Assembly (NCBI GenBank): GCA_012026935.1
Contig: VEPI01000036.1
Location: 44,047-108,046 of the forward strand
DNA length: 64,000 bases
DNA from: Melioribacter sp.
GTDB taxonomy: Bacteria > Bacteroidota > Ignavibacteria > Ignavibacteriales > Melioribacteraceae
Direction: 5' to 3'
The position numbers were made by a program, and so were the translations under genes. Positions within the stretch are counted from its first letter, which is position 1, and every line of letters starts with the position of its first letter. Positions 1-64,000 of this stretch are shown here, piece by piece. Below the pieces are notes generated by a model. It did not search any database and was not told the origin of the DNA. It saw only the letters and a list, made by a program, of their open reading frames with translations.

Positions 1-990
1 GACTGTTACTTTGTAATCTTCTAATGGTTGCCGTAAAACTTCTAATACATTTTTTTTGAATTCAGGAAGTTCATCTAAAAATAAAACACCATGATGCGCA
101 TACGAGACTTCGCCCGGGCGCGGAATTGTTCCTCCTCCAATAAGTGCTGCATCAGAGACCGTGTGGTGAGGACTTCTGAATGGCCGTTCAGTAATAAGCG
201 CTTTATCTTTAGCTAATATTCCAGCTACGGAATGAATCTTTGTGGTTTCAAGAGCTTCTTCAAAATTAAGCGGTGGAAGAATTGAAGGAAATCTTTTTGC
301 CAGCATGGTCTTACCCGAGCCCGGAGGACCAATCATTAAAATGTTATGTCCCCCTGCAGCAGCTATCTCCAATGCGCGTTTAACATTTTCTTGCCCTTTC
401 ACATCAGAAAAATCGAGTGCGTAAGTGTTGACCTGTGCAAACACATCTTCTTTGTTTGTATGAACGGGAATAAATTTTTCTTCTTCGTTTAGAAATTGAA
501 TTACTTCAATAAGATTATGAAGTCCAAAAACTTCAATGCCATCAACAATCGAAGCTTCCTTTACCGAATCTAACGGTAATATTATTTTTTTTATTTTTCT
601 TTTTCTTGCTTCAACAGTTATTGGAAGTGCACCTTTTATTTTTCGTAATGTACCGTCTAAAGAAAGTTCTCCCAATAAAATGGTTTCACTTAATAAATCT
701 TGTTTTACAATTTCATTTGAAGAAAGGAGTCCAATTGCAACTGCAAGATCAAATGCGCTTCCTTCTTTCTTGATGTCTGCAGGTGCAAGATTAATTGTAT
801 GTTTTCTGTGAGGTAATTCTATTTTTGAATTTTTGATTGCTGCTATAACCCGTTCACGGCTTTCTTTAACAGCATTATCCGGTAAACCTACAATAGTGAT
901 GGATGGAATTTGTTTTTCGGAATGAGTTTCTACTTCTACTAAGTAAGCATCTATGCCGAAAGTTGCCCCGGAAAAAACTTTGGAAAACAT
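1..990 (-). CDS. comM: ComM/YifB family AAA+ ATPase (Mg-chelatase-like), C-terminus beyond window
   Basis: Open from an ATG at 988-990 to base 1 without a stop, so 330 N-terminal codons are present and the C-terminal part lies outside. The N-terminal ChlI-like domain (about 20-140, with [15 protein letters not shown]) is followed by the Mg-chelatase AAA+ core: Walker A GPPGSGKT at 221-228, the [19 protein letters not shown] motif, and Walker B FLDE near 302. Family members are about 500 residues. In naturally competent bacteria ComM is a hexameric helicase that promotes branch migration during transformation; in other bacteria its role is unclear. It begins 77 bases after the nuoI stop on the same strand and may or may not be co-transcribed. 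Family assignment is firm; the competence role is not shown by the context. Confidence 0.93.
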
Positions 991-1067
991 TTATAACCCC
1001 CGGATTTATGATCTCAATCTTCAGAAAATACAACTAATAAATGTATTTAATAGAAAACTAAAAAATT

Positions 1068-1562
1068 TTATTTGAACTTTCTTAAAAATTCCAATCTATC
1101 TTTCAAATTTTCGACAGGTATTAAAAGTTTGTCTTTGCCAAAAATTGCATCATTTCTGTTTTTAAAAACCAATTCATATTCTTTGCTCATAACAATTGCT
1201 TCCTCGGGACAAACTTCTTCGCAGAAACCGCAGAAGATACAACGCAGCATATTGATCTCAAATTTTACCGGATATCTTTCTTTTTCCAATTCGGTTTCAG
1301 AAGCTTGAACTTCAATCGCAAGAGCAGGGCAAACCCGTGAACACAAACCGCATGCAACACAACGTTCAACCCCATTATTCTCTTGAACGAGAACGGGGCG
1401 TCCTCTATATGAAGCGGGTGGTTCAAATTTTACTTCAGGATATTGCAGCGTTACATTTGGTCGGAACATATTTTTAAGAGTTAATGCCATTCCTTTTGCA
1501 ATTTCCGGAATGTATAATTTCCCAAAAATGTTTAAATCTTTTTCTCTTTTTTGTCCAGACAT
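1068..1562 (-). CDS. nuoI: NADH-quinone oxidoreductase subunit I (NuoI)
   Basis: 164-residue ferredoxin-like subunit of respiratory complex I that carries clusters N6a and N6b and passes electrons from the peripheral arm towards quinone. Two CxxCxxCxxxCP motifs are visible: Cys68/71/74/78 and Cys108/111/114/118. Length and spacing match the family. It is the last gene of a nuoG-nuoH-nuoI set, 19 bases after nuoH. The gene that normally follows, nuoJ, is absent; a ComM gene comes next. A good ribosome binding site, AAAGGAAAAAG, precedes the ATG. Confidence 0.96.
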
Positions 1563-1581
1563 CTTTTTCCTTTAAAACTTT

Positions 1582-2613
1582 TTATAGATTAAATAGCATT
1601 ATCAATACGGCCACCCAAATTAAATTTGCAAGTGCTAACGGAAACATAACCTTCCAGCCAAGACTCATTAATTGATCATACCTAAACCGTGGTATTGACC
1701 ACCGTACCCAAATAAAGAAAAACAATAACGCACCCATCTTAACTAAAAATGCTGCAACTTGAATTAACGTTGTTAATGTTGTACTCAATCCAAGTTTATC
1801 AATATAAGGAACTTGCCAGCCGCCAAGATATAAAGTAGTAATCATACCGCACGCAATTATCATATTTGCATACTCTGCTAAAAAAAATCCGGCAAATTTA
1901 AATGAACTGTATTCGGTATGATATCCTCCGACTAATTCAGGTTCTGCTTCTGGTAGATCGAAAGGTAATCTATTTGTTTCTGCAAATGCAGAGACTACAA
2001 ATGTTATAAATCCTATTGGTTGAATAACTGCGTTCCACATCCAACCGTATTGTGATGCAACAATTTTCATCGGGCTTAAGGATTGCGACATTAATAAAAC
2101 CCCGGCAATTGAAAATCCCATTGATACTTCATATGAAATCATTTGAGCAGAAGAACGAATTCCGCCAAGCAAAGAATATTTACTTCCTGAGGACCAGCCG
2201 GCAAATGTAATTCCATAAACACCCAGAGATGTTAAAGCGAAAACATATAGCACACCGATATTTACATCAGCAACTACTAAATTAATTTTATATCCGAAAA
2301 TATCTATTGGCGGTCCAATCGGAATAACAGCATAAGTCGCGAACGAAACAAAAAGTGCAATGAACGGTGCAAGTGTGTGCAGCGGTTTGTTGGCAGCATC
2401 CGGAACAATATCTTCTTTAAGAAGAAGTTTAAATACATCTGCAAAAGGTTGAAGCAATCCTAACCAGCCTACCCTGTTTGGTCCAACTCTATTTTGAACC
2501 CATGCACTGATCTTTCGTTCAAAGTAAACCATGTATGCAACTGATAACAGTAATAGTACTACAATGATCAAAATCTTGATCAGCGAAATAATTATAATTT
2601 CCCAAATGTTCAT
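1582..2613 (-). CDS. nuoH: NADH-quinone oxidoreductase subunit H (NuoH)
   Basis: 343-residue multi-spanning inner-membrane subunit of complex I that forms part of the quinone chamber and links the peripheral arm to the proton-pumping arm. About eight hydrophobic segments are visible, together with the family signatures ERKISAWVQNRVGPNRVG (residues about 31-48), the acidic loop AFAETNRLPFDLPEAEPELV, and YHTEYSSFKFAGFFLAEY. Length matches the family. It lies between nuoG and nuoI, only 15 bases from nuoG, so the three are almost certainly one transcript. High confidence from conserved motifs alone. Confidence 0.97.
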   Translation of the reverse strand: MNIWEIIIISLIKILIIVVLLLLSVAYMVYFERKISAWVQNRVGPNRVGWLGLLQPFADVFKLLLKEDIVPDAANKPLHTLAPFIALFVSFATYAVIPIGPPIDIFGYKINLVVADVNIGVLYVFALTSLGVYGITFAGWSSGSKYSLLGGIRSSAQMISYEVSMGFSIAGVLLMSQSLSPMKIVASQYGWMWNAVIQPIGFITFVVSAFAETNRLPFDLPEAEPELVGGYHTEYSSFKFAGFFLAEYANMIIACGMITTLYLGGWQVPYIDKLGLSTTLTTLIQVAAFLVKMGALLFFFIWVRWSIPRFRYDQLMSLGWKVMFPLALANLIWVAVLIMLFNL

Positions 2614-2628
2614 TAAACCAAACTCCGT

Positions 2629-4302
2629 TTATGCATTTGCTGTTTGTTTGATTTTTAATTGTGCGCCGTGTTTTCCAACTACATCGTAATCCAATCCTTT
2701 GAAAGCAGAATTTGAATTTGACATTTCAGCAAAAACTTCTTCAGCCATATTAAATTTCATTTTAAAACCAAGAAGTTGAGACAGAGCTACAAAAATTTTC
2801 CAGCTTGGCTTAGAATCAAATTTATGTCCTTGCATCCAACGGTCGAATCCCGTTCCAAATTTATCCCAGCGGCTCATTTCCATTCCGTCTAATGCACGAT
2901 CCATTTCTTCAGTTGCAACAGCGGGACGAATTCTCTGAACTCTTCCCTGAAAGTTTACAAATGTACCATTCTTTTCCGCAAACGTTGATGCCGGAAAAAC
3001 TATATCAGCCAACGCTGTTGTTTTATTTTCATTTGACGCATGTACAATTAATAGATCAAGATTTCCGATTGCCGATTGCCATTCCTTATCTAATGAAATT
3101 ACATCTTCTTCCATTACATACAGTGCTTTTATTTTCCCTTCTTTAATTCCTTTTAAAATTGCTGAGAAATTCATTCCACTTGCAACTGGTCTGACTCCAA
3201 CTAATTCTGCACCGAGTGAATTCGGAGTTTTATCTTCACGAATTAAAATATCATCTTGATCACCCGGAATAATATGATCAGCAAAATCAATATTTGTAAC
3301 ACCAAGCGATTTAGCAAATTTTGCTAACACATAATTGTCTTCGCAAGTTGCGTAAGCCGAACCTATGAATGCAATTTCACTGCTTTTATAATCTTTCAAA
3401 CTTTTTGCGGTAACATTTAATGCCTCACCCCAAGAAACTTTTTGAAGTTGTCCTTCTCTGCGAATGTATGTTCCGTCAATTCGATCACCGGCGTTTACAT
3501 TTTTAAATGTTTCAAGTCTTCCTCTATCACACATCCAATAACTGTTAACATCTTCGTTATGTCTTGGTGTTAATCTTAAGATCTCGTTATTTCGAACCCA
3601 AACTTCCGTATTGCATCCGCGCGAACAACCTACACAAATAGAATCTGTCTTAGACATTTCCCATACGCGGGATTTAAATCTAAAATCTTGATTTGTAAGC
3701 GCACCTACCGGACAAATATCAGTAGTATTTAAAGTGTAAGGATTATCAAACGATTCACCCGGAAAAGTAGTGATTGTTACTTTGTCTCCCCGCTGAACAA
3801 ATGTAAGCTGATTCTTCTTTGCAATCTCATCTGAAAATCTAATACATCTTGAACATGAGATACATCGTTCACCATCAAATTTAATGTGAGGTCCGAGTTG
3901 AACACGTTTTTCTTTTCTAACTTTTATTTCTTCGAATCTACTTTCACCCTTTCCGTTGACGTACGCATATTCTTGAAGTTTACATTCACCGGCTTCATCA
4001 CAGATCGGGCAATCAAGAGGATGATTGATAAGAATGAATTCCATTACTGCATTTCTTGCTTCAACTGTTTTCTGTGAATGTGTATGAACAACCATTCCTT
4101 CAGTTGCGTATGTTGAACACGAAATTGCAAGCTTCGGCATCTTTTCAATTTCTACTAAACAAACTCTGCAATTACCGGAAATTGATAAACTCGGATGCCA
4201 GCAAAAATGTGGAATTTCAATTCCGGCAAAACGAGCGGCCTCAATTATAGTTTGTCCCTGTTTAAATTCTATCTGTTTTCCGTCAACAGTTAATGTTGGC
4301 AT
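2629..4302 (-). CDS. nuoG: NADH-quinone oxidoreductase subunit G (NuoG), short form
   Basis: Iron-sulfur subunit of complex I. Counting from the chosen start, residues 1-80 are a 2Fe-2S ferredoxin domain (Cys34/45/48/62), followed by the His-Cys 4Fe-4S site (His94, Cys98/101/107), a 4Fe-4S site (Cys147/150/153 and Cys197) and a further CxxCxxxC...C set (Cys223/226/230/258) like the N7 cluster. The remaining 300 residues are a shortened molybdopterin-oxidoreductase-like domain. At 557 residues it is much shorter than the roughly 900 of the E. coli protein. An ATG six codons upstream (4318-4320) exists but overlaps the stop of the preceding gene; the ATG at 4300-4302 has AAGGAAAG just upstream and starts the usual MPTLTVDG, so I prefer it. 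Confidence 0.94.
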   Translation of the reverse strand: MPTLTVDGKQIEFKQGQTIIEAARFAGIEIPHFCWHPSLSISGNCRVCLVEIEKMPKLAISCSTYATEGMVVHTHSQKTVEARNAVMEFILINHPLDCPICDEAGECKLQEYAYVNGKGESRFEEIKVRKEKRVQLGPHIKFDGERCISCSRCIRFSDEIAKKNQLTFVQRGDKVTITTFPGESFDNPYTLNTTDICPVGALTNQDFRFKSRVWEMSKTDSICVGCSRGCNTEVWVRNNEILRLTPRHNEDVNSYWMCDRGRLETFKNVNAGDRIDGTYIRREGQLQKVSWGEALNVTAKSLKDYKSSEIAFIGSAYATCEDNYVLAKFAKSLGVTNIDFADHIIPGDQDDILIREDKTPNSLGAELVGVRPVASGMNFSAILKGIKEGKIKALYVMEEDVISLDKEWQSAIGNLDLLIVHASNENKTTALADIVFPASTFAEKNGTFVNFQGRVQRIRPAVATEEMDRALDGMEMSRWDKFGTGFDRWMQGHKFDSKPSWKIFVALSQLLGFKMKFNMAEEVFAEMSNSNSAFKGLDYDVVGKHGAQLKIKQTANA

Positions 4303-4312
4303 ATTACTTTCC

Positions 4313-5563
4313 TTATGCAACTTTATGAAGCAATGGGTTTTTCGAAGACAAAATTACTCTTGTTAGGGTACCATTTTCAAATATTTCGTTGGATAAATTC
4401 CGAATATCTTTTGACGTTACAGCCTGGATATGTTTAACTGTTTCTTCAACTGATTTAATTTTATTAAAGTAAATCATTGATTGGGCTATTCTTAACATTC
4501 TATTAGTAGTGCTTTCCAAACTCATCAGCATATTACCAATTAAATATTCTTTCGCTCTATCTAATTCTATAAGCCCGACTTTTTTCTTCTTGATATTTTC
4601 AATCTCTTCATAGATTAACTCTTGTGCTTTATTAACCGATTTATCATTAGTAGAAAGATAAATGCCGAATGTAGAGATATCGAAAAAAGAATTGAGGAAT
4701 GAATTTATTTGATAAGCAATTCCGTTTTCTTCTCTTACTTTTTGAAAAAGACGCGAGCTGCTTCCTTCTCCTAAAATATGCGAGAGCACACTTACTTTAA
4801 CACGGCTCTTTTCTTTGTGTCCGTATGTTGATCTTCCTAAAATATAGTGAACTTGCTGAGTCTCTTTAGAAACATGAAGATCGCTGGTTGTATTTATAAT
4901 TAATCCCCGTTTATTATCATTTGCTGCTTTGAGATTTTTAGAAATATATTTCTTTGCAAACTTGATCAAATCTTTATGCTCAATATTTCCCGAAGCAACA
5001 ATGTAGAAATGATCACGGGTATAATTTTCATTTACATATTTAAATAAATCCTTTTGTTTGAAGCTGCGCAGATTTTTTTCCGTTCCGATTATCGGCATAC
5101 CCAAAGAATTGCCGTGAAAAATATTACTTTCAAATTTATCAAAGATCAATTCATCGGGAGAGTCTTCTATATCATATAGTTCATCAATAACTACAGCAGA
5201 TTCTTTTTCTATTTCTTTGGGATCGAAAATTGAATTCTGAACCATGTCGGCAAGTACTTCAAAAGTTTTTTCAACGTGATCGGTTAATCCTCTACCGTAA
5301 AAACATGTATGTTCTTTTGATGTGAACGCATTTAAATAACCGCCGAGAGATTCTATATCTTCCGCAATTTTTTTCGCTGACCGCTTTTTAGTCCCTTTGA
5401 AAAACATGTGCTCAAGAAAATGACTTATGCCGCTGTTCTCTTCCGTTTCATCACGCGAGCCAACATTAAACCAAAATCCTAGAGAAAATGATTTAACATA
5501 ATTTATTTTTTCTGAAATGACTTTTATTCCGTTAGACAGTTCGGTTACATTTATATTTTTCAA
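4313..5563 (-). CDS. M16 family zinc peptidase (pitrilysin/processing-peptidase type)
   Basis: 416 residues with the inverted zinc motif HFLEH (His48, Glu51, His52) and the third ligand Glu128 in ESAVVIDELY, the exact spacing of the M16 family. The N-terminal catalytic half and the C-terminal half with the RVREENGIAYQINSF motif are both present, so it is a complete single-gene M16B enzyme like Bacillus YmxG. No signal peptide is evident, so it is probably cytoplasmic. It lies 10 bases upstream of nuoG on the same strand and may be the promoter-proximal gene of that transcript. M16 proteins degrade peptides; the substrate here is unknown. Confidence 0.93.
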   Translation of the reverse strand: MKNINVTELSNGIKVISEKINYVKSFSLGFWFNVGSRDETEENSGISHFLEHMFFKGTKKRSAKKIAEDIESLGGYLNAFTSKEHTCFYGRGLTDHVEKTFEVLADMVQNSIFDPKEIEKESAVVIDELYDIEDSPDELIFDKFESNIFHGNSLGMPIIGTEKNLRSFKQKDLFKYVNENYTRDHFYIVASGNIEHKDLIKFAKKYISKNLKAANDNKRGLIINTTSDLHVSKETQQVHYILGRSTYGHKEKSRVKVSVLSHILGEGSSSRLFQKVREENGIAYQINSFLNSFFDISTFGIYLSTNDKSVNKAQELIYEEIENIKKKKVGLIELDRAKEYLIGNMLMSLESTTNRMLRIAQSMIYFNKIKSVEETVKHIQAVTSKDIRNLSNEIFENGTLTRVILSSKNPLLHKVA

Positions 5564-5693
5564 TTAGGATATATATTATAGTTAAGAAAATGTGGAGCAA
5601 ATATAGAGAAGGTTGGTTTGGTTATCAAATTACACTTTGGTCTTTTAATGATTCGTTAATTCATTTTTTCATATCTATTTCTTTTACTGGTTA

Positions 5694-5725
5694 TTGACAC
5701 TTTGCTTATTTTGTTTTTATCTTTG
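5694..5725 (+). promoter_or_regulatory. Putative trp operon promoter, Bacteroidota type
   Basis: TTG at 5694-5696 (within TTGACA) and TATCTTTG at 5718-5725, separated by 21 bases. This matches the Bacteroidetes consensus TTG-N19-21-TAnnTTTG. Similar pairs occur before uppS, prs and rpsF in this window. The transcription start would fall around 5730-5732, immediately before the leader-peptide ATG at 5733. The start site is inferred. Confidence 0.7.
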
Positions 5726-5732
5726 CGCCACA

Positions 5733-5822
5733 ATGAAAACAATGATTAATACATATAACGCACTTGTCAGCAAAAATTGGCTCTGGTGGTGGCATAATTC
5801 AATAATGGAAAAATCAGTGTAA
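5733..5822 (+). CDS. trpL: trp operon leader peptide
   Basis: A 29-codon reading frame too short for ordinary gene finding, ATG at 5733 and TAA at 5820-5822. Residues 15-22 read NWLWWWHN: four Trp codons in five positions (5778-5780 and 5784-5792) in a peptide of 29, directly upstream of trpE and followed by a terminator hairpin. This is the classical arrangement of a ribosome-mediated Trp attenuator: stalling at the Trp codons when charged tRNA-Trp is scarce should allow transcription into trpE. No Shine-Dalgarno sequence precedes the ATG, and the inferred transcript starts only a few bases upstream, so translation is probably leaderless. A second in-frame ATG is at 5742. Confidence 0.88.
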   Translation: MKTMINTYNALVSKNWLWWWHNSIMEKSV

Positions 5823-5848
5823 CTACCTAAGCATATAATTTAAATTTG

Positions 5849-5889
5849 AAACCCTTCTTAGTAAACACTGAGAAGGGTTTTTTGTTTTT
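5849..5889 (+). terminator. trp attenuator terminator
   Basis: Perfect 10 bp stem AAACCCTTCT (5849-5858) with AGAAGGGTTT (5871-5880), extendable by an A-T and a T-G pair, followed by TTTGTTTTT. It sits between the Trp-rich leader peptide and trpE. A competing pairing is visible: TACCTAAG (5824-5831) can pair with CTTAGTA (5857-5863) with one bulged C, which would break the terminator. The Trp-codon segment GGTGGT (5785-5790) can in turn pair with ACTACC (5822-5827), blocking that antiterminator. Confidence 0.88.
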
Positions 5890-5901
5890 AAAGGATAATT
5901 T

Positions 5902-7380
5902 ATGGAATACAATTTATTTACAAAGTATGCTGCTGAATACAATATTGTCCCGGTTTATAAAATCATTTCAGCGGATTTACTTACACCTGTAGCTGCTTAC
6001 TTAAATATCCGCGAGGGTAATTCTACTTCCTTTCTTCTTGAATCTGTTGAAGGAATAGGAAGATTAGCGCGCTATTCATTTATTGGATTGAATCCATCAA
6101 CAATAATTTCCAATTATGGAAATGAACTCATTCTTAAAGCAAAAGATGGAACTGAAAAAAGAAATTGTAACTTATTCGATTATCTAAAAGAACGGATAAA
6201 TAATTTCAGCCACCCGGCAATTGAACAGCTTCCCTATTTCACAGGCGGAATTGTCGGATACATCGGTTTCGAAAATATTTCACTTATTGAAGATGTTATT
6301 GAATTCACCGGCAAAAATAATCTTGACGTTCCCGATTCCATACTTGGTTTGTATGAAACCATAATTGTATTCGATCATTTCAAACACCAAATTATTTTGA
6401 TCACAAATGTTAATACAACTGAGAAGAACAATCTTCAGAAAAAATATGATTCCGCAGTTGAACAACTTGAGAAGCTGCGGAACAAACTTTCTAAAACAAA
6501 TTCTTACAAATCTGATTTTAAGTCATTCCCAAGCACAATCTCCGAAAAAGAAGAAAAAGATTTCTGCGGACTGATAGAAAAAAGTAAGCAGAATATTTTG
6601 CAAGGAGATGTATTTCAAATTGTTCTCTCAAAAAAATTTCAAGCAGATTATGAAGGTGATTCATTTAACGTATACCGCGCATTACGGATGATAAATCCTT
6701 CGCCTTATATGTATTTCATGGAATTTGAAAACGATTTAAAAATAATCGGAACATCTCCGGAAGATTTGTTAAAAGTTAAAAATAGAAGAGCGGAAATTCT
6801 TCCAATAGCAGGGACAAGGCGGCGTGGTAAAAACGAAGAGGAAGATTCTTTATTAGAAAAAGATTTGATGAACGATCCGAAAGAGATTGCAGAGCATGTA
6901 ATGCTTGTTGATCTCGCTCGAAATGATTTAGGAAGAGTTTGCGAGTTTGATTCAATACATCTTTCGGAAAAAATGAGAGTTAATAGATTTTCACACGTTA
7001 TGCATATTGTTTCAAGAGTTGAAGGAATGCTACGCGATGATAAAGATTGTATTGATGCACTCAAAGCATCTTTCCCGGCGGGCACAGTTACCGGCGCTCC
7101 AAAGATCAGAGCAATTCAGCTTATCAACAAATACGAAAATTTACGGAGAGGGATTTACGCCGGTGCGGTCGGTTACATTGATTTCAGCGGCAATCTTGAT
7201 ATGTGCATTGCAATCCGCACGTTGTTTGCAAAAGAAAATAAAATTTATTGGCAAGCAGGTGCCGGCATTGTTGCTGACAGCAAACCGGAATTGGAGTTAA
7301 AAGAAATAAAAAATAAATCGGCTGTTTTATTAAGTGCATTAAAATGCGCAGAGGTGATAGATGAAAATCTTAGTAATTGA
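5902..7380 (+). CDS. trpE: Anthranilate synthase component I (TrpE)
   Basis: 492 residues. With TrpG it converts chorismate and glutamine to anthranilate, the first committed step of tryptophan synthesis. The N-terminal domain contains SFLLESVEG; the LLES element at 45-48 is the family's tryptophan feedback site, so allosteric inhibition is likely. The C-terminal chorismate-binding domain shows IGTSPEDLLKV, PIAGTRRRG, LARNDLGRV and SFPAGTVTGAPKIRA. Length is typical. First structural gene after the attenuator; SD-like AAAGGA lies upstream. The 3' end overlaps trpG by 20 bases, suggesting translational coupling. Confidence 0.98.
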   Translation: MEYNLFTKYAAEYNIVPVYKIISADLLTPVAAYLNIREGNSTSFLLESVEGIGRLARYSFIGLNPSTIISNYGNELILKAKDGTEKRNCNLFDYLKERINNFSHPAIEQLPYFTGGIVGYIGFENISLIEDVIEFTGKNNLDVPDSILGLYETIIVFDHFKHQIILITNVNTTEKNNLQKKYDSAVEQLEKLRNKLSKTNSYKSDFKSFPSTISEKEEKDFCGLIEKSKQNILQGDVFQIVLSKKFQADYEGDSFNVYRALRMINPSPYMYFMEFENDLKIIGTSPEDLLKVKNRRAEILPIAGTRRRGKNEEEDSLLEKDLMNDPKEIAEHVMLVDLARNDLGRVCEFDSIHLSEKMRVNRFSHVMHIVSRVEGMLRDDKDCIDALKASFPAGTVTGAPKIRAIQLINKYENLRRGIYAGAVGYIDFSGNLDMCIAIRTLFAKENKIYWQAGAGIVADSKPELELKEIKNKSAVLLSALKCAEVIDENLSN

Positions 7381-7927
7381 TAATTATGATTCATTTACTT
7401 TCAATCTGGTACAGTTGGTCGGACACTTCACAAAAGAAATAATTGTGAAGCGGAACGACAAAACTTCGCTTGATGAAATAAATGACCTGCATCCGGATAA
7501 AATTATTATTTCTCCGGGGCCCGGCACTCCAAAAGAATCCGGCTTATCTCTCGAAGTAATAAAACAGATCGGGCAAAAAATACCGGTGCTTGGGGTTTGT
7601 CTCGGTCATCAAGGAATTGGTTATGTGTTCGGAGGGAAAATAATTAAAGCACCAATTCTTATGCACGGAAAAGCTTCTAGAATTTCACACGATGGAAAAA
7701 AGATTTACTCAAACATTCCGCAAAATTTTGAAGCCGGACGTTATCATTCTTTGATTATTGATAGAAATACTCTACCGGAAGTTTTAGAAATAACCTCACA
7801 CTCGGAAGAAGAAATTATTATGGGCGTTCGTCATAAAAATTATCCGGTTGAAGGAATACAATTCCACCCGGAATCTATTTTAACAAATGTTGGTCATCAA
7901 TTAATAAAAAACTGGTTGACATTATGA
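7361..7927 (+). CDS. trpG: Anthranilate synthase component II, glutamine amidotransferase (TrpG)
   Basis: 188-residue class I glutamine amidotransferase that supplies ammonia to TrpE. Catalytic triad: Cys80 in GVCLGHQ, His169 and Glu171 in QFHPES. The oxyanion region SPGPGTP is at 51-57. Not fused to TrpD, unlike enteric bacteria. A very similar PabA activity cannot be excluded, since many bacteria share one amidotransferase between anthranilate and aminodeoxychorismate synthases. It overlaps trpE at the start and trpD by 4 bases at the end. Confidence 0.96.
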   Translation: MKILVIDNYDSFTFNLVQLVGHFTKEIIVKRNDKTSLDEINDLHPDKIIISPGPGTPKESGLSLEVIKQIGQKIPVLGVCLGHQGIGYVFGGKIIKAPILMHGKASRISHDGKKIYSNIPQNFEAGRYHSLIIDRNTLPEVLEITSHSEEEIIMGVRHKNYPVEGIQFHPESILTNVGHQLIKNWLTL

Positions 7928-8946
7928 TCAAAAATTATATCGAAAAAGTTGCAGAACGGGAAAATCTAACTCTAAATGATGCGTATAATGTTATGCATAA
8001 AATAATGAGCGGTGAAGTAAATGAAACGCAAATTGCCGCGCTGCTTCTTGCATTAAAAACAAAAGGAGAAACCCCCGAAGAAGTTGCCGGCTTTGCTAAA
8101 GCTATGCGCGATTTCAGTGTGAAGATCAACAACCAAGACAAAAATATGATTGATGTTTGCGGAACCGGCGGTGACGGCTCAAATACATTTAATGTTTCTA
8201 CTGCTGTTTCATTCGTTGTAGCAGGTACAGGAATTAAAGTGGCCAAACATGGTAACAGATCTATTTCCAGTAAAAGTGGAAGTGCGGATGTTTTAACCGA
8301 ACTCGGACTAAATATTAATCTTTCCCCTTCTCAATCCGAACAGGCATTAGCTGAAATCGGAATCGCATTTTTATTTGCGCCAAATTTTCATCCTGCGATG
8401 AAATATGCTGCACCTGTTAGAAAAGCCCTCGGCATAAAAACAATTTTTAATGTACTGGGCCCATTAACCAATCCGGCCGGGACAAAAAAACAATTAATTG
8501 GAGTTTACAACTTAAAGACAGCCCAATTAATGGCCGAGGCAGCAAAATATCTTGATATGGAAAAAGTTTATTTCATCAATACATCTAACAGCTTCGATGA
8601 AATTTCTTTGACCGGTGAAACTGATGTGATTGAATATTCTTCTGATAACGGAATTAAAAATTTTAGAGTAAATCAAGATTCTTTCGGATATACGGAAATT
8701 AATATCAAAAAAATTCAGAGCGATTCCATAATTAATAATTCAAAAATCATGCTTTCGATTTTGCAAGAAAGAATAAAGAGCGAAGCTTATTACGTTGTAG
8801 CGGCAAATGCCGCATTAGCGCTTCATGTGGCCGGATATTCTGATGACATGATTGCATGTAAGGGTGCAGCTGAAGAATCAATCCTTTCCGGAAAAGCTTT
8901 TGAGAAATTAACCACATTAAAAAAATTCGGAGAAAATTTTCAATGA
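7924..8946 (+). CDS. trpD: Anthranilate phosphoribosyltransferase (TrpD)
   Basis: 340 residues, the standard length. Transfers phosphoribose from PRPP to anthranilate. The PRPP-binding glycine loop CGTGGDGSNTFNVST (residues about 79-93) and the KHGNRSISSKSGSADVLTELG motif are intact, as is FAPNFHPAMKYAAPVRKALGIKTIFNVLGPLTNPA (described by its ends). It begins within the last four bases of trpG (ATGA) and ends overlapping trpC by four bases, so the genes are tightly coupled. Confidence 0.97.
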   Translation: MIKNYIEKVAERENLTLNDAYNVMHKIMSGEVNETQIAALLLALKTKGETPEEVAGFAKAMRDFSVKINNQDKNMIDVCGTGGDGSNTFNVSTAVSFVVAGTGIKVAKHGNRSISSKSGSADVLTELGLNINLSPSQSEQALAEIGIAFLFAPNFHPAMKYAAPVRKALGIKTIFNVLGPLTNPAGTKKQLIGVYNLKTAQLMAEAAKYLDMEKVYFINTSNSFDEISLTGETDVIEYSSDNGIKNFRVNQDSFGYTEINIKKIQSDSIINNSKIMLSILQERIKSEAYYVVAANAALALHVAGYSDDMIACKGAAEESILSGKAFEKLTTLKKFGENFQ

Positions 8947-9737
8947 GCTTCCTAAGCGAAATATTAGAAGTGAAAAAAGAAGAAATAAAAAAACTGAAAG
9001 CGGAACGTACTCTAAATTCTTTCAGTGATGAAAAATATTTCTCAGCACCAACAATGAGTTTGAAAAATTCTCTCAACAGAGAGGACAGGCTCGGTTTAAT
9101 CGCAGAAATTAAAAAAGCAAGTCCGTCAAAAGGTGTGATCAAACCGGATTTTAATCATATAAAAATTGCAGAGACATATTTGAAATTCGGAGCTGATGCG
9201 ATTTCAATTCTTACCGATAAAAACTTTTTCCAGGGCGATATCCGGTACATTAGCGATATCGCCTCAATAAAAACTGTTCCGCTTCTTCGCAAAGATTTTA
9301 TTGTTGATGAGTATCAGATTTACGAAGCAAAAGCTTTTGGCGCCGATGCCGTTTTATTAATTGCCGAAGCATTATCGGCAGTGCAAATAAAAGAACTCTC
9401 ACATGCAGCAGCGGAATGTAATTTGGAAGTTCTATTAGAACTCCATTCAGCATCACAATTAACGAAAATTGATTTCAAAACAAATAACCTTATTGGCATT
9501 AACAATCGCAATCTTGAATCATTTGAATTAAGCTTGAATACTACAATAGAACTTTCAAAAAAAATTCCGCAAGAAGTAATTGTTGTGTCCGAAAGCGGAT
9601 TGTCTTCCGAATCAGCAATAAGAAAATTTTTAAAAACAAACGTAAAAGCAGTTTTAGTCGGCGAGCATTTTATGCAATCAAAAAATATGGAAGAAACTGT
9701 AAATGAATTTTTGCGCTGGTTACAATTTTCAAACTAA
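8943..9737 (+). CDS. trpC: Indole-3-glycerol phosphate synthase (TrpC)
   Basis: 264-residue single-function (beta/alpha)8 barrel that converts CdRP to indole-3-glycerol phosphate. Motifs: LIAEIKKASPSKGVI with the catalytic Lys, LLRKDFIVDEYQIYEAKAFGADAVLLI, NLIGINNRNLESF and SESGLSS. Separate from TrpF, unlike the fused TrpC-TrpF protein of E. coli. Four-base overlap with trpD and 28 bases before trpF. Confidence 0.97.
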   Translation: MSFLSEILEVKKEEIKKLKAERTLNSFSDEKYFSAPTMSLKNSLNREDRLGLIAEIKKASPSKGVIKPDFNHIKIAETYLKFGADAISILTDKNFFQGDIRYISDIASIKTVPLLRKDFIVDEYQIYEAKAFGADAVLLIAEALSAVQIKELSHAAAECNLEVLLELHSASQLTKIDFKTNNLIGINNRNLESFELSLNTTIELSKKIPQEVIVVSESGLSSESAIRKFLKTNVKAVLVGEHFMQSKNMEETVNEFLRWLQFSN

Positions 9738-9765
9738 TTAACACAATTAAGCGGTTAAGAATATT

Positions 9766-10383
9766 ATGAAAGTAAAAATTTGCGGAACAACTAATATTAA
9801 AGATGCCATGCTAAGCGTTGAACTTGGAGCGGATATGCTTGGATTTATTTTTTATTATAAGAGCAAACGCTACATTCAATACAATGTAGCGGAATCAATA
9901 ATCAGACAACTGCCAGACTCTGTTTTGAAAATAGGAGTTTTTGTGAACAGCGCAATAGGAGAAGTAAATTCTGCAGCTGATAAAATTGGTTTATCTGCAG
10001 TTCAACTTCATGGCAATGAAACACCTTCTTATACAAAACAAATTAAAAGACCGGTTATAAAAAGTTTTAGAGTTGGCAGCAAATTTGATTTTACGCTTCT
10101 CGATAAATATGAAAACTGTTCCTTCTTACTCGATAATTTCTCTGAGAAAAAATTTGGCGGTACAGGCAAATCTTTCAATTGGAGTTTGATACCGAAGGAA
10201 TTCAAAAGTAAAATTATTCTTGCGGGAGGAGTTTCATCAAAAAATATTGAAGAAATTTTCGTAAACATTAAACCGTATGCGGTTGATCTCGTTTCTTCAA
10301 TTGAAAAATTTCCGGGCAAGAAGCATGAAGAAAAACTGAAAGAATTTTTTAACACCGTAAATAAGCTGAGGGATAAATGTTGA
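9766..10383 (+). CDS. trpF: Phosphoribosylanthranilate isomerase (TrpF)
   Basis: 205-residue (beta/alpha)8 enzyme that isomerises phosphoribosylanthranilate to CdRP. The N-terminal VKICGTTNIKDA (catalytic Cys near residue 6), LGFIFYYKSKRYI, VQLHGNE and LAGGVSSKNIEE motifs are present, with SSIE near the end where SSGVE is usual. The stop overlaps the start of the following DAHP synthase gene by 7 bases. Confidence 0.95.
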   Translation: MKVKICGTTNIKDAMLSVELGADMLGFIFYYKSKRYIQYNVAESIIRQLPDSVLKIGVFVNSAIGEVNSAADKIGLSAVQLHGNETPSYTKQIKRPVIKSFRVGSKFDFTLLDKYENCSFLLDNFSEKKFGGTGKSFNWSLIPKEFKSKIILAGGVSSKNIEEIFVNIKPYAVDLVSSIEKFPGKKHEEKLKEFFNTVNKLRDKC

Positions 10384-11399
10384 TTCTGATGAACTTAAAT
10401 TCACCACGAGAACATATTAATCAAGTAAAGGAAAAAATAATTTCTTTAGGATGCACTCCGCACGAAATCCCGGGTGATTCCAAACTTGCAATTGGAATAA
10501 CGGGGCCATCGGATAAAGTAGCTAAAGAAGATTTTCAACTTCTACCTTCGGTGGAAGAGGTTGTTCGGGTTTCAAAAAAATATAAACTCGTAAGCCGCGA
10601 AATGAAAAATGATGACACACTAATTAATGTAAACGGAAATATTATTGGCGGAGAAGAATTGTTGATTATAGCCGGACCGTGTTCGGTTGAAAGCCGTGAT
10701 CAAATTTTTGATATAGCAGGACAGTTGAAGGAAATGGGAATAAAGTTTTTACGTGCCGGCGCTTACAAACCGCGATCAAGCCCGTATGCATTTCAAGGAT
10801 TAAAAGAAAAAGGGCTTGAGTATCTCGCAGATGTGAAGAAAGAATTGGGAATGAATATCGTAACGGAAGTATTAAATCAAAACACGATTGAAGCAGTCTG
10901 TAATATTGCAGACGTAATTCAATTAGGCGCGCGCAACATGCAAAACTTCACACTAATTGAAGAAATCGGAAAAACTCAAAAACCGATTTTGCTTAAACGC
11001 GGTATGTCCGCAACTGTTGAAGAACTTCTTCTTAGTGCCGAATATATTGTTTCCCAAAATAATTACAATGTAATTTTATGCGAGCGCGGTATCAGAACAT
11101 TTGAGAATGCTACGCGCAACACTCTTGATCTTAATGCAATCCCGGTTATCAAAAAACATTCTCACTTGCCAATCATTGTAGATCCATCTCACGGAGTTGG
11201 TATTTGGGATAAAATTCCCGCGATGGCCATGGCATCAATTGCTTCCGGCGCTGACGGATTGATTGTGGAGGTTCATCCTAATCCTGAAAAAGCTTTGTCT
11301 GACGGATTCCAATCTCTTAATCCGTCAACTTTTAAATCACTGCTTGCAAAGCTTCAAGAATTAGCTCCGGTTGTAAATAAAAAATTAACTTTGAATTGA
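10377..11399 (+). CDS. aroF: 3-deoxy-7-phosphoheptulonate synthase, type I-beta (DAHP synthase)
   Basis: 340 residues. Condenses PEP and erythrose-4-phosphate, the entry step of the shikimate pathway. Residues 1 to about 75 form the ferredoxin-like regulatory domain known from the Thermotoga-type enzyme; the barrel shows IIAGPCSVESRDQ, RAGAYKPRSSPYAFQG, LLKRGMSATVEE and PIIVDPSHGVG. The ATG at 10377 has GAGGG upstream. Placement inside the trp operon puts the supply of the common precursor under the tryptophan attenuator. The family's N-terminal domain usually senses Tyr or Phe; the effector here cannot be read from the sequence. Confidence 0.95.
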   Translation: MLILMNLNSPREHINQVKEKIISLGCTPHEIPGDSKLAIGITGPSDKVAKEDFQLLPSVEEVVRVSKKYKLVSREMKNDDTLINVNGNIIGGEELLIIAGPCSVESRDQIFDIAGQLKEMGIKFLRAGAYKPRSSPYAFQGLKEKGLEYLADVKKELGMNIVTEVLNQNTIEAVCNIADVIQLGARNMQNFTLIEEIGKTQKPILLKRGMSATVEELLLSAEYIVSQNNYNVILCERGIRTFENATRNTLDLNAIPVIKKHSHLPIIVDPSHGVGIWDKIPAMAMASIASGADGLIVEVHPNPEKALSDGFQSLNPSTFKSLLAKLQELAPVVNKKLTLN

Positions 11400-11405
11400 G
11401 CGAAC

Positions 11406-12599
11406 ATGAAAACAAATTATAATTATCCGGACAAGAACGGAAAATTTGGTCAGTACGGCGGAAGATTTGTTCCGGAAACACTTCTCCCCGCTTTGTATGA
11501 ACTTGATCAGTGCTATCAAGAAATTAAAAACGATTCTTCATTTATATCTGAATATGAAAAACTTCAAAAAGAATATAACGGAAGACCGACTCCGTTAACT
11601 TTTGCAGATCGCTTGACGGAACATTTTGGAACCGCAAAAATTTATTTAAAGCGTGAAGATCTTTGTCATACCGGCGCTCATAAATTGAACAATGCAATCG
11701 GACAAATATTAATTGCAAAGCGGCTTGGCAAAAAAAGAATTATTGCCGAAACCGGCGCCGGACAACATGGTGTTGCGGTTGCTACAGTCTGCGCAAAGTT
11801 TGGTTTGCAGTGTATAGTTTATATGGGCGAAACGGATATTATGCGGCAAAAACCAAATGTGTTTAGAATGCAACTTCTTGGCTCAGAAGTTCGTCCGGTA
11901 AATTCCGGAAGCAAAACTTTGAAGGACGCAACTAACGAAGCGATCCGCGACTGGGTTACAAATGTTAAAGACACTCATTACATAATCGGTTCCGTAGTCG
12001 GTCCTCATCCTTATCCAATGATCGTCCGGGATTTTCAATCAATCATCGGCATAGAAACGAAAGAGCAAATAATGAAAGCTGAAGGAAGACTGCCGGATGA
12101 TATTATTGCATGCGTAGGCGGCGGTTCGAATGCCATTGGAATTTTTTATCCGTTCATTAATGATGAAAAAGTAAATTTAATTGGTGTTGAAGCGGAAGGT
12201 TTAGGAATTGAAACCGGAAAACATTGTGCAACACTCAGCGTTGGTGAACCTGGAATTTTTCATGGAATGAAAACTTACCTTTTGCAAAACAGTGATGGAC
12301 AAGTTGAAGAAGTTCATTCTATTTCTGCCGGGTTGGATTATCCGGGAGTTGGTCCCGAACATTCTTTGTTAAAAGATATCTCGCGCGTAAAATATTTTTC
12401 TATCAAGGATGATGAAGCACTAAAAGGTGTTGATCTTTTAACACGGCTCGAAGGAATACTTCCGGCACTTGAATCTGCACATGCAATTGCCTTTCTTAAA
12501 AAATTGATGCCGGAAAAAAACAAAAACGAAATAGTAATTGTAAATGTGAGCGGCAGAGGCGATAAAGATTTGGCAACAATAATAAATCATTTAGGTTAA
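11406..12599 (+). CDS. trpB: Tryptophan synthase beta chain (TrpB)
   Basis: 397-residue PLP enzyme (TrpB1 type) that condenses indole with serine. The PLP lysine is Lys93 in GAHKLNNA, catalytic Glu115 lies in AETGAGQHG, and the phosphate-binding GGGSNAIG and the [12 protein letters not shown] segment are intact. Start SD-like GAGCGAAC is weak, 6 bases after the aroF stop. It is separated from trpA by 123 bases holding two hairpin repeats, the only sizable gap in the operon. Confidence 0.98.
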
Positions 12600-12610
12600 T
12601 TGTACTTTTC

Positions 12611-12681
12611 AAGTCATCTTGAGCTTGTCGAAAGATGACTTGCACAATTTTATCGTCATACCTCGACAAGCTCGGTATGAC
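12611..12681. repeat. Pair of inverted palindromic repeats with complementary loops
   Basis: Two hairpins in the trpB-trpA gap. The first has a perfect 10 bp stem (AAGTCATCTT, 12611-12620, with 12632-12641) and loop GAGCTTGTCGA. The second has an 8 bp stem (GTCATACC, 12655-12662, with 12674-12681) and loop TCGACAAGCTC, the exact reverse complement of the first loop. The stems share only GTCAT. The conserved core and divergent self-complementary stems resemble dispersed REP-like elements. Confidence 0.8.
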
Positions 12682-12722
12682 AAACGAAAAGAATTTTATT
12701 TATTATTTCTATGGAATAAAAA

Positions 12723-13505
12723 ATGAGTTTTATAAAAAATTATATCGAGGGGATAAATAACAATGCAAGAAAAGTATTATCAATTTTTCTTACGGCGGGA
12801 TTCCCGAATAAAAATAATTTTGTTGATTTGGCAAAACGAGTTTTTGATTCCGGTGCAGATATGATTGAACTTGGAATTCCTTTCAGCGATCCTCTTGCTG
12901 ATGGACCAATAATTCAAGCATCTTCAAAAATTGCGTTGGATAATGGAATAAAGCTAAAAGACGTCTTCAGTTTTTCAGAGGCAATCACAAGCGGGACAGA
13001 TAAACCGGTGATATTAATGGGCTATGCCAACCCAATCAGAAAATATGGAATTGAAAATTTTTTCCGGGACGCAAACAGTTGCGGAGTAAAAGGATTGATC
13101 ATTCCTGATGTGCCGCTTGAAGAATATGATTTTTTCTTTGAGAGCAGTACGCATAGTATAGATGTAATTTTACTTACAACTCCCGCTTCTTCTAAAGAGC
13201 GGATAAAAGCAATTGATGAAAAAAGCAGTGGGTTTGTTTATTGCGTAAGTATAACCGGTACTACAGGAGTAAAAGAGAATTTTTCCGACGAGGTTATAAG
13301 TAATATCAGCCGTACCAGATCGCTTATCAAAAAAAATAAAATGTTGATTGGGTTTGGTGTTTCCAAACCGGAAGATGTAAAAACTTTTTCACCTTATTGT
13401 GATGGAGTTATTGTAGGAAGTGCTGTTATAAAATCTCTGCTTAACAATGATAATTATGATACGACTTTAAGATTAATTTCACAGTTAAGTCAGGCGTGTG
13501 AATAA
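12723..13505 (+). CDS. trpA: Tryptophan synthase alpha chain (TrpA)
   Basis: 260-residue (beta/alpha)8 subunit that cleaves indole-3-glycerol phosphate and channels indole to TrpB. Shows DMIELGIPFSDPLADGPIIQ (catalytic Glu near 46 and Asp near 57), GLIIPDVPLEE, YCVSITGTTGVK and GFGVSKPEDV. Last gene of the trp operon; beyond it are only palindromic repeats and a convergent gene. SD is weak (GGAATAAAAA). Confidence 0.97.
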   Translation: MSFIKNYIEGINNNARKVLSIFLTAGFPNKNNFVDLAKRVFDSGADMIELGIPFSDPLADGPIIQASSKIALDNGIKLKDVFSFSEAITSGTDKPVILMGYANPIRKYGIENFFRDANSCGVKGLIIPDVPLEEYDFFFESSTHSIDVILLTTPASSKERIKAIDEKSSGFVYCVSITGTTGVKENFSDEVISNISRTRSLIKKNKMLIGFGVSKPEDVKTFSPYCDGVIVGSAVIKSLLNNDNYDTTLRLISQLSQACE

Positions 13506-13591
13506 CAAAACTGTATTTTCGTACTAATGTTGTATCGGATATCTTTTTTATGGTTGTCAAGGTAACTGTCCTTTATTCAGATTTACGTGGA

Positions 13592-13667
13592 GAGACGGGA
13601 TACATCCCGTCTCGCTTGTTATTGAGACGCCACACTTCAGTAATTCAGTGCAGGTGTATGGCGTCTC
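13592..13667. repeat. Tandem palindromic repeats between convergent genes
   Basis: Two hairpins that both begin GAGACG and end CGTCTC. The first is GAGACGGGAT (13592-13601) with ATCCCGTCTC (13604-13613) and a two-base loop. The second is GAGACGCCA (13624-13632) with TGGCGTCTC (13659-13667), plus an inner CAC/GTG pairing (13633-13635 with 13654-13656). They lie between the trpA stop and the stop of the convergent dsbD-like gene and could also act as a bidirectional transcription stop, although no T-run follows. Confidence 0.7.
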
Positions 13668-13671
13668 TACA

Positions 13672-15504
13672 TTATTCAACCGGAGAAATAATTTTCAAAA
13701 ATTCTCCAGCGTTTACAAATCCAGATAAGCGTTTAACCTCAGAGCCTTTCGCATCAATTATTAAAACCGTAGGCATTCCAACAACCTTAAATTTTTTCCT
13801 TAACGAATCATTCTCATCAGTGGTTTTTGTCATATCAACTTTATACTTGGAAAATCTTTCCAGTTCTTTTATAACTTTTGTGTTTGAAAATGTAATTGCA
13901 TCTAACTCTTTACAGGGAATGCACCAATCAGCATAAAAATCTATTACCATTCTTTCATTGTTCTTGAGAGATGATTCATATTTTATCTCGCTGAACTTTT
14001 GCCACTCAGGTGAAATAGTTTTTGATGGTATCAATGCATAAACTGATAATGCTATAACTAATAATGAAAATACTGTTTTGAATATTCTAAATCCTTTTAC
14101 ATTGTTTGCAGTCTTATCTAAAAAGAGAAGTATGATTGCAGTTATAAATCCGAATATTGGCAATGTATAACCGGAAATATTTTTTGGCAGAAGAGGATTT
14201 ACAAAATAAATTGCCATACTTAAAAGCAAGAATCCAAAAATATGTTTTACTCCTTCCATCCATAAGCCGGCACGCGGTAAATTTTTTATCTTTCCGGAGA
14301 AAAGTGCTAAAATTAAATACGGTGTTCCTAATCCCATTGCCATTACAAAAAACATTATGAATCCATAGAACGGATCTCCTTTAGCTGCAACATAGGTTAC
14401 CAATCCGAGTAAGAAAGGACCGATGCACGGTGCAGCGACAATTCCCATTGTTAAACCCATAAAGAAAGCTCCAAACGCTCCACCCTTTGCACCGCCTGCT
14501 CTCATTACCCAGCTATCTGGAAGTTTGAATTCATAAACTCCAAATTGGCTTAGTGCTAATGCGATAAATATCAACCCAAGTACAATTATCACAATCGGAT
14601 TTTGAAGTAGAGTTCCAAACACAGCACCGCTTAAAGATGTAACAACTCCAACAACAGAATATGTTAAAGCCATTCCGAGTACATAAAGTATTCCAAGTAG
14701 AAACAAACGGCTCGTTTTACCTTCTGCTTGTCCGCCGAAATATCCAATCGTAATCGGTATTAGCGGATAAACACACGGTGTAAGATTTAGAGCGAGTCCA
14801 GCAAGAAATACAAATATCAAACTTAAAAACAATCCACTTTTCTCTAATGTTGATGCAATTGAATTATCATTTTGTTTTTCAACTTTGAGAAATGCATTTT
14901 GTTTTTGAGGTTTGGGTGGAGCAACTCCTTCGTTTGATTGAGTTTTTATTTCTTGAGGAGTTATTTGATCAGTTTGGTTTTGCCTAACTTCATTTTTCGG
15001 TTCAGTTTTTGACTGACGTTCTTCTCCACCTGTAACCTCTATTACAAGTTCTGCGGTTATTGACGTTGGCGGCATACATGTTTGATCGTTACATCCTTGA
15101 TAACCGAATTGAATTGGAATTTTATATTTACCGCTTGCTGTCGTTTTACTTGTTGTAAATGTTAGTTCAATTTTAATATCATTCTCAAAAACCGAAACCG
15201 GTTTTTCAGAAATGGCAAGTTTACGTTCATCCGGCTTTGGATAAACAATTTTTGAAACCGGGAAAGATTTGTTGCCGGATTTTATTGTAGTTGGAATTAG
15301 AAACTCATCATTCGGTTTGTCGGAATTTATGTGCCAGCCGTTTTGTATAGATGCATTGAGTAATACTTTTAATTCAGTGCCGGCTTTAACTTTTAAATTA
15401 TTCTTTTCAAGTTTAACTGTAACTAACTGTGATTGTGCAAAGGAAACACAAAAAGAAATGACAACCAAAAACATAATCTGTGAGATACTATTTCTTAACT
15501 TCAT
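13672..15504 (-). CDS. dsbD: Thiol:disulfide interchange protein, DsbD family
   Basis: 610 residues from the ATG at 15502-15504, preceded by GGAGAAAG; an in-frame ATG 15 bases upstream is less well placed. Order: signal peptide (about 1-25), DsbD alpha-type periplasmic domain with GYQGCNDQTCMPPTSI, a low-complexity Gln/Lys/Pro linker (about 165-215), a CcdA-like domain of about eight membrane segments containing LTPCVYPLIPITIG and APCIGPFLLG, and a C-terminal thioredoxin domain with DWCIPC. The protein carries electrons from cytoplasmic thioredoxin to periplasmic thiol proteins. The TlpA-like protein encoded just upstream is a plausible partner. Confidence 0.95.
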   Translation of the reverse strand: MKLRNSISQIMFLVVISFCVSFAQSQLVTVKLEKNNLKVKAGTELKVLLNASIQNGWHINSDKPNDEFLIPTTIKSGNKSFPVSKIVYPKPDERKLAISEKPVSVFENDIKIELTFTTSKTTASGKYKIPIQFGYQGCNDQTCMPPTSITAELVIEVTGGEERQSKTEPKNEVRQNQTDQITPQEIKTQSNEGVAPPKPQKQNAFLKVEKQNDNSIASTLEKSGLFLSLIFVFLAGLALNLTPCVYPLIPITIGYFGGQAEGKTSRLFLLGILYVLGMALTYSVVGVVTSLSGAVFGTLLQNPIVIIVLGLIFIALALSQFGVYEFKLPDSWVMRAGGAKGGAFGAFFMGLTMGIVAAPCIGPFLLGLVTYVAAKGDPFYGFIMFFVMAMGLGTPYLILALFSGKIKNLPRAGLWMEGVKHIFGFLLLSMAIYFVNPLLPKNISGYTLPIFGFITAIILLFLDKTANNVKGFRIFKTVFSLLVIALSVYALIPSKTISPEWQKFSEIKYESSLKNNERMVIDFYADWCIPCKELDAITFSNTKVIKELERFSKYKVDMTKTTDENDSLRKKFKVVGMPTVLIIDAKGSEVKRLSGFVNAGEFLKIISPVE

Positions 15505-15569
15505 TCTTTCTCCAAACATTTTTTCTATATATAAGACAATATTTTTTGCTTAAACCACTATCACTGTGT

Positions 15570-15605
15570 AAAAAACCTCTCCAAAGTAGATAAACTTCGG
15601 AGAGG
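15570..15605 (-). terminator. Rho-independent terminator downstream of the TlpA-like gene
   Basis: On the minus strand an 11 bp stem, CCTCTCCGAAG with CTTTGGAGAGG (one G-U pair; plus-strand 15595-15605 and 15576-15586), 8-base loop, followed by six T (15575-15570). It separates the 15680-17581 gene from the dsbD-like gene. Confidence 0.85.
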
Positions 15606-15613
15606 CACAAGAG

Positions 15614-15674
15614 GAGGCATTACCTATGCATCGAATAATTGAGAATCCTTTCAACCCAAAAGGAGTAGTGCCTC
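15614..15674 (-). other. Unassigned hairpin between TlpA-like gene and its terminator
   Basis: GAGGCATTACC (15614-15624) and GGAGTAGTGCCTC (15662-15674) can pair with one G-U and one bulge, enclosing 37 bases. With the terminator at 15570-15605 this gives about 100 bases of structured RNA after the TlpA-like stop. No known riboswitch is recognised. Confidence 0.5.
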
Positions 15675-15679
15675 TAAAA

Positions 15680-17581
15680 TTATTTTATAAGATTAATTAC
15701 GGTATCAATTTCTTCAAGCATTGTTGCTAAATCTGCACCGGTTGATTTATATCGCATCTTTCCTTCTTTATCAATAAATATTTTTGTTGGAATAGCCATA
15801 ACTTCATACTGTGCAGTTATTTTACCATCCGGATCAATTATGCAATGGAATGGATATTTATTTTCTTTGAGATACTTTGAAGCATTTTCTCCCGGTTCAC
15901 CGGATTTTTCCCATGTATTAACAAACAAGAATTCGACATTATTATTATCTGAATATTTTTCTAGAGTTTTCTTCATTAACGGAAAAGATGCTTTGCATGG
16001 ACCGCACCACGTTGCCCAGAAATCCAAAATTACAATTTTCCCTTTTAGGTCAGATAAGGATACTTTTTTACCATCAAGATCGGTTAATGCAAAAGCTGGG
16101 GCGGATTTTTCTACCAAAGAAGATTTTATTTTTTCCTTAAACTTTGTTAAAAACTTTTCTTTAATAGCCGAAAGATATTTTTCATAACCGTCTTCCGATC
16201 CTTTAACTTTGGTATAAGCAATCTTGTGTGCTGCTAATAACTCTTCCAGAACTTTTCCGCTTGAAATCATCTCATCAATTATCTTCAAACCTTCTTCTGC
16301 TCTATCATTCTCTACAAGAAGTCTTGCATACAACTGCTTAAGTTCAGTACTGAAATTACTTAGTTTAAATCCTTCTTCTGCAATTTTAAGAGCTTCTTTG
16401 GAACTTTTGGTTTTTTCATATACTTTGGTTGCAGTTACATAAGAACTACCGGAAGAAAATTCTTTTGTCATATATCCATATTGACTTGCAGTTAACCAAT
16501 TGGGATTTGGTTTAGTTGAGTTAATTAATTTTTTGGCAAGCTTAAGAGATATCTCGTTGAGTTGTTCTGTAAAAGACATATCCCTGCCATTCGTTAAGCA
16601 TATTCCTGCTGCCAGGGCAAATGATCCATATTGCCATGTCCATTTCTCATCATCAAATTCAACATTCATACTTTTAAGATATTCTTTAGCTTCGTTAAGT
16701 TTTCCTTGTCTGCATTGTTCTATCAATATATTGGTTTCCAAATTATAACGACTTTCACTTTTGGGAAATTTATTTGTGAATTCTTTTAACAAAGCTTTTG
16801 CTTTTTCAATATCTGACAAGTTTTTGTAAACATTATTGTTTTCTTCTCTCTCAATTAATGCACCAGTTGGATATTTCTTTGCGACTAAGTCACGATATTG
16901 TTTTGATTTTTGTTCGTCTTTCAAAATACTGAAGTAAACATTTTGTAAGCCCATCAATTGTTTTTCGTCCAGCGATTCTTTTCCTTTCTCAATCTTCGCT
17001 AAAACTTTCTTTATCAAGCTGTTTGCGTTTTTATTTTCTTGAGAATTTATAATATCGCAATATTGCCAGATATAATACTTAACAAGAGGAGGATTCTCCG
17101 TAAACTCTTCTTTATATAACTTGTATGCACTTTTAAGATCCGCTTTGTCATTTACAACACCTTGATAACCAACAATGTAAGCGCTAGCGGCTTTTGTTCC
17201 TTTCAAGAGCTTTCCGCCTTTATCATACAATTGAATCGGAAAAGTTTTTTGCATTACTTGATTACCAAACTCTCTTTCAGCAGCAATAAATTTTATTCCG
17301 AGCGCTTGAGATGTATCGGGTATTTGGTATTTGTACTGCCAAAGGTTTCCTTCTTTCTTCATCCAGTATTCTTCAGCATTAAGAATACCATTCTTAACTG
17401 AGTAAATAATTACAGATGCCTCTTTATTTTCTAAATTAGTACCATCAGGAGAAAATTGTAGAGATATTGCATCGCCTGGTTTTGGTTTCTCTGGTGTAAA
17501 TATAAAATTTTTATCTTGAGCCAAACTTAATGCTGCAGTGAATAAAACAACAAATAAGATCAGGTTAATATTCCTTTTCAT
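15680..17581 (-). CDS. Secreted TlpA/ResA-like thioredoxin protein with long N-terminal helical region
   Basis: 633 residues. Signal peptide MKRNINLILFVVLFTAALSLAQ, then an N-terminal beta-rich segment, about 350 residues of helical TPR-like sequence, and a C-terminal thioredoxin-fold domain (about 490-633) with LKGKIVILDFWATWCGPCKASFP and the cis-Pro segment EVMAIPTKIFID. Such proteins are periplasmic reductases or oxidoreductases in Bacteroidota, often encoded near TonB receptors. It follows the TonB-dependent receptor gene on the same strand but a strong terminator lies between them. The WCGPC site is intact. The substrate is unknown; electrons may come from the neighbouring DsbD-like protein. 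Confidence 0.88.
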   Translation of the reverse strand: MKRNINLILFVVLFTAALSLAQDKNFIFTPEKPKPGDAISLQFSPDGTNLENKEASVIIYSVKNGILNAEEYWMKKEGNLWQYKYQIPDTSQALGIKFIAAEREFGNQVMQKTFPIQLYDKGGKLLKGTKAASAYIVGYQGVVNDKADLKSAYKLYKEEFTENPPLVKYYIWQYCDIINSQENKNANSLIKKVLAKIEKGKESLDEKQLMGLQNVYFSILKDEQKSKQYRDLVAKKYPTGALIEREENNNVYKNLSDIEKAKALLKEFTNKFPKSESRYNLETNILIEQCRQGKLNEAKEYLKSMNVEFDDEKWTWQYGSFALAAGICLTNGRDMSFTEQLNEISLKLAKKLINSTKPNPNWLTASQYGYMTKEFSSGSSYVTATKVYEKTKSSKEALKIAEEGFKLSNFSTELKQLYARLLVENDRAEEGLKIIDEMISSGKVLEELLAAHKIAYTKVKGSEDGYEKYLSAIKEKFLTKFKEKIKSSLVEKSAPAFALTDLDGKKVSLSDLKGKIVILDFWATWCGPCKASFPLMKKTLEKYSDNNNVEFLFVNTWEKSGEPGENASKYLKENKYPFHCIIDPDGKITAQYEVMAIPTKIFIDKEGKMRYKSTGADLATMLEEIDTVINLIK

Positions 17582-17602
17582 AATATTTCCTTTGTAAGTG
17601 TT

Positions 17603-17639
17603 AAAAAATTATCCCGCTATAACAGCGGGATAATTTTTT
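17603..17639 (-). terminator. Terminator of the TonB-dependent receptor gene
   Basis: Long stem AATTATCCCGCT with AGCGGGATAATT (17606-17617 and 17624-17635) and loop ATAACA, flanked by A-runs and T-runs on both strands, so it can act in both directions. It lies 10 bases after the receptor stop codon at 17649. Confidence 0.9.
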
Positions 17640-17648
17640 GTGTATGAA

Positions 17649-20405
17649 TTAATACTGGAAGTTGAATCCAAAACTGATTTGTCGTCCTATCATTGGGGCT
17701 GAACCGCTGATCCAATCCTGATTATCCAACAAATTTTGAACATCAACAAAAAGTAAGAGATTATTAAGAATCGAATAGTCCGCACGAAGATTAAATTTAG
17801 AGTAACCAGGAAATTCATTATAGTAGTTATAACTATTCGGATATGGTGCTGGCGAAACCCGTTCATTAACTGCTTTGTAATAACCATAATAATCCTGTGC
17901 AAAGACATTACCATTCCATCTATACTCTAAAGTTATAGTGCCTCCTTTATCTGACCATGATAAGAAAGATGGAATTCGGGAACTTAACCGGGCAAAGAAT
18001 GAACCTGATGGAATGTCTGGAATTCTTTTGCCAGGTCTAATATTTGGGTTTGAGGTTGAAGTAAATCCTTCGCCATATGTACTGGTGACAGATGTATATG
18101 ATAAGTCTAATGTAAACGGACTATAAAGGAATCTAGCAGAAAATTCCCATCCGCTATTATCTGCCTTAGTAACATTTTGATACTGATAATCAGTCTGTGA
18201 CGTAGTTGGATCATCAACTAACACTCTAACAATTAAATCCCCCATTTGTTGTTTGTAATATGTAACATTAAATACAACTGATGAGCTATAATAAATATCT
18301 GCGCCTAATTCATAACCTGATTGGTTTTGCGGTTTTAAATTTGGATTTGGTTGGTAGATAGTACTTGTTCCAACAGAACCCATTTTATAATAAGGATTTG
18401 CTGGTTCCGAAGATTTACCCCATGAACCTCTCGGCTTAAAAACAAAATCTCCTAATGTTTGAACATAAGTGAGTCCTACTCTCGGCATTGTGTACCATCC
18501 GAGATCATCACCGTAACCACTATTCTTTTCAGCACGAAGACCAGTTGTTAAAAACAGATCATTGTTGTAGCTCCAAACTGCTTCACCAAATAGACCGGTA
18601 GTAGTAGTTGGATATATAGATTTGTAACCAAAAGCTGCTTCCGACTGAGATGTATAATCTGCTTGCTTTGTTGAAAAAGTATTCATCATATCCACAAATC
18701 TATAATCTACATAGTCAAAACCTCCGGTGATATCAACATTAAAATCTGTACTTAAAGGTTGATTCAGATTCATAAAATACTTTATGTCATACTTTCTAAA
18801 ATCACGGGACATGGTAGGATAAATAAAAGTAGTCGGTCCATATTGTGATGCTGTATAAGTAGTATTTTCAAATCCATTCCGTGCATATCCAACAGTTAAA
18901 TTATGATATAACTTTTCACCAAGTATCTGTTTTAAATTCAGACTAGCAAGAACACCTTCTGAAAAGTTTTTATTATCAGACAATGCAAAGAATAACTTAC
19001 TTGGATAGCTCCAACCATCTGCTAAGGCGGTTTTATACAAATAATCGTTTTGAGAACTGCCACTGTTATTATAAGAGTATTGAAATTTTACATCTGCGAT
19101 AAGGTCAGCAAGTCTTGCCCTAACACCAGCATTAATATTCCAACCGCCAAAATCTATCCCGTTGTTTCTTTTATACCTTGAGACTGGGCTTATTGAACGA
19201 TCAACACCAAAACTATAACCTAATTCTCCTTGTCCACCAGAAACATTTAAAGAATAATCTTGATTTAGAGGATCACTATCGTACATCTTACTTTTTTGTG
19301 AAGTTAACATAGTGCGGAAATTAACTCTAAGATTATTCATACCTCCACGTTTTGTAAATATCTGGATAACTCCGCTGGAAGATCCAGCACCATAGAGCGT
19401 AGAAGACATAGGACCACGGCTAACTTCAATTTTGTCAATATCATTTGGGTTAAGTCCATCAAGAAAGGAGGGGTCTGATAATTCGACTCCGTCTACTATA
19501 TATTTAATTCCTGCACCTGGAACAACATTACTTAATGGTGCCCCGCCTCTTATATAAATGTAACTATATGCTGTACCACGCGTACTAAAAATTTCATTAT
19601 TTCCACCCATCATAATCCCAGGTATAGATTCCAAGACTGACCCTAAAGAAGTTAGATTTCTATTTTCTAATTCTTTTGCTGTAACTATAGTAATTGGGTT
19701 AGCAACAGCACGCATTGCACGTTCACTCAATGAACCGGTAACAACAACTTCATCAAGGTTAACCGTACTCTGACTAAGAGAAATATTTACCTCAATAGTT
19801 TGGTTTGCAGAGACTTCTACAGTTTTTACTGCAGTTGAATAACCTATATAAGAAACAGCCAATGTGTATTTACCTGGTTTTACATTATTAATTTCATAAT
19901 TACCTTTGTTATTTGTATAACCACCTAAAGTTGTTCCTTTCAACATAACAGATGCACCCAACAGCGTTTCTTTTGTAGAGGCATCCATAATTTTTCCTTT
20001 TATAGTTCCGGTTTCGATTGCCGTTACTAAATTTTCTGTTTGTCCTTGGTTTTTCTTTACAACTATCTGATCATTAATTCTGTTAAAAGTTAATCCGTAA
20101 TCTTTGGCAAATACTTCAAGTATGTTGTAGAGAGACTCATCATCTACAATAACTGTAGCTTTTTCTTTTAGAGGAAGTCCTTCTTCAAAAAAGATGAATT
20201 TAAAATTTGTTTTGCTTTCAATAATTTGTAAAGCTTCTTCAAGAGAAACATTTACAGCATTAACGCTTACTTTTACATCGCGTAAGTTTTGTCCTTCTGC
20301 CGGAGTAATAGCAAATAAAAGGTTTACCAAAAGACCTTGCAGAATCAACCCCAAGAAAGAATAATATGCTGTCATTTTAACTATCCGAATAAAATTATTT
20401 TTCAT
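17649..20405 (-). CDS. TonB-dependent outer-membrane receptor with STN and carboxypeptidase-like domains
   Basis: 918 residues. Signal region 1 to about 40, STN signalling domain about 45-118 (VNVSLEEALQIIESKTNFKF...), carboxypeptidase-regulatory-like beta-sandwich about 132-200, TonB plug about 225-350 (LDEVVVTGS is the TonB-box-like segment; DIDKIEVSRGPMSSTLYG), then a barrel ending in aromatic FGFNFQY. It imports a ligand across the outer membrane using TonB energy; the STN domain would signal to the FecR encoded next to it. No SusD-type lipoprotein is present, so a glycan SusCD system is unlikely; siderophore, cobalamin, metal or peptide uptake are all possible. Substrate not identifiable. 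Confidence 0.93.
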   Translation of the reverse strand: MKNNFIRIVKMTAYYSFLGLILQGLLVNLLFAITPAEGQNLRDVKVSVNAVNVSLEEALQIIESKTNFKFIFFEEGLPLKEKATVIVDDESLYNILEVFAKDYGLTFNRINDQIVVKKNQGQTENLVTAIETGTIKGKIMDASTKETLLGASVMLKGTTLGGYTNNKGNYEINNVKPGKYTLAVSYIGYSTAVKTVEVSANQTIEVNISLSQSTVNLDEVVVTGSLSERAMRAVANPITIVTAKELENRNLTSLGSVLESIPGIMMGGNNEIFSTRGTAYSYIYIRGGAPLSNVVPGAGIKYIVDGVELSDPSFLDGLNPNDIDKIEVSRGPMSSTLYGAGSSSGVIQIFTKRGGMNNLRVNFRTMLTSQKSKMYDSDPLNQDYSLNVSGGQGELGYSFGVDRSISPVSRYKRNNGIDFGGWNINAGVRARLADLIADVKFQYSYNNSGSSQNDYLYKTALADGWSYPSKLFFALSDNKNFSEGVLASLNLKQILGEKLYHNLTVGYARNGFENTTYTASQYGPTTFIYPTMSRDFRKYDIKYFMNLNQPLSTDFNVDITGGFDYVDYRFVDMMNTFSTKQADYTSQSEAAFGYKSIYPTTTTGLFGEAVWSYNNDLFLTTGLRAEKNSGYGDDLGWYTMPRVGLTYVQTLGDFVFKPRGSWGKSSEPANPYYKMGSVGTSTIYQPNPNLKPQNQSGYELGADIYYSSSVVFNVTYYKQQMGDLIVRVLVDDPTTSQTDYQYQNVTKADNSGWEFSARFLYSPFTLDLSYTSVTSTYGEGFTSTSNPNIRPGKRIPDIPSGSFFARLSSRIPSFLSWSDKGGTITLEYRWNGNVFAQDYYGYYKAVNERVSPAPYPNSYNYYNEFPGYSKFNLRADYSILNNLLLFVDVQNLLDNQDWISGSAPMIGRQISFGFNFQY

Positions 20406-20475
20406 ATTTTTACCCTGTGCTGGTTAGACATTTGTTTTGTTCTCCGTTTTCACGGGAACATGGTTTAACTACTGA

Positions 20476-20512
20476 GCCATGGCAATCTAGACCATTGTCA
20501 TGGCTTTTTTTT
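20476..20512 (+). terminator. Terminator-like hairpin on the strand opposite to the flanking genes
   Basis: GCCATGGCAAT (20476-20486) pairs with ATTGTCATGGC (20494-20504; one G-U), 7-base loop, followed by eight T at 20505-20512. It is oriented for plus-strand transcription although both flanking genes are on the minus strand. On the minus strand it is a hairpin in the leader of the TonB receptor. Confidence 0.6.
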
Positions 20513-20549
20513 AAGTAACAATCATAAATTTTGTACCTCCTTGTTTTAA

Positions 20550-20606
20550 CCTCACCCCTTCCCCTCTCCTTGATAAGGAGAGGGTGGCCCGAAGGAACGG
20601 GTGAGG
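20550..20606. repeat. Long imperfect palindrome between fecR-like and receptor genes
   Basis: Outer arms CCTCACCC (20550-20557) and GGGTGAGG (20599-20606); inner perfect 10 bp stem CCCTCTCCTT (20562-20571) with AAGGAGAGGG (20575-20584) and loop GAT. GC-rich in an AT-rich setting. The type of sequence (CTCACCCC...CTCTCC...GGAGAGGG...GGTGAGG) is familiar as a dispersed intergenic palindrome in many bacterial genomes. Confidence 0.75.
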
Positions 20607-20611
20607 TCGTG

Positions 20612-21667
20612 TTATTTTTTGTAGAATACGATCTTCTTAGTTACATTATTTTCTTTAACTGTTTTGTATTGAAGTCCGGTTAATTTTTTTAGTGATTCAG
20701 AAACTGTCCACAAAGATTCATTCTGAAAATTTGCAGTAATTTTTTGGCTGCTGAATGATTTATCCTGCAGTTCGAACTTCACGCCGTACGTCCGTTCCAG
20801 TTTGACAAGTACACTTGCAAACGGCTCTTTACGGAAAACAAGTTTGTTGTCTTTCCAGCCAACGGCAGTCTGCTCATCAAATTGATCGAAGGTGCTTATC
20901 TCTTTCACTTTGTTATAGACAAGCTGTTGCCGGGGTTTTAAGATTACTATTCTTTCTTCGGAGTCCGCTTCCTTTTTAGCAACTTCAACTTTACCTTCAA
21001 CAAGAGAAACAGAAATTTCTTTTTCATTAGGGAAAGCGCTTACATTAAATTTTGTACCAAGAACTTTTGTGGAGAGATTTCCGGAATGTACAATAAACGG
21101 ATTTGTTGTATCGTGGTGAATTTCAAAATACGCTTCACCCTCTAGAAAAACTTCTCGTGAAGAGTTAGTGAAGTGTTCAGGATATTTTAGTTTGCTATCG
21201 GCATTAAGAATTATTCTTGAACCATCGGATAATGAAACAATCCATTTTTCTCCCATCTTTGTTGTTTTCTCATTCCAACTAATTTCTGTTTGAACTTTTC
21301 TATCAAAGATTCCGAATTGTTGTGCAGTAAAATACCCGCCAATAATAATAACGAGAACTGCGGCAATCTTTAACAACTGTTTTGCAGTTGGATAGATGGT
21401 AAAAGATTTGAAGTTACTATTAGAATCCGAAGTGCTTTCTATTTCTGCTAATACATCATTCCAAGATTTTTGTGTTTGATCTTCTAAATTTTCTTTAGTG
21501 CGGGCATCCCAAATTTTTTGCAAATATTCAATTTCCGATTTGCGGGCTTCGTTTAATTTCATCATTTCTTCAACTTTTAACCGCGCCTCATCAGAACATT
21601 CGCCGGCAATGTAATTTGAGACTAACTGCCACTCGCTTTCATTAAATAAATTTTTATTGAGTCCCAT
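20612..21667 (-). CDS. FecR-family anti-sigma factor
   Basis: 351 residues. Cytoplasmic N-terminus (about 1-85), one membrane span near 88-108 (LLKIAAVLVIIIGGYFTAQQF), periplasmic FecR domain about 130-240 (VSLSDGSRIILNADSKLKYPEHF, REVFLEGEAYFEI, VLGTKFNVSAF), and a C-terminal STN-like DUF4974 region about 270-340. In this family FecR holds the ECF sigma factor and responds to the receptor's STN domain. Gene order sigma-fecR-receptor on one strand supports a cell-surface signalling unit. SD AGAGGA precedes the ATG. Confidence 0.93.
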   Translation of the reverse strand: MGLNKNLFNESEWQLVSNYIAGECSDEARLKVEEMMKLNEARKSEIEYLQKIWDARTKENLEDQTQKSWNDVLAEIESTSDSNSNFKSFTIYPTAKQLLKIAAVLVIIIGGYFTAQQFGIFDRKVQTEISWNEKTTKMGEKWIVSLSDGSRIILNADSKLKYPEHFTNSSREVFLEGEAYFEIHHDTTNPFIVHSGNLSTKVLGTKFNVSAFPNEKEISVSLVEGKVEVAKKEADSEERIVILKPRQQLVYNKVKEISTFDQFDEQTAVGWKDNKLVFRKEPFASVLVKLERTYGVKFELQDKSFSSQKITANFQNESLWTVSESLKKLTGLQYKTVKENNVTKKIVFYKK

Positions 21668-21812
21668 TTTTTAAAATCCTCTTACAAATAATTATTATTT
21701 CATAGATAATATGCATCTATCTATATAAGACACATTTATGGGAATCTACCCCTATTCTATAAATAGAGTTTTTACACGTTGTAACAAATTTTAAGAAATG
21801 GAAGCTTTGTGG

Positions 21813-22436
21813 TTAAATAACGTTGTTAATTGATTTAATATAGAAGTAAATCACTGGTAGTAAGTAAGAAAGTCTGCTTCTTAATATTTTAAATGCACGT
21901 GCCATTTGATTCTCAACTGTTTTTGCCGAGATCTCCAGAACCTGTGCTATTTCTGCGTACGTTAACCCATCGTCTCGGTGAAGAGTAAATACAAGCTTTG
22001 TTCTCCCCGGTAATAATTCCACGGCAGATTGAACTGCTTCTGATAATTCTTTTTGTTCTAATACTTCAGATGGGGTCTTTGTTGATGACGTGATTATGTT
22101 TAACTCTTCATCTTCCATCGAACGGATTGTTAAATATTTTTCTTTTGATTGTTTGGAGCGTAAATAATTGAATGCTCTGTTTCTTGCAGAAGCATAAAGA
22201 TATGCGTTAAGAGAACTTTGAATTACAAACCTATCTTTTCTTTGCCATAGTTCAATAAATAATTCTTTTACAACATCATCTGCAATTTCTTTAGACATAA
22301 GGTAACGATTAACGAACCAAAATAATTTTGGATAATATTCTTCGAATAATTTTTTAAATGCAGCTTTGTCCCCCTCCCGTATTTTTTCGATCCACTCTAA
22401 TTCAATTATCTTTTTGTCGGGATTGCCCATGATCAC
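21813..22436 (-). CDS. ECF RNA polymerase sigma factor (FecI-like)
   Basis: 207 residues. Region 2 (about 25-95: FKKLFEEYYPKLFWFVNRYLMSKEIADDVVKELFIELW) and region 4 (about 135-190: LPGRTKLVFTLHRDDGLTYAEIAQVLEISAKTVENQMARAFKILR) are clear, and no large region 3 is present, as expected for ECF sigma factors. It is first in the sigma-fecR-receptor set and likely drives the receptor gene. Start could be the ATG at 22436 or the one two codons later (MGNPDKK). Confidence 0.94.
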   Translation of the reverse strand: MIMGNPDKKIIELEWIEKIREGDKAAFKKLFEEYYPKLFWFVNRYLMSKEIADDVVKELFIELWQRKDRFVIQSSLNAYLYASARNRAFNYLRSKQSKEKYLTIRSMEDEELNIITSSTKTPSEVLEQKELSEAVQSAVELLPGRTKLVFTLHRDDGLTYAEIAQVLEISAKTVENQMARAFKILRSRLSYLLPVIYFYIKSINNVI

Positions 22437-22555
22437 AAAAATATATGCTAGTTTAACACTTGATAAATGTTATGCACAACATACAAAATCATAATTGCAG
22501 TTGGAAAAGGTATAATGGTGATTTATAATTCTTGATTTGTAGAAAATAATGTATC

Positions 22556-23773
22556 CTAAACTTTTACGGCAAACTTCTCAACATACTTTTCATGAAACTG
22601 TGCAATTGCTTTGTAAGCTTTCTCTAAAATATTTTCGGGAGGAAGGAATACAATTCTAAAATGATTTGTTCCCGGCACTTGCCCAAATCCGCTTCCCGGA
22701 ACTACAACTACGCCCGTTTCTTTTATAAGTTCTGAAGTCCAATGATTATCATTAGAGATATTTTCTATTCTAGGGAAAGCATAAAACGCACCTTCAGGCG
22801 CAACACAAGAAATTCCCGGAATTGCATTTATCATTTCAACCGTAAGATTTCTTCTTCTCGTAAGTTTTTGCTTAGCAATATCCAGATGAGTTTGATCTCC
22901 GAGCAGAGACGGTGCAATTCCATATTGAGCAGGATGGTTTGCACACAAGCGTGCACGTAAAATTTTATTTATTGCTTCAATATATTCTTTTAGGACAGAT
23001 TTGTTTCCGCTGGCTATTCCCCACCCGATTCTAAATCCCGGCACCATATAATTTTTTGAAAGTCCGCCGAAAGTTATCATCGGCACTTCTGAATTTAACG
23101 ATGCAATTGAAGTATGCTTCTTTCCGTCCATCAAAAGTTTATCGTAAATCTCATCAGCAAATATTACAAGATTATGTTCAATGGCGAGTTCAATAATTTG
23201 TTTTAATGTTTCCGGCGAATTGTTCGAGCCGGTTGGATTATTCGGATTGATTAATATTATTGCCCGTGTCTTAGAATTGATTTTACTTTTTATATCTTCA
23301 ATATCCGGCTGCCATCCGTTACTCTCATCCAAGTAATAGGGGTTTTCCATCGTCTGCAGTTTACTTTGGATCGCAGTGTAGAGAGGATAACCGGGAGTTG
23401 GTGTTAAAACATTTTCACCGTTGTTCACTAAAGCTGTTAGGCAAATATCAATTGCTTCGCTGGCGCCTGTAGTTACAAAAATATCTTGAACATTTTTAAT
23501 CCCTTTTTTTTCAGCTTCCTTGGCAATTGCATCTGTTGCTTGTTTTATACCCGATGACGGTGAATAACCGTTATAATTTTTTCTCATGGCTTCATAAGTT
23601 GCTTCCACCAAATGTTTGGGAGGTTCAAAATCAAAAATATTAGGGTCGCCAATATTCAGGTATAACATTTCTTTTCCGGTCTTAGCAACTTCATTGGCAA
23701 GAATTATTACATCGCGTACTGCATAAGTAATATTCTCTGTTCTTACCGCAGGTTTGATTACAAAATTTGACAT
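22556..23773 (-). CDS. PLP-dependent aminotransferase, AlaA-like
   Basis: 405 residues, class I/II fold type I aminotransferase. Visible are the GYSPSSGIKQATDAIA segment, ILINPNNPTGS, FADEIYDKLLMD and the PLP-lysine motif FGGLSKNYMVPGFRIGW. Overall sequence and length resemble E. coli AlaA (glutamate-pyruvate aminotransferase). Substrate is inferred from family only. It lies 14 bases after the MazF-like toxin gene on the same strand, so it may be read through from the toxin-antitoxin operon. Confidence 0.88.
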   Translation of the reverse strand: MSNFVIKPAVRTENITYAVRDVIILANEVAKTGKEMLYLNIGDPNIFDFEPPKHLVEATYEAMRKNYNGYSPSSGIKQATDAIAKEAEKKGIKNVQDIFVTTGASEAIDICLTALVNNGENVLTPTPGYPLYTAIQSKLQTMENPYYLDESNGWQPDIEDIKSKINSKTRAIILINPNNPTGSNNSPETLKQIIELAIEHNLVIFADEIYDKLLMDGKKHTSIASLNSEVPMITFGGLSKNYMVPGFRIGWGIASGNKSVLKEYIEAINKILRARLCANHPAQYGIAPSLLGDQTHLDIAKQKLTRRRNLTVEMINAIPGISCVAPEGAFYAFPRIENISNDNHWTSELIKETGVVVVPGSGFGQVPGTNHFRIVFLPPENILEKAYKAIAQFHEKYVEKFAVKV

Positions 23774-23787
23774 TACTTTCCTTTAGT

Positions 23788-24129
23788 TTATAATCCTAAC
23801 AATAATTTTAATTTATGTTCAACTTCATTAAGAGATGATGCAGTTACATTTCCCATATACTCAATGAATCTTTCTTTGGATATAGAACGCACATCTTCAC
23901 ATTTGATATAACTTTCTGTTTTTAATCCACTTTCTTCTATCGAAATACAAACATGAAGCGGAATTCCTTTTTTCTTCGAAGTAATAGGAATTACAATCAC
24001 TAAATCCGCCATGCTATTATTAAAAAAATCTACTGAGATAACCAATACCGGTCTAATACCCGACTGCTCTCTTCCTTTGGTTGGATTTAAATTCACCATC
24101 CAAATATCACCGCGACTAGGAATTTTCAT
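23788..24129 (-). CDS. MazF/PemK-type toxin (mRNA endoribonuclease)
   Basis: 113 residues with the MazF signatures GDIWMVNLNPTKGREQSGIRPVLVIS and VIVIPITSKKKGIPLHV, and EDVRSISKERF in the C-terminal part. The family cleaves mRNA at short sequence motifs when not bound by its antitoxin. It follows the antitoxin gene by 9 bases, the usual order. The catalytic Arg in the first loop and the Thr/Ser after IPI are present, so it is likely active. Confidence 0.93.
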   Translation of the reverse strand: MKIPSRGDIWMVNLNPTKGREQSGIRPVLVISVDFFNNSMADLVIVIPITSKKKGIPLHVCISIEESGLKTESYIKCEDVRSISKERFIEYMGNVTASSLNEVEHKLKLLLGL

Positions 24130-24138
24130 GAGAACCCT

Positions 24139-24378
24139 TTACTGACCGTCCTTAAGAGTTCTTGACCAAAGTCTTCTTTCATTCAGTTCTTCTCTCCATG
24201 CTTTTTTATCCGTCCTTAGCTGCAAGTATGCTTCACTCACTTCATTCCAAAACTGAACTTCCTTATAATGCTCAAGTGCCTTGGAAATAATAGTCTGCAT
24301 TGGTTCTCCAGAATTTTTTTTTATCTCCTGAAGAAGCTTATGAGTTCTGGAATCTATACGGACCGTGGCTGTTGACAT
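24139..24378 (-). CDS. Ribbon-helix-helix antitoxin partner of the MazF-like toxin
   Basis: 79 residues. N-terminal RHH fold (about 1-45: STATVRIDSRTHKLLQEIKKNSGEPMQTIISKALEHY) would bind DNA as a dimer; the charged, Trp-rich C-terminal tail (about 46-79) would bind the toxin. Position directly upstream of a mazF-like gene supports the antitoxin call and autoregulation. Not homologous at a glance to the AbrB-like MazE antitoxins. Confidence 0.85.
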   Translation of the reverse strand: MSTATVRIDSRTHKLLQEIKKNSGEPMQTIISKALEHYKEVQFWNEVSEAYLQLRTDKKAWREELNERRLWSRTLKDGQ

Positions 24379-24448
24379 TACTTATCCTTTTTTTGTTACA
24401 ACTTAATCTACAAAATTGTAAACAAATAATGAAACTCGTTTTTCTACG

Positions 24449-27436
24449 TTAATTCGGTTTAATAATTATTCCCTTATTATGATGCCCGTTAATCTTAATT
24501 GTTATAGGTTTTTCCATTCTGATATATTTTGTAAAATTTTTTTTCTCCGTAAAATTTAATTGCTGCAGCCAATCCCAATCAATAAATCCCTGCTCTGCAA
24601 AATTATCTACAGTAAAATAACCGATTTTAAATGCAGTAAGATTCTGGAAAAAATGTGAACCCTGGGACGGAGAAACATTAAAGTCAGTAAAGTTAGATTC
24701 AATTATTGCCTTCGCACCGTTTATCTGTTCCCATGTAACAGGAATTCCCAACCAAGGATCCAGCGTTCCCCATCTTCCAAGTCCAATTAATAAATATGGT
24801 TTCCCTTCTCCAACTAACATCGCATTAAATTGGGCTATCTCATGTGCAACTTCACGGGATAATTTTCTATCAAATTTTTCTATATCAACAAAAACAATAT
24901 CTCTTACATTATTTATCAATCCGTGTCCTAGAACTTGATCACTTTTGCAAAGAAGATTTTGCGATTCAAATTTATCCAGCTCCAATTCTTCTATTTCACT
25001 GCTAACAACGAGAGGACGCATTTGAAGTAAACTGAATTCCTTCGGTTTTCCTTCCGGCACAGTAAGATTAACTGCAAATTCAAGTTCAACCGGAGAACCG
25101 GTTCCCCAACTGCCCATTTCTAAAAGTAAATCTAAAATTTCCGGAAGAGGAAATACTTTGTATTTTAAAATTGGTGCAAGAGTAAATATTTTCGGTCCGG
25201 GATGTTCAACACCGTCATATATTGTTCTGTTATCATGCGAATAAGTAGATCCTACAGTTGCAAGTGTATTGTCATTTTCAGCTTCAGTGAGTGGATATTT
25301 TTTTATCAACCGTTCTTCATTAATGTTTTTATCGGTGTACTCTTCTTTAAGATCAAGAGCATAAAAATCATGCGGTGAATATTTTAAAAGATCATTTAGG
25401 CTGCCAAACTGCATAGGATGTGTTGGATACTTCGGACAAAATCTAAAACTTAGTCCTCCATCAACGATTGTTTTTCCAAGGCCGGGTGCAACTGCTACAG
25501 TTCCATCTGTAGATTTTAGCGGCGAGTTCGGATAAAAATTATAAGATTTTGCAACTCCGGAAAATTCAGGGTAATATTTTCCGTTGTGTTCCGCACCAAC
25601 CAATTTTTGAATTATCACCGCCATCTTTTCTTCTTCGAGACGGTATGTTGTAACTTTAATATAATCTTTCGATTTCTTGAAGAAGACCGATACATAAATC
25701 CGTTTAATTGCATGAAGTAATTGCTTCAGTCTAACATTGAGATCCGGATGATTATTTGGAAGCATAAAAGTTTCATATACACCTGCAAACGGCTGTCCTT
25801 GCGAATCCTCCAGCAAACTTGAAGAACGGACTGCTAAAGGTTCATTAACAATTTCTAAAAATGATTTTAATTCGTTAAGGGCATTCTTAGTAAATTTTTT
25901 AGCACTAAAAAATCTTTTCATTAGCTCATCATCATCATGCGAGCGCAATGCAAAATCAAGAAGATTATTATCATTAAGGAATTGATCGAAAACGTCTGTT
26001 GCTAAAACTACTGCTGAAGGAACAAATATTTTAACTTTATCAAATCTGTAGCGAATCTCAAAATTTGCAAGAAGGTTATTAACAAATCCTAATCCCCTCG
26101 CCTTTCCCCCTAAGGAACCACCGCCAATACGCGCGAAAGTTGTAGTTACATCAAATGTTTCTTTATTGAAATCCGAGATTACACCGATCTGCCGGGATTT
26201 AATAAACTCACGAACATATTCTATTAATAATTTTCTTAATGCATCTGCAGATTCAAAATCAGAAACTTTCTTTGGACGCAGCTGATGTGCGAGCCAAAAT
26301 TCCGTTCTGGCTTTTAACCAATTTGAAAAATGGTTTCTTGAAGCATGATATAAAATGCTTTCTGCCGGTACTTTTTCGAGTTGTTCTTTCAATTCATTTA
26401 ATGTTTGTGCTCTTCCTACTTCATTAGCATTATTATCTCTAAATACAAAATCTCCAAACCCGAAATGATTTATCATAAATCTTTTAAGATCTTCAAGAAG
26501 TGTAGGTGAATTTTTTTTCAGAAAAGTTGTTCCAACGGCAAGTGCATCTTTTTCTTTGGAAAGATTTGTTGACTGCAATAGGATTGGAATATCAGGTTGC
26601 CTTTCCTTTACCTTTTGTGCAAAAACGATACCCGCTTCAGCATCCGGTTTGGAGTTATGTGTAAACTCAATATCTGAAATTATTCCAAGGATATATTCTT
26701 CATACTTCTCAAAATAATTCCATGCTTCTTCGTAAGTAGAACAAAGCAGAATTTTGGGACGTGCACGCATTCTCAAAAATTTATGAGATAGATTTACTCC
26801 TTCTGAAATTAAACTTTGCGATTGCTTCAGTACTTCCGTATAAATTATAGGCAGATAGGAAGAATAAAATCTAATATTATCTTCAATCAGAATTATAGAT
26901 TGAAGACCCACCTGCTGAGTATCGTGTTCAACATTATACTTATCTTCTAAAAATTTAATTATACCGAGTACAATTCTATAATCACCCTGCCAAATAAAAA
27001 CTTTATCAAAAACAGAAATGTCTTTTGTGGAAATTAAATCGGTCATTTCACGGTTATCGTAACTTAGCAGCACAACCGGAATATTTAAGCCGCTCATTTT
27101 TACTTTCTTAGCGAAAGTTATGGGTGACATATCTTCAATATGAAGAGTGGTAATGATCAAATCGAAACGTTTTTCATCCATCGCCATATTTAATGCTTGC
27201 TCACCATTCGATACTTGAATCAATTCCGGTGAATGACTCAAATTCAATCCTTGGTATTCTTGCCGTATCAATTCGTAAAGTCGTTCATCTTCTTCAAAGA
27301 TATAGGAATCATACAAACTGGAAACAAGAAGAATGTCGCGAATGCGAAAGCGCATCAAGTTATGAAAGTCTTGAAACTTTGAATAGCGGCTTTTCTGTAT
27401 TAATTCTTTATCGAACTTTATTGTTTGAGAAGACAT
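24449..27436 (-). CDS. Receiver-like domains fused to a PEP-synthase/PPDK-type ATP-grasp domain
   Basis: 995 residues. About 30-150 looks like a response-regulator receiver fold (DILLVSSLYDSYIF..., FDLIITTLHIEDM), and about 180-320 looks like a second one (SIILIEDNIRFYSS, GIISDIEF). About 440-800 matches the PEP/pyruvate-binding domain of PEP synthase and pyruvate phosphate dikinase: GGGSLGGKARGLGFVN, LAVRSSSLLEDSQGQPFAGVYETFM, MAVIIQKLVG and FSGVAKSYNF. The phosphohistidine swivel domain (TSHAAI-type) and the PEP-utilising barrel are missing, so it cannot perform the full PEP synthase reaction alone. The last 150 residues contain GLGRWGTLDPWLGIPVTW. Function unknown; perhaps phosphotransfer or a regulatory kinase. 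Confidence 0.8.
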   Translation of the reverse strand: MSSQTIKFDKELIQKSRYSKFQDFHNLMRFRIRDILLVSSLYDSYIFEEDERLYELIRQEYQGLNLSHSPELIQVSNGEQALNMAMDEKRFDLIITTLHIEDMSPITFAKKVKMSGLNIPVVLLSYDNREMTDLISTKDISVFDKVFIWQGDYRIVLGIIKFLEDKYNVEHDTQQVGLQSIILIEDNIRFYSSYLPIIYTEVLKQSQSLISEGVNLSHKFLRMRARPKILLCSTYEEAWNYFEKYEEYILGIISDIEFTHNSKPDAEAGIVFAQKVKERQPDIPILLQSTNLSKEKDALAVGTTFLKKNSPTLLEDLKRFMINHFGFGDFVFRDNNANEVGRAQTLNELKEQLEKVPAESILYHASRNHFSNWLKARTEFWLAHQLRPKKVSDFESADALRKLLIEYVREFIKSRQIGVISDFNKETFDVTTTFARIGGGSLGGKARGLGFVNNLLANFEIRYRFDKVKIFVPSAVVLATDVFDQFLNDNNLLDFALRSHDDDELMKRFFSAKKFTKNALNELKSFLEIVNEPLAVRSSSLLEDSQGQPFAGVYETFMLPNNHPDLNVRLKQLLHAIKRIYVSVFFKKSKDYIKVTTYRLEEEKMAVIIQKLVGAEHNGKYYPEFSGVAKSYNFYPNSPLKSTDGTVAVAPGLGKTIVDGGLSFRFCPKYPTHPMQFGSLNDLLKYSPHDFYALDLKEEYTDKNINEERLIKKYPLTEAENDNTLATVGSTYSHDNRTIYDGVEHPGPKIFTLAPILKYKVFPLPEILDLLLEMGSWGTGSPVELEFAVNLTVPEGKPKEFSLLQMRPLVVSSEIEELELDKFESQNLLCKSDQVLGHGLINNVRDIVFVDIEKFDRKLSREVAHEIAQFNAMLVGEGKPYLLIGLGRWGTLDPWLGIPVTWEQINGAKAIIESNFTDFNVSPSQGSHFFQNLTAFKIGYFTVDNFAEQGFIDWDWLQQLNFTEKKNFTKYIRMEKPITIKINGHHNKGIIIKPN

Positions 27437-27502
27437 AATGAAAACTCAAAATCGGTTGGCAAAAGGTAAGCAATCTTGTTTTTTATATCTATTATATAAT
27501 GA

Positions 27503-27520
27503 GGGGCGATTTCTCGCCCC
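27503..27520 (-). terminator. Hairpin after gdhA, probable weak terminator
   Basis: GGGGCGA (27503-27509) pairs perfectly with TCGCCCC (27514-27520) around a 4-base loop, 20 bases beyond the gdhA stop. No clean T-run follows on the minus strand, so termination efficiency is uncertain. Confidence 0.45.
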
Positions 27521-27540
27521 TTGCTTTCTATTCTATAATA

Positions 27541-29374
<1,834 letters not shown>

Positions 29375-30148
29375 TTAGAATAATAATGTCCACAACAAAT
29401 AATCGAGAATGAGAATAAAAGCAGAGCTGAGAACAAATGAACGGATCGTGGAAGAACCAACTCCTTCGGCACCGCCTTCAGTCCTAAACCCAATATGACA
29501 GCCTAACATAGAAGTAACTCCTCCGAATATCATTCCTTTTATTAATCCGAAACCAAAATCACTAAATAGGAAATAACGCTTAACAGAAAGAAAAAATACA
29601 TTAAACGAAACACCTAGAAAATAATTCGAAATAAAATATGCACCTGTAACCGAAACGACATCGGCAAAGACTACTAATACAGGCATCATTAATATCGAAG
29701 CTAATACCCTTGGAGTAGCAAGAAAGGCAACAGGACTAATTCCCATTGTTTCAAGAGCATCAATTTGTTCAGTCACTTTCATTGAACCAATTTCTGCCGC
29801 AATAGAAGCGCCGACTCTTCCTGCAATTACAATAGCTGTTAGAACAGGACCTAACTCTGTAATAATTGATCTGCTTGTTGCAGCACCTAGAAAAGATAAA
29901 GGGGCCAATCCTTTCAATTGATAAGCAGCCTGCCATGCAGCAACACCTCCGGTAAAAACTGCTATAATAAAAACCAATGGAATTGAGTTAACGCCAATGT
30001 GTTCCATCTGGTAAAAGAAATTTCGCCGATTTTTAAAAAGGTGAGGAATTGATTTTATAATTTCAATAAAAAGCTGAACGAATTGTCCAAACTCTTGGAA
30101 AAAGTTTAACGTTTTTCTACCTACATTTTGAACAATTGTTGTTATCAT
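29375..30148 (-). CDS. mlaE: MlaE-family ABC transporter permease
   Basis: 257 residues with five or six hydrophobic segments and the family patterns ELGPVLTAIVIAGRVGASIAAEIGSMKVTEQIDALETMGISP and GGVTSMLGCHIGFRTEGGAEGVGSSTIRSFV (each given as several short pieces of one motif). MlaE permeases move phospholipids between inner and outer membranes with MlaF ATPase and MlaD. Neither partner is adjacent here: upstream is a 332 base gap with a divergent gene and downstream is gdhA. Partner genes would have to be elsewhere. Confidence 0.9.
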   Translation of the reverse strand: MITTIVQNVGRKTLNFFQEFGQFVQLFIEIIKSIPHLFKNRRNFFYQMEHIGVNSIPLVFIIAVFTGGVAAWQAAYQLKGLAPLSFLGAATSRSIITELGPVLTAIVIAGRVGASIAAEIGSMKVTEQIDALETMGISPVAFLATPRVLASILMMPVLVVFADVVSVTGAYFISNYFLGVSFNVFFLSVKRYFLFSDFGFGLIKGMIFGGVTSMLGCHIGFRTEGGAEGVGSSTIRSFVLSSAFILILDYLLWTLLF

Positions 30149-30480
30149 AAGACTAAATATAATTTCGATACAAAACTAAGAAAGTTGTTTGAATTTTGGA
30201 TTAAAAAGTTTTCAAACTCATTTTATCTTATAATAATTTATTAGATATCTAAAACTAAGATAACAAACTTTTAACATTGGCAATTACTTTTAATTTTATA
30301 TATTTTTTACTTTAGAAAGTCACAATCACATAATTGATTTGACTTATGAATAAACTATAATCTATTATTCTTGATCATTTTGTTATTGGCGAGTTAGTTA
30401 TCAAACAAAATCCAGTTGTAAACAAACCGAGTTTTTTGTTTAATTAATTCCATTCCATAAAAGGAAAGAATGGTGAAGCT
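30149..30480. other. Divergent intergenic region between mlaE-like gene and ilvE
   Basis: 332 bases, very AT-rich, holding both divergent promoters. Near its end CCATTC (30450-30455) and GAATGG (30468-30473) can form a small stem whose loop contains AAGGAAA, which may be the ilvE ribosome binding site. No Leu/Ile/Val-rich leader peptide was found, and no confident promoter. Confidence 0.5.
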
Positions 30481-31551
30481 ATGAATGAATTCAATATCGA
30501 AATTCTTGAAAGAGAAACTAAAGTTAAATTGCCGGAGAATTTAGTATTTGGTAAAATTTATGCCGATCATATGTTTGAAGTTGATTACGATTCAGAACTT
30601 GGAGGATGGCATAATCCAACAATTAAAAAATTCGAACCGCTTGAACTTAGTCCTGCTGCTATGGTTTTTCATTATGGCCAATCAATTTTTGAAGGTCTGA
30701 AAGCATACAAACAAGTTGATGGTAGAATCGCTCTTTTCCGTCCCGAAAAAAACGTTGAGCGATTAAATCGTTCCGCAAAAAGAATGTGTATGCCGGAAAT
30801 CGATCCCGAACTTGTTCTTCAAGCAATGCTTGAATTAGTTCGAATTGATAAGGACTGGATTCCGGCAAAACCGGGACACTCGCTATATATTAGGCCTGTG
30901 ATGTTTGCTTCTGAACCTCTTCTCGGGGTCCGTACTTCAGAAAATTTTAAATTTATTATTATGCTTAGTCCCGTCGGGCCATATTATCCCGAAGGATTCC
31001 GGCCCGTTCCAATTTTAGCTACCGACAAATATGTACGAGCGGTTCGCAAAGGAATTGGCGAAGCAAAAACTGCCGGCAATTACGCAGCAAGTTTGATGGG
31101 ACAACAGGAAGCAAAAAAAGAAGGTTATTCACAAGTTCTTTGGCTTGATGGTATTGAACAAAAATATATTGAAGAAGTTGGCGCAATGAATATTTTTATT
31201 CAATTTAAGAATGAAGTTACTACTCCAATGTTAACAGGCTCTATTCTACCCGGAATAACTAGAATGTCTGTTCTCCAAATTCTTAAAGATTGGAAGTATA
31301 ATGTAACTGAAAGAATGATTAGTATGGATGAGGTTATTAATGCCTATAAAAAAGGCGATTTGATTGAGATCTTTGGAACGGGAACCGCAGCAATAATTTC
31401 TTCGGTTAGTAAATTGAAATACAAAGAATCCTTACTGCAATTTAACGACAAAGAGGCCGGTGAGCTAGGTACAAAATTGTATAATGAATTATCCGATATT
31501 TATTACGGAGAAATAGAAGACCGACATGGTTGGATGACTTATATAGATTAA
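30481..31551 (+). CDS. ilvE: Branched-chain amino acid aminotransferase
   Basis: 356 residues, fold-type IV PLP enzyme of the longer eukaryote-like BCAT branch. Interconverts Leu, Ile and Val with their 2-oxo acids. Motifs: FHYGQSIFEGLKAYKQVDGRIALFRPEKN, LYIRPVMFASEPLLGVR, the PLP lysine in GEAKTAGNYAASL (near residue 197), and LPGITRMSVLQILKDW. The start ATG at 30481 lies 15 bases after an AAGGAAAG sequence, slightly far, but no better start is visible. Confidence 0.95.
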   Translation: MNEFNIEILERETKVKLPENLVFGKIYADHMFEVDYDSELGGWHNPTIKKFEPLELSPAAMVFHYGQSIFEGLKAYKQVDGRIALFRPEKNVERLNRSAKRMCMPEIDPELVLQAMLELVRIDKDWIPAKPGHSLYIRPVMFASEPLLGVRTSENFKFIIMLSPVGPYYPEGFRPVPILATDKYVRAVRKGIGEAKTAGNYAASLMGQQEAKKEGYSQVLWLDGIEQKYIEEVGAMNIFIQFKNEVTTPMLTGSILPGITRMSVLQILKDWKYNVTERMISMDEVINAYKKGDLIEIFGTGTAAIISSVSKLKYKESLLQFNDKEAGELGTKLYNELSDIYYGEIEDRHGWMTYID

Positions 31552-31567
31552 TTCCGGAGTAGTTTTT

Positions 31568-32668
31568 TTGATTAAGAAAATATTTTTTTTAATAACGGTC
31601 GTATTTTTTTTAACTGCGACCGTTTTTTATTCTAAGAATAGCCCCAGACCAAAAAACATCATATTATTAATTGGTGATGGGATGGGACTAGGTCAAGTTT
31701 CCACTTCAGTTCTCTTTTCTAAAAATGATCAATTCAAAAAATTCTATACAATCGGACTTGTAAACACTTGTTCTGCAGATAATTTAATTACAGATTCTGC
31801 CGCAGGTGCAACCGCCTATGCTACCGGATACAGAACAAATAATGCTGTTGTAAGTCAGGATCAGCAAGGAAATTATCTTCAAACCATTTTGGAGACAGCT
31901 AAAAATAAAAAGATGAGTACCGGTTTGGTTGTATCAAGTTCAATTACAAATGCAACGCCAGCTTGTTTTTATTCTCATGTAAAACATAGAAATATGGAAT
32001 TTGATATTGCAGAACAATTCGTTCACAGCGAAATTGATTTTGTTATTGGCGGGGGGTCTGATTTTTTTGTTCCTCTGGACTTCGGCGGTAAACGTGAAGA
32101 TCACAAAAACTTTTTAGATACTCTTTCTTCATATGGATATAAAGTCTATCAAGATTTTTCTGAGATGTCTGAGTTTAGCGTAACAAAAAAAGTTGCCGCT
32201 ATTCTTGGGCACAATGGTATTGCTAAAGCAAGTGATCGAAATTATTCTCTCGGCGATATGACAAAGAAGGCAATCTCTCATTTAAATAAAAATAAACACG
32301 GCTTCTTTTTGATGATCGAAGGATCTCAAATTGATTGGGCTGGTCACAATAATGATGAAGAATATTTACTTAAAGAAATGGATGATTTTAATAAAGCGGT
32401 TGAAACGGCACTTGAGTTTGCTAAGAAAGATGGAAATACTTTAGTTGTAATCACTGCAGATCATGAAACCGGTGGAATGTCAATTACATCAGGTAATATA
32501 AAAGAAAATAAAATTAATCTGGGCTGGATGACAAAAAAACATACGGCTAACTTAGTTGGTGTTTTTAGTTATGGAATTGGCGCAGAAAGTTTTAATGGAA
32601 TTCAAGATAATTTTATTATTGGCAGAAAACTTATCAATTATATAGACCCCAAAAAGAGCTGGAAATAG
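31568..32668 (+). CDS. phoA: Alkaline phosphatase, PhoA family
   Basis: 366 residues from a TTG start at 31568; GGAG lies about 9 bases upstream. N-terminal signal sequence (IKKIFFLITVVFFLTATVF) indicates export. Metal and active-site motifs are intact: GDGMG with Asp37, nucleophile Ser77 in ITDSAAGATAYATGYR, IEGSQIDWAGHNND, TADHETGG and the late KKHTANLVGVFSYG histidine. A periplasmic zinc phosphomonoesterase that releases phosphate. It is shorter than E. coli PhoA (about 450 after cleavage), as in many non-enteric members. 16 bases after ilvE; may be co-transcribed. Confidence 0.93.
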   Translation: MIKKIFFLITVVFFLTATVFYSKNSPRPKNIILLIGDGMGLGQVSTSVLFSKNDQFKKFYTIGLVNTCSADNLITDSAAGATAYATGYRTNNAVVSQDQQGNYLQTILETAKNKKMSTGLVVSSSITNATPACFYSHVKHRNMEFDIAEQFVHSEIDFVIGGGSDFFVPLDFGGKREDHKNFLDTLSSYGYKVYQDFSEMSEFSVTKKVAAILGHNGIAKASDRNYSLGDMTKKAISHLNKNKHGFFLMIEGSQIDWAGHNNDEEYLLKEMDDFNKAVETALEFAKKDGNTLVVITADHETGGMSITSGNIKENKINLGWMTKKHTANLVGVFSYGIGAESFNGIQDNFIIGRKLINYIDPKKSWK

Positions 32669-32709
32669 GCTTACCAAGTTCAGAACACAAAATCCTTTAA
32701 AAATTTCCC

Positions 32710-32758
32710 TTGACAAGTGTTCATGTGTTCACTATATTTTAGGTGAACAAAGGAACAC
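32710..32758 (+). promoter_or_regulatory. lexA promoter embedded in a 42 bp near-palindromic LexA operator
   Basis: A sigma70-like promoter TTGACA (32710-32715), 17-base spacer, TATATT (32733-32738). It is overlaid by arms GTGTTCATGTGTTCAC (32717-32732) and GTGAACAAAGGAACAC (32743-32758), which are complementary at 14 of 16 positions around a 10-base centre that contains the -10 box. Each arm holds two copies of GTTC/GAAC. Binding by LexA would block polymerase directly, consistent with autoregulation. lexA starts at 32763. Confidence 0.82.
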
Positions 32759-32762
32759 TATT

Positions 32763-33398
32763 ATGAAAAATGAACTTACTGACCGACAGCAAGAAATTCT
32801 TGATTTCATTCAAGAATATTTAGGCACCAAAGGATTTCCCCCAACCTTCCGAGAAATAGCGAAACATTTCAATCTTGCAAGTACATTTGGAGTTAAGCGC
32901 CACATTGATGCACTTGTTAAAAAAGGATTTCTTTCTAATGAAAGTAAAACCAGCAGGACTCTTTCTTTAATAGGCGATGTGCATAATAAACTAAAGCAAA
33001 CTTCAGATAATACAATTGGAATACCAATTGTTGGCCGTATTGCAGCGGGACAACCAATACTTGCCGAAGAAAATATTGAAGGAAATATATTCTTTGATAC
33101 TTCAATGGTGAAAGCAAAAACAGAATGTTTTGGTTTAAAAGTCCGCGGTGATAGTATGATCAATGCCGGAATTTTTGAAGGAGATCTTGTAATTGTTTCT
33201 CCTCAACAAAATGCAACGAACGGTGACATTGTAGTAGCATTACTTCATGATGAAGCAACAATGAAACGATTCATTATAAATGAAAATATAGTTTACTTGA
33301 TGCCTGAAAATGAAAAATATAAACCAATAGAAGTTAATCAACGCGAAGATTTTTCCATCATTGGTAAAGTAATCGGCGTTTTTAGAACTTATAACTGA
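32763..33398 (+). CDS. lexA: LexA repressor (SOS response)
   Basis: 211 residues. N-terminal winged-helix DNA-binding domain about 1-65 (LTDRQQEILDFIQEYLGTKGFPPTFREIAKHF), cleavage site Ala95-Gly96 in GRIAAGQP, catalytic dyad Ser131 (RGDSM) and Lys168 (ATMKRF). RecA-stimulated self-cleavage would derepress DNA-damage genes. Residues and spacing match functional LexA. The transcript begins almost at the ATG, and the operator lies immediately upstream. Confidence 0.96.
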   Translation: MKNELTDRQQEILDFIQEYLGTKGFPPTFREIAKHFNLASTFGVKRHIDALVKKGFLSNESKTSRTLSLIGDVHNKLKQTSDNTIGIPIVGRIAAGQPILAEENIEGNIFFDTSMVKAKTECFGLKVRGDSMINAGIFEGDLVIVSPQQNATNGDIVVALLHDEATMKRFIINENIVYLMPENEKYKPIEVNQREDFSIIGKVIGVFRTYN

Positions 33399-33415
33399 TT
33401 TGAATGGAGGATAAA

Positions 33416-33664
33416 ATGAAATCATTCTTATTCATGAGAGCAATCATAAACCGAAATAGAGTAAAATTTTTATACAATTTTCAAGAAGTTATTCTGGAAC
33501 CTTATTATATCAGTAGAAATAAAACTGGTAAGAAAGTATTGTACGGTAAAATTGGTAATTCAAATGAGATTAAAATATTCGAGTACGATAAGATGTGTAA
33601 CATCAAAGTATTTGTTTATGAAAAATTTTCTCCTGTAATACCAATAATTCCAAGCTTAAATTAA
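33416..33664 (+). CDS. Small protein of unknown function, WYL-like
   Basis: 82 residues from the ATG at 33416, preceded by GGAGG with good spacing (an in-frame ATG four codons upstream overlaps that SD). The pattern NRNRVKFLYN...VILEPYYISRNKTGKKVLYG...IKIFEYDKMCNIKV resembles a minimal WYL fold, a ligand- or nucleic-acid-sensing SH3-like barrel found in defence and DNA-damage regulators. The C-terminus is KFSPVIPIIPSLN. It lies 17 bases behind lexA and is probably in the same SOS-regulated transcript. The WYL assignment is tentative; no HTH domain is present. Confidence 0.6.
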   Translation: MKSFLFMRAIINRNRVKFLYNFQEVILEPYYISRNKTGKKVLYGKIGNSNEIKIFEYDKMCNIKVFVYEKFSPVIPIIPSLN

Positions 33665-33670
33665 AAAAAT

Positions 33671-34060
33671 ATGATACCTAAATTAAAAAGAGAAAAAGTT
33701 GATTATTTGATTGACCACTTGTGGCAGCATGGTTATTTAACGTTAAGTCGTAAGTACGGTAAATATTTGCCTACGCCTCCTATGATTGGAGACTACGAAG
33801 TTGATGCTGTTGCAAAATATAAAAAGAAAATTGCTATTGGATTAACCGTCTCCGAAGAAGAATTGAATGAGCATTCTTTTTTAAGCAAACTAAATTTTCT
33901 TGCAAATTACAATGCACGTTTTCCACAGAACAAAATTACTTTATTCCTCGGCGTTCCAAACAATTCTATAGTTAAAGCATCTCTATTAATCTCATCACTC
34001 AACGAAGAAACTCAAAAACATATAAAGATTGTTACTCTTCCAGAGACAAAAGCAGATTAA
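33671..34060 (+). CDS. Hypothetical protein, possible degenerate PD-(D/E)XK nuclease fold
   Basis: 129 residues, not recognised with confidence. Residues 39-60 read IGDYEVDAVAKYKKKIAIGLTV, which resembles the core strand pair of restriction-endonuclease-like folds (E-x-D, then strand), but the second catalytic E-x-K is replaced by IGL. The rest alternates helices and strands (FLANYNARFPQNKITLFLGV). It starts 6 bases after the preceding small gene and has no clear SD, so it is probably translated by coupling. Context in a lexA operon hints at a DNA-related role; this is inference. Confidence 0.5.
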   Translation: MIPKLKREKVDYLIDHLWQHGYLTLSRKYGKYLPTPPMIGDYEVDAVAKYKKKIAIGLTVSEEELNEHSFLSKLNFLANYNARFPQNKITLFLGVPNNSIVKASLLISSLNEETQKHIKIVTLPETKAD

Positions 34061-34087
34061 ACATTATTTACCATTGATCTATTAATC

Positions 34088-34118
34088 TTGACATTTACCA
34101 TCATGCGAACTATTTTTT
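34088..34118 (+). promoter_or_regulatory. Putative promoter of the uppS-bamA block
   Basis: TTG at 34088-34090 (in TTGACA), 20 bases, then TATTTTTT at 34111-34118, one mismatch from the Bacteroidota -7 consensus TAnnTTTG. Same geometry as the promoters before prs and rpsF. Start of transcription expected near 34124. Confidence 0.55.
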
Positions 34119-34148
34119 CGGGCTAAAATTCGAGGGTGAAAAGTTAAG

Positions 34149-34976
34149 TTGGCAATAAAACTTAGCACGACCGACAAGAAGTTAATCGAAGAAGTTAAAG
34201 CAAAAGGCAATATTCCTCAGCATATTGCAATAATTATGGATGGCAATGGCAGATGGGCTAAAAAACGCAGTCTTCCACGAGTTGCCGGACATAAAAGAGG
34301 TGTTGATTCTGTACGCGAAACTGTTGAAACGTGTGTAGGACTTGGTGTTAAAACCCTAACCCTATATACCTTTTCTACTGAAAATTGGAAAAGACCGGAA
34401 GATGAAGTCTCTACTTTAATGCGTTTGATTGTAAAAAGTCTTCAAAATGAAACTGATGAACTCAACACAAATAACATTAGATTAACAACTATTGGCGACA
34501 TCAAATCATTACCGGCAATTGTTCAAAAAGAACTATATGCTGCTTTAGACAAAACTGCAGGCAATTCAAAAATGACATTAAATCTTGCTTTGAGTTACAG
34601 TGGAAGATGGGAACTTGTTGAAGCAGTAAAACATATAACCGATGCAGCGATAAAAGGTAAATTAAAAACTGAAGAGATAAATGAAAGTCTAATCTCTCAA
34701 TTTTTAACTACATCCGGAATGCATGACCCGGATTTATTGATCAGAAGCGGTGGTGAATTTAGAATAAGCAACTTTCTTTTGTGGCAAATAGCTTATTCAG
34801 AAATTTTTGTGTCTGATATCTTATGGCCTGAATTTAGATGTAAACACTTATTAGAAGCTGTAAAAGATTTTCAGAAAAGAGAAAGAAGGTTCGGATTAGT
34901 TAGTGAACAATTATTGACCAACTACAAAAAAGTTCAGAATGTTAAAACACACTCCAAGAAAGCAGCAAATACTTAG
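34149..34976 (+). CDS. uppS: Undecaprenyl diphosphate synthase (isoprenyl transferase)
   Basis: 275 residues from a TTG start at 34149 with GAGGGTG upstream; no in-frame ATG occurs before the conserved core. Makes the C55 lipid carrier for peptidoglycan and O-antigen from FPP and IPP. Motifs: HIAIIMDGNGRWAKKR with catalytic Asp, LYTFSTENWKRP, and near the end DLLIRSGGEFRISNFLLWQIAYSEIFV. Length is slightly above the usual 250, with an N-terminal extension of about 25 residues. The 3' end overlaps bamA by 38 bases. Confidence 0.96.
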   Translation: MAIKLSTTDKKLIEEVKAKGNIPQHIAIIMDGNGRWAKKRSLPRVAGHKRGVDSVRETVETCVGLGVKTLTLYTFSTENWKRPEDEVSTLMRLIVKSLQNETDELNTNNIRLTTIGDIKSLPAIVQKELYAALDKTAGNSKMTLNLALSYSGRWELVEAVKHITDAAIKGKLKTEEINESLISQFLTTSGMHDPDLLIRSGGEFRISNFLLWQIAYSEIFVSDILWPEFRCKHLLEAVKDFQKRERRFGLVSEQLLTNYKKVQNVKTHSKKAANT

Positions 34977-37437
34977 TCTAATTATTTTATTAATAATTTC
35001 GTTAGCCCAAGTTGATGCACAGACCCAAAAGGTTAATTATAAAATTCTCGGCATTTCTGTCGTCGGTAATAAATCAGCTGATGCTGCAACTATTATTGCC
35101 AATACAGGATTAAAAATTGGTGATGAGATTAGTATTCCCGGTGACCAAACCAATAATGCAATTAAAAGATTATGGAATTTGGGAATATTTCAGGATGCAG
35201 AAATTATTATTGAAAAGAAAATTGATACCGGAATTTTCATCCAAATTAAAGTACAAGAATATCCACGCCTTGAAAAATTTGTTTTAAAAGGTAATGATGA
35301 GCTTAGCGAAGATAATATCAATAAAAAAATTACAATCGTCCGCGGTCAAACCTTAAAACCACAAGAAATTGTACGGTTGATAAATAAAATTAAAACTTTA
35401 TATGAAGATGACGGATATCTTAACGCAACAATTATTCCTCATAATTATAATTACTTTGAAGCTGACACTACTGAAAAAGAAATTACTGTGACCTGGCGGG
35501 ATGAAAAAGATCTCTCCAAGGAATTAAAAACAACTTATGAAGTTGATAAAGCTTCATCTATAAACTCCATAAACAGAATCAAAGAGCGTATACTTGTTTT
35601 GCTTGATATAAAAGAAGGCGATGAGATAACAATTCGTAATATTATTTTTAACGGAAACAATGCATTTGACGACGGAACTTTGCGTAGTGAATTTGATGAC
35701 ACAAAAGAATCTGCATGGTGGAAATTTTGGACCTCCCCAAAATTTAAACGTGATAAGTTTGAAAAAGACAAAGAATTACTAACAAAATTTTATAGAAAAA
35801 AAGGTTACCGAGATTTTATCGTTCTCCACGATAGTACCGTTTTTTCCGAGGACAAAAAACAAATCGATGTTATTGTTGATGTGTATGAAGGTGATCAATA
35901 CAAAGTACGTAATGTTATTTGGGAAGGTAATTCAGTTTATCCGAGCGAAGAATTAAATGCAAGATTGGATTTCAAAAAAGGTGATGTCTTTGATTACGAA
36001 AAATTTAATCAGAATTTACACTACAATGAGAAGCAAACCGATGTATCATCAATTTATCAAGATACGGGATATCTCGGCTTCCAACTCGATGCAAAAGAAG
36101 AAAAATGCGCTAAAGATTCAGTTGATATTAGAGTAAAAATAAATGAAGGGAACCGTTTTAAAATCGGTAAAGTTGATATAACAGGAAATGATAAAACAAA
36201 AGATAAAGTAATACGACGGGAGTTATTTACTATCCCGGGAAATTTCTTTAGCCGCGGATATATTTTAAGAAGCATCCAGCAGCTTTCAAATCTTCAATAC
36301 TTCAATGTGGAACAACTTTATAAAGGAGTGGACTACCGTCCTTCAAACGATAGTACTGTAAATATCATTTATAAAGTTGAAGAGAAATCAAGTGATTATT
36401 TAAATGCTTCAATTGGTTACAGCGGAGCTTTTGGATTCAGCGGTGCTGTTGGTTTTACTTTAACAAATTTTTCACTCGCTGAGCCATTCCAAATGGGTGG
36501 TGGACAAGTATTAAATTTTAATTGGCAATTTGGCGTTGGTAATTTTTACAGAACATTCTCTCTTGGTTTTACAGAGCCTTGGTTTATGGATACACCAACA
36601 TCTCTTGGTTTTGATCTTTTTGATACACGGCAAAGATATGTTTACGATCTGCAGCAATCAGGTATAACTTTTAGAGTTGGAAGAAGATTAACCTGGCCAG
36701 ATGATTTCTTTTATATTATGGGAACGATACGTTTTCAATATAACGATGTAATTGATGGAGCAGGTTATTACCCGACAGGATTAACTAGACAATATTCGCT
36801 TGGTACAACAATTTCAAGAACGGATATTGATAATCCTATCTTCCCCTCCAGAGGTTCAAAGTTTTCGTTAAGCGGCGAATTAACCGGTGGGCCATTTTTA
36901 CCGGGAAATGTTGATTATTTTAAGATTGATTTTAAATCAGAGTGGTATAAATCAATTTTTAATTCTAACAGATTTGTACTTTACACTTCGGCAGAACTCG
37001 GTTATATTGGGGAGTTAAAAGATAGAACTCCTATACAACCATTCGAATATTTTTATATGGGAGGCAGCGGATTAATAATTGCTACTACTTCTTTACGAGG
37101 TTATGAAGACCGTAGTTTGGGTTTGAGAGACCCCGTAACAAATAATGTTACAGGAAGTAGTGTAATGGCAAAATTTACTTCGGAATTTAGAGTAGCTTTG
37201 GCGTTAGAGCCGATTCCGATTTATTTACTTGCTTTTGCAGAAGCAGGTAATGTTTATTTGGATATGAAACATACTGACCTTTTTAATTTGAAACGTTCAG
37301 TAGGTGTGGGTGCAAGAATTTTATTGAATCCGATTGGATTAATCGGTTTCGATTACGGATATGGATTTGACAGAAAAAGTGTTGACGGAAATGATCCGCA
37401 ATGGATTTTTCATTTCCAATTTGGAAAAGGTTTTTAA
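34939..37437 (+). CDS. bamA: Outer-membrane protein assembly factor BamA
   Basis: 832 residues. Signal peptide about 1-28 (ILSLIILLIISLAQVDAQ), five POTRA domains about 35-440, and an Omp85 16-stranded barrel ending GNDPQWIFHFQFGKGF with the C-terminal aromatic residue. The loop-6 region GGSGLIIATTSLRGYEDRSLG carries the conserved VRGF/Y-like RGY motif. BamA inserts beta-barrel proteins into the outer membrane. It starts inside uppS and is followed by two Skp-like chaperone genes, the classical order. High confidence. Confidence 0.96.
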   Translation: MLKHTPRKQQILSLIILLIISLAQVDAQTQKVNYKILGISVVGNKSADAATIIANTGLKIGDEISIPGDQTNNAIKRLWNLGIFQDAEIIIEKKIDTGIFIQIKVQEYPRLEKFVLKGNDELSEDNINKKITIVRGQTLKPQEIVRLINKIKTLYEDDGYLNATIIPHNYNYFEADTTEKEITVTWRDEKDLSKELKTTYEVDKASSINSINRIKERILVLLDIKEGDEITIRNIIFNGNNAFDDGTLRSEFDDTKESAWWKFWTSPKFKRDKFEKDKELLTKFYRKKGYRDFIVLHDSTVFSEDKKQIDVIVDVYEGDQYKVRNVIWEGNSVYPSEELNARLDFKKGDVFDYEKFNQNLHYNEKQTDVSSIYQDTGYLGFQLDAKEEKCAKDSVDIRVKINEGNRFKIGKVDITGNDKTKDKVIRRELFTIPGNFFSRGYILRSIQQLSNLQYFNVEQLYKGVDYRPSNDSTVNIIYKVEEKSSDYLNASIGYSGAFGFSGAVGFTLTNFSLAEPFQMGGGQVLNFNWQFGVGNFYRTFSLGFTEPWFMDTPTSLGFDLFDTRQRYVYDLQQSGITFRVGRRLTWPDDFFYIMGTIRFQYNDVIDGAGYYPTGLTRQYSLGTTISRTDIDNPIFPSRGSKFSLSGELTGGPFLPGNVDYFKIDFKSEWYKSIFNSNRFVLYTSAELGYIGELKDRTPIQPFEYFYMGGSGLIIATTSLRGYEDRSLGLRDPVTNNVTGSSVMAKFTSEFRVALALEPIPIYLLAFAEAGNVYLDMKHTDLFNLKRSVGVGARILLNPIGLIGFDYGYGFDRKSVDGNDPQWIFHFQFGKGF

Positions 37438-37457
37438 AAACATTATTAGAGGTTAAA

Positions 37458-38000
37458 GTGAAAAAATCTATTTTATTTGTACTTATTTTATTTACTGTCT
37501 CTGCATTTGCACAGATACAACAAGCTCAAACAACTACTTTAAAACTTGGCTGGGTAGATTCACAGATTATACTAGCTCAGTTGCCGGAAGCTATAAAAGC
37601 AAAAGCTGACCTTGAAGGCATGGTATCTAAATGGAGAAAAGATCTTGACAGTATGCAGACCGATTATCAAAAATTTCTTGCAGATAATCAAAAACAAGCT
37701 GAGACTATGAAGAAAGAAGAACTTCAAAAGGTTCAACAGAAATTAGCGGAAAAAGAACAAAAATATACACAGTACAATCAAGCAAAATTTGCTCAGCCAA
37801 ACGGCGAACTCTATCAAAAACAAGAACAATTATTAGCCCCAGTTAAAGAAAAAATATACAAAGCGATTGACGAAATTTCTAAAGATATGGGAATGCAATT
37901 TGTTTTTGATAAAGCATTAGACGGAGTTCTTGTAAAAGCTGACCCTGAATTTGATATTACATATAAGGTTCTTGATTTTCTTAAAAGAGGTAAAAAATAA
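37458..38000 (+). CDS. skp: Periplasmic chaperone, Skp/OmpH family, first copy
   Basis: 180 residues from the GTG at 37458, with AGAGG 5 bases upstream and a clear signal peptide directly after (KKSILFVLILFTVSAFAQ). Mature part begins LKLGWVDSQIILAQLPEAIKA, followed by a charged helical hairpin (about 55-130) and a C-terminal LGMQFVFDKALDGVLV segment, as in Skp. It keeps unfolded outer-membrane proteins soluble on the way to BamA. An upstream in-frame ATG lies inside bamA and would bury the signal peptide, so I reject it. Confidence 0.93.
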   Translation: MKKSILFVLILFTVSAFAQIQQAQTTTLKLGWVDSQIILAQLPEAIKAKADLEGMVSKWRKDLDSMQTDYQKFLADNQKQAETMKKEELQKVQQKLAEKEQKYTQYNQAKFAQPNGELYQKQEQLLAPVKEKIYKAIDEISKDMGMQFVFDKALDGVLVKADPEFDITYKVLDFLKRGKK

Positions 38001-38016
38001 TTACCGGAAATAAATT

Positions 38017-38532
38017 ATGAAAAAGCTTGGATTATTTTTATTCGTAATTCTATCGGTTGTATCATCAGTTAAACTTTACAGTCAACCAAAGATTGGTTAT
38101 GTTGATAGCGATACAATTATGAAACAACTTCCTGAAGCTCAGGATGCACAGAAAAAACTTGATGCAATTATAAAAGATTGGCAGGAAGAACTTTCCAAGA
38201 TGGAAAGAGATTGGAAAACCAAGTATGATGATTACGATAAACGGAAACTTATTCTTAGCGATCAAAAGCGTGCTGAGATTGAAAAAGAATTAGTTACTCT
38301 GGAAAATCAAACTTCCAAGTATAGGCAGGATAAATTTGGAGTTAAAGGCGAACTCTTTCAGAAACAAGAAGAGTTGATGAAGCCGATTCAGAATAGAATT
38401 TTTACTGCTATTCAACAAGTTGCAAAAGAAAATGATTATGATTTTATTTTTGATAGAAGCGGCGATATCATCTTTCTCTATGCTAAAGAAGAATATGATG
38501 TTACAGCCATGGTGATTGAAAAACTTAAATGA
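38017..38532 (+). CDS. Periplasmic chaperone, Skp/OmpH family, second copy
   Basis: 171 residues, signal peptide about 1-22 ([20 protein letters not shown]), mature start [21 protein letters not shown], a charged coiled-coil middle (about 45-115), and a C-terminal [18 protein letters not shown]. Clearly paralogous to the preceding gene, 16 bases away. Skp works as a homotrimer in E. coli; two paralogues may form separate or mixed trimers. Duplicated OmpH genes are common in Bacteroidota. Confidence 0.93.
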
Positions 38533-38539
38533 GTTTTTT

Positions 38540-39598
38540 ATGAAGATAAAATTAAAAGAAGCCGCCGACTTAGTCGGCGGTGTCGTTATTGGCGATTCAC
38601 AAACTGAACTAACCGGAATAGCCAAAATTGAAGAAGCAAAAAAGGGTGATTTAACTTTTCTTTATTTATCAGCGTACGAAAAATTTTTAAATTCAACAGG
38701 GGCATCGGCTGTTCTTATCAGTCCTGAATTTAAAAAAACACGGACCGACATCAATTATATTGAAGTAAAAAATCCAAATGTTGCTCTTCAAAAAATTATT
38801 ATAACTTTCCTTCAGCCAAAAATTAATCTTAAGGGAATAGATAAGACCGCTTCAATTCATGATTCTGTAATAATTGGTAAAAATGTATCGGTTGGTAAAA
38901 ACGTTGTTATCGAGGCTGGTGCCGTTATCGGTGATAATTCGATTATTTATCACAATTCAGTATTAATGGAGAATGTAAAAGTCGGTTCTAATTGTTTGCT
39001 TTATCCTAATGTTTCTGTAAGAGAAAATTGTGTCATTGGGAATAACGTTATCATTCATTCAAATACAGTAATTGGATCTGATGGTTTCGGATATATTCCT
39101 GATGAAAAAGGTGTTTATAAAAAAGTACCGCAAATTGGAAATGTTGTTCTTGAAGATAATGTTGAACTCGGTTCTAATGTTTCGATAGATCGTGCTGCAT
39201 TAGGCTCTACAATAATTAAAAACGGAGTTAAGATTGATAATTTAGTTCAGATTGCTCACAACGTTTCCATTGGCGATAACACAGCAATAGCTTCTCAAAG
39301 TGGAATAGCCGGCAGTACAACAATTGGTAAAAATTGTATTCTTGCCGGCCAAGTAGGAATTGTTGGCCACATCGAAATTACAGATAAAGTAATTGTAGGC
39401 GCGCAATCGGGTGTATCAAAATCTATTACAAAGCCCGGCAAGTATCGCGGCTCACCTGCAGATGATATGGGTAAAATGCTGAAATTGGAAGCTCATCTAA
39501 GAAACGTTCCTGTTTATGCAGAAAAAATTAAAAAGTTAGAAGAAAAAATTGCATCTTTGGAAGAGAAAATTTCTCAATTAATTTCTAAAGGAACCTGA
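38540..39598 (+). CDS. lpxD: UDP-3-O-acylglucosamine N-acyltransferase (LpxD)
   Basis: 352 residues from the ATG at 38540; an earlier in-frame ATG lies inside the preceding gene. N-terminal uridine-binding domain about 1-100 ([29 protein letters not shown]), then about 100-320 left-handed beta-helix hexapeptide repeats with the catalytic-His region [14 protein letters not shown], and a C-terminal coiled coil ([23 protein letters not shown]). Third enzyme of lipid A synthesis. Its stop overlaps the next start by one base (TGATG). Confidence 0.96.
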
Positions 39599-41004
39599 TG
39601 CTGGAACTTCAACGAACAATCAAAAAACCAGTCTCTATTTCGGGAACAGGATTACACACCGGAACATCATGTACAATGACTTTTAAGCCCGCACCGGATA
39701 ACTCAGGTATTAAATTCATACGGATTGATCTTGGTGGTAAACCTGAAATACCCGCTAATGCTGATTTTGTCGTAGATATTTCGCGAGGTACTACTCTTGG
39801 CTTAGGTGATGCAAAAGTTTATACAGTTGAACACGTTTTAGCAGCTGTTGTAGGACTACAAATAGATAATCTTGTTATTGAATTGGATGGAATGGAACCA
39901 CCGATAGGTGATGGAAGTTCTCTCCCCTATGTAGAAAAATTGTTAGAGTCAGGATTTGTAACACAGGAAACTCCTAAAGATTATTTAGTAATAGACCAGA
40001 CGGTTGAATACCATAATGAGAAAGAGAAAGTTGATATAGTTGCTTTGCCATTAGATGGTTTTAGAATATCACTAATGGTGGATTATGAAAATCCTTCTCT
40101 CGGAAGTCAGCACTCAGGTTTATTCGACCTTGAAAAAGAATTTACTGGCGAGTTTGCACCCGCAAGAACATTTTGCTTTTTGAGCGAAGTTGAAATGCTA
40201 ATTGACCAGGGATTAATTAAAGGTGGAAATATTGATACTGCTGTTGTAATTATTGATCATGATATTGATGAAAAAGGTTTGTTGCGATTAAAAGACAAAT
40301 TGAATTTAGACCACGATTTGAAAGTATTCAATGGTTATTTAAATAATAACAAACTTCGATTTAAAAATGAACCTGCAAGACATAAAGTTCTAGATATGAT
40401 CGGTGACCTTGCTTTGATTGGTGTTCCTATAAAAGCGCAAGTACTTGCTGCTCGTCCCGGTCATAAAGCCAATGTTGAATTTGCAAAAAAGATTAGGCAA
40501 TTATACCATCAGAAAAAATTTGTTCGCAAGTATCTATTTGTTAAGAAAGAAGGGGTCGTTTTTGATATTAATGCAATACATAGAATTCTTCCCCATCGCT
40601 ATCCTTTCTTACTTGTTGATAAAATCATTGAACTTCAACTTGATAAAAAAGTAGTGGGAATTAAAAACGTTACCATAAACGAACAATTTTTTAACGGACA
40701 TTTTCCTGGTCAACCGGTTATGCCCGGTGTTTTAATTATTGAAGCTATGGCTCAAGTAAGCGGTATATTATTATTGAATTCATATTTGGATCCTGAAAAT
40801 CATCTTGTTTATTTCATGAGTATTAACAATGCTAAATTTAGAAAACCGGTTATGCCCGGAGATCAACTTGTGTTAGAAGCAGAAATGATTGCAGTGAAGA
40901 GCGGCAAATATTTTTCGATTAAAGGTTCGGCATACGTAGATAATAACCCCGTTGCAGAAGCTGAATTCATGGCCGCGATGGTACCAAAACAAAATAACAC
41001 GTGA
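39598..41004 (+). CDS. lpxC/fabZ: Bifunctional UDP-3-O-acyl-GlcNAc deacetylase / 3-hydroxyacyl-ACP dehydratase (LpxC-FabZ)
   Basis: 468 residues. About 1-310 is LpxC with zinc ligands His79 (VEHVLAAVVG), His262 and Asp266 (RHKVLDMIGD). About 320-468 is FabZ with catalytic His368 (NGHFPGQPVMPG) and Glu382 (IEAMAQ). LpxC performs the committed step of lipid A synthesis; FabZ dehydrates hydroxyacyl-ACP, which competes for the same acyl donor. The fusion is a known trait of Bacteroidota and relatives and supports the taxonomic call. Both active sites look intact. Confidence 0.96.
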   Translation: MLELQRTIKKPVSISGTGLHTGTSCTMTFKPAPDNSGIKFIRIDLGGKPEIPANADFVVDISRGTTLGLGDAKVYTVEHVLAAVVGLQIDNLVIELDGMEPPIGDGSSLPYVEKLLESGFVTQETPKDYLVIDQTVEYHNEKEKVDIVALPLDGFRISLMVDYENPSLGSQHSGLFDLEKEFTGEFAPARTFCFLSEVEMLIDQGLIKGGNIDTAVVIIDHDIDEKGLLRLKDKLNLDHDLKVFNGYLNNNKLRFKNEPARHKVLDMIGDLALIGVPIKAQVLAARPGHKANVEFAKKIRQLYHQKKFVRKYLFVKKEGVVFDINAIHRILPHRYPFLLVDKIIELQLDKKVVGIKNVTINEQFFNGHFPGQPVMPGVLIIEAMAQVSGILLLNSYLDPENHLVYFMSINNAKFRKPVMPGDQLVLEAEMIAVKSGKYFSIKGSAYVDNNPVAEAEFMAAMVPKQNNT

Positions 41005-41020
41005 AATTAAAATTATAAAA

Positions 41021-41797
41021 ATGTCAAATATTCATCCGTCCGCTATTGTAAGTCCCAATGCAAAATTAGGTGAGAATGTAATTGTAGAACCATTCGCATG
41101 GATTCATGATAATGTTGAAATTGGAAATGACTGCTGGATTGGTCCTCACGTAATAATTTATGATGGTGCAAGAATTGGTAACGAAGTAAAAATTTATCAA
41201 AGCGCATCTGTCTCCCATCAACCGCAAGATAAAAAATATAACAACGAAGAAACTTTCTGCTTCATTGGCGATAAAAGCCGTATACACGAGTTCGCAACTA
41301 TTCACCGCGGTACAAGTGGAACAGGTAAAACTACTCTTGGAAAAAGTGTTTTGATAATGGCATATGCTCACGTAGCTCATGATTGTGTTATTGGAGATAA
41401 CTGTATTCTTGCAAATGCAGTTCAGCTCGGCGGCTTTACTCAAGTTGATGACTGGGCAATTATTGGTGGCTCGGTTCCTGTCCATCAATTTGTAAAAATT
41501 GGAAAACATGTAATTGTTGGCGGCGGAACAAAAATCGGGAAGGATATTCCACCTTTTATTATGGCTGCCGGTGAACCGATTAAATATTACGGATTGAACT
41601 TGGTCGGATTAAAGAGGAGAGGTTTTACTTCAGACCAATTGGAAAAAATAAAAATGATTTATAAAATAATTTACGATTCACATCTAAATTTTTCACAAGC
41701 TAAAGAAAAATTAATGAATGAAATGCCTGAAGATATTTTTGCCAAAGAGGTAATTAACTTCATGAATCTGAGTACAAGAGGATTAATTGGTAAATGA
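41021..41797 (+). CDS. lpxA: Acyl-ACP--UDP-GlcNAc O-acyltransferase (LpxA), copy 1
   Basis: 258 residues from the ATG at 41021; a longer frame starting inside lpxC-fabZ is rejected. Left-handed beta-helix about 1-190 and a helical C-terminus (GLNLVGLKRRGFTSDQLEKIK, ending NLSTRGLIGK). By alignment with E. coli LpxA, His117 and His120 (AHVAHDC) correspond to His122 and catalytic His125, and His155 (VHQF) to His160, but Phe139 (GGFTQ) stands where His144 is expected. Performs the first step of lipid A synthesis if active. It is followed 31 bases later by a same-length paralogue. Confidence 0.9.
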   Translation: MSNIHPSAIVSPNAKLGENVIVEPFAWIHDNVEIGNDCWIGPHVIIYDGARIGNEVKIYQSASVSHQPQDKKYNNEETFCFIGDKSRIHEFATIHRGTSGTGKTTLGKSVLIMAYAHVAHDCVIGDNCILANAVQLGGFTQVDDWAIIGGSVPVHQFVKIGKHVIVGGGTKIGKDIPPFIMAAGEPIKYYGLNLVGLKRRGFTSDQLEKIKMIYKIIYDSHLNFSQAKEKLMNEMPEDIFAKEVINFMNLSTRGLIGK

Positions 41798-41828
41798 TTT
41801 TTGATAAGCAGATAATAATTGCATTGAT

Positions 41829-42605
41829 ATGGTAAACATACATTCCACAGCAATTGTAAGTTCGAAAGCTCATCTTGGTGAAAATGTAACAATCTCCCCC
41901 TTTGCTATAATTCATGATGAAGTTGAAATCGGCGACAATACTTTTATTGGTCCCAAAACCGTTGTTTATGATTATACCACGATCGGTAATAACGTAAAAA
42001 TATTTCAGAATGCCTCAATAGGTCACACCCCGCAAGATCTAAAATTCAAGGGCGAGATTACACACTGTTACATAGGTGATAATTCCATCATTCACGAGTT
42101 TGTAACTATTCACAGAGGAACAGCTGCTTCTCTTAAAACTACAATTGGTAAAAATGTTTACATTATGGATTATAGCCATGTTGCACATGATTGTGTTGTT
42201 GAAGACAATTGTATTATTGCGAACTTAACTCAAATTGCAGGACATGTTCATATTTATCAAAATGCAGTTATTGGTGGTAACGTAAAAATTTTACAGTTCA
42301 TGCGTATAGGCAAGTTTTGTATGATTCAAGGTAGCAGAACTATCAATAAGGATATACCTCCATACATTCTGGCCGGAACAGAAGAAGTTCAGTATGGCGG
42401 CTTAAATTCAATTGGCCTGCGTAGAAATGGATTTTCTTCGGATCAGATTCAACACATAAAAAAAATATATAATTATATTTTTGAATCTAAACTTAATATC
42501 TCTCAAGCGAAAGAAAAGATATCAGCAGAATTTTCTAACGATCCATTTGCAATAGAAATTCTTGCATTTATTAATGAGAGTAAAATCGGAATTATAAGTA
42601 AATGA
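41829..42605 (+). CDS. LpxA-like acyltransferase, copy 2
   Basis: 258 residues, collinear with the preceding gene without gaps by eye. Beta-helix about 1-190, C-terminal GLNSIGLRRNGFSSDQIQHIKKI. His117, His120 (SHVAHDC) and His139 (AGHVH) are present, matching E. coli His122/125/144, but Leu155 (KILQF) replaces His160. So each copy lacks a different conserved histidine. It may be an active isoform, a partner in a mixed trimer, or a divergent acyltransferase for another sugar nucleotide. It overlaps the next gene by 4 bases. Confidence 0.85.
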   Translation: MVNIHSTAIVSSKAHLGENVTISPFAIIHDEVEIGDNTFIGPKTVVYDYTTIGNNVKIFQNASIGHTPQDLKFKGEITHCYIGDNSIIHEFVTIHRGTAASLKTTIGKNVYIMDYSHVAHDCVVEDNCIIANLTQIAGHVHIYQNAVIGGNVKILQFMRIGKFCMIQGSRTINKDIPPYILAGTEEVQYGGLNSIGLRRNGFSSDQIQHIKKIYNYIFESKLNISQAKEKISAEFSNDPFAIEILAFINESKIGIISK

Positions 42606-43351
42606 TTTGGCATTTTATAGATTCATATGAGAACACAGGCAAGTACAATATGGATTTTGATATTGAACTTGCTAAGAATTGTAAACCAACCGATGCATTT
42701 TTTAGAATTTACAGATGGAGTCCTTACTGCATTTCGTTAGGGGCAAACCAAAGTTTTAGCGACATCAACCAGGAAAAAACCAAAGCCGATGGAATTGATA
42801 TTGTAAAACGTCCGACGGGCGGACGTGCAATACTTCATGCAGAAGAATTAACCTATTCTGTCGTTCTTCCTTTGAATTATGAATTCTCTCCGCGCGAAAT
42901 ATATTTTAGAATCTCCAACGCACTTATGCGCGGATTGGAAATTTACAATCCAGTTCTTGCAAAATCACAACTTGAAGATTACCAGCCAAACTTTCCAAAA
43001 CTTTTGGAGGAACCATCCGGAGTTTTATGCTTTGCAAGTACGGCAAGAAACGAAGTAAAATTTAACGGTAAGAAACTGATTGGAAGTGCTCAGAGAAAGT
43101 TAAATAACGTAATTCTTCAACATGGTTCAATATTGTGCGGGCCATTTCATAAAAAACTTGTTAATTACATTAACTCTGATGCAATTACTAAAAATGAATT
43201 ATCGTCTGAATTGAATAATAAAACTACAGAGCTCGGATCCATTCTAAATGAGGAAATTGATTACCAGAAATTGAAAACCTGTTTATTGGTTGGATTTGAA
43301 TTGGAATGGCAGATCAAGTTCGAGCCGATTGTAGAGGCAGTTTCAACATGA
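42602..43351 (+). CDS. Lipoate-protein ligase A / octanoyltransferase LipM-like protein
   Basis: 249 residues with the BPL/LPL fold: RWSPYCISLGANQSFSD, the RPTGGRAILHAEELTYSVVLP substrate loop (about 70-90), and FNGKKLIGSAQRKLNNVILQHGSIL (about 154-178). Cys143 in VLCFAST sits where LipM has its catalytic cysteine, so octanoyl transfer from ACP is more likely than ATP-dependent lipoate ligation. It attaches the lipoyl precursor to lipoyl domains or GcvH. Located at the end of the lpx block with a four-base overlap, a functional link through acyl-ACP use only. Confidence 0.82.
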   Translation: MIWHFIDSYENTGKYNMDFDIELAKNCKPTDAFFRIYRWSPYCISLGANQSFSDINQEKTKADGIDIVKRPTGGRAILHAEELTYSVVLPLNYEFSPREIYFRISNALMRGLEIYNPVLAKSQLEDYQPNFPKLLEEPSGVLCFASTARNEVKFNGKKLIGSAQRKLNNVILQHGSILCGPFHKKLVNYINSDAITKNELSSELNNKTTELGSILNEEIDYQKLKTCLLVGFELEWQIKFEPIVEAVST

Positions 43352-43503
43352 TCCATAGAGCACAATATTTTAAGCCCTACATTGCAGATAAACCATAGAG
43401 TCATACAACCCGGAAAAATTTATAAATCATTTCCATCCCTTCATTCTTAATGTTAAATTTCCCGATAGAAATCGCAGCTATTCACTAACAGATACTTTCT
43501 GAA

Positions 43504-44604
43504 ATGAAAAAAATATTGTTTCTATTTTTCATATTGTTTTTAATAAATATTTATGCTCAAGATCAATCCGACCTTGAATTTTTTCTTAGCGGCGCTCAAG
43601 TTATGGATATTACCAGCGATGGTTCTAATCTCTGGTTTGCAACAAATGGAAATGGTATTTTCAAATATATACCTAAAACAAATGCCTGGATGCAGTATTC
43701 AACTTCATTTGGAAATTTACAGCATGATTTCTTTTATTGCATCGCCGCTAATGAAGATTATGTTTGGGCCGGCTCAACCGATGGTCTTTTTATTTTAGAT
43801 AAGAAGAATAACTCATGGACAAAAAGAAAATTTGGCCTCGGCGGGCAGTTAGCTAATTGGATTCGTTCATTGGCTTATGATAAATATGAAAAAGTTCTCT
43901 GGATCGGACGATTTAAATATCTTACCAAGTTCGATCTGAAAGAAAAAAGATATAGTGATTACGATCTAACTGTTAAAGGAAACGAAAAGACTAACACAAT
44001 TAAATCTATACAAGTAGATGGCGACTCTCTTGTATGGTTTGGAACAGAAGCCGGTTTACACAAGTATGATAAATCAAAGGACCTTAACAATAAAAATTCA
44101 TTAACTTTTTATGACACTAAATACAATTACTTTGAAGGAGAAGGCGAGCAAGTTTCCATTACATCAATTTTATTCGAAAGAAAATTTGTCTGGATCGGAC
44201 TCGATGAATTTGTTACACCGGAACGCCCTGAATTCAATCTTGGCGGTTTGTTCCGTTTCAATAGAAAAAATGATTGGCTCCGATTTGACGACTCAAAAGG
44301 TTTGCCCGCAAATGGTATTTATGATTTAGAACGAACCGGTAAGTATATTTGGGTGTCGTTATATCAGTTTGGTAAAAACACAAAGGAAACTTTTGGAAGA
44401 GGAATTGTTTTGATAGACAGAATGACAAATCAAATAATTCCAATTCGCGATGATCGGATTCCGCAAACAGTTTACTCTATCTTTTTCGATGGAACAAAAT
44501 TGTGGCTCGGAACAGAATCCGGACTGATTAAAGTTAATTTCTTCAATAAGCTTGCACAGTGGGTAGGAACTCGTAGCAGTGCTAAAAGCGGAGTGAAAAA
44601 ATGA
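43504..44604 (+). CDS. Secreted beta-propeller protein (two-component-regulator propeller repeats)
   Basis: 366 residues, signal peptide MKKILFLFFILFLINIYAQ. About seven blades are recognisable by the repeating LWFATNGNGIFKY, VWAGSTDGLFIL, LWIGRFKYLTKF, VWFGTEAGLHKY, VWIGLDEFV, IWVSLYQFG and LWLGTESGLIKV motifs. This propeller type is best known as the periplasmic sensor of hybrid two-component systems, but here there is no kinase domain or membrane anchor. Function unknown. It overlaps hldE1 by 4 bases and so heads the following transcript. Confidence 0.82.
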   Translation: MKKILFLFFILFLINIYAQDQSDLEFFLSGAQVMDITSDGSNLWFATNGNGIFKYIPKTNAWMQYSTSFGNLQHDFFYCIAANEDYVWAGSTDGLFILDKKNNSWTKRKFGLGGQLANWIRSLAYDKYEKVLWIGRFKYLTKFDLKEKRYSDYDLTVKGNEKTNTIKSIQVDGDSLVWFGTEAGLHKYDKSKDLNNKNSLTFYDTKYNYFEGEGEQVSITSILFERKFVWIGLDEFVTPERPEFNLGGLFRFNRKNDWLRFDDSKGLPANGIYDLERTGKYIWVSLYQFGKNTKETFGRGIVLIDRMTNQIIPIRDDRIPQTVYSIFFDGTKLWLGTESGLIKVNFFNKLAQWVGTRSSAKSGVKK

Positions 44605-45596
44605 TGAACGTCTCATTCAAAAAATTGAATTCACTTAAAAACAATTTTTTCGGAAAACGTGTTGCCATCATCGGCGATCTTATGCTTGATTGTTATTTCT
44701 GGGGAGGTGTTTCAAGAGTTTCACCGGAAGCACCTGTTCCTGTTGTGGAAGTTGATGAAGAATTTTTCCGCTTCGGTGGTGCAATGAATGTAGCATATAA
44801 TATTTTAAAACTCGGCGGTACTCCCTACCCTATCGGTGTAATTGGAAATGACAATGACGGAAAAATTATTCGTAAACTGATGAAGGAAACAGGAATAACC
44901 GATAAAGGAATTGTAATTGATCCGAAGCGGCCAACTACTGCAAAGACAAGAGTTATTGCGGATAAACAACACATTGTAAGAATAGATAAAGAGAAAACAG
45001 CAGCAATATTACCGACAATAGAAAGGAAAATATTAGGATTACTTAAAAAAGAACTAAATAAACTTGATGCAATTATTCTTCAAGATTATAATAAAGGTGT
45101 GCTTACCGGAAATTTAATAAAACAAATCATTAAGCTTGCAGACAGCACAAATATTATTGTAACCGTTGATCCTAAATTCATGAATTTCTTTTCATATAAA
45201 AATGTAACTGTTTTCAAGCCGAACAGAAAAGAAACAGAAGACGCTTTTGGAATCAGAATTAAAACAGAAGAAGATATTACTAAAGCCGGGTTTAGACTGC
45301 TTGAACAGCTCAATTGCAAAAACGTACTACTTACATTGGGTGAAAAAGGAATTGCACTTTTCGAAAAAGGAAAACCCGAGAGAAGAGTTCCTACCATTGC
45401 AAGAAAAGTTTCTGATGTATCAGGTGCAGGCGATACTGTCATCTCTACGTTAACAATGGCGCTTAGTGCAGGTGCAGAAATTTTTGATGCCGCATATTTA
45501 GCTAACTATGCCGGCGGTTTGGTTTGCCAGGAAGTTGGAATCGTTCCGATAGAATTAAATACTTTGTTTAAAGCAGTGTCTAAAGAGTTAAAATGA
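44601..45596 (+). CDS. rfaE1: D-glycero-beta-D-manno-heptose-7-phosphate kinase (HldE N-terminal type)
   Basis: 331-residue PfkB/ribokinase-family protein with GDLMLDCYFWGGVSRVSPEAPVPVVEVDEEFFRFGGAMNVAYNI (N-terminal signature, pieces), NRKETEDAFGI, and the ATP/catalytic site VSDVSGAGDTVISTL. Phosphorylates heptose-7-phosphate to the 1,7-bisphosphate for LPS inner-core heptose. In E. coli this domain is fused to the adenylyltransferase; here the next gene carries that half separately, overlapping by four bases. Confidence 0.92.
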   Translation: MMNVSFKKLNSLKNNFFGKRVAIIGDLMLDCYFWGGVSRVSPEAPVPVVEVDEEFFRFGGAMNVAYNILKLGGTPYPIGVIGNDNDGKIIRKLMKETGITDKGIVIDPKRPTTAKTRVIADKQHIVRIDKEKTAAILPTIERKILGLLKKELNKLDAIILQDYNKGVLTGNLIKQIIKLADSTNIIVTVDPKFMNFFSYKNVTVFKPNRKETEDAFGIRIKTEEDITKAGFRLLEQLNCKNVLLTLGEKGIALFEKGKPERRVPTIARKVSDVSGAGDTVISTLTMALSAGAEIFDAAYLANYAGGLVCQEVGIVPIELNTLFKAVSKELK

Positions 45597-46072
45597 GTAA
45601 CATAAAAAACATTAACGAGCTTGCAGAAATCAGAAATGAACTGAAACTGCAAAACAAAAAGGTTGTATTTACAAACGGGGTGTTTGATATTTTACACGCC
45701 GGACATGTAGATTATTTAACCAAGGCCAAAGCCAAAGGCGATATCTTAATTGTGGCAGTTAATTCCGATTCATCCGTAAAAAAAATTAAAGGAGAACTTC
45801 GGCCAATTGTACCGCAGGGTGAACGGGCTTTTATTATTTCTTCACTCAAACCGGTAGATTATGTTGTAATTTTTAATGAAGAAACTCCATATGAAATAAT
45901 TAAAAAAATTATTCCCGATGTGTTAGTTAAAGGCGGTGATTGGCCTGTAGAAAATATTGTAGGAAGAGATATTGTTGAAGCAAATGGCGGAAAAGTTGAA
46001 ACAATAGAATTTATTAATGACCGTTCTACCACCAACATAATTAAAACAGTTCTTGAAAGATTCAAGAAGTAA
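45593..46072 (+). CDS. rfaE2: D-glycero-beta-D-manno-heptose-1-phosphate adenylyltransferase (HldE C-terminal type)
   Basis: 159-residue nucleotidyltransferase. Signature FTNGVFDILHAGHVDYL with the HxGH motif at His35-His38, NSDSSVKKIKG, and the ISSLKPVDYVV and DRSTTNIIKTVL segments. Transfers AMP to heptose-1-phosphate, giving ADP-heptose for LPS. Coupled to the kinase gene upstream; its TAA overlaps the next ATG by one base. Confidence 0.93.
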   Translation: MSNIKNINELAEIRNELKLQNKKVVFTNGVFDILHAGHVDYLTKAKAKGDILIVAVNSDSSVKKIKGELRPIVPQGERAFIISSLKPVDYVVIFNEETPYEIIKKIIPDVLVKGGDWPVENIVGRDIVEANGGKVETIEFINDRSTTNIIKTVLERFKK

Positions 46073-49000
46073 TGGCTGACCAAGAAAAAAATATTACTGA
46101 TGATGTTAAACAGACAAATACTAAAGTTAAAAGAAGTCTGTTTCGTAAAATTGTAAATGTTTTCATCGGCATTTTTTTAGGATTAATATTACTCTCTTTA
46201 ATTCTTCTCGGTTATACACAAACAAAAACATTCAGAGAAACACTCCGCGAGAAAATTATTTCATTAGTTAATGAAGAAATCAACGGTAAATTAAATATTG
46301 AAAAATTAAACGGTACTATTTTTACATCTCTCTTTCTGCAAAATACATCTGTGCTGGTTGGCAATGATACTCTCTTCTACGCAAGAAATGTTGAACTTAA
46401 GATTAGTCCTTTACAGATATTATTAAAAAAGATTTACGTTAGAAAAATTCTTCTGGAAGACGTTAAGATTGCAATGCTTCAAGATTCCACCGGAGCTTGG
46501 AATTTTTCCAAATTAATAAAACCAAAACCGGAGGACACCACAAAATCATCATTCCCGTTTTTTGTTCAGGTAAATGATTTACAACTGCATAATGTTCAAT
46601 TCATCCGTCAGTCTTATACTAATTATAAATCGCAGCAAAGTTATCCGACAATGAATATGAATGATCTTCGAATAAATAATTTACACTTTAACGCTCAAGC
46701 CTTTGTTGATGTTGATAACTCCAATTATTTACTAATCTTAAAAGGACTGTCCTTCAAACCAAATCTTACTCGTTTTAATTTGAAAAATATTTCGGGCGAA
46801 TTTGCAATAGCTAAAAATTTTGCTAGTATTAATAATCTCTATTTTTTAACAGACAGCAGTGAATTAAAGTTAAATGCCCGGATTGATAGTCTAAATTTAT
46901 TTGGAAAGGTTCAGTTAGAAGATTTTAAAAATTATCCGGTTACAATTAATGCAAATGCAAAATCCTTCAACTTTGATGATCTCTCATCATTTATAGGAAG
47001 TACTGAAATATTAAAGGGTAATCCCTCGATGGAATTAAAAGCCCGCGGAAAGTTTGGCAATTTCAAAATTGAAAAACTTGCAGTTGATTACCGCAATACA
47101 CACTTCAGGATTGAAGGTAAAGTTTTACATCTCAATTCACCCCGCGATTTATTTATTCAGGCTAAGGTTTATGAAACTGATTTTAGTTACGAAGATGTTA
47201 ATGCTCTGCTTCCAACTTTGAAATTACCAGAGTACGCTTTGCTTCATATGACAGGGATTAATATTGAATTTGACGGGCAGCCAACAAATTTCAAAACAAA
47301 GTTTTTAGGAAATATTGAGAATGGTAAAGTTTCATTTGATGCTTCTATAAACGTTAGTTCTAATCCAATTACTTATAATATCAACTTTGAAACGAATGAA
47401 TTAGATCTTGCACCTGTCATAAAAACGAATACTTCTTTAACCTCCAAAGGAAGTTTAATCGGGAAAGGGGTCTCGCCTGCTGATATCAATGCTGATTTTA
47501 AATTCAATGCCAACAATTCATCATTTAATGGTCATCCGCTCGACAAATTTACTGTAAATGTTAATGCTGCAAATAGGATTATGGATTTAAGTGTTGATGG
47601 ACTTAGTAACAATGCGAGCGCCCTCGTAAAAGGTAACATTTCATTTGATAAGGATACAATACCTTCATACAATTTAGTTGGTCAGTTAAAGAAATTAAAT
47701 CTTGCTACTTTCTTAAAAGATCAGAAGTATGACAGCAATTTGAATTTTTATTTTTCTGCCGACGGTAAAAATTTTGATCCTGATAAACTTACCGGTTCAT
47801 TTTCATTTGGCGTAGATTCTTCGCGCTTCCGAGGTAAAAAAATTGATTACTCGAATATTCAATGTGTTTTCAAAAAAGATCTGCTTAACCGCGAAATATT
47901 ACTTACTTCAGACTTTGTTGATTTCAAAATTGACGGTGACTTTTCACTTAAAAAAGCTATCTCTCTTATTTCATACGAAACAACAACTATTAGCGGCATA
48001 ATTGCAAAAAAAGTCAGCGAATTAAATCCCATTTCTATTGTCAGTAATCAACAAAGTAATATAGAGATTGATACTGCTGTACCAGATATAGTTAATGAGA
48101 ATCTAAAATTTAATTATGATTTTAAGTTTAAGGATTTCGAATTAATAGCAATGCTTCTTGGAAATGACCAGCTTGATATTTCCGGTAACGGCAAAGGGAT
48201 TATTAAAAACGAAAATGGAAATTTCTCAGTCTCGAACGAAATGAAATTGGATTATTTAGTAATGATGCAAGATAAAACTACAATTTATCTTTCAGATATT
48301 GATTCCGATATTAATTTCACGCGTGATAACAATTCACTCTCTTTTGATAAATTATTCGGGACTGCCTCATTGACCGGAAAACGATTCTATTCCGGCAGTA
48401 ATATAAAATCAATTTCTGCTGATATAACATTTAATCAGAGTAAATTATTTTTCAGCGGATCTGCAAATATTGAAGATATGATTTTTGCCGAAGCCGACGG
48501 CATGATTAACATGACTCCGAATGAACAATTACTTTCTCTTAATAAGTTATCTGCTACTTATGACGGATTAGAGTGGTCGAACAAAGACACTGTAAAAATT
48601 CTTTTTAATCCCGACTTCTTCAAAATACTTCAATTCACTGTTCAGCATGATACATCAACAATTAATCTTGACGGAATAATTGAACGATCGGGAAATCAAA
48701 ATTTGAACATTACAGCAAGCCGGATTTCAGGTAATCTATTGGAAAGATACTTATTGGGTTATAAAGATAACTTGCTAATTGCAAACGGATCCTTGAATGG
48801 AAGGATTGAAGGTAGGTTAGAAAATCCGGTAATGAAAATTTTATTTGATCTTAAAGATTTACAAATCTCTTCTTCAAAGCTTGGAAGTATAAAAGGATCA
48901 TTAAATTATTCAGATAAAAAACTAACGACTGACTTTGAATTTCTTGACTTGAATGCAAATGAACAAAAACCTTTGCTTACACTTAAAGGTAGCTTGCCAA

Positions 49001-50583
49001 TAGACTTAAGCTTAGCAAATGTTAGTAAACGATTTGTTGATAACGAACCCTTTAGTATTAAACTAAAGTCCGATAATTTTGATTTAAGTTCACTTGGCAG
49101 AATAATTCCAGGAATTACGGACCAGAGAGGAATTCTTTTTGCTGATGTTGATCTCAGCGGATCATTTAAGGATCCGATTTTTAAGGGGTTCATTAATTTA
49201 ACCGATGGACGTTTTAAATCACTTTACAATAATTTAGATTACAGCTGTTCTGCAAAAATTCATTTCGAGAATCAAGAAATGAAACTGGATGATATGACTT
49301 TATCTAATGCAGGCGGCTCAAAATATTCCGGTACCATTTACGGAGCGGGCGGAATTTCATTCAACGGATTCAGTCTGAAAGATATGGATCTTCATTTCAA
49401 TGGTAATCTTGCAGTGCTTGGACAACAATCGCAGATGGTTAGCCCTAATTTCTATGGTGATCTAATAATTGGGAGTGATGGCGATTGGATTTTGAGCAAA
49501 CCAGGCAATCGAATTCTGTTCAAAGGAAATTTCTTAATGGAGAATACCGATTTGGTTTATACAACTCAACAGGCTAACGGTGAATTACAAAATAAGAATT
49601 TCAATTTTATTTTTATTCAGGACTCTACAAAAATTGATCGTGAGTTAGCACTTTTTCAGAAAGTTTTATTAAAAGAGAAAGCGCTACAGGAACAATCGTT
49701 TCTGAAGACAGAGAAACCTCTCAACTTTGATTACGAGATCGGAATAAGTGCAGATAATAGTGCAAAACTTGTCTTTATACTTTCTCAGGCTGCTAATCAA
49801 AAACTATTTGTTGAAATGCGCGGCGATTTGAAATACTCAAGTTATGGCGGAGAGTCAAGAGTGCAAGGTGCGTTCGAACTTTTACAAGGTTCAAAATTAG
49901 AATTCTTTAAAACATTTGAAGCAACCGGATTTATCCGTTTTGAAAACGACGTTACAAATCCATATTTAGATATTGTTGCAACTTATACCAGCGATTATAT
50001 AGACCCTCGAGGCGATGGTAAACCTCAAGATGTTGCCATTAAAATTAAAATTAAAAGCCCCCTTTCCGAATTAGGAAAAAGTTTAGCCGGGAATACGGAG
50101 AGTATTGGTGTTTATGTTGGAACTAGAAATATTCAAAACAACATTAGAGATGCCCGTTATGATTATGCCGATGCCTTTTCATTTATTCTTATCGGTAAAT
50201 TTAAGGATGATCTAACAGCTCAGGATAAAGCACAAGTAGCAGGACAAACAAATGCAATTGGAAGTACTGCAACTTCATTTTTAGGATCTGTTTTAACAAA
50301 TTTCTTAAACTCACAGGTTGGAGATCTTGTAAACAATATCCAGATCAATCAATCCGGCGAGTACACAAAATTTTCACTTTCAGGAAGGATACAAAATCTC
50401 CGGTATAGTTTTGGCGGTACAACGGAAGTCTTTCAAAATATAAATAAAGCAAACATTAAAGTTGAATATCTTTTTAATCCTAAATTTTTAATTAGGCTTG
50501 AAAGAAAAGATCCCATTGTTACTTCATTTGGCTTGGATGAAAAAATAAATGAAATGGCTCTTAAATATAAATTCGAATTTTAA
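46072..50583 (+). CDS. tamB: TamB/AsmA-like translocation and assembly protein (DUF490 C-terminus)
   Basis: 1503 residues. N-terminal signal anchor about 25-50 (FRKIVNVFIGIFLGLILLSLILLGY), a very long stretch of repeating beta-strand sequence (taco-fold/AsmA-like) and the TamB C-terminal domain about 1130-1503 (RVQGAFELLQGSKLEFFKTFEATGFIRFENDVTNPYLDIVATY, in pieces, and the KVEYLFNPKFLIRLERKDP end). TamB-type proteins bridge the periplasm and move phospholipids to, or help build, the outer membrane. No TamA gene is adjacent, but bamA and skp lie 10 kb upstream. It ends exactly where the next start begins. Confidence 0.88.
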   Translation: MADQEKNITDDVKQTNTKVKRSLFRKIVNVFIGIFLGLILLSLILLGYTQTKTFRETLREKIISLVNEEINGKLNIEKLNGTIFTSLFLQNTSVLVGNDTLFYARNVELKISPLQILLKKIYVRKILLEDVKIAMLQDSTGAWNFSKLIKPKPEDTTKSSFPFFVQVNDLQLHNVQFIRQSYTNYKSQQSYPTMNMNDLRINNLHFNAQAFVDVDNSNYLLILKGLSFKPNLTRFNLKNISGEFAIAKNFASINNLYFLTDSSELKLNARIDSLNLFGKVQLEDFKNYPVTINANAKSFNFDDLSSFIGSTEILKGNPSMELKARGKFGNFKIEKLAVDYRNTHFRIEGKVLHLNSPRDLFIQAKVYETDFSYEDVNALLPTLKLPEYALLHMTGINIEFDGQPTNFKTKFLGNIENGKVSFDASINVSSNPITYNINFETNELDLAPVIKTNTSLTSKGSLIGKGVSPADINADFKFNANNSSFNGHPLDKFTVNVNAANRIMDLSVDGLSNNASALVKGNISFDKDTIPSYNLVGQLKKLNLATFLKDQKYDSNLNFYFSADGKNFDPDKLTGSFSFGVDSSRFRGKKIDYSNIQCVFKKDLLNREILLTSDFVDFKIDGDFSLKKAISLISYETTTISGIIAKKVSELNPISIVSNQQSNIEIDTAVPDIVNENLKFNYDFKFKDFELIAMLLGNDQLDISGNGKGIIKNENGNFSVSNEMKLDYLVMMQDKTTIYLSDIDSDINFTRDNNSLSFDKLFGTASLTGKRFYSGSNIKSISADITFNQSKLFFSGSANIEDMIFAEADGMINMTPNEQLLSLNKLSATYDGLEWSNKDTVKILFNPDFFKILQFTVQHDTSTINLDGIIERSGNQNLNITASRISGNLLERYLLGYKDNLLIANGSLNGRIEGRLENPVMKILFDLKDLQISSSKLGSIKGSLNYSDKKLTTDFEFLDLNANEQKPLLTLKGSLPIDLSLANVSKRFVDNEPFSIKLKSDNFDLSSLGRIIPGITDQRGILFADVDLSGSFKDPIFKGFINLTDGRFKSLYNNLDYSCSAKIHFENQEMKLDDMTLSNAGGSKYSGTIYGAGGISFNGFSLKDMDLHFNGNLAVLGQQSQMVSPNFYGDLIIGSDGDWILSKPGNRILFKGNFLMENTDLVYTTQQANGELQNKNFNFIFIQDSTKIDRELALFQKVLLKEKALQEQSFLKTEKPLNFDYEIGISADNSAKLVFILSQAANQKLFVEMRGDLKYSSYGGESRVQGAFELLQGSKLEFFKTFEATGFIRFENDVTNPYLDIVATYTSDYIDPRGDGKPQDVAIKIKIKSPLSELGKSLAGNTESIGVYVGTRNIQNNIRDARYDYADAFSFILIGKFKDDLTAQDKAQVAGQTNAIGSTATSFLGSVLTNFLNSQVGDLVNNIQINQSGEYTKFSLSGRIQNLRYSFGGTTEVFQNINKANIKVEYLFNPKFLIRLERKDPIVTSFGLDEKINEMALKYKFEF

Positions 50584-52683
50584 ATGAAAAAAGAAATCAA
50601 AGCATTTTTTAAAAACCATCCTTCCTTAAAACTCAAGTCGAAAGAACTTGCAAAAAAATTAAATGCAACCGATGAATACGCTTACGCTGAACTGAAACAT
50701 TTCCTTCATGCACTAGCAGATGAAGGATTCCTTCAGAAAGAAGGTAAACGTTATCAACTGAATAAGTTCGATACAGGAAAATTGGTCGGTACTCTTCAAA
50801 TAATTAACGGCGGCGAGTATGGATTTGTTTTGCTTAAGGACAAACAGATAAAAGACATTTTTGTAGCGGGGAAAAACTTAAATACCTCTTTTAATGGAGA
50901 TACAGTTGAAGCTGTATTAATTGCATCACGCCGCGGTAAAAGTTTGGAGGGAGAAATTGTTCGTGTTATTGAAAGAAAGCGAAATGAAATTGTTGGAACT
51001 TTACATAAAAGTAAATCATTTTATTTTATTGCACCGGATGACGATAAAATCCACCGTGATATTTATGTCCCTTCCGATAAATTAAGCGGTGCAAAAGAAG
51101 GTGAAAAAGTAGTTGTCGGCGATATTGAGTGGAAAGCTCCACTTCTAAATCCTGAAGGTAGAGTAATTGAAATTTTAGGGAAAGCAGGAAGTTACGATGC
51201 TGAGATTGCATCAATTGCGCGCGAATTTGGTTTGACATATAAATTCCCCAAAGCAGTTTTAAGTGAAGCAGAATTATTTACGGATATAATTCCTCAAACC
51301 GAAATAAACAGCCGTGTAGATTTTCGTAATAAAACAGTTATCACCATTGATCCCGAGGATGCAAAAGATTTTGATGATGCAGTTTCAATAGAAGTACTCC
51401 CTAACGGGAATAACTTAATAGGAATTCATATTGCAGACGTAAGTCATTACGTTCGACAAGGTACCGAGCTTTACGATGAAGCTCTAGAGCGCGGGACAAG
51501 CGTTTATATTGTCGGCAAAGTTATTCCAATGCTTCCCGAAAAATTATCTAATAATATCTGTTCATTAGTCCCGTATAAAGACCGGCTTACTTTTTCCGTT
51601 ATTGTCGAAATGACGCCGCGCTGTAAAATAGTTTCTTATGAAATTCAGAAAACTATTATTAACAGTAAGAGAAGATTTACTTACGATGAGGTTCAGGAAA
51701 TTATTGAGAGCGGTAAAGGTGATTTTAAGGATGAGATCATACGGTTAAATCAAGTCTCAAAAACTCTCCGTGAAAAAAGGATGAAGAAAGGAAGTATCAA
51801 TTTCTATTCACCCGAAGTTAATTTTATGTTGGATGAGAATGGTGTTCCCATCGAAATAAAGATTAAGGAAGTCCGTGAAAGCCATAATCTTATTGAAGAA
51901 TTGATGTTATTGGCAAATCAAATAGTTGCAGAACATGTTAAGGCAAAAGCGAACAAAAAAGCTATTCCTTTTGTTTATAGAATACATGATTTGCCGGATA
52001 AAGAAAAGATAATTGAGTTCTCAAGATTTGTTAAATCTCTTGGTTACCATTTCGATCCTAATTCTGCCAACAAATCAGCTCAGTTTCAGTTGTTGTTAGA
52101 GGAAGTAAAAGGAAAAGAAGAAGAAGCAGTTGTTAATGAGATTGCAATTCGATCAATGGCTAAGGCAGTTTATTCAACAAAAAACATTGGACATTATGGA
52201 CTTGGTTTTAGGTATTACACACATTTCACATCACCTATACGGCGCTTCCCCGATCTCATTGTCCATCGTTTGATATTTGATTATAATCAGGAGAAGCTAG
52301 GGAAAAATTTATCACTGGAAGAATTAGAAGAAATTTGTGATCATGCATCAGCTCAAGAAAGGAACGCTGTAAATGCTGAGCGTCTTTCTGTAAAATTGAA
52401 ACAAATTGAGTATTTGAAAAGTAAAGTAGGTGAGGATTTTCACGGAGTTGTTTCCGGCATTACACACTTCGGAATTTTTATTGAACTAAGTCATACGCTT
52501 GCGGAAGGATTGATAAGATTAAGAGATATGAATGATGACTATTATATTTTTGACGAAAAAAATTATTCAATTATAGGAAAAAGAACAGGAAGAAAAATCC
52601 GTTTGGGTGATAAAGTGAGTGTTAAACTTGTTCGCGTAGATCAGGAAAAACGCGAAATTGATTTTGTTTTACTTTCAGACTAA
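50584..52683 (+). CDS. rnr: Ribonuclease R (RNase II family 3'-5' exoribonuclease)
   Basis: 699 residues. Winged-helix N-terminus about 1-60, two cold-shock domains about 65-200, RNB catalytic core with IDPEDAKDFDDAVSI (Asp256, Asp262, Asp264, Asp265), HYGLGFRYYTHFTSPIRRFPDLIVHR, and a C-terminal S1 domain about 615-697. Processively degrades structured RNA. It starts directly after the TamB-like stop. Family assignment is certain; RNase R rather than RNase II follows from the N-terminal HTH and two CSDs. Confidence 0.97.
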   Translation: MKKEIKAFFKNHPSLKLKSKELAKKLNATDEYAYAELKHFLHALADEGFLQKEGKRYQLNKFDTGKLVGTLQIINGGEYGFVLLKDKQIKDIFVAGKNLNTSFNGDTVEAVLIASRRGKSLEGEIVRVIERKRNEIVGTLHKSKSFYFIAPDDDKIHRDIYVPSDKLSGAKEGEKVVVGDIEWKAPLLNPEGRVIEILGKAGSYDAEIASIAREFGLTYKFPKAVLSEAELFTDIIPQTEINSRVDFRNKTVITIDPEDAKDFDDAVSIEVLPNGNNLIGIHIADVSHYVRQGTELYDEALERGTSVYIVGKVIPMLPEKLSNNICSLVPYKDRLTFSVIVEMTPRCKIVSYEIQKTIINSKRRFTYDEVQEIIESGKGDFKDEIIRLNQVSKTLREKRMKKGSINFYSPEVNFMLDENGVPIEIKIKEVRESHNLIEELMLLANQIVAEHVKAKANKKAIPFVYRIHDLPDKEKIIEFSRFVKSLGYHFDPNSANKSAQFQLLLEEVKGKEEEAVVNEIAIRSMAKAVYSTKNIGHYGLGFRYYTHFTSPIRRFPDLIVHRLIFDYNQEKLGKNLSLEELEEICDHASAQERNAVNAERLSVKLKQIEYLKSKVGEDFHGVVSGITHFGIFIELSHTLAEGLIRLRDMNDDYYIFDEKNYSIIGKRTGRKIRLGDKVSVKLVRVDQEKREIDFVLLSD

Positions 52684-52701
52684 AGTCTTAAAAGGTGAAT
52701 T

Positions 52702-55700
52702 ATGAAAAATACATTTAGAACAATTTTAATATATACATTTTTCTCAACAGCCCTATTTGCTCAGTTTGGTCAAAATAAAGTAAATTATAAAGATACTGAG
52801 TGGTTCTACATTCAGACCAAACATTTTGATATTTATTTTACTGTTGGAGGAGAAAAGATTGCGGAATTTACAGCTTCAGCATCTGAAGATGCTCTTTCGA
52901 GAATTCAAAAGGATCTGAACTACCAGCTAAATAATAGAGTCTCACTAATTGTTTATAACAGCCATAATGATTTTCAAGAAACTAACGTTACCGATGAATA
53001 TACAGGAAAAGGTACAGGCGGTTTTACAGAGCCATTTAAAAATCGTGTTGTATTCCCTTTCGAAGGTTCTTATAAAAAATTTCAGCATGTTATTGCCCAC
53101 GAGTTAGTACACGCAGTGATGCGAGATATGTATTTCGGCGGAACTATTCAGAATATTATTTCAAAAGGGATTACTCTTCAGGTTCCCACTTGGTTTATGG
53201 AAGGAAGCGCTGAATATCTTTCGCAGGGCTGGGAAACCAATACAGATATGTTCATACGTAATTCTATTATTAGCGAAACCCTTCCTGATATAAATCAGCT
53301 TGATGGATATTTGGCATACCGCGGCGGTCAATCCGTATTCAGATATATTGCTGATACTTACGGCAGACAAAAAGTCGGAGAGATTATAAGCAAAATTCAA
53401 AATTACGGTACACTTGAGCAAACACTCAAAGCAGCTATTGGTATTGGAATAGAAGAATTAAATGAAAGGTGGAAAAAAAGTTTAAAGAAACAGTTCTGGC
53501 CTGATATTGCTGTTAAACAAGATCCAGATGAACTTTCTAAAAGATTAACCGATAATAAAAAAATTGGAGGATTTTATAATACTAGCCCTGTTCTTTCACC
53601 GCAAGGTGATAAAATTGCATTTATCTCGGACCGTGATATTTATCTAGATGTGTATATTATGGATGCGCAGGATGGAAAAGTTCTTAAAAAAATTGTTGAA
53701 AGCGGAAAGACTACCGACTTTGAAGAGTTAACTGTTCTTCACCCTTCATTAACATGGTCTCCTGATAATAAACGTATTGCTCTTTCTTCAAAATCGGGAG
53801 GATATGATGTAATTACAATTATTGATGCAGAGACTGAAATTAGTTACGAGCTTCCTTTCAAACTACCCGGCATTGAAACAATTAATTGGTCGAGAGACGG
53901 AAATAAATTAGCTTTTATAGCTTACAACTCTCAGCAATCAGATGTTTACATTTATGATTTTTCAACTAAGAATCTTATAAACCTAACTGATGATATTTTT
54001 AGCGATACTGATCCGATATGGACACCGGACGGGAAAAAAATTATTTTTTCATCCGACCGTGATAACGATTTAAAACAGACTACACCTACAGCGGACTTCC
54101 AAATGTTTAATCACCCATTTAAGCAACTCGATATTTACTCAATTGATATTGAGACAAAAAATATTGAACGCATTACGGATTGGAAATATAGTGATGAAAA
54201 ATCTCCGGCAATTTCTTCCGATGGTAAAGAATTATTATTTGTGTCTGATAAAAATGGTATAAATAATATTTACAGAATAAAGATTGATTCGATAGAAAAT
54301 AATTTATCACCTATTCCAAAAGCACTTCCAATAACTAATTCTCTTAGCGATCTTGGTCAGTTATCACTTTCATACGACGGTAAAAAATTAGTTTTTGCTG
54401 CTCTTTATAATTTGGGGTATAACATTTTTATGCTGAACAATCCGTTCGATATGAAACTTGAAACCGATTCTCTTAAGTATACCGATTATATGAAATCAAT
54501 TGTTTCTGCAAAAAATAAAAATGAAGAAAAATCTTCATTTCAAACAATTACTTTGAAAGACTCTACCGACCAGCAAAAGGCAGCAATTGCTGATTCAACA
54601 AATCAAAAAACAAAAATATTTGTAGGACAATTTGAGAAGGATAAAAAATCTGTTAATGATTCTACACAAACCGATTATAGTAAATATGTTTTTGTACACG
54701 ATCCGGCAGAAAGCGACAGTGCAAGAATTGAAAAAAGAAATCAGATTTTCCGCGAGACTTTGGATAAGAACGGCAATTTTCTAGTCAACAGATATAAAGT
54801 AAATTTCTCACCGGATTTAATTTACGCCAATGCCGGTTACAGTACTCTTTACGGATTATTAGGTACAACCGTTCTCTCATTCAGCGATGTTTTAGGAAAT
54901 CATCGCTTAATTGGTCAAACAAGTTTGCAGGTTGATATTAAGAACAGCGATTACGGATTAGCTTATTACTATTTAAAAGAGCGGGTTGATTTTGGTATTC
55001 AAGCATTTCATACAGCAAGATTTCTTTACAGGGATTCAAATTTAGGTTCAGAATTATACCGGTTCACTAATTTCGGTTTAATCGGTATGGCAAGTTATCC
55101 ATTAGACCGCTTTCACAGAATGGACTTCGGTTTAAGTGTATTAAGTGTTAGTGCAGATAATTTGGATAATTCATCTGTCCCTTCCGATCATAACACATAT
55201 ATATTACCTTCATTTAGTTTTGTCCAAGACAATGTATTGTGGGGATATACTTCTCCAATAGAAGGAACGCGCTATTCACTTACTTTATTTGGTGATCCGG
55301 GATTTAGCCGAAGCACTCAAAGTTTTTATTCTTTAGTATTCGATTACAGAAACTATTTCCGTTTTTGGTTCGATAACGGATTTGTATTCAGACTTTCCGG
55401 CGGAATTTCCGGCGGTGCAAATGCACAGAGATTTTTTATCGGCGGAACCGAAAATTGGATTAATAGAACATTCGCAACCGGCGGTATTCCAATATCCAAT
55501 GCGAATGATTTTGCATTTTTAACCCCTGCTCTTCCTTTACGCGGTTATGATTATGCCGAACAATTAGGCACTAAATACGGCTTACTGAATTTAGAATTAC
55601 GTTTACCAATTATTCGATATTTATTAACCGGCGGGTTACCGCTTTTCTTCCAGAATATTTTGGGCGTTGCTTTTGTTGACGTCGGTTCTGCTTGGGATAA

Positions 55701-55890
55701 CACAAGCAAATTACAATTAATTGGTAAAGATGAGAATGGAGAAGCCGTAACAAAAGATCTATTGATTGGTACGGGTGTTGGTTTTAGATTATATATGTTG
55801 TTCTTATGGAGATTGGATATTGCTTGGAAATTTGATTTAAATAAATTTTCTTCACCACGTTATTATTTATCAATCGGATTAGATTTTTAG
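52702..55890 (+). CDS. Outer-membrane fusion protein: gluzincin peptidase-like domain, PD40 propeller and Omp85-like barrel
   Basis: 1062 residues. Signal peptide about 1-21; about 30-280 a peptidase-MA-like domain with HELVH (His133, Glu134, His137) and WFMEGSAEYL (Glu167); about 285-600 TolB/DPP-like PD40 blades (LSPQGDKIAFISDRD, LTWSPDNKRIALSSKSG, WTPDGKKIIFSSDRD, ISSDGKELLFVSDKNG); an acidic Ser/Thr-rich linker about 600-690; and about 700-1062 a bacterial-surface-antigen barrel with PLRGYDYAEQLG and terminal YLSIGLDF. The architecture suggests an outer-membrane-anchored protease or folding factor facing the periplasm. Its role is unknown. SD AAAGGTG precedes the ATG. Confidence 0.82.
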   Translation: MKNTFRTILIYTFFSTALFAQFGQNKVNYKDTEWFYIQTKHFDIYFTVGGEKIAEFTASASEDALSRIQKDLNYQLNNRVSLIVYNSHNDFQETNVTDEYTGKGTGGFTEPFKNRVVFPFEGSYKKFQHVIAHELVHAVMRDMYFGGTIQNIISKGITLQVPTWFMEGSAEYLSQGWETNTDMFIRNSIISETLPDINQLDGYLAYRGGQSVFRYIADTYGRQKVGEIISKIQNYGTLEQTLKAAIGIGIEELNERWKKSLKKQFWPDIAVKQDPDELSKRLTDNKKIGGFYNTSPVLSPQGDKIAFISDRDIYLDVYIMDAQDGKVLKKIVESGKTTDFEELTVLHPSLTWSPDNKRIALSSKSGGYDVITIIDAETEISYELPFKLPGIETINWSRDGNKLAFIAYNSQQSDVYIYDFSTKNLINLTDDIFSDTDPIWTPDGKKIIFSSDRDNDLKQTTPTADFQMFNHPFKQLDIYSIDIETKNIERITDWKYSDEKSPAISSDGKELLFVSDKNGINNIYRIKIDSIENNLSPIPKALPITNSLSDLGQLSLSYDGKKLVFAALYNLGYNIFMLNNPFDMKLETDSLKYTDYMKSIVSAKNKNEEKSSFQTITLKDSTDQQKAAIADSTNQKTKIFVGQFEKDKKSVNDSTQTDYSKYVFVHDPAESDSARIEKRNQIFRETLDKNGNFLVNRYKVNFSPDLIYANAGYSTLYGLLGTTVLSFSDVLGNHRLIGQTSLQVDIKNSDYGLAYYYLKERVDFGIQAFHTARFLYRDSNLGSELYRFTNFGLIGMASYPLDRFHRMDFGLSVLSVSADNLDNSSVPSDHNTYILPSFSFVQDNVLWGYTSPIEGTRYSLTLFGDPGFSRSTQSFYSLVFDYRNYFRFWFDNGFVFRLSGGISGGANAQRFFIGGTENWINRTFATGGIPISNANDFAFLTPALPLRGYDYAEQLGTKYGLLNLELRLPIIRYLLTGGLPLFFQNILGVAFVDVGSAWDNTSKLQLIGKDENGEAVTKDLLIGTGVGFRLYMLFLWRLDIAWKFDLNKFSSPRYYLSIGLDF

Positions 55891-55892
55891 AA

Positions 55893-55923
55893 GAAGTAGA
55901 TCATTTTATGATTTACTTCTTTT
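55893..55923. terminator. Shared terminator of convergent genes
   Basis: GAAGTAGATCA (55893-55903) pairs with TGATTTACTTC (55909-55919; one G-U), 5-base loop, followed by TTTT on the plus strand. It starts three bases after the peptidase-barrel stop and overlaps the stop codon of the convergent FmdB gene. Confidence 0.75.
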
Positions 55924-56149
55924 CACTACTGTGAGAATCAGATTTTTTTTCGATCGGTTTAGTTGTAGACTTCTTATAATCGGTTTGATAGAAACCGCTT
56001 CCCTTAAATATCGGTATTGAACCCGCGCCAATTAACCTTTTAATATGCCCTTTACACTTAGGACATATTGTTAAATGTTCTTCAGAAATTCTCTGAAAAT
56101 GCTCAAACGTATAACCGCAGTCTAAACATTTATAATCGTATGTAGGCAT
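55913..56149 (-). CDS. FmdB-family zinc-ribbon protein
   Basis: 78 residues from the ATG at 56147-56149, with AAGGAAG upstream; a longer frame is possible but has no family similarity. MPTYDYKCLDCGYTFEHFQRISEEHLTICPKCKG carries two CxxC pairs (Cys8/Cys11 and Cys29/Cys32) that bind zinc; the tail is Lys/Ser-rich. Members are described as putative regulators; function is not established. Convergent with the preceding gene and divergent from the lipoprotein gene. Confidence 0.9.
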   Translation of the reverse strand: MPTYDYKCLDCGYTFEHFQRISEEHLTICPKCKGHIKRLIGAGSIPIFKGSGFYQTDYKKSTTKPIEKKSDSHSSEKK

Positions 56150-56272
56150 TTTCTTCCTTAAATAATAATTTTCAAAAACATTGAACGAAAAAATAAACAG
56201 TGAGATTAACAAATCAAACTTCTATTTTGTTAACCATTTTTTTTGCATATTTGTTCAAAATAATTTTGGACC

Positions 56273-56935
56273 ATGAAACTTAGAATCTTATTCCTGCTGG
56301 CAATCTCTGTATTACTTAATAGCTGCCTAAATTACACACAGGTAACAACTATCAAAACAGATGGATCCGGAAGTATGTTCATCCATTATTGGATGAAATG
56401 GGCTACATCAAAAGATTCATCGGTTGTAGAACAGCTTGGGATTTTCAGCAAAGATTCTGTCTTTAAGGAATTTTCTTCTGAATACAGTTCCATAACAAAT
56501 GTTGAAGTATATAAAGATCCCGCAGACAGCAGTATTCATGCTAAAGTAGAACTCAACTTTAATAGTTTGGATTCATTAAATCTTACACCTGCATTCCGTA
56601 AGTCTGAATTATCCATTAAAGATGGACCCAAAAACACAAAGATATTTTCTCAGTTTATTCCATCAATAGCAACAGGTTTTGGGTTTGAAAGCAAAAATTT
56701 TTCAATTTCTTACATTTATTATTTACCCGGTGAAATATTAAGTCATAATGCTACTGAAGTTGACAGAAATAAACTCACATGGAAATACTCATTAGATGAA
56801 ATCGGTACAGGTAAATATATAACTGCTACCTACCGCGCATTCAAACTAAAAGAAACTCCAACTTGGATATTTATTTGTGCTCTATTTGTATTAGTGGTAG
56901 TTATAATTTATTTATTCAGTAAAAGGATGAAATAA
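56273..56935 (+). CDS. Predicted lipoprotein with C-terminal membrane segment
   Basis: 220 residues, not assigned to a known function. Lipobox LLNSC puts the lipidated cysteine at residue 18. A C-terminal hydrophobic stretch followed by basic residues (WIFICALFVLVVVIIYLFSKRMK) would anchor it in the inner membrane, so the roughly 170-residue domain between should be periplasmic and tethered at both ends. The pattern TTIKTDGSGSMFIHYWM is reminiscent of LppM-like lipoproteins. No SD is visible; the start follows TTTTGGACC. Confidence 0.7.
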   Translation: MKLRILFLLAISVLLNSCLNYTQVTTIKTDGSGSMFIHYWMKWATSKDSSVVEQLGIFSKDSVFKEFSSEYSSITNVEVYKDPADSSIHAKVELNFNSLDSLNLTPAFRKSELSIKDGPKNTKIFSQFIPSIATGFGFESKNFSISYIYYLPGEILSHNATEVDRNKLTWKYSLDEIGTGKYITATYRAFKLKETPTWIFICALFVLVVVIIYLFSKRMK

Positions 56936-56970
56936 CCTTCGTATTACAAGCAAACTCTAACGCTCTTAAG

Positions 56971-57001
56971 TTGACAACCCTTTTTGATTTCTTTATATTT
57001 G
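56971..57001 (+). promoter_or_regulatory. Putative prs promoter, Bacteroidota type
   Basis: TTG at 56971-56973 (in TTGACA), 20 bases, then TATATTTG at 56994-57001, an exact TAnnTTTG match. Transcription start expected near 57007, about 30 bases before the prs start. Confidence 0.72.
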
Positions 57002-57037
57002 GCCACCATTTTTAGAAATAGGATCTGATTTTAAGCT

Positions 57038-57979
57038 TTGGAGCAGCAACCGTTTATATTTTCCGGTACTTCCAATAGGGAACTTACCCTTAAAATCTGC
57101 AATTACCTGAATTTAGCCCAAGGTACTATAGACGTAAGAAAGTTTAGTGATGGTGAAATCTGGGTTAAGTTTATGGAAAACATTCGTGGTCGTGATGTGT
57201 ATATCGTACAGTCAACACATCCGCCGGCAGAAAATCTAATGGAATTACTGATCACGATTGATGCTGCAAAACGGGCGTCTGCTACTAAAGTTACTGCAGT
57301 TATACCATATTTTGGTTATGCCAGACAGGATAGAAAAGATCAGCCAAGAGTTTCTATTAGTGCAAAACTTGTTGCAAATTTAATTACGGTTGCCGGCGCA
57401 GATCGTGTTATAACAATGGATTTGCATGCTGCTCAAATTCAAGGATTCTTTGATATACCATTTGATCACTTATATGCTTCTCCGGTTTTCACTGGATTAT
57501 TTAAAGATTTGCCAAAAGATTTAGCAGTAGTTTCTCCCGATATCGGAGGAATAAAACTTGCCCGTTCTTATGCAAAAAGATTAGATGCAGGTTTAGTTGT
57601 TATTGATAAAAGAAGACCAAAACATAATCAAGTTGAAGCCATGAATATTATTGGAGACGTAAGCGGTAAAAATGTTCTTATTGTTGATGACCTAATTGAT
57701 ACTGGCGGGACTTTTGTTGCTGCAGTTAATACATTGAAAGAAAAAGGTGCTAAAGAAATTTATGGTGCCGTTACACATCCCCTGCTTTCAGGCGATGCTA
57801 TAAAAAAAATTGAGGGTTCTGCAATTACTAAATTATATGTAACTGACAGTATTCCTTTAAAAAATGAACTTAGTAAAAAGATCGTTGTTAGAACTGCATC
57901 GGGTTTATTAGCTGAGGCAATTGTTCGTTCACACAGAAACGAATCTATAAGTTCACTATTTGAAATTGATAAAAATTAG
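57038..57979 (+). CDS. prs: Ribose-phosphate pyrophosphokinase (PRPP synthetase)
   Basis: 313 residues from a TTG start at 57038; no ATG lies before the conserved IFSGTSNRELTLKI. Makes PRPP from ribose-5-phosphate and ATP for nucleotides, His and Trp synthesis (TrpD uses it). Motifs: YFGYARQDRKDQPR, MDLHAAQIQGFFDIPFDHLYASP, VIDKRRPKHN and the PRPP loop VLIVDDLIDTGGT. Full class I length. The start codon and lack of a strong SD suggest modest initiation. Confidence 0.96.
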   Translation: MEQQPFIFSGTSNRELTLKICNYLNLAQGTIDVRKFSDGEIWVKFMENIRGRDVYIVQSTHPPAENLMELLITIDAAKRASATKVTAVIPYFGYARQDRKDQPRVSISAKLVANLITVAGADRVITMDLHAAQIQGFFDIPFDHLYASPVFTGLFKDLPKDLAVVSPDIGGIKLARSYAKRLDAGLVVIDKRRPKHNQVEAMNIIGDVSGKNVLIVDDLIDTGGTFVAAVNTLKEKGAKEIYGAVTHPLLSGDAIKKIEGSAITKLYVTDSIPLKNELSKKIVVRTASGLLAEAIVRSHRNESISSLFEIDKN

Positions 57980-58010
57980 AAAAGAAATTATTTCAGGAGA
58001 TAATTAAGCA

Positions 58011-58664
58011 ATGTCAGAATTATTAGTACAAGCAAACGCAAGACCTCTCACTACAAAAGGTGCTGTTAACCAATTGAGAAGAGACGGTAACGTTCCGGGA
58101 ATTTACTATGCAAAAGGCGTTGATCCGATTGCAATATATATAACTGAACGTAATCTTAAACCCCTTGTTTTCACATCTGAGACACACATTATCAATCTTA
58201 AAATAGATGATGGCGAAGAGAGAAAATCAATATTAAAAAATATTCAGTTCGATCCTGTTACAGACAGAGTAACACATTTTGATCTTCTGGGTATATCTGC
58301 AGATCAAGAAATCGAAATTGAAGTACCTGTCATTCTTGAAGGACAAGCTGTTGGTGTCCGCGAAGGCGGTATTGTTCAACATACTATTCACAAATTGAGC
58401 ATCTCGTGTTTACCGGGAGATATTCCGGAACATATTGTAATTGATATTTCCGAGTTAAGTTTAGGAAAATCCGTGCACATTCGCGATCTTCATTTTGATA
58501 AAGTAAAATTCTTGCAGTCAGAAAATCAAATAATTGTTTCCGTTGTTATGCCGCGAGCAATTGTTGAACCAACACCTGCAGAAGTTGTTCCGGGTGAAGA
58601 GAAAGTTGAACCTGAGGTTATTGGCAAGGGTAAACCAACTGACGAAGAAGAAGAAGAGGAATAA
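58011..58664 (+). CDS. rplY: 50S ribosomal protein L25/general stress protein Ctc
   Basis: 217 residues. N-terminal L25 domain (about 1-93; binds 5S rRNA) and C-terminal TL5 beta domain (about 95-185, ILEGQAVGVREGGIVQHTIHKLSISCLPGDIPEHIVIDI, in pieces), as in long Ctc-type proteins. The tail is very acidic (PTDEEEEEE). SD CAGGAGAT precedes the ATG. Order prs-rplY-pth is widely conserved. Confidence 0.96.
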   Translation: MSELLVQANARPLTTKGAVNQLRRDGNVPGIYYAKGVDPIAIYITERNLKPLVFTSETHIINLKIDDGEERKSILKNIQFDPVTDRVTHFDLLGISADQEIEIEVPVILEGQAVGVREGGIVQHTIHKLSISCLPGDIPEHIVIDISELSLGKSVHIRDLHFDKVKFLQSENQIIVSVVMPRAIVEPTPAEVVPGEEKVEPEVIGKGKPTDEEEEEE

Positions 58665-58671
58665 ATTAAGT

Positions 58672-59280
58672 TTGCATAGTATTGTAGGATTAGGAAATCC
58701 AGGCAAGAGATACGATTTTACCAGGCACAACGTAGGTTTTCAAATACTTGATCTGTTTGCGGAAAAAAATAAAATAAAATTTAAAACCTCTAAAAAGGAT
58801 TATTTTTATTCGGAAGGTCTGTTTAGATCTTCCGATTTTTTTTTGGTAAAACCTACAACTTACATGAACTCAAGCGGTGTTGCGGTTTCAGATTTTGTTA
58901 ATGAGTATTCTATTGATTTGAAAGACCTCTTAATTGTTTACGACGATGTAAATCTTCAACCGGGACAAATTAGATTAAGAAAATCCGGAAGCGACGGTGG
59001 TCATAACGGAATCAAATCAATTATTTATCATCTTCAGTATGATACTTTCCCCCGTTTGAGATTTGGTATAGGAAGTGAATTTGAAAAAGGTGATATGGCT
59101 GAATTTGTTCTAGCAAAATTTAACAATAACGAGACGAATTTAGTTAAAGAAAGCTTGGGCTTCGCGGTTGAATTAATTGAACAATTTATTACCGGGGGTT
59201 ATAAATCAATGTTGGATTTTTTCAGTAAACAAATAAAAGATAAGAATACCGACGAAAACCTAAATATTGACGGTAATTAA
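58672..59280 (+). CDS. pth: Peptidyl-tRNA hydrolase
   Basis: 202 residues from TTG at 58672, 7 bases after the rplY stop; GAGGAA lies upstream. The frame is open further into rplY, but family similarity begins at LHSIVGLGNPGKRYDFTRHNVGFQILD. Catalytic His near 19 (RHNVGF), VKPTTYMNSSG, VYDDVNLQPGQIRLRKSGSDGGHNGIKSII with Asp and Asn of the active site. Releases tRNA from dropped peptidyl-tRNAs. Length usual. Confidence 0.94.
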   Translation: MHSIVGLGNPGKRYDFTRHNVGFQILDLFAEKNKIKFKTSKKDYFYSEGLFRSSDFFLVKPTTYMNSSGVAVSDFVNEYSIDLKDLLIVYDDVNLQPGQIRLRKSGSDGGHNGIKSIIYHLQYDTFPRLRFGIGSEFEKGDMAEFVLAKFNNNETNLVKESLGFAVELIEQFITGGYKSMLDFFSKQIKDKNTDENLNIDGN

Positions 59281-59304
59281 CTTTAAAAGAACTTTAATTA
59301 AATA

Positions 59305-59335
59305 TTGCACCACTACATAAATAATCATATTTTTT
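59305..59335 (+). promoter_or_regulatory. Putative rpsF operon promoter
   Basis: TTG at 59305-59307, 20 bases, TATTTTTT at 59328-59335 followed by G. Close to TTG-N20-TAnnTTTG and identical in the -7 element to the one before uppS. Predicted transcript start near 59342 gives a leader of about 65 bases. Confidence 0.55.
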
Positions 59336-59350
59336 GAGCCCAAATTATAA

Positions 59351-59400
59351 ACCCTGCTTCCCGAATAAATCGGGAGGCCATTAGACCATAGGGAGGTGAA
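59351..59400 (+). promoter_or_regulatory. Structured rpsF leader, candidate S6:S18 autoregulatory element
   Basis: CTTCCCGA (59357-59364) pairs with TCGGGAGG (59370-59377; one G-U), and an outer helix CCCT (59352-59355) with AGGG (59390-59393) leaves an asymmetric GCCATTAGACCAT internal loop. The outer helix takes in the start of the Shine-Dalgarno stretch AGGGAGGTG, so a stabilising protein could block rpsF translation. S6:S18-binding leaders before rpsF are known in several phyla; identity here is inferred from position and shape. Confidence 0.55.
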
Positions 59401-59406
59401 GTAACA

Positions 59407-59796
59407 ATGCGTAAAAGAACCTACGAAAGCGTTATCATTATTAACGCTGCTCTCGAAGACGATCAAGTCGAAACAACAATCTCACGAATGCAAGAAACAA
59501 TTACTACACACGGCGGAGAACTTATTGAGGTGGATAAGTGGGGTAGAAAACGTCTTGCATATCCTATCAAAAAAGCTAAAAGCGGTTACTATGTTGTGTT
59601 CAGATTCAGCGCAACAACTGATCTGGTTGCAACACTTGAACGTAATTACAGGTTGGATGAAAATATTATAAGATATTTGACCATTCAACTGGATAAATTT
59701 GCACTTGAAGCAATTGCAAAACAAAAAGAAGCTTCTAAAAATGCAGAACTGAATGCTCAAGAAGCTCAAACTAAAGTAACTGAAAGCCAAGTATAA
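59407..59796 (+). CDS. rpsF: 30S ribosomal protein S6
   Basis: 129 residues. RKRTYESVIIINAALEDDQVETTISRMQETI, then WGRKRLAYPIKKAKSGYYVVFRF and the LERNYRLDENIIRYLTIQLD end, all family signatures; the last 30 residues are a Lys/Glu/Ala-rich tail. Forms a heterodimer with S18 in the 30S platform. First gene of rpsF-ssb-rpsR-rplI; strong SD GGGAGGTG. Confidence 0.97.
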   Translation: MRKRTYESVIIINAALEDDQVETTISRMQETITTHGGELIEVDKWGRKRLAYPIKKAKSGYYVVFRFSATTDLVATLERNYRLDENIIRYLTIQLDKFALEAIAKQKEASKNAELNAQEAQTKVTESQV

Positions 59797-59824
59797 TTTA
59801 ATATTAAGATAAGTAACGGAGGAA

Positions 59825-60298
59825 ATGATGGCTGAACTTAAGATGCCAGAACTAAATAGTGTTATTGTTGCAGGTAACTTAACTAAAGATCCTGTATTCA
59901 GACAAACTTCAAACAGTACACCTGTAGTAAATTTCCATGTAGCTGCTAACAGACGTTATAAAGACAGCAGTAATCAATGGCAGGAAGATGTTTGTTATGT
60001 TGGTGTTGTTGCTTGGAATAAATTAGCCGATAGTTGCAGAGATCGTCTTAAAAAAGGAAGTGCAGTTTTAATTGATGGAGAACTTCAAAGCAGAACTTTC
60101 AAAACTGATGACGGTAAAAACAGAACTATCGTTGAAATAAAAGCAAAGAGAATTCAATTCTTAAATAAATTTAGCAAAACCACCACCAACGGTGAAGATG
60201 TTATTGTAGAATCCGATGAAGCAGATTATGAGGATAATTCATTCGATAAATTTTTAACTGATGAGGAATCCGACTTAATGAAAGGGAGTAAAGCATGA
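59825..60298 (+). CDS. ssb: Single-stranded DNA-binding protein
   Basis: 157 residues. OB fold about 8-115: [37 protein letters not shown], in pieces, and [20 protein letters not shown]. The C-terminus is acidic ([18 protein letters not shown]) but lacks the usual terminal DDDIPF-type hexapeptide that recruits partner proteins. The second ATG at 59828 is better spaced from GGAGG than the first. The location between rpsF and rpsR is the conserved bacterial arrangement. Confidence 0.95.
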
Positions 60299-60537
60299 GG
60301 CCGACACAACAAAGAAATAACGGGATGAAAACTCAGAAAAAAGTTAAAAGAATAATTGATAGTTATATTGACTACAAAGAATCGAAACAACTTCAGAGAT
60401 TTCTAACCGATCAAGGTAAAATAATTCCTCGCAGAATTACCGGACTAACAGCGAAACAACACAGAGAATTAGTTCAGGCAATTAAGAGAGCAAGACAATT
60501 AGCAATTTTGCCATTCGTTTCAGAAGCAGTTAAGTAG
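60295..60537 (+). CDS. rpsR: 30S ribosomal protein S18
   Basis: 80 residues, the usual length. [51 protein letters not shown] is the family core (given here as one region, residues about 25-76). No zinc-binding cysteines, so a C-minus form. ATGA overlap with ssb. Pairs with S6 in the ribosome. Confidence 0.97.
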
Positions 60538-60547
60538 GAGAGATAAG

Positions 60548-60991
60548 ATGAAAGTAATATTAAGAAAAAATTTCGATCAGCTTGGAAAAGTTGGCGACGT
60601 ATTAACTGTAAAAGACGGTTATGCCAGAAATTATTTAATCCCCCGTCAAATTGCTTATCAAGCAACAAAAGGAAATATTTTAGCACTTGAAGAAGAAAAG
60701 AAACAGATCACTAAAAAAGAAGCAAAGGAATTAGAAGCTGCTCAAAAATTTGCGTCCGATCTTGAAAAAGTATCTATTACTATTCCCGTTAAGGTCGGCG
60801 AAGAAGATAAGATTTTCGGAACGGTTACAAACCAAATGATCTCTGATTCATTAAAAGAAAAAGGGTTTGATATTGAGAAGAGAAAAATTGAAATAACAGA
60901 ACCGATCAAATCACTTGGAATTTACAGTGTTTCTATAAAACTTCACCCGAGTGTTTCTGCTACAGTTAAGACTTGGGTTGTAAGAGAATAG
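60548..60991 (+). CDS. rplI: 50S ribosomal protein L9
   Basis: 147 residues. N-terminal domain MKVILRKNFDQLGKVGDVLTVKDGYARNYLIP, a long connecting helix (about 40-75), and the C-terminal domain with the KIFGTVTNQMISDSLKEKGFDIEKRKIEI motif (in pieces). Standard length. SD AGGAGAGAT precedes the ATG. Last gene of the rpsF operon, followed by a terminator. Confidence 0.97.
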   Translation: MKVILRKNFDQLGKVGDVLTVKDGYARNYLIPRQIAYQATKGNILALEEEKKQITKKEAKELEAAQKFASDLEKVSITIPVKVGEEDKIFGTVTNQMISDSLKEKGFDIEKRKIEITEPIKSLGIYSVSIKLHPSVSATVKTWVVRE

Positions 60992-61008
60992 ATAAAAATA
61001 TTTTATTG

Positions 61009-61033
61009 CCCCGATTATTTTTCGGGGTTTTAT
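61009..61033 (+). terminator. Terminator of the rpsF-ssb-rpsR-rplI operon
   Basis: CCCCG (61009-61013) pairs with CGGGG (61023-61027) around a 9-base loop, followed by TTTTATTT. It is 18 bases after the rplI stop. Confidence 0.85.
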
Positions 61034-61082
61034 TTAAGCAATATTTTAACACTAATTTTAAAACTAAAAAACATATACCAGA

Positions 61083-62993
61083 ATGAAAGAGCTAAGATTT
61101 AGAATCATTTTGATTGTAGGCGCAATTGCTCTCTGTTTATACTTACTCTATCCTACTTACAAAGACTATCAGAACACTAAGACAGTTATTGCTCAGGTAG
61201 AAGGATTACAGCCAAGTATTAAAAAGAACAATCCCTCACTCACAAATGCTCAGATCAAAGATATTATTGCATCTAAGAAAGACAGCATTCTAACAAACAA
61301 TCCTGATTATCGTTCAGCCAGAGAAAAGAGAATGAAACTTGGTCTCGATCTCCAGGGCGGAATGTATCTTGTAATGGAAGTTAACACTGCTAAGCTTTTA
61401 GAAAAATTAGCAAGGGATCCCGATGATCAATTCAAACAAATCTTAAAATTATCAGAAGCTGAATCTAAGGATTCCGATGAAAATGTTGTCTCCATTCTTG
61501 AAAGAAAGATGAAGCAACAAGGAATAAGGATGAGCAGATATTTCGGTTCGATCCGTGAAGATGATGCTGTAATTACTTCAAAACTGCTTCAGCAGGAATC
61601 GGATGCTGTAACAAGAGCGATAGAAATTATCAGCAATAGAGTTAACCAATACGGCGTATCCGAACCAAGTATTCAAAAACAAGGCTCAAGAAGAATTGTT
61701 ATTGAGTTGCCCGGTATTGCAAGAGAAGAAGAAGCAAAAAGATTATTACAAGGAAGTGCTTTATTGGAATTCAAATTAGTTAAAGATGCTGCTTTTGCTA
61801 TTCCGATTATGAATCAAATCGATCAAGCACTCGCAGGTAAAGCAGGCAAAGACTCAGCTTCAGCTAAAAAAGATGTTGCTTCAAAAACTGATACAACAAA
61901 GAAAGATCAAAAATTAACTAACGAACAATTTGCAAAGGAACATCCGTTCTTTGCTGTTGCCCGTTTACTCGATCCTCAAGGAAGAATTGCCGATGCTTAT
62001 GTTAAAGAAAGTGATAAAAGTAAAATAAACGCATTCCTAGAAAATCCTGAAGTGAAGAAAGTAGTTCCGGATAATATTGAATTTATTTATGATCAAAGAC
62101 CGGAAAAAGATCCAAGCGGAGAAAAATATTTCCGCATGTATATGGTAAATAAAGAAGCATCACTCACAGGCGGAGTTATTGTTGATGCTCAGTCCAACAT
62201 TGATCCGTCAACCTCTGCCCCTGTAGTTAATATGCAAATGAATACTGAAGGTTCACGCGATTGGGCTCAGATCACCGGATCAAATATTAATAAACGATGT
62301 GCAATTGTTCTTGACGGAGTTGTTTATTCGGCACCAAACATTATCGGTAAAATTCCTTCGGGCAATTCACAAATTACCGGTTCAGCAAACCTTGAAGAAG
62401 CAAAGCTGCTTGAGATAGTTTTAAAAGCTGGTGCACTGCCTGCACCTATTGATATTCTTGATCAAAGAACAGTTGGTCCATCACTCGGGCAAGATTCTAT
62501 TAGTAAAGGATTAAATTCCACCTGGATCGGTTATTTAGTAGTAGCAATATTTATGATATTCTACTATAAGAAAGCCGGAACATTTGCATCGTTTGCTTTA
62601 ATAGTCACAATTTTATTATTGATCGGTGTACTTGCGGGATTTGGGGCTACACTTACATTACCGGGCATTGCCGGCATTGTTCTTACAATGGGTGTGGCAG
62701 TGGATGCAAATGTAATTATTTATGAAAGAATTAGAGAAGAATTATCATCCGGTAAAACTGTAAAAGCTGCAGTTGACAGCGGGTTTAAACTTTCATTTGC
62801 CCCAATTTTTGACTCGAATATTACTTCATTTTTTACCGGACTAATTCTTTATCAATTTGGATCCGGCCCTATTCAAGGATTTGCATTAACTCTTATGATA
62901 GGATTGATAACTAGTTTGTTTGCTCAACTTGTTGTAGTCAGAGTGATATTTGATTTTATGGTTGTTAAAGGTTATAAAATTAACGTCGGTTAA
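61083..62993 (+). CDS. secD: Protein translocase subunit SecD
   Basis: 636 residues. First membrane span about 5-25, LGLDLQGGMYLVMEV motif (about 86-100), periplasmic P1 domain with AITRAIEIISNRVNQYGVSEPSIQKQG-type signature, and five C-terminal spans with GAGFGATLTLPGIAGIVLTMGVAVDANVIIYERIREEL (in pieces) and FDSNITSFFTGLILY. With SecF it pulls exported proteins out of SecYEG using the proton gradient. An Ala/Lys/Asp/Ser-rich insertion lies about 258-285. SecF follows 21 bases later. Confidence 0.95.
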   Translation: MKELRFRIILIVGAIALCLYLLYPTYKDYQNTKTVIAQVEGLQPSIKKNNPSLTNAQIKDIIASKKDSILTNNPDYRSAREKRMKLGLDLQGGMYLVMEVNTAKLLEKLARDPDDQFKQILKLSEAESKDSDENVVSILERKMKQQGIRMSRYFGSIREDDAVITSKLLQQESDAVTRAIEIISNRVNQYGVSEPSIQKQGSRRIVIELPGIAREEEAKRLLQGSALLEFKLVKDAAFAIPIMNQIDQALAGKAGKDSASAKKDVASKTDTTKKDQKLTNEQFAKEHPFFAVARLLDPQGRIADAYVKESDKSKINAFLENPEVKKVVPDNIEFIYDQRPEKDPSGEKYFRMYMVNKEASLTGGVIVDAQSNIDPSTSAPVVNMQMNTEGSRDWAQITGSNINKRCAIVLDGVVYSAPNIIGKIPSGNSQITGSANLEEAKLLEIVLKAGALPAPIDILDQRTVGPSLGQDSISKGLNSTWIGYLVVAIFMIFYYKKAGTFASFALIVTILLLIGVLAGFGATLTLPGIAGIVLTMGVAVDANVIIYERIREELSSGKTVKAAVDSGFKLSFAPIFDSNITSFFTGLILYQFGSGPIQGFALTLMIGLITSLFAQLVVVRVIFDFMVVKGYKINVG

Positions 62994-63014
62994 ATTTTAG
63001 GAGAAATTTCATAG

Positions 63015-64000
63015 ATGCGACTTTTTGAGAATTTAAATATTAATTTCATGGGTAAACGCAGCATATTTTATGTTGTGTCTGCTACAATTCTCCTTTTAGG
63101 TTTTATTAGCATCTTCGTAAAAGGAGTTGAATTCGGAATAGACTTCAAAGGTGGTTCCGAAATTGCGCTTCAATTTGAAAAACCAGTAGATATTGAAAAA
63201 ATTAGAGCTGAAATTGACAAACTGGGTATTGGAAATGTAGAGGTAAAAACTTTCGGCGGCACAACAGGTATTCTATTGAGAACTGAATTACAAGAACTTC
63301 CTAAACAAGTTTTACCGAAAGTCAGATCAAAAATTGAAAATGTTATAAGTAATGTATACCCCGGAATTGAAAAAAGAATCACAGATTCTTCATCCACGTC
63401 TATAACTTATTCATTTCCAGATCCTGCATCTGCAACAGTATTGAATAACAGATTATTTGAAGCTGGATTCAATTCAGCTAAAGTTTCCGATGAACCTACC
63501 AATACTGCAGTTTCGGTTCGTCTGGGTATTGCAGAATTAATTAAAGATAATCTTTCAGAAAAATTTAAGGATAACCCTTTTACTGTTCTTAAAGAAGATA
63601 GAGTTGGACCTAAAGTCGGTAAGGAATTAAAACGAGACGCGGTTTTATCTGTGCTGTTGTCTTTAGTTGTAATTTTAATTTATCTCGGTTTCCGATTTAA
63701 GTTTACATTTGCATTCGGTGCTGTAATAGCTCTGTTCCATGATGTGTTGATTACACTAGGGATATTTACAATTCTTTACGGCTTGATACCTGGATTTAAC
63801 TTAGAAATATCCGTGAGCGTTGTAGCCGCATTTTTAACCTTGGTCGGTTATTCAATCAACGATACAGTTATCGTTTTCGATAGAGTAAGAGAACAGATGA
63901 AAATTCATAAGACTCTTTCCGTAGAAGAAAATATGAATCACGCTATCAATAAAACAATGAGCCGAACAATCATTACTGTGTTCACAGTTTTATTAACTAT
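63015..64000 (+). CDS. secF: Protein translocase subunit SecF, 3' end beyond window
   Basis: Open from the ATG at 63015 (SD AGGAGA) to the last base, 328 codons. First span about 17-38, GIDFKGGSEIALQF motif, periplasmic domain about 50-200, VGPKVGKELKRDAVLSVLLSLVVILIYLGFRFKF, ALFHDVLITLG, and the signature VGYSINDTVIVFDRVRE. Only about the last membrane segment is missing. Partner of SecD; separate genes, unlike SecDF fusions of many Bacteroidetes. Confidence 0.95.
   Translation, partial: MRLFENLNINFMGKRSIFYVVSATILLLGFISIFVKGVEFGIDFKGGSEIALQFEKPVDIEKIRAEIDKLGIGNVEVKTFGGTTGILLRTELQELPKQVLPKVRSKIENVISNVYPGIEKRITDSSSTSITYSFPDPASATVLNNRLFEAGFNSAKVSDEPTNTAVSVRLGIAELIKDNLSEKFKDNPFTVLKEDRVGPKVGKELKRDAVLSVLLSLVVILIYLGFRFKFTFAFGAVIALFHDVLITLGIFTILYGLIPGFNLEISVSVVAAFLTLVGYSINDTVIVFDRVREQMKIHKTLSVEENMNHAINKTMSRTIITVFTVLLT

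Follow-up and report, generated by a model that had tools for sequence, protein, structure and literature searches.

Adjacent lpxA genes in Melioribacter altered on different faces of the active site: a candidate heteromeric LpxA

Active-site halves of LpxA and described LpxA pairs

LpxA starts lipid A synthesis, is an antibiotic target, and is a textbook homotrimer, built from three identical subunits. Genomes with two LpxA proteins have nonetheless been described. In Capnocytophaga canimorsus, the LpxA/LpxA′ pair has been explained, by inference, by two sugar substrates and a resulting hybrid GlcN3N-GlcN lipid A backbone (PMC3342949). For the LpxA pair of Segatella copri, AlphaFold3 favoured homotrimers, and the two proteins have been interpreted as a source of acyl-chain diversity (PMC12643348). 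Under neither of these models would one copy be expected to lose its UDP site.

The LpxA active site is formed by residues from two neighbouring subunits, which we number here according to the E. coli K-12 protein (NC_000913). In the substrate complex of the Pseudomonas aeruginosa enzyme, UDP is bound by one monomer and GlcNAc by its neighbour, with the equivalents of D74, L75, K76, H125, H144, H160 and Q161 on the GlcNAc side and those of N198, E200, R204 and R205 on the UDP side, to which the tabulated contacts add L116, M118, I134, I152 and M170 (PMC7072397). The product complex of E. coli LpxA supports this assignment of the half-sites, since N198 and R205 come from one subunit and Q73, L75, K76, H99, H122, H125, D126, G143, H144 and Q161 from the other; the sugar is contacted by H144 at its 6-OH, by K76 at the ring oxygen and by L75 at the acetyl group (PMC6286764). 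The least certain assignment is that of H160, which depends chiefly on the structure from P. aeruginosa, because a paper on a bound peptide places H160 and Q161 on different chains (PMC6408518).

The lpxA pair of the window and its operon

The window, a stretch of 64,000 nucleotides of Melioribacter DNA from a host genome of ~3.2 Mb that is 99.95% complete, carries two lpxA genes in tandem on the forward strand, copy 1 at 41021..41797 and copy 2 at 41829..42605. Each is an open reading frame of 258 aa that matches the LpxA profile and aligns to E. coli LpxA. As an earlier note on this DNA had recognised, the two proteins are paralogues that align without gaps; their pairwise identity is 55%, and with 310.5 bits for copy 1 and 296.1 bits for copy 2 both exceed the curated cut-off (231.05 bits) of the LpxA equivalog model TIGR01852. 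The catalytic dyad His125-Asp126 and the oxyanion Gly143 are present in both. The nearest named record for copy 2 is a 97% match in a Melioribacter metagenome-assembled genome. No third LpxA was found in the window genome, where the only weaker matches are LpxD and one small hexapeptide protein, and lpxD, lpxC, lpxB and lpxK are encoded as well.

The pair belongs to an operon, all on the forward strand, with lpxD (38516..39598) and an lpxC-fabZ fusion (39598..41004), the latter lying immediately 5′ of copy 1. A lipoate-ligase-like gene (42602..43351, forward strand) overlaps the 3′ end of copy 2, and in most of the relatives examined this gene is the downstream neighbour of lpxA. Between bamA and lpxD lie two adjacent genes (37401-38000 and 38017-38532) that are called Skp/OmpH-like here from their position and appearance, an arrangement also present in relatives.

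Alignment to E. coli LpxA bears out the histidine changes reported in the earlier note. Copy 1 keeps H122, H125 and H160 and has phenylalanine at the His144 position (TTT, 41435..41437, forward strand), and copy 2 keeps H122, H125 and H144 and has leucine at the His160 position (TTA, 42291..42293, forward strand). The proposal that these two losses complement each other across the subunit interface does not hold, however, as both residues belong to the GlcNAc half-site of the same subunit (PMC7072397). Complementation of His144 by His160 is therefore rejected, H144 and Q161 also appearing together in Fig. 3 of PMC6286764, and one such loss per copy could not be repaired by mixing. Both positions, moreover, vary in single-copy LpxAs: phenylalanine occurs at 144 in G044 and G061 and leucine in G036, and proline occurs at 160 in G131 and G132. 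Likewise, the LpxA of Bacteroides fragilis, which has been solved with UDP-GlcNAc, has glutamate at 144 (PMC7072397). Either change alone is therefore no evidence of lost activity and, because half-site positions vary in accepted LpxAs, the membership of both copies in the LpxA family stands. Two genomes that each have a second LpxA (G239 and G283, loci L172 and L175) carry valine at the His160 position together with an acidic residue at 191, as in copy 2 of the window, and this likeness suggests that positions 160 and 191 change together.

Changes beyond the histidines are L75K in copy 1 and, in copy 2, R205N (AAT, 42426..42428, forward strand), at the uracil-binding position, and L116Y (TAC, 42159..42161, forward strand), at a UDP-face position. 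When the substitutions are sorted by face, copy 1 is seen to have a near-consensus UDP/acyl face, including N198, R204 and R205, and an altered GlcNAc pocket (lysine at Leu75, phenylalanine at His144) in which the catalytic H125, D126 and G143 are retained. Copy 2 retains the GlcNAc pocket (D74, K76, H125, H144 and Q161) save for the leucine at His160, and is altered on its UDP face, with tyrosine at Leu116, valine at Ile152 and asparagine at Arg205. Off-pattern changes are I170 on the UDP side of copy 1, against K75 and F144 on its GlcNAc side, and L160 on the GlcNAc side of copy 2, against Y116, V152 and N205 on its UDP side. R205N, R205H and R205K also occur in some single-copy LpxAs. A single-copy LpxA with Asn205 from a metagenome assembly (L057:6001-6774) has an in-frame stop, possibly a sequencing error.

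Half-site residues and history of eight adjacent pairs

LpxA proteins were surveyed in 160 genomes of the order Ignavibacteriales, eight of which contain adjacent lpxA pairs: set A comprises those of the window genome, G004, G032 and G033, and set B those of G094, G095, G097 and G100. Every pair genome gave two LpxA matches, some of these genomes being incomplete assemblies, and the same copy type always comes first. In all eight pairs, the upstream copy (copy 1) has lost GlcNAc-side residues and kept L116, R204 and R205. The losses are H144F in set A, joined by D74H in two pairs, and D74V or D74I in set B, joined by K76N or K76G in two. The downstream copy (copy 2) has in all eight pairs exchanged R205 for N, Y, H or S and L116 for Y, F, V or I, and has kept D74, K76 and H144. 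Set B copy 2 proteins additionally have R204K and acyl-channel changes (N137S in three, G155D or G155S in four); in all, R204 and most of the UDP/acyl face are lost from copy 2 in four of the pairs. Within the order, D74 is invariant in single copies and changes only in tandem copy 1, and R204K is found only in tandem copy 2. The copy 1 proteins of the Ignavibacteriaceae pairs have lost D74 and have no F144. Residues kept in all pairs are H122, H125, D126, G143 and Q161 in copy 1, and H125 and Q161 in copy 2.

The same split between the copies emerged from a scan that took no account of ligand contacts and used the 60 alignment columns with at least 93% conservation among 132 single-copy LpxAs from the order. 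On the GlcNAc-side score every copy 1 falls below all 132 single copies, although copy 1 of the window does so only very narrowly (−9.28, the single-copy minimum being −9.25); on the UDP-side score every copy 2 falls below all 132. The opposite-side scores of both copies are in or near the normal single-copy range. Of the distinct states that no single copy shows, copy 1 has six on the GlcNAc side and one on the UDP side, and copy 2 has four and 22, respectively (Fisher p 0.0012, with states treated as independent and contact lists assembled after a first look). When the contrast between faces was computed by set from states that are rare (<5%) in single copies, with residue sets partly chosen after the pattern had been seen, it was significant for set B (p = 0.0013) and not for set A, the window's own lineage (p = 1.0). 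With residue sets chosen after a first look, reciprocal change with neither copy canonical is found in 8/8 pairs and in 0/23 other two-LpxA genomes of the phylum, most of which combine one near-canonical copy with one altered copy. A sample of 395 genomes from the phylum yielded no further LpxA of the copy 2 type.

Comparison of the window genome (G000) with G004 gave dN/dS values of 0.031 (copy 1) and 0.026 (copy 2), similar to or below those of neighbouring genes, which indicates equal purifying selection on both copies; copy 2 evolves faster overall. In the LpxA tree, each set of each copy forms a clade, the copy 2 proteins of sets A and B join (96/92), and the two copies share one branching order in set A and almost do so in set B, as in co-divergence. 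Topology tests of one against two duplications all gave p-AU values of about 0.4. The eight pairs may thus descend from one or two duplications, and represent at most a few independent events.

Other members of the window's genus have a single, distant lpxA. In one genome, G007 (L219), the genes flanking the locus are 83-96% identical to those at 37401-50583 of the window (skp and lpxD to hldE 86-96%, tamB 83%), and the same slot holds one lpxA that is 52% identical to copy 1. Within genus g34, the pair of G094, G095 and G097 is replaced by a single copy in G045 and G096. The pair therefore appears to have been imported, replacing the resident lpxA in place and very locally.

Readings of the pair and comparison with known systems

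We regard a heterotrimer with one composite active site as the most likely explanation of these pairs, and would place it somewhat above an even chance. The two genes would encode the two subunits of one heteromeric LpxA. As LpxA sites lie between neighbours, one subunit presenting the GlcNAc/catalytic face and the next the UDP/acyl-channel face, copy 2 would supply the former and copy 1 the latter. Any mixed trimer, whether 2:1 or 1:2, would then contain exactly one near-canonical interface, which would make UDP-3-O-acyl-GlcNAc, and the other two interfaces would be degenerate and free to decay. A single composite site per mixed trimer would account for the lack of a canonical copy, for decay on opposite faces and for the retention of both genes. 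In G033, the copy 2 GlcNAc face and the copy 1 UDP face do not depart from the consensus of single copies at the scored positions, and in the window the same two faces deviate from consensus only by L160 and I170. The mixed trimer suggested in the earlier note thus survives on a different footing, that of the GlcNAc face against the UDP face, and its histidine argument falls.

Hetero-assembly, one active site per trimer and inactivity of the homotrimers are all three things that we infer from comparative evidence. That case is strong for the Ignavibacteriaceae pairs and weaker for the window's own pair, whose two most telling changes, F144 and N205, can each be found alone in single-copy LpxAs. 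The fuller proposal, in which the heterotrimer would be obligate, with the sugar/catalytic and nucleotide/acyl-channel faces split between the copies and one site per trimer, and would have spread between lineages as a two-gene cassette that takes the operon slot of the ordinary lpxA, seems to us evenly poised between right and wrong. Counting against a heterotrimer, the catalytic face of copy 1 would be idle and its H122, H125, D126, G143 and Q161 free to decay, yet they are kept, perhaps because folding depends on them or because this face retains some activity. The non-significant contrast in set A, the small number of independent events, the faster evolution of copy 2 and the AlphaFold3 homotrimers of the S. 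copri pair also count against it, and a search of open-access papers for LpxA heterotrimers returned only that modelling study. AlphaFold2 single-chain models built from ten sequences had LpxAs as their top matches but were poor (mean pLDDT about 75, TM about 0.3 to LpxA structures), and no weight is placed on them.

An unlikely alternative, raised in the earlier note as acylation of a different UDP-sugar by one copy, is that the genes encode two homotrimers, with copy 1 acting on a UDP-sugar altered near C4/C6 or C3 and copy 2 on UDP-GlcNAc. Such a substrate would suit copy 1 taken alone, whose changes cluster at sugar-binding residues (H144, K76, L75) and which retains all catalytic residues, and there is a precedent in the lpxA and lpxA′ genes of the C. 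canimorsus lpxC/lpxD operon (PMC3342949). The window genome also contains sugar-aminotransferase genes, one of which neighbours genes for a hexapeptide acetyltransferase and a MocA-type dehydrogenase; none of its DegT and MocA-family genes is assignable to GnnA or GnnB, which supply UDP-GlcNAc3N. Copy 2 would still need a UDP site, and the two-sugar reading does not account for its loss: R205 and L116 are missing from copy 2 in all pairs, so that in place of the UDP site expected in both copies of a C. canimorsus-type pair we find R205N and L116Y in the window and R204K in set B. Other two-LpxA genomes, moreover, usually keep a near-canonical copy, whereas here neither copy is. The enzyme known for UDP-GlcNAc3N is the LpxA of Leptospira. 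Position 76 is glycine in that protein (PMC7072397 Table 1), but lysine in both copies of the window.

It is also improbable, and distinctly so, that a homotrimer of copy 1 is the working LpxA, with Phe144 tolerated and copy 2 a facultative accessory or chain-length-modulating subunit that requires no composite site. This arrangement fits the window's pair, given F144 in single-copy G044 and G061, E144 in B. fragilis, the near-consensus UDP face of copy 1 and the faster divergence of copy 2. It fits poorly with the Ignavibacteriaceae copy 1 proteins, which have lost the D74 that is invariant in the order's single copies and do not have F144, with the retention of D74, K76, H144, H125 and Q161 everywhere in copy 2, unexpected in a non-catalytic subunit, and with equally low dN/dS for both copies. 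Neutral decay of redundant duplicates with no special function is highly improbable: although some single-copy LpxAs differ at positions 144, 160 and 205, dN/dS is 0.03 for both copies, several genera have kept the pair together with its face-specific pattern, and no LpxA besides it was found in the window genome.

The heterotrimer predicts that His125 would matter only in copy 2, and Arg204 and Asn198 only in copy 1. If correct, it would show an essential homo-oligomeric enzyme turning into an obligate hetero-oligomer, and would provide natural variants that separate the roles of the two LpxA faces.

Two LpxA genes, dispersed or in tandem, are also present in families f8, f15, f40, f58 and f65, which differ from the present pairs in that one copy is usually near-canonical and its partner has changes on a single face or on both, with no reciprocity. 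In f8 (L183, L184, L185, L186, L188, L189, L190), a dispersed second LpxA beside a near-canonical copy carries NSxS-like residues where the E. coli protein has QDLK (positions 73-76), and probably uses a different acceptor sugar. In f58 and f65 (L236, L237, L238, L239), the second LpxA has changes on the GlcNAc face as well as on the UDP face, and in five genomes of genus g212 (L231-L235) the second LpxA has Glu144, Phe137 and Asn152 beside a canonical copy. The S. copri LpxAs, from the same phylum and about 45% identical, likewise number two, but as described their genes lie apart by locus tag, unlike those of the window (PMC12643348). The two lpxA genes of C. canimorsus share an operon with lpxC and lpxD (PMC3342949), as here, but going by its description that pair differs from the present one, in which copy 2 is without part of the UDP site. 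With the homotrimeric LpxAs of E. coli (1LXA/2JF3/2QIA), P. aeruginosa (5DEM) and B. fragilis (4R36/4R37), both copies share family, similar length, hexapeptide repeats followed by a C-terminal LpxA domain, His125-Asp126 and Gly143. Unlike those enzymes, the Melioribacter locus has two genes, each without conserved ligand residues on a different intersubunit face.
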